From NCBI GenBank assembly GCA_900298995.1, contig OMIC01000026.1, positions 1 to 64,000 of the forward strand: 64,000 nucleotides of DNA. The letters run 5' to 3'. Source of the stretch: Hyphomicrobiaceae bacterium. GTDB lineage: Bacteria; Pseudomonadota; Alphaproteobacteria; Rhizobiales; Aestuariivirgaceae. Each line of letters begins with the position of its first letter. Position 1 is the first letter of the stretch. Made by a program: the position numbers and the translations under genes. Below the pieces are notes generated by a model. It was not told where the DNA came from. It saw nothing but the letters and a program-made list of their open reading frames with translations, and made no database searches. Positions 1 through 64,000 of the stretch are shown here, piece after piece.

Positions 1-237
1 CCAGATGCCCTCGCGATCTCGATGTCGAAACCCCCTGGTGAACATATCACGGGCAAGATTTTTGTGACTGAACTGCTGGGTGGCGACATGATCGTTGACG
101 TTGATCTTGATGACTGCCGCATCAGGGTCAAGACATCGACGGAGTTCGATGGCGTAGAGGGCCAGACGTGCTACATGACGATCAACACGGCAAAGTGGCA
201 CGCATTTTCGAAGGAAAATGGCAAGGCGTTGTTCTAG
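1..237 (+). CDS. ABC transporter ATP-binding protein, C-terminal TOBE-like end (5' truncated by window)
   Basis: Frame is open from base 1 (PDALAISMSKPPGEHITGKIFVTELLGGDMIVDVDL...WHAFSKENGKALF*). Resembles the C-terminal OB/TOBE domain of MalK/UgpC-type ATPases (GxRPdal...; lhlFdkeTGkal). Confidence 0.6.
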   Translation, partial: PDALAISMSKPPGEHITGKIFVTELLGGDMIVDVDLDDCRIRVKTSTEFDGVEGQTCYMTINTAKWHAFSKENGKALF

Positions 238-248
238 AGGGGTGTCTG

Positions 249-584
249 ATGTCTGAAGCAAAGGAAAAACTGGATGGTGTGAACAGCCGTCTCATGGGAT
301 TGTTCAAAGCTGACAAGCAGACGATGATGGCCTTCAACGGCCTCGCAACGGCGGCGACGCGGGCAGGTAAGATATCACCCGCGATCAAGGAGTTGACCGC
401 TGTAGCCATTGCTGCGGCCAAGGGTTGTGAGGATTGCATCGTTTACCACGCGGCAGCCGCGAAGAAACATGGAGCCAGCCGTGAGGAACTTGCTGAAATG
501 CTCGCGGTGACTGTCGAAATGGCCGGCGGTCCAGGTGCGGTGTATGCCGCTAAGGCGCTTGAAATATTTGATCAGCTTACGTGA
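249..584 (+). CDS. Carboxymuconolactone decarboxylase / AhpD-like family protein
   Basis: MSEAKEKLDG...LTAVAIAAAKGCEDCIVYHAAAAKKHGAS; CxxC plus H typical of the AhpD fold. ATG at 249 preferred over the ORF-track start. Confidence 0.75.
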   Translation: MSEAKEKLDGVNSRLMGLFKADKQTMMAFNGLATAATRAGKISPAIKELTAVAIAAAKGCEDCIVYHAAAAKKHGASREELAEMLAVTVEMAGGPGAVYAAKALEIFDQLT

Positions 585-992
585 TCAGCTCGCCCAGAGG
601 TGGATTGAGAGTGAAACGGTTGCCGTTGAGACGAAAGCTGTCAGCGCCGTTCCCCACGCGAGGTCGATCAAGGCTATGCGCGTGGTAAATCCCTTCATGA
701 CCGCGAGGTTTGTCAGATCGTAGGTGCCGTATGCAACAAGTCCCAGAAGTGCACCGTATGTGAGGGCCTGGACGACGGATTGAGACTTTGAAGCTGGCCA
801 TATGACCATGATCATGAGAACAGACACGTAAAGCAGATAGAAGGCTGCCGCCGCGGAGAAATTTGGTGGCTGGCGCAGTAACACGCCGATTTCACTGACG
901 TATATGCTTCTCCCAAGCCACAGCAGCCACACCATGTCGATCAACAGAAAGAGAACTGCCGATATGACCCACAAGCCCGCCCAGTGCAGCAT
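585..992 (-). CDS. DUF2177 family membrane protein
   Basis: 135 aa multi-TM; LLIDMVWLLWLG...YGTYDLTNLAVMKGF...DLAWG pattern. Confidence 0.65.
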   Translation of the reverse strand: MLHWAGLWVISAVLFLLIDMVWLLWLGRSIYVSEIGVLLRQPPNFSAAAAFYLLYVSVLMIMVIWPASKSQSVVQALTYGALLGLVAYGTYDLTNLAVMKGFTTRIALIDLAWGTALTAFVSTATVSLSIHLWAS

Positions 993-1059
993 TTGTCAAA
1001 TCTCCGACTGATCTTGGTACGTCACAGTTCGGCAGGGGATCACCAGCCAGTCCAGATGC

Positions 1060-2271
1060 TCAGGCGACGGCCCTGGCGAGTGCACACTGTGACCACAGTT
1101 CGGACAGCGCATTCACGAGATGATCCATATCGGCGTCGCTGTGAAGGGGGGTCGGCGTAATACGCAGCCGCTCTGTGCCCCGCGGCACGGTAGGATAGTT
1201 GATCGGCTGTATGTAGATACCATGGCGCTCGAGCAGAATATCACTGATCCACTTGCATTTCTTTGCGTCGCCCACGATCACTGGCACAATGTGGGTTGAA
1301 TTCGCCTTGTAAGGCACACCTGCCTGATCAAGTTTCCGGCGCAGTTTTGCCACCCGGTCCTTGTGGCGCAGTCGCTCCATCTCACTCACTTTCAGGTGGC
1401 GGATTGACGTGGCGGCACCTGCAGCAACGGCTGGCGGCAGGGCTGTCGTGAAAATGAAGCCGGATGCGAAGCTTCTCACGAAGTCACAGAGGGCGGCAGA
1501 GCCAGTGATGTACCCGCCAACTACGCCATAGGCCTTTCCGAGCGTACCCTCTATGACAGTGATCCTGCTCATGAGTCCTTCGCGCTCAGCGATGCCGCCG
1601 CCACGTGGGCCATACATGCCTACAGCATGTACCTCGTCGAGGTAGGTCATGGCATTGTAAGCTTCGGCAAGCTCTACGATCTCGCGGATCGGACCGACGT
1701 CACCATCCATGGAGTAAACAGATTCGAATGCTATCAGCTTTGGGCGGGAAGGGTCGGAAGCTTTCAGAAGGCGTTCAAGGTCAGCGACGTCATTGTGCTT
1801 GAAGATATGACGCTCGGCGCGGCTGTGACGAATGCCTTCAATCATTGATGCATGATTTCCCGCGTCCGAATACACGATACAATTTGGCATCGATGCCGCA
1901 AGCGTGCCAAGAGCTGCCCAGTTTGACACATAGCCGGATGTGAAAAGCAGAGCACTCTCCTTGCCATGGAGATCAGCTAGTTCCCGCTCCAATTCAACGT
2001 GATAGTGATTTGTGCCCGAGATGTTGCGCGTTCCGCCTGCGCCTGCACCACAACGATCCAGCGCGTCATGCATGGCAGCAAGTACCTTTGGATTTTGGCC
2101 CATTCCGAGATAGTCATTCGAGCACCAGACGGTGATTTCCTTCTGGACAGCACCATGATGGGTGGCACGTGGAAAAGAACCCTGCCTGCGTTCGAGGTCG
2201 GCAAACACGCGATAGCGGCCCTCGGTTCGAAGTGTCGCAAGCTCGGAGCTGAAGAAAGCCTCATAGTCCAT
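1060..2271 (-). CDS. hemA: 5-aminolevulinate synthase
   Basis: [15 protein letters not shown]...[13 protein letters not shown]...[15 protein letters not shown]...[17 protein letters not shown]...[14 protein letters not shown]. Start set at the conserved MDYEAFF. Confidence 0.95.
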
Positions 2272-2306
2272 TGTGACCTCCACTTTGCTGTGGGTTGGAT
2301 GGCTGG

Positions 2307-3134
2307 TCATGGCGTCAGCCTGTTTGTGTATGCGGTATAATTGAAGTCGTCCGGGTCTGTGTTGCGCAATTTTGCCGCGCTCCGTCTGCGGGGCATGCTC
2401 CACTGCCACAATTTTTCGACAGGCAGCGGAAGCATCAGTAACCAGTGCTCGAAAACTGCAAGACATGCCAGTGCAGCAAGAAGGGAGTAGCCAGCCTTGA
2501 TGGATGGACCTTGCGCGGCAATTGCCTCGCTCAAGAGCAGGACTGCGCCTGCAGTTGCTGCAGTAATGGAAAAGGGAAAAAGCAGGTTCATCGGCTTATG
2601 AGTGAGGAAACTCTTCAGCACAGCCATGTGAGGGGGTACGAATTCCGCACTTACATTACGCACACCGAGAAAGACGTTCAGCCTAGCACTCAGATGCATT
2701 GCCCATAGGAGCAGGTAAGACCACAAGCCCCACTGATTCTCAGATTTCCAACACAGAGCCGCAATTGCCACCGCCCCCAACACGATTGCGATTTCATGCC
2801 AGAGGTTGACAGCGATGGCGTGTCCAAAATGGCGCCATCCTGAGCATGCAGCAGAGCAAGAATGCTTACGAGGTCCGGTAACATAACCCGTATAAAGGCT
2901 TATCTCCTGCCAGCCCCAGGCAATGAGGCCGGCGGTGAACGACGCGTAGACAGCAAAAACAGATCCGTCCGAGGCCGTGAACCATACCGTGAAGAGGGAT
3001 CCTCCCAGCAGTGCTGTTGCCCCAGCCATGCTCCAGCGGAAGGTTTGAACGGGTAGCTGATCAAGATAGAAGATCAGGCCCGTGGCAAACCACCACAGGA
3101 AAAGGGCATAGGCCATTGGCTGGATGAGGTCCAT
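2307..3134 (-). CDS. puhE: Photosynthetic complex assembly protein 2 (PuhE, DUF3623)
   Basis: Multi-TM; [16 protein letters not shown]...LWHEIAI...[20 protein letters not shown]; lies between acsF and hemA as in many PGCs. Confidence 0.85.
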
Positions 3135-3144
3135 CAACCTGCCA

Positions 3145-4212
3145 TTACCAGCTCGGCGCCAGCCGCACGTTGCCCGGCAGGGCATTGGCCTTGGCGGGTA
3201 TCATGTAGAGACGAAGAAATGTCAGCCCAGCAGCCACCGCTGTGCGTAGTTTGCCGATCTTTGCGGTCATGCCACCTTTTTTCTGCCAGACCGCAGCCCG
3301 GTCATTGATTTTGCGCAATCTCTCGAGGCCTGAGAAAAACGCGGGGTTTTCAATGTCGAGCTCCAGCGGGAATACCTGACGGGATATCTCAGAGGTAATC
3401 TTGAAGACCTTGTAGCCATACTCGGTGGGTTCGAGGCCAAGCGCCTCATGAAAATGTGGCCGCTGGTGATCGCGGACATACATGGTCGCAAAGACGGCGA
3501 GCAGGAAGAATTTAACCCACAGCTTGTTCACACCGCTTAGAAGTTCTGGGTGCGCACGCACGAGTAGTGCGAAGGCCTCGCCATGGCGAAACTCGTCGTT
3601 GCACCATTTCTCAAACCACTTGAAGATTGGGTGAATGCGCCGCTCAGGATGCGCCTGGAGATGGCGGAAGATCGTGATGTAGCGGGCGTACCCAATCTTC
3701 TCCGAGAGATATGTCGCATAGAAGATGAATTTCGGTTTGAAGAATGTGTATTTCTTGGTCTTGGTAAGAAAGCCAAGATCAACGCCGATCTTGAAGTCCT
3801 TGAGCGTATCGTTGATGAATCCGGCGTGACGCGACTCGTCGCGGCTCATCAGCCGGAACAACTCGCACATGTCGGGGTTCGAGCCCCGCTTGCGCATCTC
3901 GGCGTATAGAACGCAACCGGAAAACTCTGCTGTGAGTGAACTGACCAGAAAATCGACGAATTCACGTCGCAGCCCTTCAGGGAGACTTTCCAAGGTTACA
4001 TGATCCCACTCGGCATTCCGCTTGAAGTGGTTCTTGTTAGGGTCGCTCTGCATCTCGGCGATGAGGGCGTCCCATTCCTTGCGCACGGGTGTCACATCAA
4101 GCTTGTCGAGCGCCTTGTAGTCGGTGGTGTAGAACCGCGGGCTGAGGACGGTTGACTCCTGTGCCTTTGCAAGGGTGTCTGCGGGCCGAATTCCGATGGT
4201 TTCGATTGTCAT
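3145..4212 (-). CDS. acsF: Aerobic Mg-protoporphyrin IX monomethyl ester (oxidative) cyclase
   Basis: [18 protein letters not shown]...ECx di-iron signature region ([25 protein letters not shown]). Confidence 0.95.
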
Positions 4213-4511
4213 AGTTCTTCCCCAGAGAAGCTGAATTCGAGGAGTTCCATGAACTCCAGGTCACCCGTCAGTTTTACCCATTTTCGCTCAAGCCAGTTTG
4301 CGCGTGTAATGGTAGCCGTTCGCCGTTCAGTGGCGGTTTCACCGTAGGGAACGATGATGGGCTTGCCATGGACGAGCACTTGGTCTCCGGGTTCGACGCT
4401 CACTCCGTCGTCCAGTTCAACATGGGCGGCGAGGCTCTCGAAAGTATTTACAACCCGTACAGTGCACATTACCTGCTCGACGGTTGCGGGGGCAAAGGGA
4501 TTGAGCATCAA
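4209..4511 (-). CDS. Conserved small protein between puhC and acsF (PuhD-position ORF)
   Basis: 100 aa, coupled to acsF (overlap 4209-4212) and puhC (overlap 4508-4511). Confidence 0.6.
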
Positions 4512-4963
4512 CTGTTATCTCCTTTTCCTGGAAGGAAGGTGTTGAAGACCCGGGCGTTGTCCTGGCCGTAGGCATTGAGATCGAGGGTGACCCCCGTCGC
4601 TGTATCCGTCAGAAGCAGTTGACCGTTTTCGAGTTGATCAAGCCGGTAGGCGGCTGCAACATCGCTTGATCCGGTCTTCCGCAGTCTGTTGAGGCCGCGG
4701 ATGACACCTGGAATGAAGCCCTCCCGGCCAGTTGCAGCTATTACTTGACTGGTTTCGGCATCAATCACAGTGATGGTACCCGAGTTGTCCGCTGAAAAAC
4801 GAATAAGCCTGGTGTTCAGGATATCTGATCCTGCGGTGGCCTGTTGGGGTTTGAACCCCGCAAGTCTTGCACCAGCGACCCCAATAAGAGTGGAGACCAC
4901 CATTGCGGCAGCAATGATCGTCGGAAGCTTGGAGCGAAGGGTATGGCCAGAGGCTTGAATCAT
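4508..4963 (-). CDS. puhC: Photosynthetic complex assembly protein PuhC
   Basis: Single N-terminal TM, then LIRFSADNSGTITVIDAETSQVI...GVIRGLNRLRK; order puhA-B-C. Confidence 0.85.
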   Translation of the reverse strand: MIQASGHTLRSKLPTIIAAAMVVSTLIGVAGARLAGFKPQQATAGSDILNTRLIRFSADNSGTITVIDAETSQVIAATGREGFIPGVIRGLNRLRKTGSSDVAAAYRLDQLENGQLLLTDTATGVTLDLNAYGQDNARVFNTFLPGKGDNS

Positions 4964-4964
4964 G

Positions 4965-5621
4965 TCAGGCGGCCGCAGGCCGGGGGTTGTTGAGAACACG
5001 TGGCGTCTCGATAGCCTCCTGCAGCGTGTGTGTTGGCTGACCAGCGAGGGAGGCCGCCAGCTGTGCTGCGACGTTGTCTGCATTCGGTATAGTCCGTAGA
5101 CATGGTTGCGGATGGCGGAAATGGAAGGGCCGGGCATGGGGCCACAACAGGAGGTAGGCTAATCTTTCCTGGGGGGTTACCCTCAAGGGGATATCCCCTG
5201 AGCCATTTCCAATGAGCCGAAGAGATGCGCCGTCGATCTGGCGGAAGGGCAGGTTGATTGTCACTGGAAGAGCCATTCCTATTCGCATCACCACTCGTCT
5301 GGTAGTGATTGTGTAAACGGTCGTGCGGGCACTCAGCCATGCGAGTCCGGCAAGCAAGGTTGCTGCAATGAGACCCATCGGGATAAGCCAGCCAAAGGGT
5401 CGCAGCGCCAGAGTGATGCTGTCTCCTTCCGAGAGCCGGACGGCGGCAGTCATGGCTGCAAGTCCCCCGAAGTACCAGATCACCTTGCGGGCGTGAAATG
5501 CGTGGACGGCAAGATCCTGCCATCTCGGCGCCCCCTGCCACAGCATACGCTCGCCTTGCGGAAGCATTTGCGGGAGACCGCGTACCGGCTCGAAGTCAAA
5601 GTCGTTGTGGTCGTGGCTCAT
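4965..5621 (-). CDS. puhB: Photosynthetic complex assembly protein PuhB (PH domain)
   Basis: MLPQGERMLWQGAPRW...FHARKV...YTITTRRVVMRIGMALPVTINLPF; directly downstream of puhA. Confidence 0.88.
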   Translation of the reverse strand: MSHDHNDFDFEPVRGLPQMLPQGERMLWQGAPRWQDLAVHAFHARKVIWYFGGLAAMTAAVRLSEGDSITLALRPFGWLIPMGLIAATLLAGLAWLSARTTVYTITTRRVVMRIGMALPVTINLPFRQIDGASLRLIGNGSGDIPLRVTPQERLAYLLLWPHARPFHFRHPQPCLRTIPNADNVAAQLAASLAGQPTHTLQEAIETPRVLNNPRPAAA

Positions 5622-6397
5622 ACCAGCGGCTCAGCCCTTTCGGGGAGCGCATAAAGATGGCCACCCGCATAGAATGCGCAAATCTTGTCTTCTTCGAGAC
5701 GTGTCACCACATCGGGGTTACGAATCCCCGGAACCTTCATGAATTGTTTTGAGGTAATGGATTTGACCCCAACTTCACGCCGGGAACCTGAGATCCGCGC
5801 CAGCGTTGTTGGCAGCAGCACATTTCTGCGATTGCCGGCCTTGTCGCTGACTTCAACTTCAAGATAGCGCATGATGTACTCTGCGACATCCACCCATACA
5901 TCTGTTACTTTTCCGCCAATCTTGCCATCAGCACCGATTACGTGCATGCCGCGGGGGTCGGGATCGCGCTCCTCGATATGCCAACCCTCCGTCTTGCGAA
6001 GCGGCACGAGCTTGGGTGTTCCGTGGAATGTTGCGTCTGGAATGTCGAGGCGCTCGGCATAAGCCGCGGGTCCGACGCCATCCACCATTGGGTCACCATC
6101 AGGTTCGAGAGGTGCTCCCGGCCAGGGGCCAATCGGCGTCGCCTTGACAGGCCGGGCATCATAGGGCTCGGCCCGGGGTGCTTGAACCGTGGAACCGTCA
6201 GCCAGCAGGTAGGTCTTCGGGGCGGGGACGGCAGGCCATCCTTGAACGGTGATGTGAGCTGAGCGCTCCGATTCGAGAGGATATCCCTCGCGTTTGTCCT
6301 CGCGGTGAAGATAAATGATGATGAGTGCGAGGAAACCCCAGAACAGATACAGCACCACCTGGGCGACATCGACATATTGGGTGAAGGCTGCGGACAT
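5618..6397 (-). CDS. puhA: Photosynthetic reaction center H subunit
   Basis: MSAAFTQYVDVAQVVLYLFWGFLALIIIYLHREDKREGYPLE...; internal start chosen to match the RC-H N-terminus. Confidence 0.95.
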   Translation of the reverse strand: MSAAFTQYVDVAQVVLYLFWGFLALIIIYLHREDKREGYPLESERSAHITVQGWPAVPAPKTYLLADGSTVQAPRAEPYDARPVKATPIGPWPGAPLEPDGDPMVDGVGPAAYAERLDIPDATFHGTPKLVPLRKTEGWHIEERDPDPRGMHVIGADGKIGGKVTDVWVDVAEYIMRYLEVEVSDKAGNRRNVLLPTTLARISGSRREVGVKSITSKQFMKVPGIRNPDVVTRLEEDKICAFYAGGHLYALPERAEPLV

Positions 6398-6413
6398 GAT
6401 GGCTCTCCTTGGT

Positions 6414-7853
6414 TCAGCCCGGGTATTGTGCCAGGCCAAAACCCGGCAGACGGTTTTTCTGACGATTGCCACCCCGGACCATTGGTCCGATTACGGCGAG
6501 GGTAGCGAACAAAAGTACGATTTCGATTTGATAGACGACGACATAACCACCTGATGGGCCGCTGAAAGCAGCGCCAAGATCGCCGTGCACGGCTAATCCT
6601 GAAATGCCATCCCGCAACATGCCTGAGACACCAACTGCCATTCCTGCCGCTGTTGCCTGAACACCGCCCCAGGCACCCAGAGCAAAACCGCTAACCGCAC
6701 CTGACCCACTTGATGCCAGATCCATGGCGGCCGTGAGCATGCCGACGGAAAACAATCCACTGCCGAGCCCGATGAAGAAACTGCTCGTCTGGAAAACCGC
6801 GGAAAGGTTGAGGAGTGGCGAAAATATAACACCTGCGAAAGCCGCGATGCCAACCAGCAATCCCAACGAAGCAAGTCTGTAGGGGTCTCCTCCACGGCCC
6901 AGTTTTCGTGCGGAGAGCGCAAAGCCGGTGAGTGTGCCGGCTGCGAGAGTCGCAGTGAGCCACGTTGTCTGTCCAACGCTCATCCCGAAAACCTGGCCGC
7001 CAAATGGTTCAAGCAGTATGTCCTGCATGCTAAAGCCAGCCGTCCCAAGGCCGACTGCGACCAGGAGTCGCTTGGCGCGGCCGGCTCTACTGAATGTCTG
7101 CCAGGCTTCTGCAAAGGACGTGTGAGGCAGGGAACGAGAGGTAAGCTTGGGATTTCTGGCCTCTTGTTTCCACATCGCTATGCTGTTCAGGACGACGGTG
7201 ATGACAGCGACGGCCTGGATGATCTGGATCAGTTCGACAGCGGTAAAGTCGCTCAGGAGGCTGCCGAACACCAGTGCGCTGGCAACCATCCCAAGAAGCA
7301 GCATCACATAGAGAAGTGCAACGACCCTTGGCCGCGTGTCATCGCTCGCAAGATCGCTTGCGAGGGCCAGTCCTGCCGTCTGGGTTGTGTTAATGCCCGC
7401 TCCAATCAGTAAGAAAGCCAGTCCTGCACCGATTTCACCCCAGATTGCCGAGCCATGGCCCTGTCCTGTCAGGACAAGCAGCGCAAAAGGCAGAATGGCA
7501 AAGCCGCCAAACTGCATGAGGGTACCGAACCAGATGTAGGGCACTCGCCTCCAGCCAAGAACCGAACGGTGGGTATCAGACTTGAGCCCAATCAGCGCCC
7601 TGAATGGTGCAAAAATGATTGGGAGCGACACCATGAGGCCAACCAGCCAGGCGGGAACCCCCAGTTCAACGATCATCACACGGTTCAGCGTGCCGGTGAG
7701 CAGAACCATGGCCATGCCGACGGAAATCTGGAACAGGGACAGCCGCAGCAGTCGGCCGAGCGGAAGCTCGGTCGTGGCAGCATCCGCGAAGGGCAGGAAA
7801 CGTGGCCCAAGCGACTGCCAGATACTCGAAATGCTGGGTGTCTTCCTGCTCAT
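6414..7853 (-). CDS. lhaA: LhaA, light-harvesting 1 assembly factor (PucC/BCD family MFS)
   Basis: LPLGRLLRLSLFQISVGMAMVLLTGTLNRVMIVELGVPAWLV...FAPFRALIGLKSDTHRSVLGWRRVPYIW; between bchM and puhA. Confidence 0.9.
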   Translation of the reverse strand: MSRKTPSISSIWQSLGPRFLPFADAATTELPLGRLLRLSLFQISVGMAMVLLTGTLNRVMIVELGVPAWLVGLMVSLPIIFAPFRALIGLKSDTHRSVLGWRRVPYIWFGTLMQFGGFAILPFALLVLTGQGHGSAIWGEIGAGLAFLLIGAGINTTQTAGLALASDLASDDTRPRVVALLYVMLLLGMVASALVFGSLLSDFTAVELIQIIQAVAVITVVLNSIAMWKQEARNPKLTSRSLPHTSFAEAWQTFSRAGRAKRLLVAVGLGTAGFSMQDILLEPFGGQVFGMSVGQTTWLTATLAAGTLTGFALSARKLGRGGDPYRLASLGLLVGIAAFAGVIFSPLLNLSAVFQTSSFFIGLGSGLFSVGMLTAAMDLASSGSGAVSGFALGAWGGVQATAAGMAVGVSGMLRDGISGLAVHGDLGAAFSGPSGGYVVVYQIEIVLLFATLAVIGPMVRGGNRQKNRLPGFGLAQYPG

Positions 7854-8547
7854 TCCTGGGTCAGCTCCTGAGCCTGAGAGATATAGAACCCCGTCGCAAT
7901 GCGGGTGCTGCGGCCAGTTTTCCATCCCGCCAGAGCTTGGCTCCGTACCACAGCCTGATGGAGTGACGCAGGTGCATGTGGAACAATGCGCGGAGACCGG
8001 TCGCTGCGCGGAAAGAGTTTGCCCACCATGTGCATGAGTGCCAGTGCAGGTGTACGTGGCGCATAGGTGAAATGCACGCCCCTGGTGCTCATGCCCGCAA
8101 GCTGCCCGATCATCTTCATCATGTCGGGCAGGCTGTAGTGGATGAGCGAATCCATCGCCACTACGTGATCGAAGGTACCAAGCCGCTGATCCATCATGTC
8201 ACCGGCGATGAAGCGTACACGGCCCTCGCCGATCTGATCCGGAAGCCTCTCACGCGCAATGCTGATGAGGGTCGGTGATATGTCGACTGCGGTGACGTCT
8301 GCTCCGCGACGTGCCGCTTCGACCGCAAGAGCGCCTGTCCCGCAGCCAGCATCCAGCAGGCGGAATCCGCGGAGGTCGGCAGGAAGAAAGCCAAGCAGTG
8401 TCGCTCGCATGCGTTCGCGCCCCGCCCGCACCGTCGCGCGGATACCGCTGACGGGTGCGTCCGAGGTCAACTTTGACCAGGCAGCCGCTGCCGTCCTGTC
8501 GAAGTAGGTCTCGATTTCGCTCCGCCGCTCGAGGTAACTGTCGCTCA

Positions 8548-8548
<1 letters not shown>
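7850..8548 (-). CDS. bchM: Magnesium protoporphyrin IX O-methyltransferase
   Basis: Class I SAM-MTase (LLDAGCGTGALAVEAARRGADVTAVDIS); bchL-bchM-lhaA order. Confidence 0.92.
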
Positions 8549-13035
<4,487 letters not shown>

Positions 13036-13061
<26 letters not shown>

Positions 13062-14556
13062 CGTACAGCGTCTCAACAGTGATCAGGCTCAACCCGCGTT
13101 CAGCGGCGAAGCGTTCTGTGTTCCGGCGCGCCTTTCCGCGCACGAAGAAGGGTACTTTCTGAAGTTCGCGTTCTGCGTCGGGCGTCCATCCTCCGGGGCC
13201 GCTCTCCTGGGCTCGCGAATGGGGTTTTGCCGCGCCATGACCGAGATGCGATGGTGCCGCCTTGTCGTTGAACTCGAAATCGTTGCGGAACATGTGGATC
13301 AGATGTTCCTCAAGCCCCATCATCAGCGGGTGTACCCAACTGTCGAAGATTACATTGGCGCCCTCAAATCCCATCTGTGGTGAATAGCGGGCCGGGAAGT
13401 CCTGAACATGGACCGGAGCGGAAATCACCGCGCAGGGTATTCCCAGCTTCTTGGCGATATGACGTTCCATCTGTGTGCCGAGAACCAGTTCTGGCTGCAA
13501 CTCGGCGACCTTGGCTTCGACCTCAAGGTAGTCGTCGGTGATAAGTGCTTCGATCCCCAATTCCTCGGCAAGTGCACGCAGTGGTCTGGCGAATTCGCGG
13601 CTGTAGCTGCCCAGTCCCACGACGTCGAAGCCGAGTTCCTCTTTGGCGATGCGCGCAGCGGCCATCGCATGCGTGGCATCGCCAAAAATGAACACGCGTT
13701 TGCCTGTGAGGTAGGTCGAATCGACGGAACGCGAGTACCAGGGCAACCGTGCAGTGCTGTCATCAAGAACGGGGGCGGCGTCGACGCCGGCCAGTCGCGC
13801 GACCTCACGGATGAATTCGCGGGTAGCTGTGACTCCAATGGGAACAACCGTCGTCATCGGCTGTTTGCAATTGCGTTCCAGCCAGCGTCCAGCGGTTTCA
13901 GCGGTCTCTGGATAGAGAACGACATTGAACGCTGCGTCGCCAAGTCGGCGAATGTCATCAGGCGTCGCGTTGAAGGGTGCAATGACATTCACGGTGATAC
14001 CCATGCGTTCAAGCAACCGGGTGATCTCCGCAAGATCATCGCGGTGTCGAAACCCAAGCGCGGTTGGGCCAAGAATGTTGCAGCTTCGGGGGTTGAACTC
14101 CGTCTCGGGCTTGCGCGGAGTGCAGAGAGTACGCACGATCTGATAGAAGGTTTCCGAGGCGCCCCAGTTTTCCTTTTTCTGATAGGAGGGCAGCTCGAGT
14201 GGAATGACCGGGATGGGCAGGGCAAGTGCCTTTGCGAGTCCTCCCGGATCATCCTGGATCAATTCTGCGGTACAGGAAGCGCCGACAATTATTGCCTGTG
14301 GCTGAAAGCGGGCATAGGCATCCGCGCAGGCTGTCTTGAACAGTTCTGCAGTATCGCCACCAAGATCACGAGCCTGGAAGGTTGTGTAGGTTACGGGCGG
14401 ACGGGCCGCACGGCGCTCGATCATCGTGAACAGAAGATCGGCATATGTATCGCCCTGCGGAGCATGGAGGACATAGTGAAGGCCCTTCATAGCTGTGGCG
14501 ATTCGCATCGCGCCGACATGTGGCGGGCCTTCATATGTCCAGAGTGTGAGTTGCAT
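13036..14556 (-). CDS. bchB: Light-independent protochlorophyllide reductase subunit B
   Basis: [49 protein letters not shown]. Confidence 0.97.
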
Positions 14557-14561
14557 GGTGT

Positions 14562-16412
<1,851 letters not shown>

Positions 16413-16432
16413 CTATCGTTCACCTGAGAAAG

Positions 16433-16450
16433 TGTCAATACTTGTTGACG
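16433..16450. promoter_or_regulatory. Putative PpsR/CrtJ-type box, near-match (TGT-N12-ACG)
   Basis: TGTCAATACTTGTTGACG between divergent bchF and aerR; TGTCAA/TTGAC(G) arms. Confidence 0.5.
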
Positions 16451-16470
16451 TCATGAAAAAAGGACATACA

Positions 16471-17175
16471 ATGCCTTTTAGATTGTATGCAGCCGGTAGT
16501 TTCGGGGAAATGGAAACGGGCTTGCGAAAAAATGGTCCGGCAGGGGACGAACAGCTGGCGGAAGCTGTTGCGGAAGCGCTCGTCCATGGCCGGGAGGTGG
16601 GTCAGTTGCTTGACGGGTTGACCGCCGAGGCCGCGATGATGGATGTCCTGGCTCCCGCGGCGCGGTTGCTCGGTGCGAGATGGTGTGACGATGAGATCGA
16701 TTTCGTAACAGTCACGATTGCCATGTCCCGGCTGCATCAGACTCTACGGAATCTGCGACTGCCGCTACGTCCGAACAGCATACCGCAAGGCCGCGCGCTG
16801 CTTCTGCCGGTGCCCGGCGAGCAACACAGTTTCGGGCTCCGGCTGGTTGAGGAACTGCTTCGGCGCGATGGCTGGGACGTATTCCTGACGCTTGCGACCA
16901 GCGAGTTCATTCTTCGTGAGCAAGTATCGACACAAAACTATGATATCGTGGGATTTTCGGTATCTGGAGAGCGTCTGATCCCGGCTCTGGCGCAAGCGAT
17001 CCGGATGGTCCGGACCGAGTCGCGCAACCGCAATGTCCGGATCATGACGGGCGGCGTTGTCTTCGCGTCCGGCGCCATCACCGCCGCGCAGATCGGGGCG
17101 GATGCAATCGTGAGCGATGCGCGCGCCGCCGTCGTTCTGGCCAATCGCTGGCTGTCTGTGCTGGAACCCGCATGA
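16471..17175 (+). CDS. aerR: AerR/PpaA-type cobalamin-binding antirepressor
   Basis: B12-binding fold; GEQHSFGLRLVEELLRRDGWDVFL (xHxxG); adjacent to ppsR and bchF. ATG 16471 preceded by AAAGGA; the ORF-track start at 16432 falls in the regulatory palindrome. Confidence 0.85.
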   Translation: MPFRLYAAGSFGEMETGLRKNGPAGDEQLAEAVAEALVHGREVGQLLDGLTAEAAMMDVLAPAARLLGARWCDDEIDFVTVTIAMSRLHQTLRNLRLPLRPNSIPQGRALLLPVPGEQHSFGLRLVEELLRRDGWDVFLTLATSEFILREQVSTQNYDIVGFSVSGERLIPALAQAIRMVRTESRNRNVRIMTGGVVFASGAITAAQIGADAIVSDARAAVVLANRWLSVLEPA

Positions 17176-17215
17176 TCGGTGCTTCCTGCATGCCGGCCGT
17201 CAGAAGGATGTCAAC

Positions 17216-18670
17216 GTGTCACTGAGAAGCGTATCGAACGCCCCGCGGGGGCAGGACGCGACACTGCCGGGCCTTCTGGCCGGGTTGGAAGCCGAGGATG
17301 CGGCAGTGCTGCTCTCGGCTGCTGCCGATATTGCCTTTGCGGTTCAACCGGATGGAGTGATCGCCGGGCGTGTGATGGTCACGGGGCCAGATCTCGGTCC
17401 CGATTCGTTTGCTGTGTGGCCGGGAAAGCCATGGAGCGAGGTCTCCACCATCGAGAGCCGACCCAAGATCGAGCAGATGCTGCAGGAGGCGGCGCTGGGC
17501 CTGCCGCCGCGCTGGCGGCAGATCAACCATCCTCTGCCGGGCGCTCCCGATATTCCGGTGCGCTATTGCGTGCTCAAGGCAGGCACCAAGGGCCATTTTG
17601 TGGCTGTCGGGCGGGAGCTCCGTAATCTCGCCGCCATGCAGCAGAAACTGCTCGCGGCCGAACAGTCGATCGAACTGGAATATGCCCGCCTGCGTCATGC
17701 CGAGACACGTTATCGGTTGCTCATGCAGGTGGCCACCGAGGCGATCCTGGTCGTGGACCAGCGCACCGGGCGTGTCACGGAGGCCAATGCCGCCGCCGCC
17801 ACGCTGATGGGCAAGGCCGCGAAGCGCCTTGCCGGAGCCCAGTTCGCGGGTCTGTTCGACGGCGGCGACGCTGAACGCGTGGATCAGCTGCTGATGGCTC
17901 TGAAGGCGACCGGGCGGGCCGATGACGTGGCGCTGACGCTCGAGGGCGGCCAGCGTCAGGCAGTTCTCTCGGCCACCATCTTCCGGCAGGAGAGCGCCAC
18001 GCTCTACCTCATGCGGCTGCTGCCCATGGCGGCGGGCGCCAGCGGCATCGTGATGTCGCGCGGGCAGGCGGCGGTCGTGAATGCGGTGCGCGACCTCCCC
18101 GAAGCCTTTGTGATTACGGATCTTGAGCGCCGGATCGTCTCGGCCAACCCCGCGTTTCTCGACAGCGCCCAGCTCGGTAGCGAGGAACAGGCGCGCGGCG
18201 AGCCGCTGGAGCGCTGGCTGGGCCGGGTGGGCGTGGATGTGCCCGTGCTGTTCAACAGCCTCGCCGAGAAAGGTGCGGTGCGCCAGTTCCAGACCGTTCT
18301 GCGCGGCCAGTTCGGTGCGGTGGAGGATGTCGAGATCTCGGGCGCGGCCTCGCCGCCCGGCGAGCCCAGCTGCTATGGCTTTTCCATCCGTCGGACGAGC
18401 CGCCGCGCCAGCGAGCCGGGCGATGGCAACCGCAGCCTGCTGCGTTCGGTTGATGAGATGACCAAGCTGGTCGGCAAGGTGCCGCTCAAGGACCTGGTGC
18501 GCGAGGCCACCGACATCATCGAGCGCCTGTGCATCGAGGCGGCGCTGCAACTGAACGACAACAACCGGGCCAGCACCGCCGACATGCTCGGCCTGTCGCG
18601 CCAGAGCCTCTATGTGAAGCTGAACCGCTACGGCATCGAGGAGAGGCCGGACGGCGCTGACGGCGGTTGA
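17216..18670 (+). CDS. ppsR: Transcriptional regulator PpsR/CrtJ (PAS domains + Fis-type HTH)
   Basis: Multi-PAS; C-terminal RLCIEAALQLNDNNRASTADMLGLSRQSLYVKLNRYGI. GTG start at 17216 (VSLRS) inferred. Confidence 0.93.
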   Translation: MSLRSVSNAPRGQDATLPGLLAGLEAEDAAVLLSAAADIAFAVQPDGVIAGRVMVTGPDLGPDSFAVWPGKPWSEVSTIESRPKIEQMLQEAALGLPPRWRQINHPLPGAPDIPVRYCVLKAGTKGHFVAVGRELRNLAAMQQKLLAAEQSIELEYARLRHAETRYRLLMQVATEAILVVDQRTGRVTEANAAAATLMGKAAKRLAGAQFAGLFDGGDAERVDQLLMALKATGRADDVALTLEGGQRQAVLSATIFRQESATLYLMRLLPMAAGASGIVMSRGQAAVVNAVRDLPEAFVITDLERRIVSANPAFLDSAQLGSEEQARGEPLERWLGRVGVDVPVLFNSLAEKGAVRQFQTVLRGQFGAVEDVEISGAASPPGEPSCYGFSIRRTSRRASEPGDGNRSLLRSVDEMTKLVGKVPLKDLVREATDIIERLCIEAALQLNDNNRASTADMLGLSRQSLYVKLNRYGIEERPDGADGG

Positions 18671-18874
18671 TTTCCGCACGCCGGCGGATGCGTTTTGAAT
18701 GCGAAATGGATGCCGCCGTAGCCAATTCGGTAGCCGTCGGCGTCAACCAGTTGCCGATGGCGAACGAAATCCTCCAAATTCGTAAGAAGAAACTGACAGC
18801 GCGCGCTGTAAGGGCGCTCGCTCGCTGCTGAACGCTATTCTGAGACAAGACGGTGACGTGCGACGATTAACATC

Positions 18875-19540
18875 GTGCAAACGATTGTGAAAAAAACGGA
18901 AATGCGAACTGGCGGTTGTTCGCCATCGGATTGCGTTGCAAAAAGTTTGCTTACGGCGCGTGCACCGCGCGGGCGTTGTCAGGCCAAGAAGTTCGGGCCG
19001 AACAAGCTCTGCGTCAATGACTCGACGGGCGCCACGCGCGTCATCGAAGCGCCGGAGAGGTGCCGCAAGGCTGAGACGGGTGTCGTCATCCCGCATGAAG
19101 CCGGTGGCGAGAAGGTGAAAGCATCGTCCTATGTGCTGCCGGGATCAGTAGCTTCCGGCGGAAGCAATCTGAAGCTCTACACGAAAAATGGGCAGATAAG
19201 GCTCAGCATCAACTGCAATTATGGTGGCACATTGTCGATAAATAATGCAGCCTACTGGGCTGCTGAGAATGCGTCAGTGACCGCAGGGTCCACGTCGATC
19301 TTCAACAACGTCGACGGTCAGACTTTCCAGGCGTTCAACGATCTCTATTATGGCGCCGGCTCCATGGATGCCGCCACGCTTCCGTCGCGCCCATGGACCG
19401 GCGTGTTCATCGCGAGGCAGGGTAATGCGATGAGCCGTTTCGAGGTGACGGTGTCCGACAAGAATCCCCGGGGAGACTGTCTGGTGACGCTGTTTTCGAT
19501 CGGGCTCGGCAGCGCCACTGTGCAGGTTGTGTCGCCCTGA
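18875..19540 (+). CDS. Hypothetical protein
   Basis: 221-aa ORF, no family recognised; possible collagen-like/C1q-type repeat-poor secreted protein, N-terminus uncertain. Confidence 0.4.
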   Translation: MQTIVKKTEMRTGGCSPSDCVAKSLLTARAPRGRCQAKKFGPNKLCVNDSTGATRVIEAPERCRKAETGVVIPHEAGGEKVKASSYVLPGSVASGGSNLKLYTKNGQIRLSINCNYGGTLSINNAAYWAAENASVTAGSTSIFNNVDGQTFQAFNDLYYGAGSMDAATLPSRPWTGVFIARQGNAMSRFEVTVSDKNPRGDCLVTLFSIGLGSATVQVVSP

Positions 19541-19566
19541 TCTTTCCGGCGTAAAGTCAGCGGGGT

Positions 19567-19920
19567 TCAGCGCCAGGCGCATAGCCTCGCACGGGCGTTC
19601 GACCAGCAGGCACCATCGCGGTGGACCTCGCCCAGTTCGCCCTGCGCATGTGAGGAACCCGGAGCCTCGTTCCAGTAGGCACTGGCGGTGTCGGGGCCGT
19701 TCACGATCACCATGGCGAAATAGCCGGAGACCTGTGATTTGCCATCGGCGCCGAGGGTGAAAGAGCCGTCGTCCTCCATCACCACGGGGCAGGGACCTTC
19801 CATGTATGTCTCACCGTCGATCTCCAGCACGCACGTCGCACGAAGCAACTCTGCGCCCGCGGGTGTAGCGGATACGGCGGCAATGACGATTGCGAGCGTC
19901 GTCAATCGGGATTGACGCAC
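19567..19920 (-). CDS. Hypothetical secreted protein
   Basis: Signal peptide MRQSRLTTLAIVIAAVSATPAGAE; overlaps the upstream beta-helix gene stop (19902). Confidence 0.6.
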   Translation of the reverse strand: MRQSRLTTLAIVIAAVSATPAGAELLRATCVLEIDGETYMEGPCPVVMEDDGSFTLGADGKSQVSGYFAMVIVNGPDTASAYWNEAPGSSHAQGELGEVHRDGACWSNARARLCAWR

Positions 19921-21011
19921 GGATTCTTCTTCAGAAGGTCAGTCATGGTCTTGCCGGTCGGCAGGCTGAGAGCGTCGCTGTCGATGTTGATGATGCCACC
20001 GGTCCAGCACTTGAGCGTCTCCTTGTTGAAGGCGTCGGACATGGAATTCTTGCCGTCCCAGCCGTTCACGAACACATTCGAGCCAGGCCCCGCATTGACA
20101 TCGCCATCCGCATTGGAGGACATGGATGATGCCGTACTGATTTCCGCATTGGTTTGCCTGAGGTCAAGCCCGAAGCCGCCATTGCCGGTGACTTTCACGC
20201 CCCGCAGGGTCAGTGTGCTGACATTCAACGAAATACCCGGGCCTTCCATGCCAGTGATCTTGAAATTGTCAGCCTTGCCGGTCTTGTTGCTGAGATAGGC
20301 GACACACTGATGACCGCCGGTCAGTCCTGCCATGCTGTCATTGAGCAGGATCGCACCGCTTTTCGATCCGCTCTGATGAGCCCTGACGAAGACCGAACTG
20401 GCCAGGCCACAGCCAATCGCACCATCCGGACCTGTCGGGCTCGAGATAGTGGTCTTGAACCCATCGGGACCGCTCGCGTCATCGGGATTGCCGAAGATCT
20501 TGAGCGAACTGCTGTCCCAGAGATCGATGCCTCCGCCAGTGCCGCCCGTGACGCGCGAGTTGGAAATCAGGCCGGCCGACGCATTGTAGAACGCTGCAAC
20601 ATATTCGGATTTGGGTGCGGAAAGTGTGGAGGCAATGATCTCAAGGTAGCCGCCGCGGTCTGCCAGCACGAGGGTGTATGCTGTGCCGCTCATGTTCTCG
20701 ATGGTCATGCCGCTGATCGTCGTGTCACCATTCGAGATCAGTGCTTCTACAGAAGTTTTCGCAGGCGTGATCTTGGCGCCGCTGCTGCCGGCGATGATGA
20801 TGGTCTTGCCCTTCGGAATGACCAGATTTTCGTTGCAGGTGCCAGTGACGTTGAAGGTGGCGATCGTTCCGGCCTTGACGCCGTCGATCTTGTCCTGGAG
20901 CTTGACCGAGTTGGAGCACTTGACGCTGGCGGTGGTGGTTTCCAGCGCAAGTGCCGATCCGGCGCAAGCGATGGCGAAGGTGGCGGCGGAGCCGATGAAC
21001 AAGGCGCGCAT
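19902..21011 (-). CDS. Secreted right-handed beta-helix repeat protein
   Basis: Signal peptide; repetitive strands (NLVIPKGKTIIIAGSSGAKITP...GDTTISGMTIENMSG...ASAGLISNSRVTGGTGGGIDLWDSS). Confidence 0.7.
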   Translation of the reverse strand: MRALFIGSAATFAIACAGSALALETTTASVKCSNSVKLQDKIDGVKAGTIATFNVTGTCNENLVIPKGKTIIIAGSSGAKITPAKTSVEALISNGDTTISGMTIENMSGTAYTLVLADRGGYLEIIASTLSAPKSEYVAAFYNASAGLISNSRVTGGTGGGIDLWDSSSLKIFGNPDDASGPDGFKTTISSPTGPDGAIGCGLASSVFVRAHQSGSKSGAILLNDSMAGLTGGHQCVAYLSNKTGKADNFKITGMEGPGISLNVSTLTLRGVKVTGNGGFGLDLRQTNAEISTASSMSSNADGDVNAGPGSNVFVNGWDGKNSMSDAFNKETLKCWTGGIINIDSDALSLPTGKTMTDLLKKNPCVNPD

Positions 21012-21062
21012 GTGTTTCCTCCCGCGAGTCTGAGATCGGAAGGGTAGCTGACAAATTCATAA

Positions 21063-21084
21063 CAATCGATGTTAATATCGATTG
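21063..21084. repeat. Perfect 8-bp inverted repeat (CAATCGAT-N6-ATCGATTG)
   Basis: Read directly: CAATCGATGTTAATATCGATTG upstream of the beta-helix gene. Confidence 0.7.
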
Positions 21085-21110
21085 CAAAAAAACTGGTATA
21101 TGTGGATTTC

Positions 21111-22466
21111 TCAGCCGCCACGCAGGCTGTTGAACCAGTCAGGCACGTTGGGGCGTCCCTGCAGTTGATCCGGCTGGCCATAGAGGCTCGCGAGAAAGTT
21201 GATGCGGTGGGAACCGCGACTGACGGCCACGCCGTCCATCATCGTGCCGCCCGCATTCACAGCGCGGCGGGACATGGTGGGATGCAGCGCCGAATCCGCC
21301 ATCCCATAGAAGAGACGCATCGGGTTTGCATAGTCGAAGTAGCTGGCCGTGTTGGCTGAAAGCTGGCGGCGGAAGCGGCTGTGGGTTTCATTCACGAACT
21401 GTGTGGCAGCCGCCTCGGTCAGCAATTGTTCTGGCATCGGCATTTTGGCAAAATCGAGGTTCATGTCGTAGTCGGCGAGGAACTTGCGGGCCATGGGCTG
21501 GTGTTCGGGCCGCACCAGCGTGTCGATCAGGTCGCCGAGCCCGTAATAATGCTCGTAGCTGCCGAGAACGATGATCACGGAGAGCGTGAGCCAGACGGGA
21601 CGCGCCGGATAGGGGGCGCCATCGATTTCGGGGAAGGTGACGGCCCCGGTCCAGTAATCGAAGGCCTCAACGACGTCGTTGAAGGGGCTGGCGGCCGCCG
21701 CTGCGCGCACCGGCACGCCGGATGTCTGCAACGCCTGATGCAGCCACTGGGTATTGAGCCCGCCCTGCGACCAGCCGTTGAGAAACAATTCCGCAGGCTC
21801 GATGCCCAATTGCCGCATGCTCTGGAGTCCGGCGTTCAGGATGTCGATGGTGGGGCGCGTCGAGGCGTCCTTGACCGCGTAGGCTTCGGGCTGCCTGCCA
21901 CGATAGGGACCCTTGCCGAGGTAGTCGGCAGCAATCACCGCATAGCCCCTGGCGGCGAGGCGGTGGACGTTAAGAAGGGTTTCCTGCGAGTCGACGTTCT
22001 CCTGCATTTCATAGCCCGGCTGTGCAGCGAGATAGAGGTTGGACGGCACCTGAGCGAAAGAGAAGACAGTGCCATGCTGCCAGGACACGACGGGAAGCGG
22101 CCCTTTTGCCCCCGAGGGCAGGGCCAGAAGCCCGCTGATCTTCAGGGCCTCGCCGGTCTCGGGCACCTGGGTGAAGGTGGTGATGCGGTAGAGCTCGACA
22201 TCATTTGCCGCAGAATGCAGGGCCGGGTCGTAGCCGGGCAGCACATTGTTCTCGTTGAAGATGGCGTAGGAGCGGGCAGCCAGTTCATCAAGGCGCGCAC
22301 GCGTCAGCGTGGCCTGTCGTTCAATGATCGCCGCCTGGGCGGGTGTGGCCAATGCCCCACTGCCGATGGCGGCCGCTGCGGCTCCTGCCGCGCCCAGAAA
22401 CAGATTGCGACGGTTGAGCAGGAGGGCGGGGGTGGAGAGCGGGCGCGTGCCGGAGGGCAGGGTCAT
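21111..22466 (-). CDS. Secreted alpha/beta hydrolase (secretory lipase-like)
   Basis: Tat/Sec-type leader RRNLFLGAAGAAAAAIG; FLNGWSQGGLNTQ nucleophile elbow (GxSxG variant GWSQGG). Confidence 0.7.
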   Translation of the reverse strand: MTLPSGTRPLSTPALLLNRRNLFLGAAGAAAAAIGSGALATPAQAAIIERQATLTRARLDELAARSYAIFNENNVLPGYDPALHSAANDVELYRITTFTQVPETGEALKISGLLALPSGAKGPLPVVSWQHGTVFSFAQVPSNLYLAAQPGYEMQENVDSQETLLNVHRLAARGYAVIAADYLGKGPYRGRQPEAYAVKDASTRPTIDILNAGLQSMRQLGIEPAELFLNGWSQGGLNTQWLHQALQTSGVPVRAAAAASPFNDVVEAFDYWTGAVTFPEIDGAPYPARPVWLTLSVIIVLGSYEHYYGLGDLIDTLVRPEHQPMARKFLADYDMNLDFAKMPMPEQLLTEAAATQFVNETHSRFRRQLSANTASYFDYANPMRLFYGMADSALHPTMSRRAVNAGGTMMDGVAVSRGSHRINFLASLYGQPDQLQGRPNVPDWFNSLRGG

Positions 22467-22502
22467 GTTCGAAGGTCCTTGTTGCTTGCCACGTCGGGGC
22501 GT

Positions 22503-24131
22503 TCAGGCGAGTGACTTGTAGGTCGGGGTGTAGACTTGCTGGCGGATGAAGGCTTCATAGTCCTTCGGGCGCTCGACGCGGGCCAGCCCGCTGTCAAACA
22601 CGAGCTTTGCGACACGCGCCGCCGTCCTGATTTCGGTTTCCAGTATGTTGCCCTGCTGAGGATAGAGCAGGCCCTGCTTCAGGAGATCGGCTGGGACCTG
22701 ATCTGCGACCGCGCTCGCAGCCTCGATGAACATCTGGTCGGTGACCCGGGTTGCCCGCGTGGCGAAAATCGCCATGCCGACCGCCGGGAAGATGTAGAAG
22801 TTGTTAGCCTGTCCCGGAAGATAGGTGGTGGACCCGATCTTGACGGGATCAAACTGCACACCGGCTGCGAAGATGGCCTTGCCGCCAGACCAGTTGTAGG
22901 CCTGTTCGGCGGTGCACTCGGCGTGGTCGGTGGGGTTCGAGAGCGCAAGAATGATCGGTCGTTCGTTGACCTCGCACATGGCCGAAACGACATCCCTGCT
23001 GAAGGCGCCGCCGATGGTGCTTACACCGATGATCGTGGTGGGCTTGAGGTCGCGGATGGCTGCTGCAAAGTCGGTGCAAGGTGCGTGGCTGTGTGCATAG
23101 GGCTTCTGGAAGTCGACGAGGTCGGTGCGGCTCGGTTCCAGCAGGCCTTTGATGTCGAACATATGGACGCGAGACTGGGCCTGCTGGAGCGTGAGTCCCT
23201 GTTCGACCAACGCGCTGCACAGGAGATTGGCGAGGCCAATTCCCGCCGAGCCAGCCCCGAGGAACAGGTAGGACTCGTCCTTGAGGCTGGTGCCCTTGAG
23301 CTTGCAGGCATTGATCATGCCCGCAAGCGTGATGCCTGCCGTGCCCTGGACGTCGTCGTTGTAGACGCAGTACTTGTCACGGTAGCGCTGCAGGAGGTGG
23401 ACGGCATCGACACCGGTCCAGTCCTCGAAATGGATGCAGCACGACGGAAATACCTCCTGCACCGCTTCCACAAATTCATCGACGAAGGAATAGAGCTCGG
23501 CGGTCGGGGGCCGCTTCTGGCGCAGGCCCAGATATAGCGGGTCCTCGAGGTATGGCTCGTTGTTGGTCCCGGCGTCGAGGTACATAGGCAGAAGATGCTG
23601 CGGCGGGACCCCCGCAGCGGCGGTGTAGAGCTGTAGCTTGCCGATCGGGATTCCCATGCCATTGGCGCCGAGGTCGCCAAGGCCCAGTATGCGTCCGCCG
23701 TCGGTAACGCAGATGAAGCGCACGTCCTTGACGGGCCAGTTGCGCAGGATCTCCTTCACCTTGCCGCGACGCGTTATGGAGAGATAGAGGCCGCGCGGCT
23801 GGCGGAAGATGTGTCCGAACTTCAGGCAGGCCTCGCCGATGGTCGGATCATAGATGATCGGCAGGAAGCGGGCCGGATCGTTCATCACAGTCTTGTAGAA
23901 AAGAACCTCATCGTGATCGAGCAGGTTCATGAGATAGATGTATTGCGAGAGCGGGGTGGGTTGCTTCGAGAGCTGCAACAGGACACGTTGCAATTGCCGG
24001 TCGATCGTTTCGACAGCATCGGGCACAAGACCGACGAGGCCGTAGTTCTGTTTTTCGGCCTCGGTAAAGGCAGTGGACTTGTTGAGCGCGGGATCCTGCA
24101 GAAGATCGAAGCCCCTTTTGGTCGTGGTCAT
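22503..24131 (-). CDS. NAD-dependent malic enzyme
   Basis: KRGFDLLQDPALNKSTAFTEAEKQNYGLVGLVPDAVET...VTDGGRILGLGDLGANGMGIPIGKL...VYNDDVQGTAGITLAG. Confidence 0.95.
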   Translation of the reverse strand: MTTTKRGFDLLQDPALNKSTAFTEAEKQNYGLVGLVPDAVETIDRQLQRVLLQLSKQPTPLSQYIYLMNLLDHDEVLFYKTVMNDPARFLPIIYDPTIGEACLKFGHIFRQPRGLYLSITRRGKVKEILRNWPVKDVRFICVTDGGRILGLGDLGANGMGIPIGKLQLYTAAAGVPPQHLLPMYLDAGTNNEPYLEDPLYLGLRQKRPPTAELYSFVDEFVEAVQEVFPSCCIHFEDWTGVDAVHLLQRYRDKYCVYNDDVQGTAGITLAGMINACKLKGTSLKDESYLFLGAGSAGIGLANLLCSALVEQGLTLQQAQSRVHMFDIKGLLEPSRTDLVDFQKPYAHSHAPCTDFAAAIRDLKPTTIIGVSTIGGAFSRDVVSAMCEVNERPIILALSNPTDHAECTAEQAYNWSGGKAIFAAGVQFDPVKIGSTTYLPGQANNFYIFPAVGMAIFATRATRVTDQMFIEAASAVADQVPADLLKQGLLYPQQGNILETEIRTAARVAKLVFDSGLARVERPKDYEAFIRQQVYTPTYKSLA

Positions 24132-24365
24132 GTGCGTGATTTCCTCATTGTGTCGCTGGTCATCGCGACTGCGCTGCAACTTGCTCTTTTTTCTCGCGGG
24201 CTCCGGCACTGACGCCGACGACAGGGCGATGGCGTATTCCGGATGGCGGTCCGGTCATCGGCAGGTTCCCTGTTGGGTGCCATTTGTGTGAAACTTACAA
24301 CAAAGCAGTCTCTAGGTTTTCCGGTTGTCGTGGTCAAGCGCGGGAGGTGGAAGATGAAGCCTGGC

Positions 24366-24383
24366 TGTCAGGTGAAGTTGACA
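24366..24383. promoter_or_regulatory. PpsR/CrtJ-type box TGT-N12-ACA upstream of bchG
   Basis: TGTCAGGTGAAGTTGACA, about 30 bp 5' of the bchG ATG. Confidence 0.75.
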
Positions 24384-24412
24384 GGGTTGCAGGCCAGCGA
24401 TAGCCTTCCTGC

Positions 24413-25318
24413 ATGTCCGACCCCGCATCTTCCCCAGCCGTGGCGTCCTGGCCGCAGGCGGGCGCGGTCCTGCAACTCCTCAAGCCGGTCACCTGGTTTC
24501 CGCCCATGTGGGCCTTCGGCTGCGGCGTGGTGTCGGCGGGCCTCCCGATCTTCGAGAACTGGCCGCTGCTGGTCGCCGGCCTGTTGTTGTCGGGGCCGCT
24601 CGTCTGCGGCACGAGCCAGGCCGTGAACGACTGGTTCGACCGGCATGTGGATGCCATCAATGAGCCAAACCGGCCCATCCCCTCGGGACGGGTGCCCGGG
24701 CGATGGGGTCTCTATATCGCCATCCTGTGGACGCTGCTGTCACTGATCATGGCGGCTCTGATCGGACCCGTCGTGTTCTGGGCGGCCGTGTTCGGGCTCG
24801 CCGCAGCCTGGGCCTACAGCGCGCCGCCCTTCCGGCTCAAGGCCAATGGCTGGTGGGGCAATTCTGCCGTGGGGCTCTGCTATGAGGGCCTGCCGTGGTT
24901 CACGGGCGCCGCCGCCCTGCTGGGCGGTTTTCCGCCCTGGCCCATCCTCGCGCTGGCGCTGCTCTATTCGATCGGCGCGCATGGCATCATGACGCTGAAT
25001 GACTTCAAATCCGTGGCGGGCGACACGCGCATGGGCGTGCGCTCGCTGCCCGTTCAGCTCGGTGTCGATGGCGCGGCGCGGGTGGCCTGCGTGGTCATGG
25101 CGGTGCCGCAGGCGGTGGTGATCGCGCTTCTGGCCGTCTGGGGCCGGCCCTATCACGCCGCGGCGGTTGCGGTGCTGCTGGCTGTCCAGTTCGTGATGAT
25201 GCGCCGCTTTCTGGGCGACCCGTCAGCCCGTGCCTTGTGGTACAGCGGGCTCGGCGTCACGCTCTATGTCTCCGGCATGCTGGTGAGTGCCTTCGCGGTG
25301 AGCGGCGCTGCTCACTGA
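24413..25318 (+). CDS. bchG: Bacteriochlorophyll/chlorophyll synthase
   Basis: LLKPVTWFPPMWAFGCGVVSAG...SQAVNDWFDRHVDAINEPNRPIPSGRVPG (UbiA family DxxxD). Confidence 0.96.
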   Translation: MSDPASSPAVASWPQAGAVLQLLKPVTWFPPMWAFGCGVVSAGLPIFENWPLLVAGLLLSGPLVCGTSQAVNDWFDRHVDAINEPNRPIPSGRVPGRWGLYIAILWTLLSLIMAALIGPVVFWAAVFGLAAAWAYSAPPFRLKANGWWGNSAVGLCYEGLPWFTGAAALLGGFPPWPILALALLYSIGAHGIMTLNDFKSVAGDTRMGVRSLPVQLGVDGAARVACVVMAVPQAVVIALLAVWGRPYHAAAVAVLLAVQFVMMRRFLGDPSARALWYSGLGVTLYVSGMLVSAFAVSGAAH

Positions 25319-26331
25319 GGCGGGGCGAGGAAGGTGAAGGCCGGTGTGGTCTCGAAGGATGCCGAGACCTCGCCCGCGAGTACCCAGTCTCGCGGTGTCC
25401 CTGTGTCGGCGGTGCCGAAAAGCTTGAGTTTCATGGGCGAGGCGCCCGGCTCCAGTGGCAGGCGGCCCAGGTCAACCCAGAAGATCTGAGGCGAGTAGAC
25501 GGCCTCGAAATAGATGCGGTTCCGGCTCGAATCAAAGATGGAGCGCCAGCGCGTCGAGGAGATGTTGGGCAGGGAGGGGTCGCGAAGGCCCAGCGGAACC
25601 GAGATGGCCCGGACGAGCGACAGCACTGTCGCGGCCGCCGTGTTCGCGTCGGGCGCCTTCGGCACCTGCGCGAGCATCCAGTTCATGCGCGCAAAACGAT
25701 CAGCGGCGCGGACTCCGCCGGGCAGAAAATTGGCGCCGCCGACGGTTTCCCAATAGGCGGCAATTGCGATCTGCTTGTCGAAGGTGGGCGAGTTGGTCAT
25801 CACCGCGTATTTGGGGTCATGATAGATGTGCACGTGACCGCCGACATATTCGAGAATGGCGGAGTCGCCCGTCCGGTCGGAGATCGCGAGATGGACGCTC
25901 GCCGGGCGGCCTTTGGGAAACTGCTTCGTCGGGATGGTGTGCGACACGATGGCGAAGGGTTCCTGCGAGAGATCGGCCACGGCCTCCTGCACGGTTCCAT
26001 AGTTGTCCAGCACATATTGTGCCCAGGCGCCGATCGAGAGCAGGGGCTTTCCCGTCTCCTTCGCATTGCCGTAGTCGGCTTCCGCCAGATAGAGCAGGTT
26101 GGCCACGAGCCCGGCCGTGTTGATGCCGTCGGCCGTGCATTTCTCGTAGACCGCCGCGACGACGCTGCCATGCCGCGAGGTCCAGCGGATCGAGCCCGGG
26201 CCCACGCCGCCGTCGCGCGCCATGCCGGCCGGAAATGACCAGAGATCGGTCTGCGGATCGTCTTCCCAGTCCATGGTGCGGCCGACGAGATAGGTCTTCG
26301 CGGCTGTCTTATACAGAACGCGGGTGCACAT
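25312..26331 (-). CDS. Linear amide C-N hydrolase (choloylglycine hydrolase/penicillin V acylase family)
   Basis: Begins MCTRVLYKT...YLVGRTMDWEDD (Cys2 nucleophile after Met). Confidence 0.85.
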   Translation of the reverse strand: MCTRVLYKTAAKTYLVGRTMDWEDDPQTDLWSFPAGMARDGGVGPGSIRWTSRHGSVVAAVYEKCTADGINTAGLVANLLYLAEADYGNAKETGKPLLSIGAWAQYVLDNYGTVQEAVADLSQEPFAIVSHTIPTKQFPKGRPASVHLAISDRTGDSAILEYVGGHVHIYHDPKYAVMTNSPTFDKQIAIAAYWETVGGANFLPGGVRAADRFARMNWMLAQVPKAPDANTAAATVLSLVRAISVPLGLRDPSLPNISSTRWRSIFDSSRNRIYFEAVYSPQIFWVDLGRLPLEPGASPMKLKLFGTADTGTPRDWVLAGEVSASFETTPAFTFLAPPQ

Positions 26332-26457
26332 GGTTTCTTCCAGCCTCCATCAACACGTGGCTCGAGGTTCCGGCATGTACCGGGCAGAGTCAATATGATG
26401 AGAGATGCGTGTTGCTGCTTTGGCTCACCGAGGCTTATAGGGTGACATAAGCAAGTC

Positions 26458-27525
26458 ATGAATTCTGGCAGGCAGAGGGGCGTCATGAGGGCAGGCAGGT
26501 TCTTGAGCAGTGTGCGGCTGTGGCTTGCCGTGTTCCTTGTCGTCGTGCTGTCGGCCTGCGCCTTGCCCTGCGCATTCGCACAGGGTGGGACGTTGCCCTC
26601 CTGGAACCAAGGCGAGGCGCGGAACGCCATCCTCGCCTTCGTCGCGGCGGTGACCACGCCGGGGAGTCCTGAGTTCGTGCCGGAGGCGGAGCGTATCGCC
26701 ACCTTCGACATGGATGGAACCCTGTGGGTCGAGCAGCCCTATTATCCGGAGGTGATCTTCGCCTATGACCGGCTCGCGGCGCGCGCCGCGGCCCAACCGG
26801 AACTAGGCCAATTGGAGCCGGTCCGCAGCATTCTGGCTGGTGGCCATGCGGGCCTGCCGCAACTGAGCCCGGCTGATCTCGAAACACTGCTATCCACCGC
26901 CATGTCCGGCATGACGCCGGAGGCTTTCGGCGACGAGGTGCGCGACTGGCTTGCAGCCTCCCGGCAGCCTCGGCTGGATGAGCCGTTCGGCGCGCTGGCC
27001 TATGAGCCGATGCTCGAGGTGATGGCCTATCTGCGCGACCATGGCTTCAGGACCTATGTCGTGACCGGCAGCAGCCAGGCCTTCGCGCGCGCCTTCGCGG
27101 GCGAGGTGTTTGGTGTGCCGCCCGAGCAGGTGGTGGGAACCGCGCGCTACACGAAATTCGGACATGACGGCGAGGGGCGTCCGCAACTGATCCGGCAGCC
27201 GGAGATGATCCTCAATGTGTCATATGGCGGCAAGCCAGAGGCCATCGAACTGTTCATTGGCCGCCGTCCCGTGGCGGCTTTCGGCAACTCCGGCGGGGAT
27301 GCCGACATGCTCGCGTATGTGACGGCGCGCCAGGGCAGGAGCCTCTGCATGCTGGTGCTGCATGACGATGCGCAACGCGAATTTGCCTATGGTCCCGCTC
27401 TGGGGCTGCCTGACACGGGCGTGGGCGTTTTCAATCAGGCGCTTTATGACAAGGCGCGCACTGCGGGATGGCATGTGATCAGCATGCGCCGGGATTGGAA
27501 CGCGATGTTCAAGGCACAAAAGTAA
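26458..27525 (+). CDS. Secreted/lipoprotein HAD-superfamily phosphatase
   Basis: Leader with LSAC; ATFDMDGTLWVEQPYYPEV; AFGNSGGDADMLAY. Confidence 0.8.
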   Translation: MNSGRQRGVMRAGRFLSSVRLWLAVFLVVVLSACALPCAFAQGGTLPSWNQGEARNAILAFVAAVTTPGSPEFVPEAERIATFDMDGTLWVEQPYYPEVIFAYDRLAARAAAQPELGQLEPVRSILAGGHAGLPQLSPADLETLLSTAMSGMTPEAFGDEVRDWLAASRQPRLDEPFGALAYEPMLEVMAYLRDHGFRTYVVTGSSQAFARAFAGEVFGVPPEQVVGTARYTKFGHDGEGRPQLIRQPEMILNVSYGGKPEAIELFIGRRPVAAFGNSGGDADMLAYVTARQGRSLCMLVLHDDAQREFAYGPALGLPDTGVGVFNQALYDKARTAGWHVISMRRDWNAMFKAQK

Positions 27526-27636
27526 GTCAGGTAAGGGCGCTCTTGTTTTTGGGGCCGGTCCTTGGGCTTCTTGACGTAAGTCAGCATCAGGGCGCATGCT
27601 TGCTTTGTATCGGAAATCAATCAGTGGAAGGTCAGC

Positions 27637-28113
27637 ATGAGCAGGCGGCATTTGGTCATGATCGGAGCGGCTCTGCTGCTTGCCAGCCAGTCGGCAAGGG
27701 CGGAGGCTGTCGAAACCAACCTCTGCATCGTGAATTTCCAGGACGTCGACAAGACGCTGACGGTCACGGGCATCACCCCAGGTGACTGGGTGAATGGCGA
27801 CAAGTATCGCCCCGACAAGAATTTCGACAAAGTCGTGGTCGGACCCTATCATACGGTCTGCCAGAGGGCGGACGTCGACAGCGCGGCCACCAGCCCGAAG
27901 TTCAAATTCGTCATCAATGGCGAAGAGACGGAGATGCAGTTCGACCAGCGCGTCAAGACCTGGTCGTCGCAGGCAGCCTATGGCACCCAGACCATCGCGC
28001 GCTACCGCAACATGATCTGGAGCCAGGGCGCAAAGGCGCCGAAGAACGCGCCTCAGGTTGGAATGGCCTGCACCACCGGTATCCATTGTTACGGTTTCTC
28101 GATCGGACCATAG
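27637..28113 (+). CDS. Hypothetical secreted protein
   Basis: Signal peptide MSRRHLVMIGAALLLASQSARAEA; no family recognised. Confidence 0.55.
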   Translation: MSRRHLVMIGAALLLASQSARAEAVETNLCIVNFQDVDKTLTVTGITPGDWVNGDKYRPDKNFDKVVVGPYHTVCQRADVDSAATSPKFKFVINGEETEMQFDQRVKTWSSQAAYGTQTIARYRNMIWSQGAKAPKNAPQVGMACTTGIHCYGFSIGP

Positions 28114-28140
28114 TTTCCAGGGGGTGTCCGATTTCCTTGA

Positions 28141-28158
28141 TGTCAATCCAGATTGACA
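28141..28158. promoter_or_regulatory. PpsR/CrtJ-type box TGT-N12-ACA upstream of the bchP operon
   Basis: TGTCAATCCAGATTGACA, perfect 8-bp arms with 2-bp centre. Confidence 0.8.
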
Positions 28159-28257
28159 TTTCGGAGTGTCAGCATTAGCCTCGGGACATGGCCAGAGTCA
28201 TGCCGATACCGGCCTTGATGCCACCGTCAGCCCCTTGCGGGATGAGGGTCTAGCGTC

Positions 28258-29583
28258 ATGGCGGGCGGGGGGCTTGGCTGGATCGGGATCGCGCGGCTGG
28301 GGCTCGTGCAGGCTGCCCTGGGCGGCATCGTCGTCCTGACCACCTCCACCATCAACCGGGTGATGATCGTCGAACTGGCGCTGCCGGCCATCATGCCGGG
28401 GCTTCTGGTGAGCTGGCACTACACCCTGCAATTGCTGCGGCCCGGCTGGGGCCATGGCTCCGACCGGGGCGGACGGCGCACGCCGTGGATCATTGCGGGC
28501 ATGGCTGCGCTGGCGCTTGGCGGTTTCGGGGCAGCGCTCGCCGTGCCTGTGATGGAACAGGGATTCGCCGCCGGACTCGCGTTGGCGGTCGTCTCGTTCA
28601 CACTGATCGGTGGCGGGGTCGGTGCGGCAGGCACTTCGCTGCTGGTGCTTCTCGCGCAGTCGGTGGCGGCGGAACGCCGCGCCGCCGCGGCCACCATCGT
28701 CTGGATCCTGATGATCGTGGGATTCATCCTGACGGCTGCGCTGGCTGGTCGGTTCCTCGATCCCTTTTCGCCGGAACGGCTCGTGACGGTTGCGGGCGTC
28801 ATCTGTGCCTCGGCCTTCGTGCTCACGCTCGTGGCCGTGGTGGGCGTTGAGCGCAGCGCGGTGACGGCTCCCGCGCCCGCCGCAAGTCAGCGCGATGTGC
28901 CGTTCCGCGCGGCCGTGGCGCAGGTCTGGGCCGATACGGCGGCGCGGCGCTTCGCCATTTTCATCTTCGTGTCGATGCTGGCCTACAGCGCCCAGGACCT
29001 GATCCTCGAACCCTTTGCGGGTCTGGTCTTCGGTCTGACACCGGGCCAGTCCACCTCGCTCTCGGGCATCCAGAATTCGGGTGTTCTGCTCGGCATGGTG
29101 CTGGTGGGCGCCGTCTCGGCGCGATGGCCTTCATGGCTATCGCTGCGCGGCTGGACGGTGCTGGGCTGTCTGGGTTCGGCATTCGCACTTGCAGGGCTTG
29201 TGGTGGCGGCGCGCGCGGCGCCTGCCTGGCCGCTCACGCCATCGGTCTTTGCCCTTGGATTCTGCAATGGCATGTTCGCGGTGGCCGCCATCGGCTCGAT
29301 GTTCAGCATGGCGGGATCAGGCGAGACGCGCGAAGGCGTTCGCATGGGACTGTTCGGCGCGTCGCAGGCGATTGCCTTCGGGATCGGCGGCTTCGCCGGA
29401 ACGGTTCTTGCCGATGCCGCGCGGCTGATGACCGGCTCGCCGGTCCTGGCCTATGCCGGGGTGTTTGCAATCGAGGCCCTCTTGTTCCTTGCGGCGGCCG
29501 TGCTCGCCGGACGAGGGCCGACCTATGGGGAAACAGCCAACCCGCTGGTTCTGGCGGCGCGGCAACAGGCAAGCGGAGGCTGA
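28258..29583 (+). CDS. PucC/BCD-family MFS transporter upstream of bchP
   Basis: GGIVVLTTSTINRVMIVELALPAIMPGLLVSWHYTLQLLRPGWGHGSDRGGRRTPWI; adjacent to bchP as orf428 in other PGCs. Confidence 0.88.
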   Translation: MAGGGLGWIGIARLGLVQAALGGIVVLTTSTINRVMIVELALPAIMPGLLVSWHYTLQLLRPGWGHGSDRGGRRTPWIIAGMAALALGGFGAALAVPVMEQGFAAGLALAVVSFTLIGGGVGAAGTSLLVLLAQSVAAERRAAAATIVWILMIVGFILTAALAGRFLDPFSPERLVTVAGVICASAFVLTLVAVVGVERSAVTAPAPAASQRDVPFRAAVAQVWADTAARRFAIFIFVSMLAYSAQDLILEPFAGLVFGLTPGQSTSLSGIQNSGVLLGMVLVGAVSARWPSWLSLRGWTVLGCLGSAFALAGLVVAARAAPAWPLTPSVFALGFCNGMFAVAAIGSMFSMAGSGETREGVRMGLFGASQAIAFGIGGFAGTVLADAARLMTGSPVLAYAGVFAIEALLFLAAAVLAGRGPTYGETANPLVLAARQQASGG

Positions 29584-29587
29584 TGTC

Positions 29588-30775
29588 ATGGACGACACTG
29601 TCACCTACGATCTCGTTGTGGTTGGCGGCGGTCCCGCCGGTGCGACGGCAGCACATGACGCGGCACGCTCTGGCCTGCGAGTGGCGCTGCTCGACCGGGC
29701 CGGGCGCATCAAGCCCTGCGGCGGAGCCATTCCGCCGCGTTGCGTGCGCGACTTCGACATTCCGGCAGACATGCTGGTGGCGCGTGTCTTCTCGGCGCGC
29801 ATCCTGTCGCCTTCGGGCCGCAAGGTCGACATGCCGATCCCCAATTCCTATGTCGGCATGGTCGACCGCGAGCATTTCGACGAATGGCTGCGCAACCGTG
29901 CGGCCGGTGCTGGGGCCGAGCGCATAAACGGCACATATGAAAGCTTCTCGCGCGACGGCTATGGCATGGCGGTCCTCGGCTACAAGTCCAGGGAGGGCAA
30001 TCCTTCGAGCCTGCGTGCGCGCTGCGTGATCGCTGCCGACGGTGCGATTTCCAAGTTGGCGCGTGACACGGTGCGCGGGGCGGAGCGCATGCCCTATGTC
30101 TTTGCCTATCATGAAATCATCCGCTCGCCGCAAAGGCCCTCCGAGGACTTCGGGCCGGATCGCTGCGATGTCTACTACAGCGGCACGCTGTCGCCTGATT
30201 TCTATGCCTGGGTGTTCCCGCATGGCGACACAACCAGTGTCGGCACCGGCAGCGCCAACAAGGGCTTTTCACTTAAGGGGTCGGTGGCGGAGCTGCGGCG
30301 CGCGGCCGGTCTCGATGGCGAAACCATCCGCCGCGAAGGCGCGCCCATCCCGCTGAAGCCCCTGAAGCGCTGGGACAATGGCCGCGATGTCGTGCTGGCG
30401 GGCGATGCCGCGGGCGTGGTTGCGCCGGCCTCGGGCGAGGGTATCTACTATGCCATGCTCGGCGGCAGGCTGGCCGCCGATGCCGCCTTGGCCTTCCTGA
30501 AGACGGGCGACGCGCGACAGCTCGCCACCGCCCGCAAGCGGTTCATGAAGGAGCATGGCCGCGTGTTCTTCGTGCTCGGCATCATGCAGTATTTCTGGTA
30601 CCGCAACGACAAGCGCCGGGAGAGCTTCGTGAAGATGTGCGAGGACAAGGATGTGCAGCGGCTCACGTGGGAGTCCTACACGAACAAGCAGCTCGTGCGG
30701 AAAAGTCCCATGGCGCATCTGCGCATCTTCGTGAAGGACATGGCGCATCTTCTGGGCATCGCACGCCCGACATGA
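29588..30775 (+). CDS. bchP: Geranylgeranyl diphosphate/bacteriochlorophyll reductase
   Basis: YDLVVVGGGPAGATAAHDAARSGLRVALLDRAGRIKPCGGAIPPRCV. Internal start at 29588. Confidence 0.95.
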   Translation: MDDTVTYDLVVVGGGPAGATAAHDAARSGLRVALLDRAGRIKPCGGAIPPRCVRDFDIPADMLVARVFSARILSPSGRKVDMPIPNSYVGMVDREHFDEWLRNRAAGAGAERINGTYESFSRDGYGMAVLGYKSREGNPSSLRARCVIAADGAISKLARDTVRGAERMPYVFAYHEIIRSPQRPSEDFGPDRCDVYYSGTLSPDFYAWVFPHGDTTSVGTGSANKGFSLKGSVAELRRAAGLDGETIRREGAPIPLKPLKRWDNGRDVVLAGDAAGVVAPASGEGIYYAMLGGRLAADAALAFLKTGDARQLATARKRFMKEHGRVFFVLGIMQYFWYRNDKRRESFVKMCEDKDVQRLTWESYTNKQLVRKSPMAHLRIFVKDMAHLLGIARPT

Positions 30776-31260
30776 TGGAACAGTCCGGCTTCTGGTGGCC
30801 GCTCGGCGGGGCTGCGCTGGCAGGCTTGGTCGTGGCGGTGGCGGGCGGTCTCCTGACAGAGACCGGGGCGTGGTATCACAGCCTGCGCAAGCCGTCCTGG
30901 AAACCGCCCGACTGGGCCTTTGGTCCGGTCTGGACGGTGATCATCATCCTCGCCGTCATTGCTGCGGCGCTGGCCTGGACAGCAGCGGCAACACCGGGTG
31001 CGAGGACAGCGATTTTGTTCGTCCTCCTGGTCAACAGCGTCCTCAACATCGCGTGGAGCGGTTTCTTTTTCAAGCTGCGCCGGCCGGACTGGGCGCTGGT
31101 CGAGGTCGCGCTGCTGTGGTTGTCGATCCTGGCGCTGATAGTGGTACTGGGGGCGGCGTCCCCGATGGCGGGCTTGCTCCTGCTGCCCTATCTGGCCTGG
31201 GTTTCGGTGGCGGCCTTCCTCAACTACCGGATCGTCCAGCTGAACAAGCCCTTCGGGTGA
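30772..31260 (+). CDS. tspO: TspO/MBR family tryptophan-rich sensory protein
   Basis: WYHSLRKPSWKPPDWAFGPVWTVIIILAV...NSVLNIAWSGFFFKLRRPDWALVE; overlaps bchP stop. Confidence 0.93.
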   Translation: MMEQSGFWWPLGGAALAGLVVAVAGGLLTETGAWYHSLRKPSWKPPDWAFGPVWTVIIILAVIAAALAWTAAATPGARTAILFVLLVNSVLNIAWSGFFFKLRRPDWALVEVALLWLSILALIVVLGAASPMAGLLLLPYLAWVSVAAFLNYRIVQLNKPFG

Positions 31261-31266
31261 GGCGGG

Positions 31267-31566
31267 ATGGCCGATTTCATCCAGAACGGGTCCATTGCCA
31301 GCTTCATGCTGGCTGCCCTGGCGCTGGAAATTGCTCTGGCCGCAGTGTTTTTCTGGCGCAAAGGGCAGGGAATCGGACTTTTCTCGTTTCTCGCCAACGG
31401 CCTCGCAGGGGCGGGGCTGGTGCTGGCGCTTCGGGCGGCACTGCTCCAGTCCGGATGGCTCTTTGTCGCAATCTATCTTCTGGCTGGGCTGCTTGCGCAT
31501 GTGGCCGATGTGGCCCTAAGAGTCGTATTGGTGAGGCGCGCGGCCGGCGCGCCCCTGAATAACTGA
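31267..31566 (+). CDS. Small membrane protein, hypothetical
   Basis: 99 aa, ~3 predicted TM, between tspO and the cytochrome c gene on the same strand. Confidence 0.55.
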   Translation: MADFIQNGSIASFMLAALALEIALAAVFFWRKGQGIGLFSFLANGLAGAGLVLALRAALLQSGWLFVAIYLLAGLLAHVADVALRVVLVRRAAGAPLNN

Positions 31567-31590
31567 CCCTGACCGTTTCCGGAGGAGACC

Positions 31591-31971
31591 ATGATCAAGA
31601 CGACCGTTTTTGCCGCACTCGCCTCGGCAGTGCTGTTCGCCGTACCCGCCCATGCCGATGGCGACGCCGCTGCCGGGGAAAAGGTGTTTGCCAAGTGCAA
31701 GGCCTGCCATGAAAACGAAAAGGGCGTGAACAAGGTTGGTCCGACCCTGAAAGGTGTCGTTGGCCGTCCCGCCGCTTCCGTGCCGGATTACAAATACTCT
31801 GAAGCCATGCTCGCCAAGGGCGCCGAGGGCCTGGTCTGGACCGAGGAAAATCTCACCGCCTATTTGCCGGACCCCAAGGCGTTCGTTCCGAAGACCAAGA
31901 TGGCTTTCGCTGGCCTAAAGAAGCCCGAGGACGTCGCCAACGTCATCGCCTATCTCAAGGCTCATCCCTGA
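31591..31971 (+). CDS. Periplasmic class I cytochrome c (c2/c550-like)
   Basis: Signal peptide; CKACH; C-terminal KTKMAFAGLKKPEDVANVIAYLKAH. Confidence 0.92.
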   Translation: MIKTTVFAALASAVLFAVPAHADGDAAAGEKVFAKCKACHENEKGVNKVGPTLKGVVGRPAASVPDYKYSEAMLAKGAEGLVWTEENLTAYLPDPKAFVPKTKMAFAGLKKPEDVANVIAYLKAHP

Positions 31972-32010
31972 TCGGGCTTGCCATGAGAGGCTCTGCGGCG
32001 TGATCTCCGC

Positions 32011-33027
32011 ATGAGCGATATCGAGCGCCGCAAGCGCGAACATATCGGCATTGTTCTCTCCGGCGTGGCGCGGCACAGCGCGCCCGCCGGGTTCGACGAT
32101 GTGCAGTTTCTGCACAATGCATTGCCCGAGACCGACCTCGACAAGATCGATCTCGGCACAGGGTTTCTCGGCAAGCGGTTGCGCCTGCCCTACCTTGCGT
32201 CCTCGATGACCGGGGGGCCTGACGTCTCCGAACGGATCAACCGGGCCATTGCCGAGGCTGCCCAGCATCTGGGTTTTGCCATGGCGGTGGGATCGCAGCG
32301 CATTTCGCTCACCACCTCCGACAAGTCCGGACTGGGGCCAGAACTCCGCCGAATTGCACCAAGCATCCCGATCTACGGAAATCTCGGCGCCGTGCAACTG
32401 GTGCATGGCATGGGACTCGAAGACGCGCGCCGCGCAGTGAACGAACTCGGCGCCGATGCGCTGATCCTGCATCTCAACCCCTTGCAGGAGGCTCTTCAGC
32501 AGGGTGGCTACGGCAACTGGATCGGGGTGGAAGCGGCCATCGCTCAACTCGCCCGTGGCCTTGCCGTGCCGGTGATTGCCAAGGAAGTGGGGAGCGGAAT
32601 TTCAGCCGCCGTGGCGCGCCGCCTCGCCGACTGCGGTGTGGCCGCCGTCGATGTGGCGGGCGCGGGGGGCACGAGTTGGGCTGCCGTCGAGGGCCAGCGC
32701 AGTGCTGGCGCCGATGAACAGAGCCTCGGCGAGATCTTCCGCGACTGGGGAATTCCCACCGCGCGCTGTCTCTCCGATGTGCATGCGGCGCTGCCTCAGA
32801 TGCCGCTGATCGCCTCGGGTGGCGTGCGCCACGGGCTCGATGCTGCGAAGGCCATACGCCTCGGGGCCGGCATGGTCGGCCAGGCTGCCGCTCTGTTGCC
32901 GGCCGCCATGCAGGGAACTGACGCAGTCGTTGCACATGTCGAGGCTTTTGCCCGTGCGCTGCGCATCACCTGTCTGGCAACGGGTTCGCGCAACCTCACG
33001 GCTCTGCGCGTGGCGCCGCTTCAGTAG
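32011..33027 (+). CDS. fni: Type 2 isopentenyl-diphosphate delta-isomerase
   Basis: RKREHIGIVL...DLGTGFLGKRLRLPYLASSMTGG...AMAVGSQRI...NLGAVQL...KEVGSGIS. Confidence 0.93.
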   Translation: MSDIERRKREHIGIVLSGVARHSAPAGFDDVQFLHNALPETDLDKIDLGTGFLGKRLRLPYLASSMTGGPDVSERINRAIAEAAQHLGFAMAVGSQRISLTTSDKSGLGPELRRIAPSIPIYGNLGAVQLVHGMGLEDARRAVNELGADALILHLNPLQEALQQGGYGNWIGVEAAIAQLARGLAVPVIAKEVGSGISAAVARRLADCGVAAVDVAGAGGTSWAAVEGQRSAGADEQSLGEIFRDWGIPTARCLSDVHAALPQMPLIASGGVRHGLDAAKAIRLGAGMVGQAAALLPAAMQGTDAVVAHVEAFARALRITCLATGSRNLTALRVAPLQ

Positions 33028-33050
33028 CGGCGCCGACGGCCCGTTACCCC

Positions 33051-33638
33051 TTACCAGCCCATGGGGCGGAAGGGCTTGAGCAGAGGCATTCCGATGAGTG
33101 AGGACAGAGGAGCCGGATTGTTCGACAGGAACTTCATGCCCCAGCGGCCATCCGGTACCGACCCGTCCGTCAGGAGCGGGAGGCCAACCATGCCCGAGGC
33201 GCTGCATGTGTCAGACGTCAGCGGCGCAATGCCGATGATCTTGGACACTGGCGTTGCGTCATCGTTGAGCAACGGGATCATCAAAGCGCTGGAGAGGGGG
33301 GCGCCTTCATCCCAGAGCTTTTCGCGTTCAGGCTCGGTCATTCCGGATGGAACAGGCTTGTGGGCTTCGAGGATGGTGGTGGCGAGCAAGCCGGTGCCGA
33401 AGTGTGCATGCACCGTGACCAGTGAGCCACCCGCTGCGACGCCCTTGGCGTAGATACGGGCATCGGCCAACAATACCCGCCCCTCGGCGATTTGGGCCGC
33501 GATGGCCGAAACCGGGACATCGGAGCCCGCAGGGGGCGTTACGACGAAGACCTCGGTGAAGCCTTCCTCCCTGAGTTCGGCGGCAGCCGCCCGCGCGGCA
33601 TCCTGGCTGGCGTAGAGGCGGGTGATTTCGTGGCTCAT
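33051..33638 (-). CDS. Hypothetical protein closing the puf-puc unit (YflT-like N-terminal region plus degenerate repeats)
   Basis: 195 aa; starts 35 nt after the pucC stop on the same strand; TRLYASQDAARAAAAELREEGF, then repeated xAPLSSxxxxPLL motifs. Confidence 0.6.
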   Translation of the reverse strand: MSHEITRLYASQDAARAAAAELREEGFTEVFVVTPPAGSDVPVSAIAAQIAEGRVLLADARIYAKGVAAGGSLVTVHAHFGTGLLATTILEAHKPVPSGMTEPEREKLWDEGAPLSSALMIPLLNDDATPVSKIIGIAPLTSDTCSASGMVGLPLLTDGSVPDGRWGMKFLSNNPAPLSSLIGMPLLKPFRPMGW

Positions 33639-33672
33639 GGCAATCTCCTCTTGGGTATGTTTCCGGTGCCGG

Positions 33673-35076
33673 TCATTGTACTGGGGCGGTCATGCCGCCC
33701 GATGCCGCGTTGGGGCTTCGAATGAGATGCGTCATCGTTACGATGGCTGCAAGCAGCAGGATCACCTCCAGCCCATAGACGGCGAGATAGGGGACGACGG
33801 TGCTGCCGCCATCCAGCGCGGCCATGCCGTCGCGGATCACCGCACCCAGTGCCACGCCAACCCCTGCCGCCGTGGCCTGCACCGCGCCCCATGCGCCAAG
33901 GGCCAGCCCGCGCTGATCTTCGGGCGCATGACTCATCGTGGCGGTGAGGGTGCCGTGTCCGAAGAGGCCGCCGCCGAACCCGATCAGCAGCGTGCCAAAT
34001 CCGAACAGGAGTGGCGAACCCAATGGCGCGGCGGCCATGATCAGAATGAAGGCCGGAACGCCAACCATCGCGCCAAGCGAGGCCATGCGGAACGGGTCGA
34101 AGCCGCGGCTCAGCACATAGGAGGCGAGGCTGAAGCCCAGCAGGCCGCCGCCGGCCATGGCTGCCGTCAGAACGGTCGTGCGCGATACGGCGAGGCCCAG
34201 AACCTGGCCGCCATAGGGTTCCAGCATGACGTCCTGCATGCTGAAGGCGAGGGTGCCCACCCCCACCGCGACGAGCCGGGCGAGGGCCTTGTCGCCCGCG
34301 ATGAAACAGGTCCAGGACTCCTGAAAGCCTGGATCGGCGGACGCAGCGGCAGGACGATGCGCGGTGCCCCGTGCCTCCTGCTTCCAGACGGCGATGCCAT
34401 TGAGCAGCACGGTGAGGACACCAGCGCCCTGGATCACCTGGACCAACCGGCCGTGCGAGAAATTGACCAGAAGTGCGCCGAAGATCAGCGCGCTCACGAT
34501 GGAGCCGAACAGAAGCGCCACATACATGAGTCCGACGACGTTGGGCTGTTTTTCGGGGGGCGTCAGATCCGTGGCAAGCGCCAGTCCGACTGTCTGGGTG
34601 ATGTGCAGCCCGGCGCCCACGAGTAGGAAGGCCGCCGCCGCTGCCACCTGGCCGACCCAGGCGGGAACCTCGGCGGCATGGCCCTGCCTTGCGAGCACCA
34701 GCAGGGCGAAGGGCATCAGCGCCAGCCCGCCAAACTGCACCATGGTGCCCTTGTAGATGTAGGGGACGCGTTTCCAGCCCAGTTCCGAGCGGTGCGTGTC
34801 CGACTTGAAACCCACGAGTGCCCTGAAGGGCGCAAAGACGAGCGGCAGCGCCAGCATGATTGCCACCAGCGAGGCGGGCACGTGAAGTTCGACGATCATG
34901 ACGCGGTTGAGTGTGCCGACCAGAAGCACCAGGGTCATGCCGGCGGCAACCTGGAAAAGCGACAGGCGCAACAGGCGGCCGAGCGGGACATCCGCGGTCG
35001 CGGCGTCGGCGAAGGGCAGGTACCTGGCTCCAAGCCCGGCCCAGGCCCGCATTACGCTCTGGCTCATTCGGTTCAT
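33673..35076 (-). CDS. pucC: PucC light-harvesting 2 assembly protein (BCD family MFS)
   Basis: Close paralog of lhaA in this window; immediately downstream of pucBA. Confidence 0.9.
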   Translation of the reverse strand: MNRMSQSVMRAWAGLGARYLPFADAATADVPLGRLLRLSLFQVAAGMTLVLLVGTLNRVMIVELHVPASLVAIMLALPLVFAPFRALVGFKSDTHRSELGWKRVPYIYKGTMVQFGGLALMPFALLVLARQGHAAEVPAWVGQVAAAAAFLLVGAGLHITQTVGLALATDLTPPEKQPNVVGLMYVALLFGSIVSALIFGALLVNFSHGRLVQVIQGAGVLTVLLNGIAVWKQEARGTAHRPAAASADPGFQESWTCFIAGDKALARLVAVGVGTLAFSMQDVMLEPYGGQVLGLAVSRTTVLTAAMAGGGLLGFSLASYVLSRGFDPFRMASLGAMVGVPAFILIMAAAPLGSPLLFGFGTLLIGFGGGLFGHGTLTATMSHAPEDQRGLALGAWGAVQATAAGVGVALGAVIRDGMAALDGGSTVVPYLAVYGLEVILLLAAIVTMTHLIRSPNAASGGMTAPVQ

Positions 35077-35262
35077 GCGCGGCTCAAATCATGCATCGCC
35101 GGTGCGGACACATCGCAACAGGCAGACGCGCTCTGGTATGCGGGAGGCGGACGCAGACCATGGGTCCCGCGCGCCTCCCGCCTTGTCGTTGCCCGCCGGA
35201 CCGCGGCGTCACTGCCTTGCTTGTGCGATAGGGCAGGGACGCCGCCAGTTCGGCGTGAGCAT

Positions 35263-35565
35263 CTACTTCGTCAGGATCGCCGTGCTGTCCTCGAGCGAGG
35301 CCAGCTTGGCGTTCGCATCAGGCGCCACCGTCACGGTGATGACATAGCCCTGATCCGTCTTCGTGACGTTCGAGGCCACGGGAGCAACCGTGGTCTCAGC
35401 CGAAGCCGCTTTCGCAGCCGCGCCGCCTTCGAAGAATTTTCCCACCCAGGTGGAATGCGTCATCACTGACGCATGCACCACCAGCGACGTCACCGCGACG
35501 CCGCCGATGAACAGCGGCAGGCCGACGGTGGGGTTCACGACGCACCAGATTCTTCCTTGGTTCAT
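35263..35565 (-). CDS. pucA: LH2-type light-harvesting protein alpha subunit with long C-terminal extension
   Basis: [40 protein letters not shown]... matches the LH2 alpha N-terminus and H31 BChl ligand; residues ~49-100 form an extra tail. Confidence 0.9.
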
Positions 35566-35577
35566 GTCATGTACCTC

Positions 35578-35733
35578 CTAGTGCAGCCACGGCGAGTAGA
35601 TGTACGCCAGCAGATGGGCAAAGAGGGCAATCACGAAGAACACTCGCGCGCCGTCGATGACGTGCTTGTGCAGCTCTTCTGATTCCCTGATGGTGAGGCC
35701 GGTGGGCCACACCCTGTTTGGATCGTCTGACAT
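35578..35733 (-). CDS. pucB: LH2-type light-harvesting protein beta subunit (51 aa, absent from ORF track)
   Basis: Translated by hand: [51 protein letters not shown]; canonical LH2 beta. Confidence 0.95.
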
Positions 35734-35843
35734 CTAGCTTTTACCTCCAGAGTTAGACCAGTTCCGTGCTGGACCCGCACGCAGGTTTCTCGTCATTTCA
35801 TCAACAACAAGACTCATTTTGGTGCTACGCACCTTCCTTCCCC

Positions 35844-36899
35844 TCACGGGTTGGGAACCGAAAGTTCCGGATACTCCTTCGCCATGCTGAAGCCGTAGAG
35901 CGGCTTGTTCACGCCCTGGTGGCAGGTGGCGCAGTTGACCTTGAGGACGTCGCCCTCGGGTCCCTTGCGGTTTGCCGGAAACACATTCGTCAGTGACTCG
36001 AGATAGGTGTGATTCAGATCGCCCACCATCTTCAGTCCGTGCCAGGCGGTGACACGCTGCGGGCGGCTCTGCTCCCAGCTGCTGAACTGACGGGAGTTGT
36101 GGCAGAAGGTGCAGTTGACGCCGAGCGCCGTCGAGAGATGCATCATGAGGGCGTAGGTCTTCTCCGTGTCCTGGATCGACCGGCCGGTACCGCCGGGAAG
36201 TGCGGTCGCGGCCACCACACGAATGTTGGCGCCTGGCTTGAGGAGCGTCGTGAACGGATCATAAGGCAGGGAGGCATAGGCGGGCACACGCTGACCGCCG
36301 ACATTCTGGCCATTTCGGCTGGCGGCCATGCCGCCTGCCTGCTTCGGTCCAGGGTTGGTGGCCCAGACATTGGCCGGTACAGGCTGACCCCGGTGGCAGG
36401 TGTAGCAAGTGACGCCCGTCGCCTGGACGTGACTCTTGTGCTGAGTGTTGATGGCCTTGGTCATCTGCAGCATCCGCCGGGCCACGACCTTGGTGTAGAG
36501 CTCATCCGAGGCCATGTTCTCGACATTGTGACAATAGGCGCAACCGGCGTTGTCACCCTCCTGCGGAGCCACCCAGGTCGAGATCGAGTTCATGAGGCGG
36601 TTGAATTGCGCGGTGTCGAGATCGCCGAGCACCTGCACGTTCTTGTAGTTTTCCGTGTCGTCCTTGACGAGCACGCCGTCGTTGTCGACCGGATCGTCGG
36701 GGACGGGCGCCTTGTTCAGGGCGGCCAGCATTTCCGCGCGGCGTGGATTGGTGATCTGCTCCATGCCAAGGCCACGGTAGCCCAACTGCTCCGAGTGCAT
36801 CGGCGGGCGTTCCCACTGCAGCATCATGGGGATTGCCAGCAGCACCACGATGACGGTGCCAAGGAGGCCGGCGGTGAGGGCGGAGGCGGAAATCTTCAT
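35844..36899 (-). CDS. pufC: Photosynthetic reaction center tetraheme cytochrome c subunit
   Basis: Four CxxCH motifs (CAYCH, CYTCH, CTFCH, CATCH); downstream of pufM. Confidence 0.96.
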   Translation of the reverse strand: MKISASALTAGLLGTVIVVLLAIPMMLQWERPPMHSEQLGYRGLGMEQITNPRRAEMLAALNKAPVPDDPVDNDGVLVKDDTENYKNVQVLGDLDTAQFNRLMNSISTWVAPQEGDNAGCAYCHNVENMASDELYTKVVARRMLQMTKAINTQHKSHVQATGVTCYTCHRGQPVPANVWATNPGPKQAGGMAASRNGQNVGGQRVPAYASLPYDPFTTLLKPGANIRVVAATALPGGTGRSIQDTEKTYALMMHLSTALGVNCTFCHNSRQFSSWEQSRPQRVTAWHGLKMVGDLNHTYLESLTNVFPANRKGPEGDVLKVNCATCHQGVNKPLYGFSMAKEYPELSVPNP

Positions 36900-36912
36900 C
36901 GCGTGGCCCCTC

Positions 36913-37887
36913 CTATTGTGCGGCCTGGGCCGGGTCGAGAACCGGCGCTGTGAGGTCGAGCGGATACATGGGTGCAACACCGTGCTTCACGGCCCAGAGA
37001 TACCAGTTGTCGACCACGGTCCCGGTGAGCAGGATGCCGATGCCACCGACGAGCGGGCAGAGCACCGCGAACCACCAGGCCCAGCGATGGATGGATTCCA
37101 TCGTGGCGTTGAAGCCCATGGTCCAGCGCCAGAACAGCGCCGCACGCTCGGATGCCGTGCCGCGATCGATGATCTGCTCGATTTCACGCTCGCCGCCCAG
37201 CCGCGAGACAGCCAGGATCGTCGCGCCATGCATGGCGAAGAGCAGCGCCGATCCATAGAGGAAGGCGATCGAGAGCATGTGGAAGGGGTTGTAGAAGAGG
37301 TTGCCGTAGCGGATCGAGAAGGCCGCCGTCCAATCGAGATGGGGGAAGATGCCGAAGGGCACGGCTTCCGAGAAGTTGCCCAGCAAGAGCGGCCGGATGA
37401 ACCCGAGAACCAGGTAGAGCCAGATCGCGGCAGCAAAGGCCCAGGCGATGTGCGTACCCATGCCGAGTGCGCGGGCGCGGCGGTATGTGCGCAGCCACCA
37501 CAGCAGGATCGAGGCGGTGAGGAAGAAACCCGCCATCTGCCACCAGCCGCCCTCGCGCAGCGGCGCAAGGCTGAGCCCGTATTTGGCGGGTGGCGGCTCA
37601 AGTCCAAGCCAGAACAATTGCCGCACGAATTCGATGGGGCTCCAGTTCACCGAGGCCAGCATGTTGAGGCCGATGATCTCGATGGCGATGAAGCCGCAGA
37701 GAAGCGACGCGATGCCAAGTCCGCCGAGATAGATTGGGCCAACCTGCGCGTCGCCGATGAGCCCCAGCAGCCAGTTGGTCGTGGTGACGTTCTCGCGCGA
37801 CCAGTTGCCGGGCTTCATCGGCACGCCCATGTCGGCGGGACCGTGGACCTGCACGCGGGTGAAGATGTTCTGATATTCGTACATCAT
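36913..37887 (-). CDS. pufM: Photosynthetic reaction center M subunit
   Basis: [29 protein letters not shown]...; RC-M family. Confidence 0.97.
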
Positions 37888-37905
37888 GCTCTCATCCTCC
37901 CCGTG

Positions 37906-38730
37906 TCATGACCAAATCGGCAGGTCGAGCCACCAGTTCCACCACTCGGGCCAGCCCCGCGTCCAGAACGGTCCGCTGATGACGATGCAGACGGCGCTGA
38001 AGAATACCGCGCCAAGTGCGAGGAACAGGCCGAGGCGGTGAATGCCGAGCGTGCCGATCGAATAGCCAATGTGATCGCGGAAGAAGCTGTTCTCGTGCTC
38101 GGCCGTCTTGACCGTCTCGCCCTTGGGCGGATTTGTGGCCGACAGCACAAGGCCGCCATGCATGGCCAGCGCAAGGGCTGTCGTGAAAAACAGCGTGATG
38201 GCGATCATGTGCGCCGGATTGTAATGGAAATGGAGGTACTGGTAGCCGACGTTCGACACCCAGTCGAGGTGGCTGATGATGCCATAGGGGAAGGCGTGTC
38301 CCCAGGCACCGAGCAGGACGGGGCGGATGATCTCCAGCGTCACGTAGGCGAAGATCGCGAAAGAGAATGCGACAGGCACATGCAGTCCAATGCCGAGCTT
38401 GCGGCAGATCTCGACCTCGCGGAGCGCCCAGCTGATGAAGGCACCGGTGGCGCATACAGTGATGATCTGCCAGAGCCCGCCCTGCTTGAGCGGCGCCAGC
38501 GCCAGACCGTAGCTGAGGTCGGGCGGTGCGATGTTGATCTGCCAGAGATTCCAGGTCGGGCCGATGGCCGCTGCGTAGACGATGAGCGCGGTGCCCAGCA
38601 GCGTGAAGAAGGCTGTCGTGACACCGAAGAAGCCGACATAGAAGGCGCCGACCCAGAAATCGAACAGGTCGCCGCCGATCAGGGTTCCGCCGCGGACGCG
38701 GTACTTCTTTTCGAAACTGAGCATTGCCAT
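37906..38730 (-). CDS. pufL: Photosynthetic reaction center L subunit
   Basis: [37 protein letters not shown]...; RC-L family. Confidence 0.97.
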
Positions 38731-38780
38731 GTCGGTCACTCCGTTCCGGCGCGGTGCCGGTTTGGGCTCGGGGTCGGGAT

Positions 38781-38818
38781 CGTGGACGGAACACGCCGGA
38801 TGGCCCGTTCCGTCCACG
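38781..38818 (-). promoter_or_regulatory. Intercistronic pufA-pufL stem-loop (12-bp perfect stem)
   Basis: CGTGGACGGAAC-N14-GTTCCGTCCACG; same location as the known LH1-mRNA-stabilising hairpin of purple bacteria. Confidence 0.85.
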
Positions 38819-38839
38819 TATGATGCGGAATGACCGGCG

Positions 38840-39022
38840 TCAGCCGATCATCTCGCTGACAGTCACATCCAGGCTTGCAGCCTTCTTCACGCCACCTTCC
38901 AGCCAGTTGAACCGGTCGGTGGAGAGAAGGATGAAGTGGATGACGAGAGCGAGCACGAACAGGAAGGTGGCCATCGCCACCAGGGTCCTGCGGGGATCGA
39001 ACAGAAGCCACATGCGCCACAT
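38840..39022 (-). CDS. pufA: LH1 light-harvesting protein alpha subunit
   Basis: [43 protein letters not shown]. Confidence 0.96.
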
Positions 39023-39034
39023 GATCTATCCTCC

Positions 39035-39253
39035 TTACGTGAACATCGACGTGAGCTGGTTGAGAACCGGCGTCAGGTCGGTGCTCTCATAGCCATTGGG
39101 TCCGGGGATCCACGGGCGCCATTGCCAGGCAAGAAAGTGGGCGACAACCGCCACCAACGTGAAGGCAATGAAGCTCGTTACGAAGATCCCATGGAACTCC
39201 TTGGCTTCGGCTTCGGTCAGGCCGGAAATGCCTGACCCTCTGTTATCGGCCAT
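39035..39253 (-). CDS. pufB: LH1 light-harvesting protein beta subunit (extended C-terminus)
   Basis: [72 protein letters not shown]. Confidence 0.95.
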
Positions 39254-39350
39254 TTGACTGACCTCCGTCTGAGGCCCGGTGAGGGGCCTGTTACCGCTGA
39301 AGTCCCGCGCGGACCGGGTGCTTCGGGCTGGTGGAAAGCCCTCGGCCATC

Positions 39351-39376
39351 CGCCGGTTCCCGCGAGGGTTCCGGCG
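39351..39376 (-). promoter_or_regulatory. Stem-loop in pufQ-pufB intergenic region
   Basis: CGCCGG-TT-CCC-GCGA-GGG-TT-CCGGCG, 20 nt after the pufQ stop. Confidence 0.6.
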
Positions 39377-39395
39377 AATTCATGAACCCTCTGCC

Positions 39396-39611
39396 TCACA
39401 TGAAGGCGAAGGGGATCGAGTTGTAGGTGGCCGCCTTGGCAGCCGCGAAGATGGACTTGCCCTCGTCATGGCCTGCCATGCGCGGGCGCGCGGCCCGCGG
39501 TATGAGGCGGCTCAGGGCGATCGCCAGGAAGAAGACGGCGAATGCCAGCCACATGAGCAGGCTGAATTCGAGTTTGCTGTCGTCATGGCGTGAGGCGTTG
39601 ATCATCGACAT
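39396..39611 (-). CDS. pufQ: PufQ-like protein
   Basis: 71 aa, single TM, C-terminal ...AAKAATYNSIPFAFM; between bchZ and pufB. Confidence 0.8.
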   Translation of the reverse strand: MSMINASRHDDSKLEFSLLMWLAFAVFFLAIALSRLIPRAARPRMAGHDEGKSIFAAAKAATYNSIPFAFM

Positions 39612-39666
39612 GCTGGTGTCCTCCCGATGTCAGTGAAGGGTGTGAAAGAGTTGGGTGAAAAGTGCA

Positions 39667-41109
39667 TCATGCAAGCTCCGTGATTGCGGAGAGCACGTCG
39701 GCTTCGGCGACGGTTCCGGACTGAGCCTTCCGGGCGCGGGCTTCTGCGCCGTCGCGCAGCCGCTTTGCTGCAGAAATCCGGACGAGAATGGGCTGGCGCT
39801 CGACAAGTTCGTCGAGTGCTGCCTTCGCGGCGTCATCCCAGATGAGTTCATGGTCACGCCGGGCGGGGGTGGCTTCCACCTTGTCCATGTCGGTGGCAAG
39901 CGGCAGGATGTTGAACAGCGCATCAAACAGCGCGTTGCAGACTTCCTGGATGAGATAGGTTGCGCCGGCATACCCCATGAATGGCGTGCCGGTATGGCGG
40001 CGGATGATGGCGCCTGGGAAGGAGGCTGGGATATAGACCCCGCGGCCTCCGGCCTCTGCAAGATACATGCGCTCATTGTAGCTGCCGAAGAGGATTAGCG
40101 GTGTCTTCTCGCGCACGAGCTGGCGCACGGCGGCATTGTCGGTCTTGGCGCCCGACTTGCGCGCCACCGCGAAGTGGCAGGGCAGTCCCATTTCCTCGCC
40201 AAGGAAATGTTCGAGGCCCCGCGCGTAGGTCTCGCTTGCGACGACACCGAAGCTGGCGGTCGAGAAGAAGTCCTGCGTTACCGAACGCCACAGGTCCCAC
40301 AGGGGTTTGATCGTCGTATGTTTTTCCTTGGCGATGAAGGGTTCGGGATCAAGGCCGAGGATCTCGCCCAGCGCGCGCAGGAATTTCGTCGTCGAATGCA
40401 GCCCAATGGGCGCCTGCAGATAGGGGCGGTCGAGATTTTCGCAGAGCTTGCGGCCAAATTCGCGGTACATGCAGATGTTGGCGTCAGCGTTGGCCAGTTT
40501 GGGCACATCGGCCAAATGCGATCCAAGGGGGAAGCACATGTTCACTTCGGCGCCGATGCCCTCGACGAGACGGCGGATCTCGGCGAGGTCCGACCAGGTG
40601 TTGAAGGTGCCGTAGATCGGGCCGATGATGTTGACGCGCGGCTTCTCACCCTCAGCGCGAGGCTTGCGGGTGGGAACCTGCTTCTTCTTGATGCCGAATT
40701 CGGTCCAAAGCCAGTTCATGGCGCGGTCGGCGCTCTGCCACTGGTCTTCGTCGATGGTGCGCGGCAGGAAGCGCTGGATACCGGTGCCCTGGGGAGTGAC
40801 GCCGCCGCCGATCATCTCTGCAATCGAACCGGTGACCACGACGCTGGGAAGCGACGGGTCGAGGGTCTTGTGGGCACGGCGCATGGCACCTTCAGTTCCG
40901 TGCTGTCCCAGTTCTTCCTCGGACAGGCCGGTCACGACGATCGGCAATTCATGCGGGGGCAGGGCATCGGTATAGTGCAGCACCGACGTGACGGGGAGGT
41001 TCTCGCAGCCCACAGGGCCGTCGATGATCACCTGCAATCCCTTGATTGCGGTGAAGACATAGACAGAGCCCCAGTAACCCCCGGCGCGGTCGTGATCTAG
41101 TACGAGCAT
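39667..41109 (-). CDS. bchZ: Chlorophyllide reductase subunit Z
   Basis: [69 protein letters not shown]. Confidence 0.97.
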
Positions 41110-41149
41110 GGCGTCGCCTCCGGTCTGCCTAGACTTTGCAGCGCAGCCA

Positions 41150-42682
41150 TCATGTGCCGACGGCCTCCTCAGCCTTGGCGCGTGCGGCCAGCATGCCGGC
41201 ATATTTGCGGGCAAACTCCGGCCGGTCGACGGGCGTATCCTCCCAGATTCCCGCAGCATGGCCTTCGCCGACCCCTGCGAAGAAATCGGTCATCACATCG
41301 AAGCGCTGCTTGTTTGCCATCGCGGCGTTGATGACCTGCGCCAGTGAACCTGCGCCCGCCGGCCCCATCAGAGGGCGAGCCGAAATCAGGTTGGTGAAGT
41401 AGAGCGACGGGATCGACAGCTGCTTCGCCTTCTGCACCACCGGGGTTGTGCCGATGGCGAGGTCCGGGCGTGCGTCCATCATCGCTGCGATGTCATTTTC
41501 GAGCGAGGCGCGGAACTGAACGGTGACGCCGCGGGCTTCGAGCCATTCCCGGTCGGCGTCCGACCAGCGGGTACGGGGGCAGGCGCTCCCCACATAAGGG
41601 ACCTCGGCGCCGCTCTCGATGAGGAGCCGGGCCACCAGAAGCTCGGAGCCTTCATAGCCGGAGACTGTGATCCGGCCCTTGATCGGCTTGGCGGCCAGTG
41701 CACCCTTGATGGCTGGCAGAATGGCGTTCTGGGCGGCGGCAATCTTGTCGGCGCGGACGCCGCAGGCCTGCCCGATGGCGGATAACCATGTCGCCGTTCC
41801 GTCGTGCCCCACGGGTGCTGAGCCAACGACCGTGCGACCCGCCGATTCGAATTCCCGGATCGAGGCGGTGTAGAAGGGGTGAATGGCTGCCACCGCTGCG
41901 CAATCAAAAGCAGCAAAGAGTTCACGCCATTCGCGGGTGGGAACCACGGGTCCTGCTGCAAGCCCCATGGGCTCAAGCATCCTGCCAATGCCGACCGGAT
42001 CGGCCGGGAACATCTCACCCACCAGTGTGACGGCTGGAAGCGCGCTGCGCGCCGTGCGAGGTGCTGCGACCGGACCCTGGCGGATTTCCGATGCAGCGTA
42101 TTTCAGCATCGCACCAGAGAGAACATCCTTTGCTTCGGCGTGGGTCGGAACGCCGAAACCGGGAACATCGATGCCAATGATGCGAACGCCGTTGATCTCC
42201 TTCGGCAGCAGTTGCAGCGGCACGCCGGAGGCGGTGGGAACGCACAGATTGGTGATGACGATCGCGTCATAGTCTTCGGGCTTTGCGAGCGCGTAGACGG
42301 CGTCACGGATGTCCTCGAACAGCTTTCCGGTGACCAGCGTTTCGGAATTGAAGGGCACATAGCCAACCGAGCGGCGTGCTCCATAGAAGTGGGACGTGAA
42401 GGTGAGGCCATAGACACAGCATGCCGAACCCGAGAGAATTGTGGCGGTGCGCTTCATGCGCAGGCCCACACGAAGGGAACCGAATGCCGGACACATGCTC
42501 TGCGGCTGATCATGCGGCCCAAGCGGATAGTCCCTGGCATATTGTTCAAGCGCCTCGGACTTGCCCGCTGCCTGCGCGGCCTTGGTCAGTTCTTCCTTGC
42601 CCGCATGGCAGGACAGCCCCGCGACGTCGGGCTTTGGCGCCGCCGTCACGGGTCCGGTCCTGTCGATGAGCGTTGTTGCCAT
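41150..42682 (-). CDS. bchY: Chlorophyllide reductase subunit Y
   Basis: [64 protein letters not shown]. Confidence 0.96.
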
Positions 42683-42687
42683 TGCGG

Positions 42688-43686
42688 TCAGACCGTGTCG
42701 TAGATGACTTCGAGAGACGGCTTGGCGGTGATGGTGCCGCCGCACATGTCCTCGTTGGAGGCAGGCTGCAGAACAACGTCGCGGCCGACGGTGTCGCCCT
42801 TGAACAGGCCGAGAAGCCCGTCCTGATCGAGCGGCGTGGGACGCTGCGGCGGCGCCTCAGCGACATTGACCGCGAGATGCGCGAACAGTGCTCCCCACTC
42901 ACCATCAGGTTTGCCGATGATTTCGTAGTTGGCGCTCTTGCGGCGGATATCTTCATTGGCGGGGATCGACGCCAGTACCGGGATGCCAACCGAGTCGGCA
43001 AATGCCTTGGCTTCGCCGGTGCCATCGTCCTTGTTGATGACGATGCCCGCGACGCCGACATTGCCGCCGAGCTTGCGGAAATACTCGACTGCCGAGCAGA
43101 CATTGTTGGCCACGTAGAGTGACTGCAGATCGTTCGAACCGACGATGATCACCTTCTGACACATGTCGCGTGCGATCGGCAGGCCGAAGCCACCGCACAC
43201 AACGTCGCCAAGGAAGTCGAGCAGGACATAGTCGAAGCCCCATTCGTGGAAGCCCAGCTTCTCCAGCAGTTCGAAACCATGGATGATGCCCCGGCCACCA
43301 CAGCCACGGCCAACTTCGGGTCCGCCCAGTTCCATCGCGAAGACGCCATCGCGCTTGAAGCAGACGTCGCCGATCTTCACTTCCTCACCAGCCAGTTTCT
43401 TCTTGGCCGATGTTTCGATGATGGTGGGGCAGGCCTTGCCACCGAACAGAAGTGAGGTGGTGTCGCTCTTGGGGTCGCAGCCGATCAGGAGCACCCGCTT
43501 GCCCTGCTGGGCCATCATGTAGGACAGGTTGGCGAGGGTGAAGCTCTTGCCAATGCCGCCCTTGCCGTAGATGGCGATGATCTGGGTTTCCTTTTTCACC
43601 GGGCCGGTGTGCACGGGGTCGGGCGGGACTGCTGCTTCCGCGCGGAGCTTGGCGTCACGCACCAGGGTGAGGTCGATGCTGTTCAT
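42688..43686 (-). CDS. bchX: Chlorophyllide reductase iron protein subunit X
   Basis: NifH-like [48 protein letters not shown]. Confidence 0.97.
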   Translation of the reverse strand: MNSIDLTLVRDAKLRAEAAVPPDPVHTGPVKKETQIIAIYGKGGIGKSFTLANLSYMMAQQGKRVLLIGCDPKSDTTSLLFGGKACPTIIETSAKKKLAGEEVKIGDVCFKRDGVFAMELGGPEVGRGCGGRGIIHGFELLEKLGFHEWGFDYVLLDFLGDVVCGGFGLPIARDMCQKVIIVGSNDLQSLYVANNVCSAVEYFRKLGGNVGVAGIVINKDDGTGEAKAFADSVGIPVLASIPANEDIRRKSANYEIIGKPDGEWGALFAHLAVNVAEAPPQRPTPLDQDGLLGLFKGDTVGRDVVLQPASNEDMCGGTITAKPSLEVIYDTV

Positions 43687-44618
43687 GAGAGCTGTCTCCA
43701 GTCGAGGGCCATCTTGATGCAGGACGGGTCGGTAAAGGCCTGCGCATAGGCTGCTTCGGCGTTCTGCGCGGCGCTGCGGTGGGTGATGAGCCCCGTGAGG
43801 CTGAGCTTGTTCCGGGTGAGGAGGTCCTGCACGGCATCGATGTCTGTGCGTGCAAACTCTGCCGAGATGCGGATGCGGGCCTCGCGCATGAAGGCGGGCG
43901 GAAAGGCGAAGGAGAGGGGGTCTTCGTAGAAGCCGGCGAGCGTGATCTCGCCACGCTTCGCCAGACGGGGCATGAGGGTATCGAGAAGATTTGCGGCGCC
44001 GCTCGCATCGCAGATGGTCTGGTAGTCGCGGCGTTGGTCATCCTGCGGGTCGATCACCACGTAGCCCTCGCCACCATCGCGCCGGGCGACCTGGGTTTCC
44101 CAGATGACGGGCGCATCTCCGCCAAGCGCCAGCGTCAGGCGCGCGATGAGGCGGCCCAGAATGCCATGGCCTATGATGAGCTGAGGGAGCCTCGCACCAG
44201 AGTCGGCGATAGCGTGATGGGCGGTTGCGGCAAGCGCGATCAGAATTCCGGTTTCGCCGGCGACGGCATCAAGCCGCACGGCGCGCTGCGCCTGAACGAC
44301 GAGGCGGCTGGCAGCGCCGCCAAACAGTCCGCGTACGGATTGATAGCAGTTGGCGCCTGGCACGAAGACGAGGTCGCCTTCGGAGAAACCATTGCCGCCG
44401 CGGCTAACGCGTCCGATGGTTTCGTAGCCGGGGACGAGAGGGTAGCCCATGCCGGGGAAGTTCGGCATGCGGCCTGCCCAGAGCAGGCGCTCGGTGCCTG
44501 ACGAAATACCCGTCCACGCGGCATCGACGACGATGTCGTCTGCCCCGGGGTCCTGCAATGTCACCGTTCTGAGCGCCAGTTTCCCCGGCTGTTCCAGAAC
44601 GACTGCGACCGTATCCAT
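43683..44618 (-). CDS. bchC: Bacteriochlorophyllide a dehydrogenase
   Basis: MDTVAVVLEQPGKLALRTVTLQ...WTGISSGTERLLWAGRMPNFPGMGYPLVPGYETIG. Confidence 0.93.
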   Translation of the reverse strand: MDTVAVVLEQPGKLALRTVTLQDPGADDIVVDAAWTGISSGTERLLWAGRMPNFPGMGYPLVPGYETIGRVSRGGNGFSEGDLVFVPGANCYQSVRGLFGGAASRLVVQAQRAVRLDAVAGETGILIALAATAHHAIADSGARLPQLIIGHGILGRLIARLTLALGGDAPVIWETQVARRDGGEGYVVIDPQDDQRRDYQTICDASGAANLLDTLMPRLAKRGEITLAGFYEDPLSFAFPPAFMREARIRISAEFARTDIDAVQDLLTRNKLSLTGLITHRSAAQNAEAAYAQAFTDPSCIKMALDWRQLS

Positions 44619-44677
44619 TCCCGGTCTCTCCCAAGGGGTCCGGTCGCCCTGCGCCAAGCGGGCCGGAGACTCCCAAA

Positions 44678-44695
44678 TGTAAGCTTACTCTTACA
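44678..44695. promoter_or_regulatory. PpsR/CrtJ-type box 1 upstream of bchC
   Basis: TGTAAGCTTACTCTTACA (TGTAAG/CTTACA). Confidence 0.8.
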
Positions 44696-44703
44696 CTTTA
44701 ATG

Positions 44704-44721
44704 TGTCAATAGGAACGTACA
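44704..44721. promoter_or_regulatory. PpsR/CrtJ-type box 2 upstream of bchC
   Basis: TGTCAATAGGAACGTACA; 26 bp centre-to-centre from box 1. Confidence 0.75.
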
Positions 44722-44736
44722 GTGCTGGAAAGACGA

Positions 44737-45822
44737 TTAGCGGGCCTGGAATTCGAGCACCGAGGCGACAACCGGATTGCGTCTTTTTGCGATGTTCAGC
44801 AACGAAAAGCCTTGGGTTTGCGCCATGGCGGCAAGCTCTTCGGGTGTGCGGGTGCGGCCCTGACCCATGGCGGCAAAGTAGAGTTCGAAATAGGCGTCGG
44901 TGATGGGGGCGGTGGCGGCGAGGCCGGAGACAGGTTCGGCGAGAATCAGGGTGCCGCCGGCAGGCAGCATGCGGCGGATGGCGGCGAAGAGGGTGAGGAC
45001 TGAGGCATCGTCATGGTCGTGGGCGATGCGGATGAGGCTGGCGGCATCGGGACCGCGCGGCAGTTCATCGGTCAGGAAGGATCCGCCGAAAATCTCCACG
45101 CGATTACCGAGCTTTGCGCGGGCAATCTCAGCTACCGCTGGAAGATCGAACAGGCTCATGCGCAGGCCGGGATAGCGCGCCGCGGCTGCTGCCAGGAAGG
45201 TGCCGTTGCTGCCGCCGATGTCAATCAGGTGGCGGTGACGGCTGAAGTCATGGGCCGCGAGCACCTCGGCGGCAACCGCCTCCTGCGAGGCCGCCATCAG
45301 GGCGGTGTAGGCAGCCGCGTTTCGCTGGTCGCCGTAGCTCCAGAAGTCCTTGACTTTGTTGTCGGTTTTCGACCCGGAGAGAAGCGCGAGCGGGTCGGCG
45401 AGATCCTCGTAGAGGAGATGGTGATGGAGAATGAAGCGGGCAATCCACGGGTTGCCGGCGAGTGCCGCGCCATGCGGCCCGAGGCACACCCGGCCGTCGG
45501 CGGTGCGTTCCAGGATATCCAGTGAAGCCGCTGCCTTGATCAACCGCTCCAGGCGGTCAACGGGCCAGCCGACACGGGCGGCGAGACTGGCGGTGGCGAG
45601 GGGGCCTGCCTGCAACTGTTCGATCAGCCCGAGCCGCACCGTGGCGTAGAGAACCTGCGAATAGGCAAAGCCCGCGAGCAAGTCGAACAGGGCCCGGGCC
45701 CGACGTCGGGCGATCGGCCTAAACAACGGAAAATCAACAGCAAATTTCTGAAACCGGGGATCGGCGAGGAGCCGGTTCCGCAAGCCCCGCCAATGGTCCC
45801 GGGCGCGGCCCGCGAGGCTCAT
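44737..45822 (-). CDS. crtF: Hydroxyneurosporene/demethylspheroidene O-methyltransferase
   Basis: MTase with DIGGSNGTFLAAAAARYPGLRMSLFDLPAV; between crtE and bchC. Confidence 0.92.
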   Translation of the reverse strand: MSLAGRARDHWRGLRNRLLADPRFQKFAVDFPLFRPIARRRARALFDLLAGFAYSQVLYATVRLGLIEQLQAGPLATASLAARVGWPVDRLERLIKAAASLDILERTADGRVCLGPHGAALAGNPWIARFILHHHLLYEDLADPLALLSGSKTDNKVKDFWSYGDQRNAAAYTALMAASQEAVAAEVLAAHDFSRHRHLIDIGGSNGTFLAAAAARYPGLRMSLFDLPAVAEIARAKLGNRVEIFGGSFLTDELPRGPDAASLIRIAHDHDDASVLTLFAAIRRMLPAGGTLILAEPVSGLAATAPITDAYFELYFAAMGQGRTRTPEELAAMAQTQGFSLLNIAKRRNPVVASVLEFQAR

Positions 45823-45823
45823 G

Positions 45824-46696
45824 TCAGGCGGCGGCGGTGCGCGCCGAGAGGCCGGTCACAAGGCTACGCGACACGCCGGTGATCTGCTGGCCAAGCTGCT
45901 CGGCGCCCGGGCAGGGCGGAATGGCCTCCATGGCTTCCGCCAGCAACGACTCGAAATGCGCCATGGCCCCGTCAAACCCCAGTTTCTGAACGAAATTCGG
46001 GCGCTGATTGGCTTCATCCTGGTTGACGGGCTTGCCGAGCGTTTCCGCCGAGCCGGCCACATCCCGAAGATCATCCGCCACCTGGAAGGCCTCGCCGATG
46101 GCAAAGCCAAGCCGCTGCCAGGGAAGGGGTTCATGCCCGGAAGCGGCGGCTCCGGCCATGGTGCAGGCCGCGAAGAGGGCTCCGGTCTTGGCCCGCTGAT
46201 AGCGGACAATATCGATTGTTTCCTCGCATTCCCAGGCCTGGCCGGCGCAGATGCCGGAGGGACCGCCCACACAGGAGCCGACGATGCGGATGAGCGGCGC
46301 GAGACGTTCGGGCGCCAGGGCCAGGCGCACCGCCGGCCATTCGAAGGCCAACACGATCAGCGCGTCGCCGGTCAGCACCGCGATGCGTTCGCCAAAGGCC
46401 GCATGGATGGAGGGCTTGCCACGCCTCAGGGGTGAATTGTCGAAGCAGGGGAGGTCATCATGCACGAGCGATGCGCAGTGCAGAAGCTCGATGGATGTTG
46501 CCGAAACCATAGCCGCCGTAGCGTTCTTGTTGCCGCAAGCATTGGCAACCGCAAGGCACAGGCGCGGGCGGATCCGCGCCCCGCCGGGGAAGACCGCATC
46601 GCGCAGCGCAGCTGCCAGTCGTGGTGGGCAATCGTTTGTGGCGGCTCTTCCGACCGCCAGTTCCAGTTCCTGCTCCAGACGAAATCCGACATCCAT
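45824..46696 (-). CDS. crtE: Geranylgeranyl diphosphate synthase
   Basis: GGARIRPRLCLAVA...LLHCASLVHDDLPCFDNSPLRRGKPSIHAAFGE (prenyltransferase DDxx(x)xD). Confidence 0.93.
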   Translation of the reverse strand: MDVGFRLEQELELAVGRAATNDCPPRLAAALRDAVFPGGARIRPRLCLAVANACGNKNATAAMVSATSIELLHCASLVHDDLPCFDNSPLRRGKPSIHAAFGERIAVLTGDALIVLAFEWPAVRLALAPERLAPLIRIVGSCVGGPSGICAGQAWECEETIDIVRYQRAKTGALFAACTMAGAAASGHEPLPWQRLGFAIGEAFQVADDLRDVAGSAETLGKPVNQDEANQRPNFVQKLGFDGAMAHFESLLAEAMEAIPPCPGAEQLGQQITGVSRSLVTGLSARTAAA

Positions 46697-46749
46697 GGCG
46701 TATTTGTTCCTTATCCGAAACAACGTCAGAAACGCACGTCACTTGCGAC

Positions 46750-46767
46750 TGTCATGAAACATTGACA
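46750..46767. promoter_or_regulatory. PpsR/CrtJ-type box between divergent crtE and crtD
   Basis: TGTCATGAAACATTGACA. Confidence 0.8.
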
Positions 46768-46803
46768 TAGTTGAGCCCGGTCTGCAACAGGGAAGCCAAC
46801 CCC

Positions 46804-48267
46804 TTGTCCCGCATCATCGTCATCGGCGCCGGAATAGGCGGCCTCAGTGCCGCGCTGACCCTCGCGGCGCGGGGCGAGGCGGTGACGGTGCTGGAGAGAG
46901 CGGCGGCGCCGGGCGGCAAGATGCGCCGCCTGATCGTCGATGGACGGGCGATCGACGGCGGCCCGACGGTTCTCACCATGCGCTGGGTCTTCGATGGGCT
47001 GTTCGCGGAAGCAGGCGAGTCGCTGGACGCGCAACTGACACTTGAGCCGCTGCGCATTCTGGCGCGCCACGCCTGGAGCGCCAGCGAGCGGCTGGATCTC
47101 CATGCCGATCTTGCCGCATCAGCCGACGCGATCGGGGCCTTCGCCGGCGCGGAGGAGGCGCGTCGCTTCCTGTCCTTCAGCGCCGAGGCGCGGCGCATCT
47201 ACGAAACGCTGGAGAAGCCCTTCATCCGCGCGCAGCGGCCGAACCCGCTGACACTGGCCATGGCCAACGGGCTTGCCGGCATGGTGGCCATGGCGCGCAT
47301 CAACCCCTTCGAGACCATGTGGAAGGGACTTGGCAGACATTTCCGCGACCCGCGCCTGCGGCAATTGTTCGGCCGCTATGCGACCTATTGCGGGTCCTCG
47401 CCCTTCCTTGCTCCCGCAACGCTGATGCTGGTGGCGCATGTGGAGCAGGCAGGCGTCTGGACCGTCCGGGGCGGCATGCATGAGCTGGCGCTGGCGCTCG
47501 AGGCGCTGGCGCGTCGCAAGGGAGTGGAATTCCGGTATGGCGCCGAGGCGGCGGCGATCGAGACCGGTGGCGGGCGGGTTACGGCTGTGCAGTGCCGCGG
47601 CGAGCGCCTGGCCTGCGACGCCGTCATCGTCAATGCCGATGCCAATGCGGTTGCCACGGGGCTTCTGGGCGCGGATGCGAGGCCTGCCGCGCGGCCCGTG
47701 ACATCCGGCGCGCGCTCGCTCTCGGCCATCACCTGGGCGGCAGCGGTCGAGACATCGGGCTTCGACCTGTCGCGGCACAATGTGTTCTTCTCACGCGATT
47801 ATGCGCAGGAATTCCGGGAACTCGCGGCTGGCTATCCCTCCGAGCCGACTGTCTATATCTGCGCGCAGGACCGCGAGGGCCACACGGGCGGCGCAGAGCG
47901 GCTGCTGCTGCTCGTCAACTCGCCGGCCACCGGCGATGCCGGAGCGCGCGGGCACCAGATGGTGGAGCAGGCGATGCGCCGGAAGCTCGCGGATTGCGGT
48001 CTTGCGCTTTGCTGGGAGCCTGAGAAAGTGATGATGACCGACCCCGCCCGCTTCGGACAATTGTTTCCGGCGACGGGCGGGGCGCTTTATGGGAGGGCCT
48101 CGCACGGATGGATGGCATCATTCCAGCGCCCGGCCGCAAGGACGGCAGTGCCGGGGCTTTTTCTGGCGGGCGGGAGCGCCCATCCGGGGCCCGGGGTTCC
48201 GATGGCGGCAATTTCGGGACGCCTCGCGGCGGAAAGCCTGTTGGCGTCCCGGGTTTCGCAACGCTGA
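46804..48267 (+). CDS. crtD: Methoxyneurosporene dehydrogenase (CrtD-type desaturase)
   Basis: SRIIVIGAGIGGLSAALTLAARGEAVTVLERAAAPGGKMR...; crtC partner. TTG start at 46804 inferred (CAGGGAAG 5'); the track start 46771 abuts the PpsR box. Confidence 0.88.
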   Translation: MSRIIVIGAGIGGLSAALTLAARGEAVTVLERAAAPGGKMRRLIVDGRAIDGGPTVLTMRWVFDGLFAEAGESLDAQLTLEPLRILARHAWSASERLDLHADLAASADAIGAFAGAEEARRFLSFSAEARRIYETLEKPFIRAQRPNPLTLAMANGLAGMVAMARINPFETMWKGLGRHFRDPRLRQLFGRYATYCGSSPFLAPATLMLVAHVEQAGVWTVRGGMHELALALEALARRKGVEFRYGAEAAAIETGGGRVTAVQCRGERLACDAVIVNADANAVATGLLGADARPAARPVTSGARSLSAITWAAAVETSGFDLSRHNVFFSRDYAQEFRELAAGYPSEPTVYICAQDREGHTGGAERLLLLVNSPATGDAGARGHQMVEQAMRRKLADCGLALCWEPEKVMMTDPARFGQLFPATGGALYGRASHGWMASFQRPAARTAVPGLFLAGGSAHPGPGVPMAAISGRLAAESLLASRVSQR

Positions 48268-49166
48268 TTCCGGCCGGCGGCTATCGCTGGTGGTATCTCG
48301 ACGGCCTGAGCGATGATGGACGCCACGGCCTCACCATCATCGCTTTCGTGGGCAGCGTCTTCTCGCCCTATTACGCCATGGCGCGACGGAGCGGCTCTGC
48401 GACGCCCGAGAATTTCTGCGCGCTCAATGTGGCGCTCTATGGCGAACGCGGCCACCGCTGGAGCATGACCGAGCGCAGCCGCCGCTGGACGGATCAGGGG
48501 GATGCACGTTTCGTGATCGGTCCCAGCAACATGCGCTGGGAAGACGGGGATCTGGTGATCGACATCGACGAGGTGACGGTGCCGCTGCCCAGCCGCCTGC
48601 GCGGGCAGGTGCGTCTCACGCCCTCGGCGATCTGTACGCATGAAGTCAATCTCGATCCGGCGGGACTTCATCACTGGCGGCCGGTGGCGCCGGTTGCCCG
48701 GATCGCAGCCAGCTTCGAGAAACCCGGCCTGTCGTGGTCGGGCATCGGCTATCACGACATGAACTGGGGATCGGTGCCACTGGAGAACAGCTTCGACAGC
48801 TGGGTGTGGTCGCGCGCGGCGCTGCCGGGAGGCGCTGGCATTGTCTATGACACGGTGCTTTCGGGGGGCGAGCGGTCGGCCTTCGCGCTCATGATCGGCG
48901 CGGATGGCCAGGTGAAGGAGACGGCCGTGCCGCCGCGCGTCGAGATGCCGGGGACCTTCTGGCGCATGGCACGGCACATGCGCGCCGATCGACCTTTCGA
49001 GATCCTGTCGCTTCTGGAGGATTCGCCCTTCTATGCGCGAAGCCTGCTGCGGCTCGATACGGACGGTGGCCCGGCCTTCGCATTCCATGAGAGCCTGTCG
49101 CTGGCGCGCTTCCGGAAACCGGTCGTGCAGGCGATGCTGCCCTTCCGCATGCCGCGGCGGTGGTGA
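48108..49166 (+). CDS. crtC: Hydroxyneurosporene synthase / carotenoid 1,2-hydratase
   Basis: PAGGYRWWYLDGLSDDGRHGLTIIAFVGSVFSPYYAMARR...; 5' end uncertain, only conventional start overlaps crtD by 160 nt. Confidence 0.9.
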   Translation: MDGIIPAPGRKDGSAGAFSGGRERPSGARGSDGGNFGTPRGGKPVGVPGFATLIPAGGYRWWYLDGLSDDGRHGLTIIAFVGSVFSPYYAMARRSGSATPENFCALNVALYGERGHRWSMTERSRRWTDQGDARFVIGPSNMRWEDGDLVIDIDEVTVPLPSRLRGQVRLTPSAICTHEVNLDPAGLHHWRPVAPVARIAASFEKPGLSWSGIGYHDMNWGSVPLENSFDSWVWSRAALPGGAGIVYDTVLSGGERSAFALMIGADGQVKETAVPPRVEMPGTFWRMARHMRADRPFEILSLLEDSPFYARSLLRLDTDGGPAFAFHESLSLARFRKPVVQAMLPFRMPRRW

Positions 49167-49247
49167 GGGCGAGTGAATGGAACGAGCCACACGGACGCGA
49201 AGGCGAAGCCGGTTGCCTTGCGCGGTCAACAGAACGTGAAGGGCCAG

Positions 49248-50825
49248 TTACTCGTGGTAGGACGTGATCATGTCGTTCAGGCCTGGGCCGACCGTGACGC
49301 CGAAGAGGCTTCGCACACCGTTGCCCTGGCGGACGAGGCCCTGATAATCGCCGACAAAGTAGCCGCGGGCGATGGGTGCATTGAGCATGTTGAATGATTT
49401 GGCGGTCAGGCGCTTTTCGTGACCCCAGTTGCTGGCTTTCTTGCAATTTTCCTTGAGCGGCTTGCAACTGATCAGCCAATAATCGGTCTTTTCATTTTTT
49501 GCGGTTCCCTCCGTGTCGTTGCGGAAGTCGTAATAGGTCACGAAGAGTTTGGAATTGGCGCCGACTTCGATCGAGGGAATGAAGGCCTGGGTTCGGAACT
49601 TCGACTCGCTGGGTGGCGTCTTGCTGATGATCACGGGCGTGGACCATGAGTTTCCACCATTGGTGGACATGGCAAAGGCCACTTTGTCGACGCCGCCATC
49701 GCGGCCGTCCTGCCAGACGAGATAGAGGTATCCGGTTTCGCGATCGATGGCGACGTCGAACAGGATGTTGCCGTCGCGCACGGGCTCGCGACTGTCGGGT
49801 GTCCGGGTTCCTTTCAGTGTCACGCTGGTGGCGACAGCTTCTTTCCGGCTCCCGAAGGTTGTTCCGCGGTCGTTCGACCTTACGAAACTGATGCTGGTCA
49901 AGCCCTTGCTTGTAATGTTGGTGAAGAACACGAGCACCGAGCCGTCGTTGAGCACCACCACCTGATTGGCGATGGTCTGGGCATATTTGCCAGGATCATA
50001 GATGAGGCGGGCTTCCTCCCAGTTCTTCCCACCATCGCGCGTGCGCGCCAGATAGGTGGGGCCCGTCCAGTAGTCGCCTCTGGCTTCCGCTTGCGACTTG
50101 CCAAGCAGGCCTTGCCTGTAGCGCTCACGGGCGTGGCTGGTTCCATCAGCACGGCTTCCGGCTGACGACTTGGGGAGTGTCGTGTCGAACAACCGATCCC
50201 ATGTCGCGTACACATACTTCGCATTGCCGGGGTCGGCCGTCATCGCGTTCTTGTCGTTGAAGGCGCGACCATCCGTGTCACGCTTCAGCACCTGCGGCGC
50301 GCCCCATGTTGCGCCGCCATCGGTCGAGCGGCTGACCAGCATGGCGTTGGCACCCATGCCGCCATCGGGGCGGTCATTCATGAAGGACAGGCTCATGAAA
50401 TAGGATGTGCCATCGGGCGAGACCGCCGTCCAGGGATCGCTCGAACGGTCATAGGCGAATTCACCCTTACCGCCGGAGCATTTGTTGATGCCCGGCACGA
50501 CAACGCGTTTCCAGCTGGTGCCGCCATCCTTCGAATGGGCGGACATGAGGCTGCGCGAGCCGCCATTGGACCAGCGGTCCTGCTGCCAACCGGCAACGAG
50601 GCGCTTGCTGTTCGTCGGGTGGACGTCAATCCAGGGCTCGACTTCGGCGTTGAGGTAGTTTGTTCCTTCCTCCGATGCAATGTCGCAATCAGCGAAGGGG
50701 CTCTTGCCGGTGATGATGACACCGGGTTCGGCGTGGGCTGATCCGGACGCGAGAAGCGCGGTTGCAAGAAGAAGCACAGCGGAGAGTGAAGGTCGACTGA
50801 TCTGGCCGGTCCGGATGAAACGCAT
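49248..50825 (-). CDS. Secreted BNR/sialidase-like beta-propeller protein (copy 1)
   Basis: Signal peptide; repeated SxDGGxxW Asp-box motifs (SKDGGTSW, STDGGATW, TRDGGKNW, STNGGNSW). Confidence 0.8.
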   Translation of the reverse strand: MRFIRTGQISRPSLSAVLLLATALLASGSAHAEPGVIITGKSPFADCDIASEEGTNYLNAEVEPWIDVHPTNSKRLVAGWQQDRWSNGGSRSLMSAHSKDGGTSWKRVVVPGINKCSGGKGEFAYDRSSDPWTAVSPDGTSYFMSLSFMNDRPDGGMGANAMLVSRSTDGGATWGAPQVLKRDTDGRAFNDKNAMTADPGNAKYVYATWDRLFDTTLPKSSAGSRADGTSHARERYRQGLLGKSQAEARGDYWTGPTYLARTRDGGKNWEEARLIYDPGKYAQTIANQVVVLNDGSVLVFFTNITSKGLTSISFVRSNDRGTTFGSRKEAVATSVTLKGTRTPDSREPVRDGNILFDVAIDRETGYLYLVWQDGRDGGVDKVAFAMSTNGGNSWSTPVIISKTPPSESKFRTQAFIPSIEVGANSKLFVTYYDFRNDTEGTAKNEKTDYWLISCKPLKENCKKASNWGHEKRLTAKSFNMLNAPIARGYFVGDYQGLVRQGNGVRSLFGVTVGPGLNDMITSYHE

Positions 50826-51013
50826 GATGCGAGCTCCGCTGAAGCAAGTACTGCGCAATCGCAGCACCGTTTCTCACATGGTGCATGAAAAGAATCTTCG
50901 GGCAAGGGTACGCAGGAAAAAGATCGATTGCACAGGGCCATGTTTCAACGATGGCCCTTCCGGTTTCGCGCATGGCGAGAAGAGCGAAGTTCGACGTTAC
51001 CGAAAATGGCAGT

Positions 51014-52582
51014 TCACTTGACCCGTGTCGTCGCCATGTCGGTGAGGCCCGGAACGACCGTGATGCCGAACAATGCGCGCACGCCGTTGCCCTGGCGGAC
51101 GAGGCCCTGATAATCGCCGACGAAATAGCCTCTGGCATTCGGCGCCCATAGCATGTTGAAAGACGCCGGGGTGAGGCGTTTCTCATCGCCCCATCCGCCG
51201 GCTGAGCGGCAATCGGCGGCGGCGGGGTTGCAACTGATGATCCAGTAGTCGGTGAGTTCCTGCGCCGCGCTGCCAACCGGGTCGTTGCGAAAGTCATAGT
51301 AGGTCACGAAGAGCTTGTGGTTCGGGCCGACCTCGACCGAAGGCGTGAAGGACTGGTTGCGGTACTTTGCGGTCTGGCGTGGCGTCTGACTGATGAAAGC
51401 CGGTTTCGACCATGACAACCCACCATTGGTCGACATGGCGAAGGCCACCTTGTCGACGCCCTGCTGGCGGGCATCCTGCCAGACGAGATAGAGATTGCCG
51501 TTGGTTCGGTCGATTGCGACATCGAACAGGATGTTGCCGTCGCGCACTGCCTCCCGCGTGTCCGGAGTCAGCACCCCTGTCCCTGTCACGCTGGTGAGGA
51601 TGGCCTCGGTGCGGCTGGCGAAAGTTGCGCCGTGATCGTTGGACCTGACAAAGCTGATGCTGGTCTCGCCCGTGCTCTTGATGTTTGTGAAGAAGACCAG
51701 AACCGAACCGTCGGCCTCGACCACCACCTGATTGCCGATGGTCTGGGCGTTCCTGCCGGGATCGTGGATGACGCGCGCCTCGTCCCAGGACTTGCCGCCG
51801 TTGCGTGTCCGCACGAAATATGTGGGGCCGGTGTAGTAGGCGGCCCTGGCTCGCGGGTTGGCGTCCCCGTGCACAATGGCCCGGTACCGTTCACGGGCAA
51901 GGCTCAAGCCATCAAGCTGCTGGCCCTCGGCGCGCAGCCGGGCCGCCGCCTTGGGCAGCGAGGTATCGAAGAGCCGGTCCCAGGTGGCATAGACGAACCT
52001 CGAGTCGGAGGGATCAGCGGTGATGGCATTCTTGTCGTTGAAGGCGCGGCCGTCGGTGTCGCGCAGCAGCACCTTGGGATTGCCCCAGCTTGCGCCGCCG
52101 TCGGTCGAGCGGCTGACCAGCATGGCATTGGCACCCATGCCGCCATCCGGGCGGTCATTCATGAAGGACAGGCTCATGAAATAGGCAACGCCATCTGGCG
52201 ACGTCGCGACCCACGGATCGGTTGACCGGTCATAGGCGAATTCGCCGCGGCCGCCGGAACATTTGTTGATGCCGGGAACGACAACGGGGGTCCAGCTCGC
52301 GCCGCCATCGGTCGAATAGGAAGACAGAAGGCTGCGCGAGCCGCCATTCGACCAGCGGTCCTGCTGCCAGCCCGCGATGAGCTTCTGGCTGTTCGCGGGG
52401 TTGACGTCGATCCAGGGTTCGACTTCGGCGTCAAGGTAGTTTGTGCCGATCTCGGAGGAGACGTCACAGGATGCGAAGGGGCTTTCCCCGGTGATAATGA
52501 CGGTTGATGCAGCGCCGGCGGGCACCGGCATGATGAGCGCCATCGCAAGAAGGAGGGCGGTGCCAGTAGAGAACGATTTCAT
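51014..52582 (-). CDS. Secreted BNR/sialidase-like beta-propeller protein (copy 2, paralog of 49248-50825)
   Basis: Long collinear identity to copy 1 (EVEPWIDVxPxNSxxLxAGWQQDRWSNGGSRSL...). Confidence 0.8.
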   Translation of the reverse strand: MKSFSTGTALLLAMALIMPVPAGAASTVIITGESPFASCDVSSEIGTNYLDAEVEPWIDVNPANSQKLIAGWQQDRWSNGGSRSLLSSYSTDGGASWTPVVVPGINKCSGGRGEFAYDRSTDPWVATSPDGVAYFMSLSFMNDRPDGGMGANAMLVSRSTDGGASWGNPKVLLRDTDGRAFNDKNAITADPSDSRFVYATWDRLFDTSLPKAAARLRAEGQQLDGLSLARERYRAIVHGDANPRARAAYYTGPTYFVRTRNGGKSWDEARVIHDPGRNAQTIGNQVVVEADGSVLVFFTNIKSTGETSISFVRSNDHGATFASRTEAILTSVTGTGVLTPDTREAVRDGNILFDVAIDRTNGNLYLVWQDARQQGVDKVAFAMSTNGGLSWSKPAFISQTPRQTAKYRNQSFTPSVEVGPNHKLFVTYYDFRNDPVGSAAQELTDYWIISCNPAAADCRSAGGWGDEKRLTPASFNMLWAPNARGYFVGDYQGLVRQGNGVRALFGITVVPGLTDMATTRVK

Positions 52583-52591
52583 GTGATGACC

Positions 52592-52699
52592 TCATTTCCG
52601 CCTGTCACGGCGCAGATCCCATAACTGCCAGAGGCCGAAGCCAAGAACAAGCACGACTACCAGAAGGCCCTCGGCCAGGGCAATGCCGCCGCTGCTCAT
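52592..52699 (-). CDS. 35-aa single-TM microprotein overlapping crtB stop
   Basis: Hand translation MSSGGIALAEGLLVVVLVLGFGLWQLWDLRRDRRK*; its ATG overlaps the crtB TGA. Confidence 0.6.
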   Translation of the reverse strand: MSSGGIALAEGLLVVVLVLGFGLWQLWDLRRDRRK

Positions 52700-53724
52700 C
52701 AGCGTTGCCTTTCGAGGCGGGTGAAGAGATCGGTGAGCCATTGGGCGCGCTCGTCGAGCGTGCGCGGCGGACGCTGGGCTTCGCCGGCGCGGCCCACGGC
52801 ATCGACGAGGAACTGAGCCTCGGGCAGTGCGGCAAGGCCGCTGCGTGGCGGGCGGCTGGCGCTGGCCGCGAGGGCGGCGGCGACCAGCTGCAGTTTGCGC
52901 GGTGTCGACACGGTGGCGCGCCTGCCGATGCTGTCATGGCCGTTGCGTTCGACGGCGCGGCCGATCTCGGCATAGAGGCGTCGGGCGGCATGGATCGACG
53001 GGCGGCAGCCCGCGGGCAGCAGGGCGATGCCGGTGAGGCTGCGGGCGTAGAGGACATCCGCCTCGGCGAGAAGCCGGGCGATGACGCGGGCCAGCGCCGG
53101 GCTCGGGCGCGGCGCGCGCAGCAGGCCATCGGGGTCGATGCCCTCCAGCGCCAGCCACTCCTGCGGCAGATAGAGACGGCCGTTGCGGGCATCCTCGCCC
53201 ACGTCGCGCGCGATGTTGGTGAGCTGCATGGCAATGCCGAGGTCGCAGGCCCGCGCGATGGCGTAGGGCTCGCGCACCTGCATGACGAGCGACATCATGG
53301 CGCCAACCGTGCCGGCCACGCGCACCGCATAGGCATGGAGATCGGAGAGGCTGTCATAGCGCCGTCCGCTGGCATCCCAGGCGAAGCCCTCGATCAGCGC
53401 CTCGGGAATCTCGCGCGGGATGGCAAAGCGCAGGGCCACATCGGCGAAGGCGCGGTCGGCGGGCTGGTCTTCGGGGTCGCCGCGGTAGATGCGGTCGAGC
53501 CGGCCGAGCAACTGGTCGACGGCAGTGCGGCTGTCGGTGGTGCGGTCGACGAGGTCATCGGCCACGCGGCAGAAGGCATAGAGCGAGCGCGCCGCGTCGC
53601 AGACACGCTGGGGCAGCAGGAGCGAGGCGGTGTAGAAGGTCTTCGAGCCATCGCGGATCATCTGGCGGCATTGCGCCAGATCCGCAGGGCTCACCAGCGA
53701 CCGCTCAGGCGAAGACGGAAGCAT
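52699..53724 (-). CDS. crtB: Phytoene synthase
   Basis: GSKTFYTASLLLPQRVCDAARSLYAFCRVADDLVD...QLTNIARDVGEDARNGRLYLP. Confidence 0.96.
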   Translation of the reverse strand: MLPSSPERSLVSPADLAQCRQMIRDGSKTFYTASLLLPQRVCDAARSLYAFCRVADDLVDRTTDSRTAVDQLLGRLDRIYRGDPEDQPADRAFADVALRFAIPREIPEALIEGFAWDASGRRYDSLSDLHAYAVRVAGTVGAMMSLVMQVREPYAIARACDLGIAMQLTNIARDVGEDARNGRLYLPQEWLALEGIDPDGLLRAPRPSPALARVIARLLAEADVLYARSLTGIALLPAGCRPSIHAARRLYAEIGRAVERNGHDSIGRRATVSTPRKLQLVAAALAASASRPPRSGLAALPEAQFLVDAVGRAGEAQRPPRTLDERAQWLTDLFTRLERQR

Positions 53725-55237
53725 CCGGAACCACCGTGTCGAGAATGCGCGCCGAGGAAATCACGCCGGGAAGTCCGGCGCCGGGATGGGTGCCCGCGCC
53801 CACGAGGAAGAGATTGTCGATGTCCTCGGCCTTGTTGTTGGGACGGAACCAGGCGCTCTGGAGGAGCACGGGTTCAAGACCGAAGGCCGCGCCCTTGTAG
53901 GAGGAGAGGCGGTTCTCGAAGTCGATGGGCGTGATGAGTTTCTCGGTCACGATGTGGCGCGAGAGACCGGGCAGCACCGTCGCTTCGAGATGGGCGGCAA
54001 TGGCGGCGCGGTAGGAGGGCGCGCGTTCGGCCCAGTCGATGCCGGAGTCCTGATGCGGCACCGGCGAGAGCACGTAGAAGCTGTCGCATCCCGGCGGGGC
54101 CAGTTGCGGATCGGAGGCCGTGGGGCGATGGAGATAGAGGCTGAAATCGCCGGCCAGATGCTTGCGGGTGAAGATGTCGTCGAGCAGGCCACGGTAGCGC
54201 GGGCCCATCATGATGGTGTGGTGGCGGACGTCGGGATAGAGGCGGTCGGTGCCGAAGTACCAGACGAAGAGGCTCATGGAGTAGCGCGCCCGGGCGAGCT
54301 TGGCGTCGGGCCAGCGCTTGCGTGGCGCATTGCGGAGCAGCGTGCGGTAGGTGTGCGCGGTCTCGGCATTGGAGACGACCACCGAGGCCGGGATCACGCG
54401 GCCATCGGCGAGGCGGATGCCGGTGGCGCGTCCGCCCGCGCAGATGATCTCGTCGACCGGGCTGTCGAGGTGGATGACGCCGCCCTGGCGGCGGATGAGA
54501 CCGGCCATGGCGGCCACCAGCGCGCCGGTGCCGCCGATGGCGCAATGCACGCCGTACTGGCGCTCGAGATAGGCGATCATGCTGTAGATCGCCGTCACCT
54601 TGAACGGGTTACCGCCGATGAACAGCGGATGGAAGCTCAGCGCCATGCGGATCTTCGGGTTCTTCACGCGCGCGGCGACATGCTGCCAGACGGTGCGCCA
54701 GGCGCCGAGCCGCACGAGATCGGGGGCGATGCGCACCATGCTCATGGGAGAACCGAAGGGCACATGGCCCAGCTGCTCGAAGCCGATCCGGTAGATCGCC
54801 TCGCTCTCGGCCATGAAGCGGTCATAGCCTGCGACATCGCCAGGCGCGATGCGGCGCACTTCGGCGCGCATGCGCTCGGCGTCGCCCGAGCAGGTCATGA
54901 CCGTGCCGTCGTGAAAGCGGATGTCATAGAAGGGGTCGAGGGACTTCAGTGTCACGTCATCGGCAAAGCGCGCGCCGGCCCTCGACCAGAGTTCCTCCAG
55001 CACGAAGGGGGCAGTGATGATGGTGGGGCCCGCATCGAAGGTGAAACCGTCCTGCCGGAACACCGAGGCGCGGCCGCCGGGCTGCTCGAGCTTCTCGAAT
55101 ACGCTGACCCGATAGCCGCGCGCGCCGAGCCGGATCGCGGCGGCGAGTCCGCCCAGCCCGCTGCCGATCACCACGGCATGGGGACGACGGTCCGCCTCGC
55201 GGGCGGCGGGCGGAGAATGTCCGATGTCTGTAAACAT
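53705..55237 (-). CDS. crtI: Phytoene desaturase
   Basis: HAVVIGSGLGGLAAAIRLGARGYRVSVFEKLEQPGGRASVFRQDGFTFDAGPTIITAP; overlaps crtB. Confidence 0.96.
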   Translation of the reverse strand: MFTDIGHSPPAAREADRRPHAVVIGSGLGGLAAAIRLGARGYRVSVFEKLEQPGGRASVFRQDGFTFDAGPTIITAPFVLEELWSRAGARFADDVTLKSLDPFYDIRFHDGTVMTCSGDAERMRAEVRRIAPGDVAGYDRFMAESEAIYRIGFEQLGHVPFGSPMSMVRIAPDLVRLGAWRTVWQHVAARVKNPKIRMALSFHPLFIGGNPFKVTAIYSMIAYLERQYGVHCAIGGTGALVAAMAGLIRRQGGVIHLDSPVDEIICAGGRATGIRLADGRVIPASVVVSNAETAHTYRTLLRNAPRKRWPDAKLARARYSMSLFVWYFGTDRLYPDVRHHTIMMGPRYRGLLDDIFTRKHLAGDFSLYLHRPTASDPQLAPPGCDSFYVLSPVPHQDSGIDWAERAPSYRAAIAAHLEATVLPGLSRHIVTEKLITPIDFENRLSSYKGAAFGLEPVLLQSAWFRPNNKAEDIDNLFLVGAGTHPGAGLPGVISSARILDTVVPDASVFA

Positions 55238-55246
55238 CGCCTGACA
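55229..55246. promoter_or_regulatory. PpsR/CrtJ-type box overlapping the crtI start codon
   Basis: TGTAAACATCGCCTGACA; spacing exactly N12. Confidence 0.65.
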
Positions 55247-55256
55247 GTAGAAACCG

Positions 55257-56144
55257 TCAGGGCTGCTTTGGCAAGGGGGCGGCGTTCCGGGGCGCCAGGA
55301 TGATGGCGGCCGCGGCGGCGGGGTCTTCCTCGTGAGCGAGGTGCCCGAGGCCGGGCAGGCTCACGAGGTGCGGCTGGTGTGTGAGCCTTGCCGCCTCGGC
55401 GGCGGTGGCGGGCGGCACGGTGCGGTCGTTGCCGGCAGCCACGAATGTGAGGGGCTGGGGCAGGCCGCCCAGATCCTGCGGCATCCGGTGGAGGTCCCAG
55501 GCGGCCATCATGCCGAGCGCGCCGGCGACATGGCCCTCGTTGGAGAACAGTCGCTGGTAGAGGCCGATCCCCTCGGCGTCGATGGTGGAGCCGGTGTCAC
55601 GCAAGAGGCGTTCGACCGCCGCGCGATCGGCCATGCGGGCGAATAGCTTCTGCACCAGCGTGGCGTTGGCGAGCGTGCGGGCAAGGGGCGAGAAGAACTG
55701 GCCCAGCATGCCGCCGAAGGGAAAGAAGGCACCGTTGAAACTCACCAGGTCGGCGGGCGCGAACAGCCGATCGGCCGCCATGCGCACGAGAACCGCCGCC
55801 CCGGCGGAGTGCCCGGCGGCGCGCACCGGCTTCACGTCAAGCTTGCGCAGCAGGGCCGCCACCGCCGACGCCATGCCGGGGAGCGAGAGGCTTCCCGACG
55901 GTGGCCGGATGGTGAAGGCATGTCCGGGTAGATCGGGGGCGATGACGGTGTAATGGCCCGCAAGCCGGGGCATGACATCGCGCCAGGAATGGGTCGAGGC
56001 GCCGGTGCCGTGCAGGAGCAGGAGCGGCGGGCCCTCGCCCATCACCTGCACGTGCCAGCGCAGGTCAGCGGCATCGACGAAGCGGCTCCACTCGCGGTTC
56101 GGCCAGCCGGCGCTGTCGGTCTCCCAGTCGAGGTAATAGGCCAT
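55257..56144 (-). CDS. bchO: BchO, alpha/beta hydrolase, Mg-chelatase-associated
   Basis: WRDVMPRLAGHYTVIAPDLPGHAFT...VRAAGHSAGAAVLVRM; downstream of bchD. Confidence 0.9.
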   Translation of the reverse strand: MAYYLDWETDSAGWPNREWSRFVDAADLRWHVQVMGEGPPLLLLHGTGASTHSWRDVMPRLAGHYTVIAPDLPGHAFTIRPPSGSLSLPGMASAVAALLRKLDVKPVRAAGHSAGAAVLVRMAADRLFAPADLVSFNGAFFPFGGMLGQFFSPLARTLANATLVQKLFARMADRAAVERLLRDTGSTIDAEGIGLYQRLFSNEGHVAGALGMMAAWDLHRMPQDLGGLPQPLTFVAAGNDRTVPPATAAEAARLTHQPHLVSLPGLGHLAHEEDPAAAAAIILAPRNAAPLPKQP

Positions 56145-56145
56145 G

Positions 56146-57822
56146 TCAGGCGCCGGACTTCATCGCGGCGGCGACCGACTGCGAAATGCGCGCAGCATCA
56201 GCATAGGGAAGCGGCAGATAGCTCGCGCCCATCGCCTCGGCGAGCCGGCGGCAGGGACCGGGGCCGGACTCCGCGAGGTCGATCATCAGGGCGCGCAGCC
56301 CGGTGATCCGCAGGGCGCGTGCCGCGGCTTCGGCATCTGCAAGCGCCTCGGCGCGGCCCGGCGTACCGGCCCGCGTGATGTTGGCCTTGCCATCGGTGAG
56401 GAAGACGGCAAGCGGAATGCCGCCCGCGCGGCGAACCTGATCAGCGACAGCGATGGCCTGCTCGATCCCGGCGCAGAGCGGCGTGCCGCCGCCACCTGGA
56501 AGATCGGCGAGACTCTTGCGCGCGCGTTGCAGCGAGCGCGTGGGAGGCAGAAGGAGTTCTGCGCCGCTCCCCCGAAAGGCAATGAGGGCCGTGCGGTCGC
56601 GGCGAACATAGCAGTCAGCAAGCAGGAGTTCGACGGCACCCTTGGCTTCCGCCATGCGCCGCATGGCAGCCGAACGCGAGGCGTCAACGACGAAGATCGC
56701 CGTCGTCTCATGCCGCGGCTTGAATCGGCGGATGCGGAAATCCGTGCCGGCAATATGCAGCCCCTCGCGCTCGGGCCGCGCGCGGCGGCGGACCGGCTGC
56801 CAGGGTGCCGCGGCACGCAGCGTGTCGATGAGGGCGAGTCGCGCCCCATTGCGTGGCTGGCCGGGGCGCGTGCCGAGTGGCCGTCCGCGCTTGAGCCCCG
56901 CCTTTGCCGCGAGGCCGCCGGCTCCGGGCTTTGCCGCCTGCTGGCGCAAACCGGCTTCGAGAGCGGCGAGAAGACCCGGCGGCAGCGAGGCCCTGACGGC
57001 AGCGAGCAGCATCTCGCCGATCTCCTGATCGGTGGGCGGCCGGTCGGTGTCGCTGCTGTCATCGGATGAAGAGGGCGGTGGGGGAGGCGGCGGCTCATTG
57101 GCTTCAGCCTCTTCAGTCGCAGGCGCGTGGCGGGCGCGCGGCCCCAGCACGAGGCGGGCGGCGGTCTGAGCATCTTCCAGCGTGACAAGGGGGCGCTGAT
57201 CGAGGGCGGCAGATGCGCGCGCTGCTGCCGCCGCCATCAGGGCGGGACGCAGCGAGCCAACGCCCAGGGCCAGCGCGGTGCGGCACAGACCCTCGAGGAT
57301 GTCATCGGGCAGGATCACATGCGCGAGAAGCGCGCGCGCGGGCGCGACATCGATCGCCACGGCAGCATCTCCGTCGAGACCGTCGAGGTCGATCCGGAAG
57401 GCCGTACGCTCGGCCAGGGCAGGCGGCGCGTTTTCATCATCGCCGCCTTCATCGCAGATGAGGAGCAGACCGGAGTCAGTCGCTGTGTCGATCGCGGCTG
57501 CAATTAGCGCCGCCTTTCCCGATGACAGCCGTTCCGCCGAGGTGAGAAGCAGCAGGCCGCCCGCCGCCTCGGCAAGGAGGCCACGGTCGTGGACTGGCCT
57601 ACCGCTGCGCAGCGTTGCGGCAACGTCGAGACTGCCTGAAAGACGGTCCTCGCCAATGTGGGGCGGGAGGCGGAACAACCGTTGACCGGGGAGGGCCTTG
57701 CCCAGGAACTCAATCAGGCTGTCGCGGGCCGGACCGCCCCGTCCCCGGAAGGTCACGCCGCCAAGCCGTGCGGGATCCACAGCAAGCAGGGCCATGGCGA
57801 GCGCGGCATCGCCCTCTGCCAT
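56146..57822 (-). CDS. bchD: Magnesium chelatase subunit D
   Basis: AAA-like N-terminus, acidic/Pro linker, C-terminal VWA (IFVVDASRSAA). Confidence 0.95.
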   Translation of the reverse strand: MAEGDAALAMALLAVDPARLGGVTFRGRGGPARDSLIEFLGKALPGQRLFRLPPHIGEDRLSGSLDVAATLRSGRPVHDRGLLAEAAGGLLLLTSAERLSSGKAALIAAAIDTATDSGLLLICDEGGDDENAPPALAERTAFRIDLDGLDGDAAVAIDVAPARALLAHVILPDDILEGLCRTALALGVGSLRPALMAAAAARASAALDQRPLVTLEDAQTAARLVLGPRARHAPATEEAEANEPPPPPPPSSSDDSSDTDRPPTDQEIGEMLLAAVRASLPPGLLAALEAGLRQQAAKPGAGGLAAKAGLKRGRPLGTRPGQPRNGARLALIDTLRAAAPWQPVRRRARPEREGLHIAGTDFRIRRFKPRHETTAIFVVDASRSAAMRRMAEAKGAVELLLADCYVRRDRTALIAFRGSGAELLLPPTRSLQRARKSLADLPGGGGTPLCAGIEQAIAVADQVRRAGGIPLAVFLTDGKANITRAGTPGRAEALADAEAAARALRITGLRALMIDLAESGPGPCRRLAEAMGASYLPLPYADAARISQSVAAAMKSGA

Positions 57823-58835
57823 CAGGCCCCCAGCACCTCGGCGACGGCGCGGCTGATGCGTGCGGTCGAGCCGGTCTCGTCCAGCGGATTGCGGCGCAGG
57901 CGGTGGCGAAGGGCGGGCGCTGCCAACTCACGCAGATGCGCCTCGGTCACCTGCCTGTCGCCCGCGAAAGCGGCGCGCGCGCGGGCTGCGCGCATGAGGG
58001 TGAGCTGACCGCGCAGGCCGTCGGTCTTGAGGTTGATGCAGAGCTCGGCGGCGCGCGCGAGGATGGCATCGGGTACGACAACGGCGTGGAGCGCGCGGCG
58101 GGCCTTGAGGATGCGGCGGCGCGTTTGATCCTCGGCCTTCTCCCATTGCGCGGAGAAGCCTTCGGGGTCGCGCTCGAAGGCGTCGCGGCGCTTGACGATC
58201 TCGACCCAGTCGGCGACCTGGCTGGGGGTGCGCACCTCGACCGACAGGCCGAAGCGGTCGAGCAGTTGCGGGCGCAACTCTCCTTCTTCGGGGTTGCCGC
58301 TGCCCACCAGAACGATGCGCGCGGGGTGCCGGATGCTGAGGCCCTCGCGTTCAACCACATTCTCGCCTGAGGCAGCGACATCGAGCAGCAGGTCAACGAT
58401 GTGGTCCTCAAGCAGGTTCACTTCATCAACATAGAGATAACCACGGTTGGCCTGAGCGAGGAGCCCCGGCTCGAAATGCTTTTCACCATGCGAGAGCGCA
58501 CGCTCGAGATTCAAGGCACCCAGAACCCGGTCTTCAGTGGCGCCTAGCGGCAGGTCGACCACCGGAATGGGGATCTTGCGGATCTTGTGTGTGGTCGTTG
58601 CGCGGCAGACGGGGCACTGGGCCGCAGGCGAGTCGGGGTCGCAGTGATAGGGGCAGGAGGTGGCGCGAATTTCGGGCAGAAGGGCTGCCAGCGCCCGCAC
58701 CGCCGTGGACTTGCCGGTGCCCCGATCGCCAAAGGCCAGAAGCCCGCCGATCAGCGGATCGACCGCGGTCAGGAGGAGCGCCTGTTTCAGCTCTTCCTGT
58801 CCGGCGATGGCGGAAAACGGGTAGCGGGCGCTCAT
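57822..58835 (-). CDS. bchI: Magnesium chelatase ATPase subunit I
   Basis: YPFSAIAGQEELKQALLLTAVDPLIGGLLAFGDRGTGKSTAVRALAALLP. Confidence 0.97.
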   Translation of the reverse strand: MSARYPFSAIAGQEELKQALLLTAVDPLIGGLLAFGDRGTGKSTAVRALAALLPEIRATSCPYHCDPDSPAAQCPVCRATTTHKIRKIPIPVVDLPLGATEDRVLGALNLERALSHGEKHFEPGLLAQANRGYLYVDEVNLLEDHIVDLLLDVAASGENVVEREGLSIRHPARIVLVGSGNPEEGELRPQLLDRFGLSVEVRTPSQVADWVEIVKRRDAFERDPEGFSAQWEKAEDQTRRRILKARRALHAVVVPDAILARAAELCINLKTDGLRGQLTLMRAARARAAFAGDRQVTEAHLRELAAPALRHRLRRNPLDETGSTARISRAVAEVLGA

Positions 58836-58866
58836 GTAACCATCCGGCGAGTGTCAGTTGCCGATG

Positions 58867-58884
58867 TGTAACATGGAATTGACA
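58867..58884. promoter_or_regulatory. PpsR/CrtJ-type box upstream of bchI
   Basis: TGTAACATGGAATTGACA, 32 bp 5' of the bchI ATG. Confidence 0.8.
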
Positions 58885-58924
58885 GTTGGCAAATGTGGGG
58901 CCCATTGTTCCCACGCCCAGTGGC

Positions 58925-59314
58925 TCACAGCCCGATGCGGGTGATTACCAGTCGGCCATTGCCGTCATTGTAGCCGTGGACATAGAAGCGGTCGCCGCTG
59001 AGCATGCCGTCGATCAGGTAGTTGACACCCCGGCGGTTGCCGCTGAGCGACAGCACATTGGGTTCGCCGTCGCGAAAGCCACGATCCACCCAGGTGCATT
59101 CGCCGGGGCGCACAGCGCTGGCCTCGCGGCCGGGGGTGAAGCGCAGGGCAATGCTGGAGCCCGGCTGGATGCGGGCAACCATGGCGCCTGCGCCCTGACA
59201 GATCAGGGGGTAGCTGCGCGGGGCGGCCTCGGCGGAGTTCACGCCCGTCACCGCCAGGAAGGCGGCAGTGGTTGCGGCGGCAGCGAGGGTCCGTGAAAGT
59301 GTGGTGCTGGACAT
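58925..59314 (-). CDS. Hypothetical secreted protein
   Basis: 129 aa with signal peptide (AAAATTAAFLAVTGVNSAEAA). Confidence 0.6.
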   Translation of the reverse strand: MSSTTLSRTLAAAATTAAFLAVTGVNSAEAAPRSYPLICQGAGAMVARIQPGSSIALRFTPGREASAVRPGECTWVDRGFRDGEPNVLSLSGNRRGVNYLIDGMLSGDRFYVHGYNDGNGRLVITRIGL

Positions 59315-59407
59315 GTTTGTCTCCTTTGGTTTTTGTTCAACGAGCCGTGATTGATCCCGTTGACCATGAAACTAGGGGAGGCTGGCTGAACGCGGTCAGA
59401 AGGCGCC

Positions 59408-59440
59408 GTTCATCGGGCGTTCATCGGGCGTTCATCGCGG
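59408..59440. repeat. 11-bp tandem repeat x3
   Basis: GTTCATCGGGC GTTCATCGGGC GTTCATCGCGG. Confidence 0.7.
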
Positions 59441-59519
59441 TGGAACGGCCACAAGCGTCTCGACACCAGCACGGGGGTCCCATAAAAAAGGGCAAATCAG
59501 CATCGATGCGGACAGGGAC

Positions 59520-60545
59520 ATGAAAGCAGCGGACGTCGTGAAATACCCCTTCTGGTTTCTGGCGCTGGCCACGGGTGCCCGGTCGTTCCGCGACAACCGG
59601 ATCATCGGTTCGGCGACGCTCAACCGCAAGGGTCTTCACGTGGCGCGAATCCGGACGGCCCATGGTCTGGCCTGGTCGCGGCGGCGGCGGCTCGCGCATC
59701 TGGTGAGCGCCGAGGACCAGGCGGCTTTCGCGCGCGATGGTTTCGTGGTGAAGCACAATTTTCTTGATCCTGACAGTTTCAGCCGCCTCCGGGACGAGGC
59801 GCTGGGCTACCGCGCCACGGCCCGCGAGATGGTGCAGGGCGATACGATCACCCGGCGCATGGCCATCGACGGGCCGGCGCGCCGCGCCATGCCGATGATC
59901 GACGCGCTTCTGGAGCGCAAGGACTGGTCGGGATTGATGCGCTATGTTGCATCGTTCAATCAGGAGCCGCTCTATTACATCCAGACGATCCTCTCGCATG
60001 TGCGCGAGGCGGCCCCGGATCCCCAGACCAATTTCCATGCCGACACCTTCCACCCCAGCATGAAGGCCTGGTTCTTCCTGACCGATGTGGCGGAGGACGA
60101 GGGGCCATTCTGCTATGTGCCGGGCTCGCATCTTCTGACGCCTGAGCGCATTGCCTGGGAGCGTGAGATGAGCATCGGCGCGGCCGAAAACTCCGACCGC
60201 TACTCGGCGCGCGGATCCTTCCGTGCGAGTGCTGCGGATCTGGAGCGCATGAAGCTCCCGAAGCCGAGGGCTTTTGCCGTGCCCGCCAATACGCTGGTGG
60301 TGGGCGACACGGTGGGTTTCCACGCGCGCGGTTTCTCGGCGCGTCCGTCGCGGCGCGTCGAGATCTGGGCCTACAGCCGGCGCAATCCCTTCGTGCCCTG
60401 GACGGGTCTCGATCCGCTGAGCCTGCCCGGCATCGCCGAGGCGCGGATTCCGTTGCTCTGGAAGACACTCGACAGGGCGCAGGCTCTGGGACTGGCCAGC
60501 AACAGCTGGGTGGACAAGGGTCTGAAGCGTCCGCTTGACGACTGA
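59520..60545 (+). CDS. Phytanoyl-CoA dioxygenase (PhyH) family protein
   Basis: TNFHADTFHPSMKAWFFLTDVAEDEGPFCYVPGSH (HxD...; PhyH pattern). Confidence 0.8.
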   Translation: MKAADVVKYPFWFLALATGARSFRDNRIIGSATLNRKGLHVARIRTAHGLAWSRRRRLAHLVSAEDQAAFARDGFVVKHNFLDPDSFSRLRDEALGYRATAREMVQGDTITRRMAIDGPARRAMPMIDALLERKDWSGLMRYVASFNQEPLYYIQTILSHVREAAPDPQTNFHADTFHPSMKAWFFLTDVAEDEGPFCYVPGSHLLTPERIAWEREMSIGAAENSDRYSARGSFRASAADLERMKLPKPRAFAVPANTLVVGDTVGFHARGFSARPSRRVEIWAYSRRNPFVPWTGLDPLSLPGIAEARIPLLWKTLDRAQALGLASNSWVDKGLKRPLDD

Positions 60546-60716
60546 ACGGGATGTCGGCCGCACACAGCGCAGGATTGCCATCTGGTGGAAAAGGGTCCAC
60601 CTGGGTGAGCTGCTCAATCGCGTAGAGATCGATTTCATCCTGGCTGTGGCCTATCGCCACCGGCATTGCTGAAGCTAAAGAGGCTTCAGTGAAACCGGAC
60701 AGAAGAGCAACAAGCC

Positions 60717-61589
60717 ATGGCTTCGGACAGAGGTCAGTCAACATTCGAATTGCGGCCTGATGCCGATGGCTTCGGCATCGAGTCATTTTCCGATGCTGCG
60801 GCGGTCGCGCGCTATTGTGAGTTGTTTGCGATCGAGACGGTCTGCGCAAGTGAGGCAGAGGACGAGCTTGTCAGCCGTCACGATGCCATCCAGCGGCCGG
60901 TGGCCGTGTACGAGGACAAGCCTTATGCACCGCGTTATGCAAAGCTTTGCCTGCTTCATGCGCTGGCGTTGCAACGCCGGGTGATCACGGTGCTGGAGTT
61001 CGGGAGCGGATTCAGCACGGCCATCCTCGCGGATGCCATGGCAAGGCTGGCGCCGGTATTCGGAGACTGGGCATCGAGCAACACGCGTTGCGACAGGCCT
61101 TTTCATGTCTTCGCGGTGGAGGAGGAGCAGCGTTTCGTGGAGATCACGCGGCGGCGGCTGCGGGGCGTGCTCTCTGCTCATGCGACCGTGTCGCGCAGCT
61201 CGCTGGACATCATCACGCATGACAGCCGTATCGCAACGGTGTTCTCGAGGCTGCCGAATGTGGCGCCTGACCTGATCTATCTCGACGGACCGTCACAGTA
61301 CGGGACGACCGCTGAACTGAACGGGTTTTCCTTCGCCAGCCGGGCACGGATGCCGATGTCGGCGGATATACTGCGCTTCGAGTTCTTTCTCGAGCCGGGA
61401 ACGCTCGTGATCATCGACGGACGCACCCAGAACGCCCGCTTCCTGCGGAGCTATCTCCGGCGCAACTGGGCCTATCGCCACGACAGGAGTCTCGACGTGC
61501 ATTTCCTCGAGCTGCAGGAAGAGCCCATCGGGCCTCTCAATCAGCGCAAGCTCGAGTTCTGCCTCAAGGGCAAGTGGCTGCTGAGTTGA
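60717..61589 (+). CDS. SAM-dependent methyltransferase-like protein
   Basis: VLEFGSGFSTAILADAMARL...FHVFAVEEEQRFVEITRRR...DLIYLDGPSQYG. Confidence 0.55.
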   Translation: MASDRGQSTFELRPDADGFGIESFSDAAAVARYCELFAIETVCASEAEDELVSRHDAIQRPVAVYEDKPYAPRYAKLCLLHALALQRRVITVLEFGSGFSTAILADAMARLAPVFGDWASSNTRCDRPFHVFAVEEEQRFVEITRRRLRGVLSAHATVSRSSLDIITHDSRIATVFSRLPNVAPDLIYLDGPSQYGTTAELNGFSFASRARMPMSADILRFEFFLEPGTLVIIDGRTQNARFLRSYLRRNWAYRHDRSLDVHFLELQEEPIGPLNQRKLEFCLKGKWLLS

Positions 61590-61610
61590 TGTTGCGGCCG
61601 GTGGCCGGGG

Positions 61611-62819
61611 TCAGGTCCCCACCACCTTCATCAGGCTGCCTTTGGCCGGATGGAGCGGGATGAGGCAGGCCTGAAGCGCGTGGTAGAGATCGGGCTTTCC
61701 GGTGAAGAACCTGTCGATGGGGCGCAGGCCGTCGCCAAGTTCGGGAAACCAGCCGCCATTCGAGGGATCGATGAAGTTGGTTGCGGTGAAGTTCCATACC
61801 TTGCGGTACCAGCTCTCGTAGAACGGGTCTGGCTTCAGCGCGTGGAGAAAGGCCGCGGCAGCGATCGCTTCGGCGGCGGACCACCACAGCTTGTGGGCGA
61901 TGGCGGGGCGGTTGTCGAAGTCGAGCGTGTAGTAGAAGCCGCCCGCGGTGTGGTCCCAGCCCAGGGTCACGGCGGCGCGGAAGAGTTTCCCGGCGGCTTC
62001 GATGAAGCGGCCTTCCTGATAGCCGTCGAGCACCCAGAGCTGGGCGATGAGGCGCGACCATTCGAGCGCATGACCCGGCGTGGTTCCGGCCGGGCGGAAC
62101 ATGTCGGACCCTCTGTAGGTGCGGTCGAGGTTCCAGCTGGAATCGAAGTGTTCGCCAACGACATAGTCAAGATCTGCCGCATGGCGGCTGATGATGAGGT
62201 GGGCGATGCTCTTGGCCTTGTCGAGATAAGCCTTGTCGGACGTGGCCTCGAAGGCAGCCATGAGCGCCTCGGTGAGATGCATGTTCGAGTTCTGGCCGCG
62301 ATAGTCGGATATGGTCGACCAGTTGCGCGCATATTCCTCGGAGGAGGCGCCGTGGGCCTTTTCCCAGAAACGGGTCTCGAGGACGTCGGTGATGTCGGTG
62401 AGCAGGGCTTCCGCCATCGGGTGGCCGAGCAGGGTGGCATCGGCCGCCGCCAGCAGCACGAAGGCGTGGCCATAGGCCTGTTTGCTGTCGTCCACAAAGC
62501 CGTCATCGTCGCGCGACCAGCAATAGCCGCCATGGACGGGATCGCGCAGGGACTCCCAGAGATAGCGCATGCCGTGGTCGACGACATCCTCGGCCCCCGG
62601 ACGGCCGAGTTTCGCGCCGATGGCGAAGCAGTGCACCATGCGCGCCGTAGCGTGGATGTGGCGGACCGTTCCGAAGGGCCGTCCGGCAGCGTCAAGGTCG
62701 TAGAAGCCGCCGCGGGGATTGAGCGCGCTGGACTGAAACAGGTTGAACAGGGCATCCGCCTTGTTGATCAGCCAGCTGCGGTGATAGGGACGGGTGGTCC
62801 AGGAAGTGCCTGCGTCCAT
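61611..62819 (-). CDS. N-acylglucosamine 2-epimerase (AGE) family protein
   Basis: GGFYDLDAAGRPFGTVRHIHATARMVHCFAIGAKLGRPGAEDVVDHGMRYLWESLRDPVHGGYCW. Confidence 0.88.
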   Translation of the reverse strand: MDAGTSWTTRPYHRSWLINKADALFNLFQSSALNPRGGFYDLDAAGRPFGTVRHIHATARMVHCFAIGAKLGRPGAEDVVDHGMRYLWESLRDPVHGGYCWSRDDDGFVDDSKQAYGHAFVLLAAADATLLGHPMAEALLTDITDVLETRFWEKAHGASSEEYARNWSTISDYRGQNSNMHLTEALMAAFEATSDKAYLDKAKSIAHLIISRHAADLDYVVGEHFDSSWNLDRTYRGSDMFRPAGTTPGHALEWSRLIAQLWVLDGYQEGRFIEAAGKLFRAAVTLGWDHTAGGFYYTLDFDNRPAIAHKLWWSAAEAIAAAAFLHALKPDPFYESWYRKVWNFTATNFIDPSNGGWFPELGDGLRPIDRFFTGKPDLYHALQACLIPLHPAKGSLMKVVGT

Positions 62820-62878
62820 GATGGGGTCCGTTGATTGCCGGATGCAGTGTTGCGCGGGTGGCGGCGTCCCGCAAGACG

Positions 62879-64000
62879 TCATTCGATGCGGATGCGGGCG
62901 GTGGCGGTCTTGCCGCGCGCGTCGATGACCGAGAGCCTCGCAAAGCCTGGCGCGGGCCGGTCCCAGACCGCGTCACGGCGGAATTCGCCGGGCACGACCG
63001 GCACGCCGTCGGCGAGCCAGGTGAAGGGCGGTGTGCCGCCCAGCACCTTGAGGCTGAGGATGGGGTCAGCACCTTGAGAAAGCTCGATGCGTGCGCCATC
63101 GGGCGGGAAGGCAATGGCTGGCGGCGTATCGGCGCGCGCGAGGCTCGCGATCTCGGGGAGGCTGCCGGGGCGGAAGCGCTGCAGGGCGGCCGGCAATTCA
63201 CCGGTGCGGGCGATCATGGTTCCGGCGGGTGCGGGACCCAGCGGAGCGCGCGCGCCGCCCAGTCGCTGGAAGGCCTCGAACAGGATTGGGGCGGCCGCCA
63301 TGCGGCCCACGACACCGGGGACGGGCGTGCCGTCGGGCCTGCCCACCCAGACCGCGATGGTGGTGGCCCCGTCATAGCCGATGGCCCAGGCATCGCGGTA
63401 GCCATAGGAGGTGCCCGTCTTGAAGGCGATCTGTCCGCCCAGCGCGTTGGGCGGCGTGGGCGCGCCCTTCAGCACATCGCCGATCATCCAGGCGGCCTGC
63501 GGCTCGAGCAGACGGCGGAGGGTTTTTGCGGATTTGCGCTGGTCCTGCTGCCAGACGAGCGTGACGGGATCGCCGTTGCGCGCGAGGGCCAGGTAGAGCG
63601 CGGCGAGATCGGTCAGGCGGACGCCCGCGCCACCAAGGCCCACGGCGAGGCCGGGACCGGCGTTGCGCGGGAGCGCCAGGCGGACGCCGGCATTGGCGAG
63701 CCGCGCTGCCAGCCGGTCCGGCCCGATGGCGTTGAGCACCTGAAGTGCCGGCACGTTGAGCGATTGCTGAAGCGCGGTGCGGACCGTGACGGTGCCGTGG
63801 AAACTGTCATCGAAGTTTTCCGGCGCATAGGCCCCATAGCGCACGGCGCGGTCATCGATGAGGGTTTCGGGATGCACGAGTCCATCCTCGAAGGCCAACC
63901 CATAGATGAAGGGCTTGAGCGCCGAGCCGGGCGAACGCAGCGCCGCGGCGAGGTCCAGTTGTCCCGCACGCTGGCGGTCGAAATAGCCGGTGCCGCCGAC
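62879..64000 (-). CDS. pbpC: Penicillin-binding protein 1C, C-terminal part (5' truncated by window)
   Basis: DRAVRYGAYAPENFDDSFHGTVTVRTALQQSLNVPALQVL...IAFKTGTSYGYRDAWAIGYDG (KTG box); frame open to window end. Confidence 0.88.
   Translation of the reverse strand, partial: VGGTGYFDRQRAGQLDLAAALRSPGSALKPFIYGLAFEDGLVHPETLIDDRAVRYGAYAPENFDDSFHGTVTVRTALQQSLNVPALQVLNAIGPDRLAARLANAGVRLALPRNAGPGLAVGLGGAGVRLTDLAALYLALARNGDPVTLVWQQDQRKSAKTLRRLLEPQAAWMIGDVLKGAPTPPNALGGQIAFKTGTSYGYRDAWAIGYDGATTIAVWVGRPDGTPVPGVVGRMAAAPILFEAFQRLGGARAPLGPAPAGTMIARTGELPAALQRFRPGSLPEIASLARADTPPAIAFPPDGARIELSQGADPILSLKVLGGTPPFTWLADGVPVVPGEFRRDAVWDRPAPGFARLSVIDARGKTATARIRIE

Follow-up and report, generated by a model that had tools for sequence, protein, structure and literature searches.

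In this work we have analysed a 64-kb stretch of DNA (hereafter the window) and found that its pucA gene (35263–35565, minus strand) encodes an LH2 alpha polypeptide of 100 residues with phenylalanine at both position 44 and position 45. PucA would be part of a working LH2-type peripheral antenna which lacks both C3-acetyl hydrogen-bond donors and has no Tyr41 to substitute for them. The band of its coupled bacteriochlorophyll pair, normally at about 850 nm, would then lie at about 800–810 nm and merge with B800, giving a B800-only, LH4-like complex. By analogy with PucD-LH2 of Rps. palustris, we put the probability of such a merged band at roughly 0.58.

The identity of the gene is clear. PucA scores 39.3 bits with the Pfam LHC profile (PF00556; cut-off 23), has the His31 ligand and an MNQ N-terminus, and is paired with a beta gene, pucB (35578–35733, minus strand, 51 residues, also a Pfam LHC match), which lies directly upstream. 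The pucA reading frame is intact, and codons 44 and 45 (35431–35436, minus strand) both read TTC. The original prediction, an ungapped reading of the letters, had given H31, W40 and the F44/F45 pair; alignment with the solved LH2 alphas of the PDB, ungapped over residues 1–55, confirmed all of these and places no donor at alpha-44 or alpha-45. It had mentioned neither the minus strand, nor a C-terminal extension of about 50 residues, nor Val41, the last of which matters for the spectrum. Residues 26 and 27 are Thr and Ser. A whole-genome search found four LHC genes, a pair for LH1 and another for LH2, so that pucA is the sole LH2 alpha gene of this genome, which belongs to the Aestuariivirga group and is 99.36% complete. 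The named records nearest by PucA include Aestuariivirga, and the plasmid records searched with PucA gave no match. A genome placed in the window's genus, G001, encodes a PucA identical to that of A. litoralis KCTC 52945, which assigns the window to Aestuariivirga in the GTDB sense. PucA is an ordinary purple-bacterial antenna gene, and its FF state is already known in other bacteria.

What would the absence of both donors mean for the spectrum? In a comparison of nine LH2 structures, absorption lies at about 850 nm where there are two C3-acetyl bonds, at about 825 nm where there is one and at about 800 nm where there is none, and the loss of the alpha-44/45 bonds accompanies the blue shift of B850 across the structures compared (PMC9618040). 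In the standard B800-850 complex both of these alpha positions are donors (Y/W/Y), and PucA with F44F45 falls outside this type. The usual donors have been lost, and a shift of B850 to the blue is therefore well supported. The further step of the original prediction, from F44F45 to a B800-820/830 complex, stands on weaker ground, since the 820-nm band of LH3 is accompanied by one remaining bond, from alpha-Tyr41 (PMC9618040), where PucA has Val41, and since PucD-LH2 absorbs at 803 nm and Bradyrhizobium BTAi1, which of the F44F45 relatives with a published spectrum is the closest, is listed with one peripheral band at about 800 nm.

The PucD-LH2 complex of Rps. palustris (LH4, PDB 7ze3), whose B850 pigments receive no such bonds and whose only band lies at 803 nm (PMC9618040), contains the best PDB match of both polypeptides. 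Its alpha reads V41-A-K-F44-M45, whereas that of the window reads V41-G-K-F44-F45, so that both lack a donor at alpha 41, 44 and 45, the hallmark of the PucD type; both also have a short N-terminus. The beta C-termini are nearly identical and share AYxYSPWLH, and since PucB is so closely PucD-like here a donor from the beta polypeptide is unlikely. There are also differences. PucD has M45 and M26/V27 in place of F45 and T26/S27, its alpha has 59 residues and lacks the long extension, and it belongs to a multigene family and is made at low light, whereas pucA is a single copy within a puf run. The gamma polypeptide of PucD-LH2 had no match here when the published repeat alone served as query, a search which had no positive control. 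As the LH4 signature of the Rhodopseudomonas scheme (M26, F44, M45) is not that of PucA (T26, F44, F45), we call PucA LH4-like rather than a member of LH4, and Thr26 counts against a merged band.

The LH2 alpha of Bradyrhizobium BTAi1, which is 63% identical to PucA, shares with it F44F45, T26, S27 and a C-terminal extension, and is likewise encoded by the lone LH2 pair of its genome. It differs in having M41 instead of V41, and its pucBA genes, which are controlled by a bacteriophytochrome, are not adjacent to puf in their 12-kb locus, whereas those of the window follow pufC. Jaubert et al. in 2008 reportedly observed a single band at 803 nm for this LH2. A review lists BTAi1 with LH1 at 870 nm and a peripheral complex at 800 nm; for the latter it cites a study of 1990, and the value could include absorption by the reaction centre.

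A complex which is blue-shifted but keeps a separate second band at 815–830 nm, as in LH3, is a possibility that we hold only tentatively. It draws on the same residues: PucA has F44 and a non-donor at 45, as does the LH3 of Rbl. acidophilus 7050 (B800-820, PDB 1ijd), and in the Rhodopseudomonas scheme F44 combined with M45 or F45 is assigned to LH3, which would include PucA. The LH3-type alpha of the gammaproteobacterium Pseudohaliea rubra has F44F45 and S27, as PucA does, and absorbs at 804/821 nm, and a Rba. sphaeroides double mutant at 44/45, which lost both bonds and has alpha-Ser27, absorbs at 826 nm (PMC9618040). These two spectra count against a merged band and, with the filing under LH3, keep the B800-820/830 assignment in play. 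However, the acidophilus LH3 retains the hydrogen bond of Tyr41, which in PucA is Val41, and Tyr40 of P. rubra (Y40 M41) might itself be a donor. Two strains in which genes with F44 and M45 or F45 are expressed showed the authors of the scheme no distinct peak at 820 nm, and the nearest relatives of PucA by sequence, PucD and BTAi1, are single-band. For the LH2 of PDB 8z81 (Y41/F44/F45) our literature search found no spectrum. We regard it as very improbable that other donors, either a beta Trp or Tyr or Ser27 acting on the C13 keto group, hold the band near 840–850 nm. A beta-Trp does act as donor in Phs. molischianum (PMC9618040) and Ser27 is present in PucA, but PucD has the same beta C-terminal motif and yet no bonds, and Ser27 also occurs in BTAi1 and P. 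rubra, both of which are listed as blue-shifted.

The extension of PucA (residues 49–100; 35266–35421, minus strand) contains a motif, APVASNV.KT..GYVITV.V.P, which we recognized by alignment with 22 relatives. Within the genus this motif is conserved under purifying selection, with a dN/dS of about 0.15 compared with about 0.08 for residues 1–40 and 0.82 for the last stretch. In the alignment the extensions of BTAi1 and other relatives are longer and contain a similar strand-like stretch once or twice, and such motifs, sometimes doubled, were seen in PucA of BTAi1 and of Hyphomicrobium-like and Acetobacteraceae genomes. AlphaFold2 with 23 sequences gave just a weak hairpin (mean pLDDT 60), and we claim no fold for the extension. 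It might be asked whether F44F45 reflects the decay of a dispensable or unexpressed gene instead of tuning, since several other genomes of the genus have LH1 genes and no detected LH2 match, but we give this next to no credence in view of the intact frame, the low dN/dS of core and motif, and the restriction of position 44 to F or Y and of position 45 to F or W, even though TTC and TGG are two steps apart.

All genes of the run to which pucA belongs lie on the minus strand, in the order of a bchC/X/Y/Z-like run, a short ORF, pufB (LH1 beta, 39035–39253; Pfam LHC, start from ORF choice), pufA (LH1 alpha, 38840–39022; Pfam LHC, 63 bits), pufL (37906–38730), pufM (36913–37887), pufC (reaction-centre cytochrome subunit, Pfam CytoC_RC; 35844–36980 as ORF, although the true start may be 36899), pucB, pucA and pucC (LH2 assembly protein of the PUCC/MFS type, 33673–35076; Pfam PUCC, 484 bits). 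The bchC/X/Y/Z genes and those for the reaction-centre L and M subunits were named from the look of their sequences and their position, the order around pufL and pufM being conserved in the genus, whereas family searches confirmed bchN and bchF, which lie elsewhere in the window. Two more PUCC-family genes (6414–7853, minus strand; 28258–29583, plus strand) are also present, one probably encoding an LH1 assembly factor and the other a homologue related to pigments. The pucBA pair immediately follows pufC in ten genomes of the genus, that of the window included. According to a 2025 review, the LH2 genes of aerobic anoxygenic phototrophs lie mostly outside the photosynthesis gene cluster, Limnohabitans being a notable exception. 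Another close arrangement of puf and puc was seen in the Gammaproteobacteria MAG IP29b_bin.12, where a stretch of about 8 kb (94–7629) contains both pufM-pufC-pufBA and pucBA-pucC.

This gene order suggests that the bchCXYZ-puf-puc run would be expressed as a whole, the antenna together with LH1 and the reaction centre, and that the antenna would not be under separate bacteriophytochrome control; no phytochrome (PHY) domain was detected in the genome. Between 35000 and 36000 we found no promoter- or terminator-like site, which weakly suggests co-transcription. The gap between pufC and pucB contains a leader hairpin, CGTGC-GGGTCCA-GCACG (35765–35781, minus strand). All ten pucBA-carrying genomes of the genus have it in front of pucB, with the consensus CGTGC-RGGKNCA-GCACG. 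It has no Rfam match, and its stem is invariant within the genus, so that covariation is uninformative. Similar stems, CGTGC(G)...(C)GCACG, also precede pucB in four other loci (L036, L042, L043 and L057). Sites of the PpsR type (TGTN12ACA) number 16 in the window compared with 6.5 expected, two of them just upstream of the bchC-like gene (44678–44695 and 44704–44721), and a PpsR-like regulator of the PAS/Fis type is encoded at 17117–18670 (plus strand). The site at 35715–35732 probably arises merely from the codons of pucB, since it overlaps the first codons of pucB and is missing in five of the ten genomes, in which pucB begins with ATGGAC or ATGGCA.

The F44F45 pair is common, also in named species. 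Among 75 distinct alphas, a sample biased by search patterns which included PucA's own TWVGKFFE and MNQGRIWC, FF was the commonest pair (33), followed by YW (22) and FW (8). Ser27 occurred in 31 of the 33 FF alphas and in 11 of the 22 YW alphas, as raw counts that ignore relatedness.

We find the variation within the genus more interesting than FF itself. The ten genomes with pucBA show four pairs at positions 44/45 (FF in four, YW in three, FW in two and YF in one). We placed these on a tree for which PucC, PufC, PufM, PufL and a bch protein were used and PucA was excluded, and inferred six changes of the pair, or five if weak branches are resolved otherwise. Shuffled labels gave a mean of 5.4 changes, and as the observed count is no fewer than this, the states are not clearly patterned by inheritance. 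In two sister pairs with good support the partners differ, G012 (FW) from G013 (FF) and G011 (YW) from G027 (YF). Could positions 44 and 45 be evolving faster than their neighbours? We dropped this idea because changes are about as frequent at positions 36, 38, 41–43, 46 and 48; the residues around 44/45 are a variable stretch in which these two are restricted to aromatics, and not a unique hot spot. Recombination between species could be the source of the pattern, and residues 36–53 are identical between G001 and G034. Perhaps the repeated switching among FF, FW, YW and YF in a single-copy, puf-adjacent LH2, on a near-constant background, is a species-by-species tuning of the spectrum which replaces the multigene tuning of Rhodopseudomonas, although we would rather doubt this than assert it.

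Taken by itself, pucA is one more blue-shifted antenna in a known class. F44F45 without Tyr41 nevertheless distinguishes the rule that no bond gives 803 nm from the rule that F44 gives 820 nm, and the literature conflicts for exactly the FF pair. Relatives differing mainly at residues 36–48 supply the YW, FW and YF partners for that test and, if the spectra follow, the genus would be a natural test series for the two-, one- and no-bond rules.
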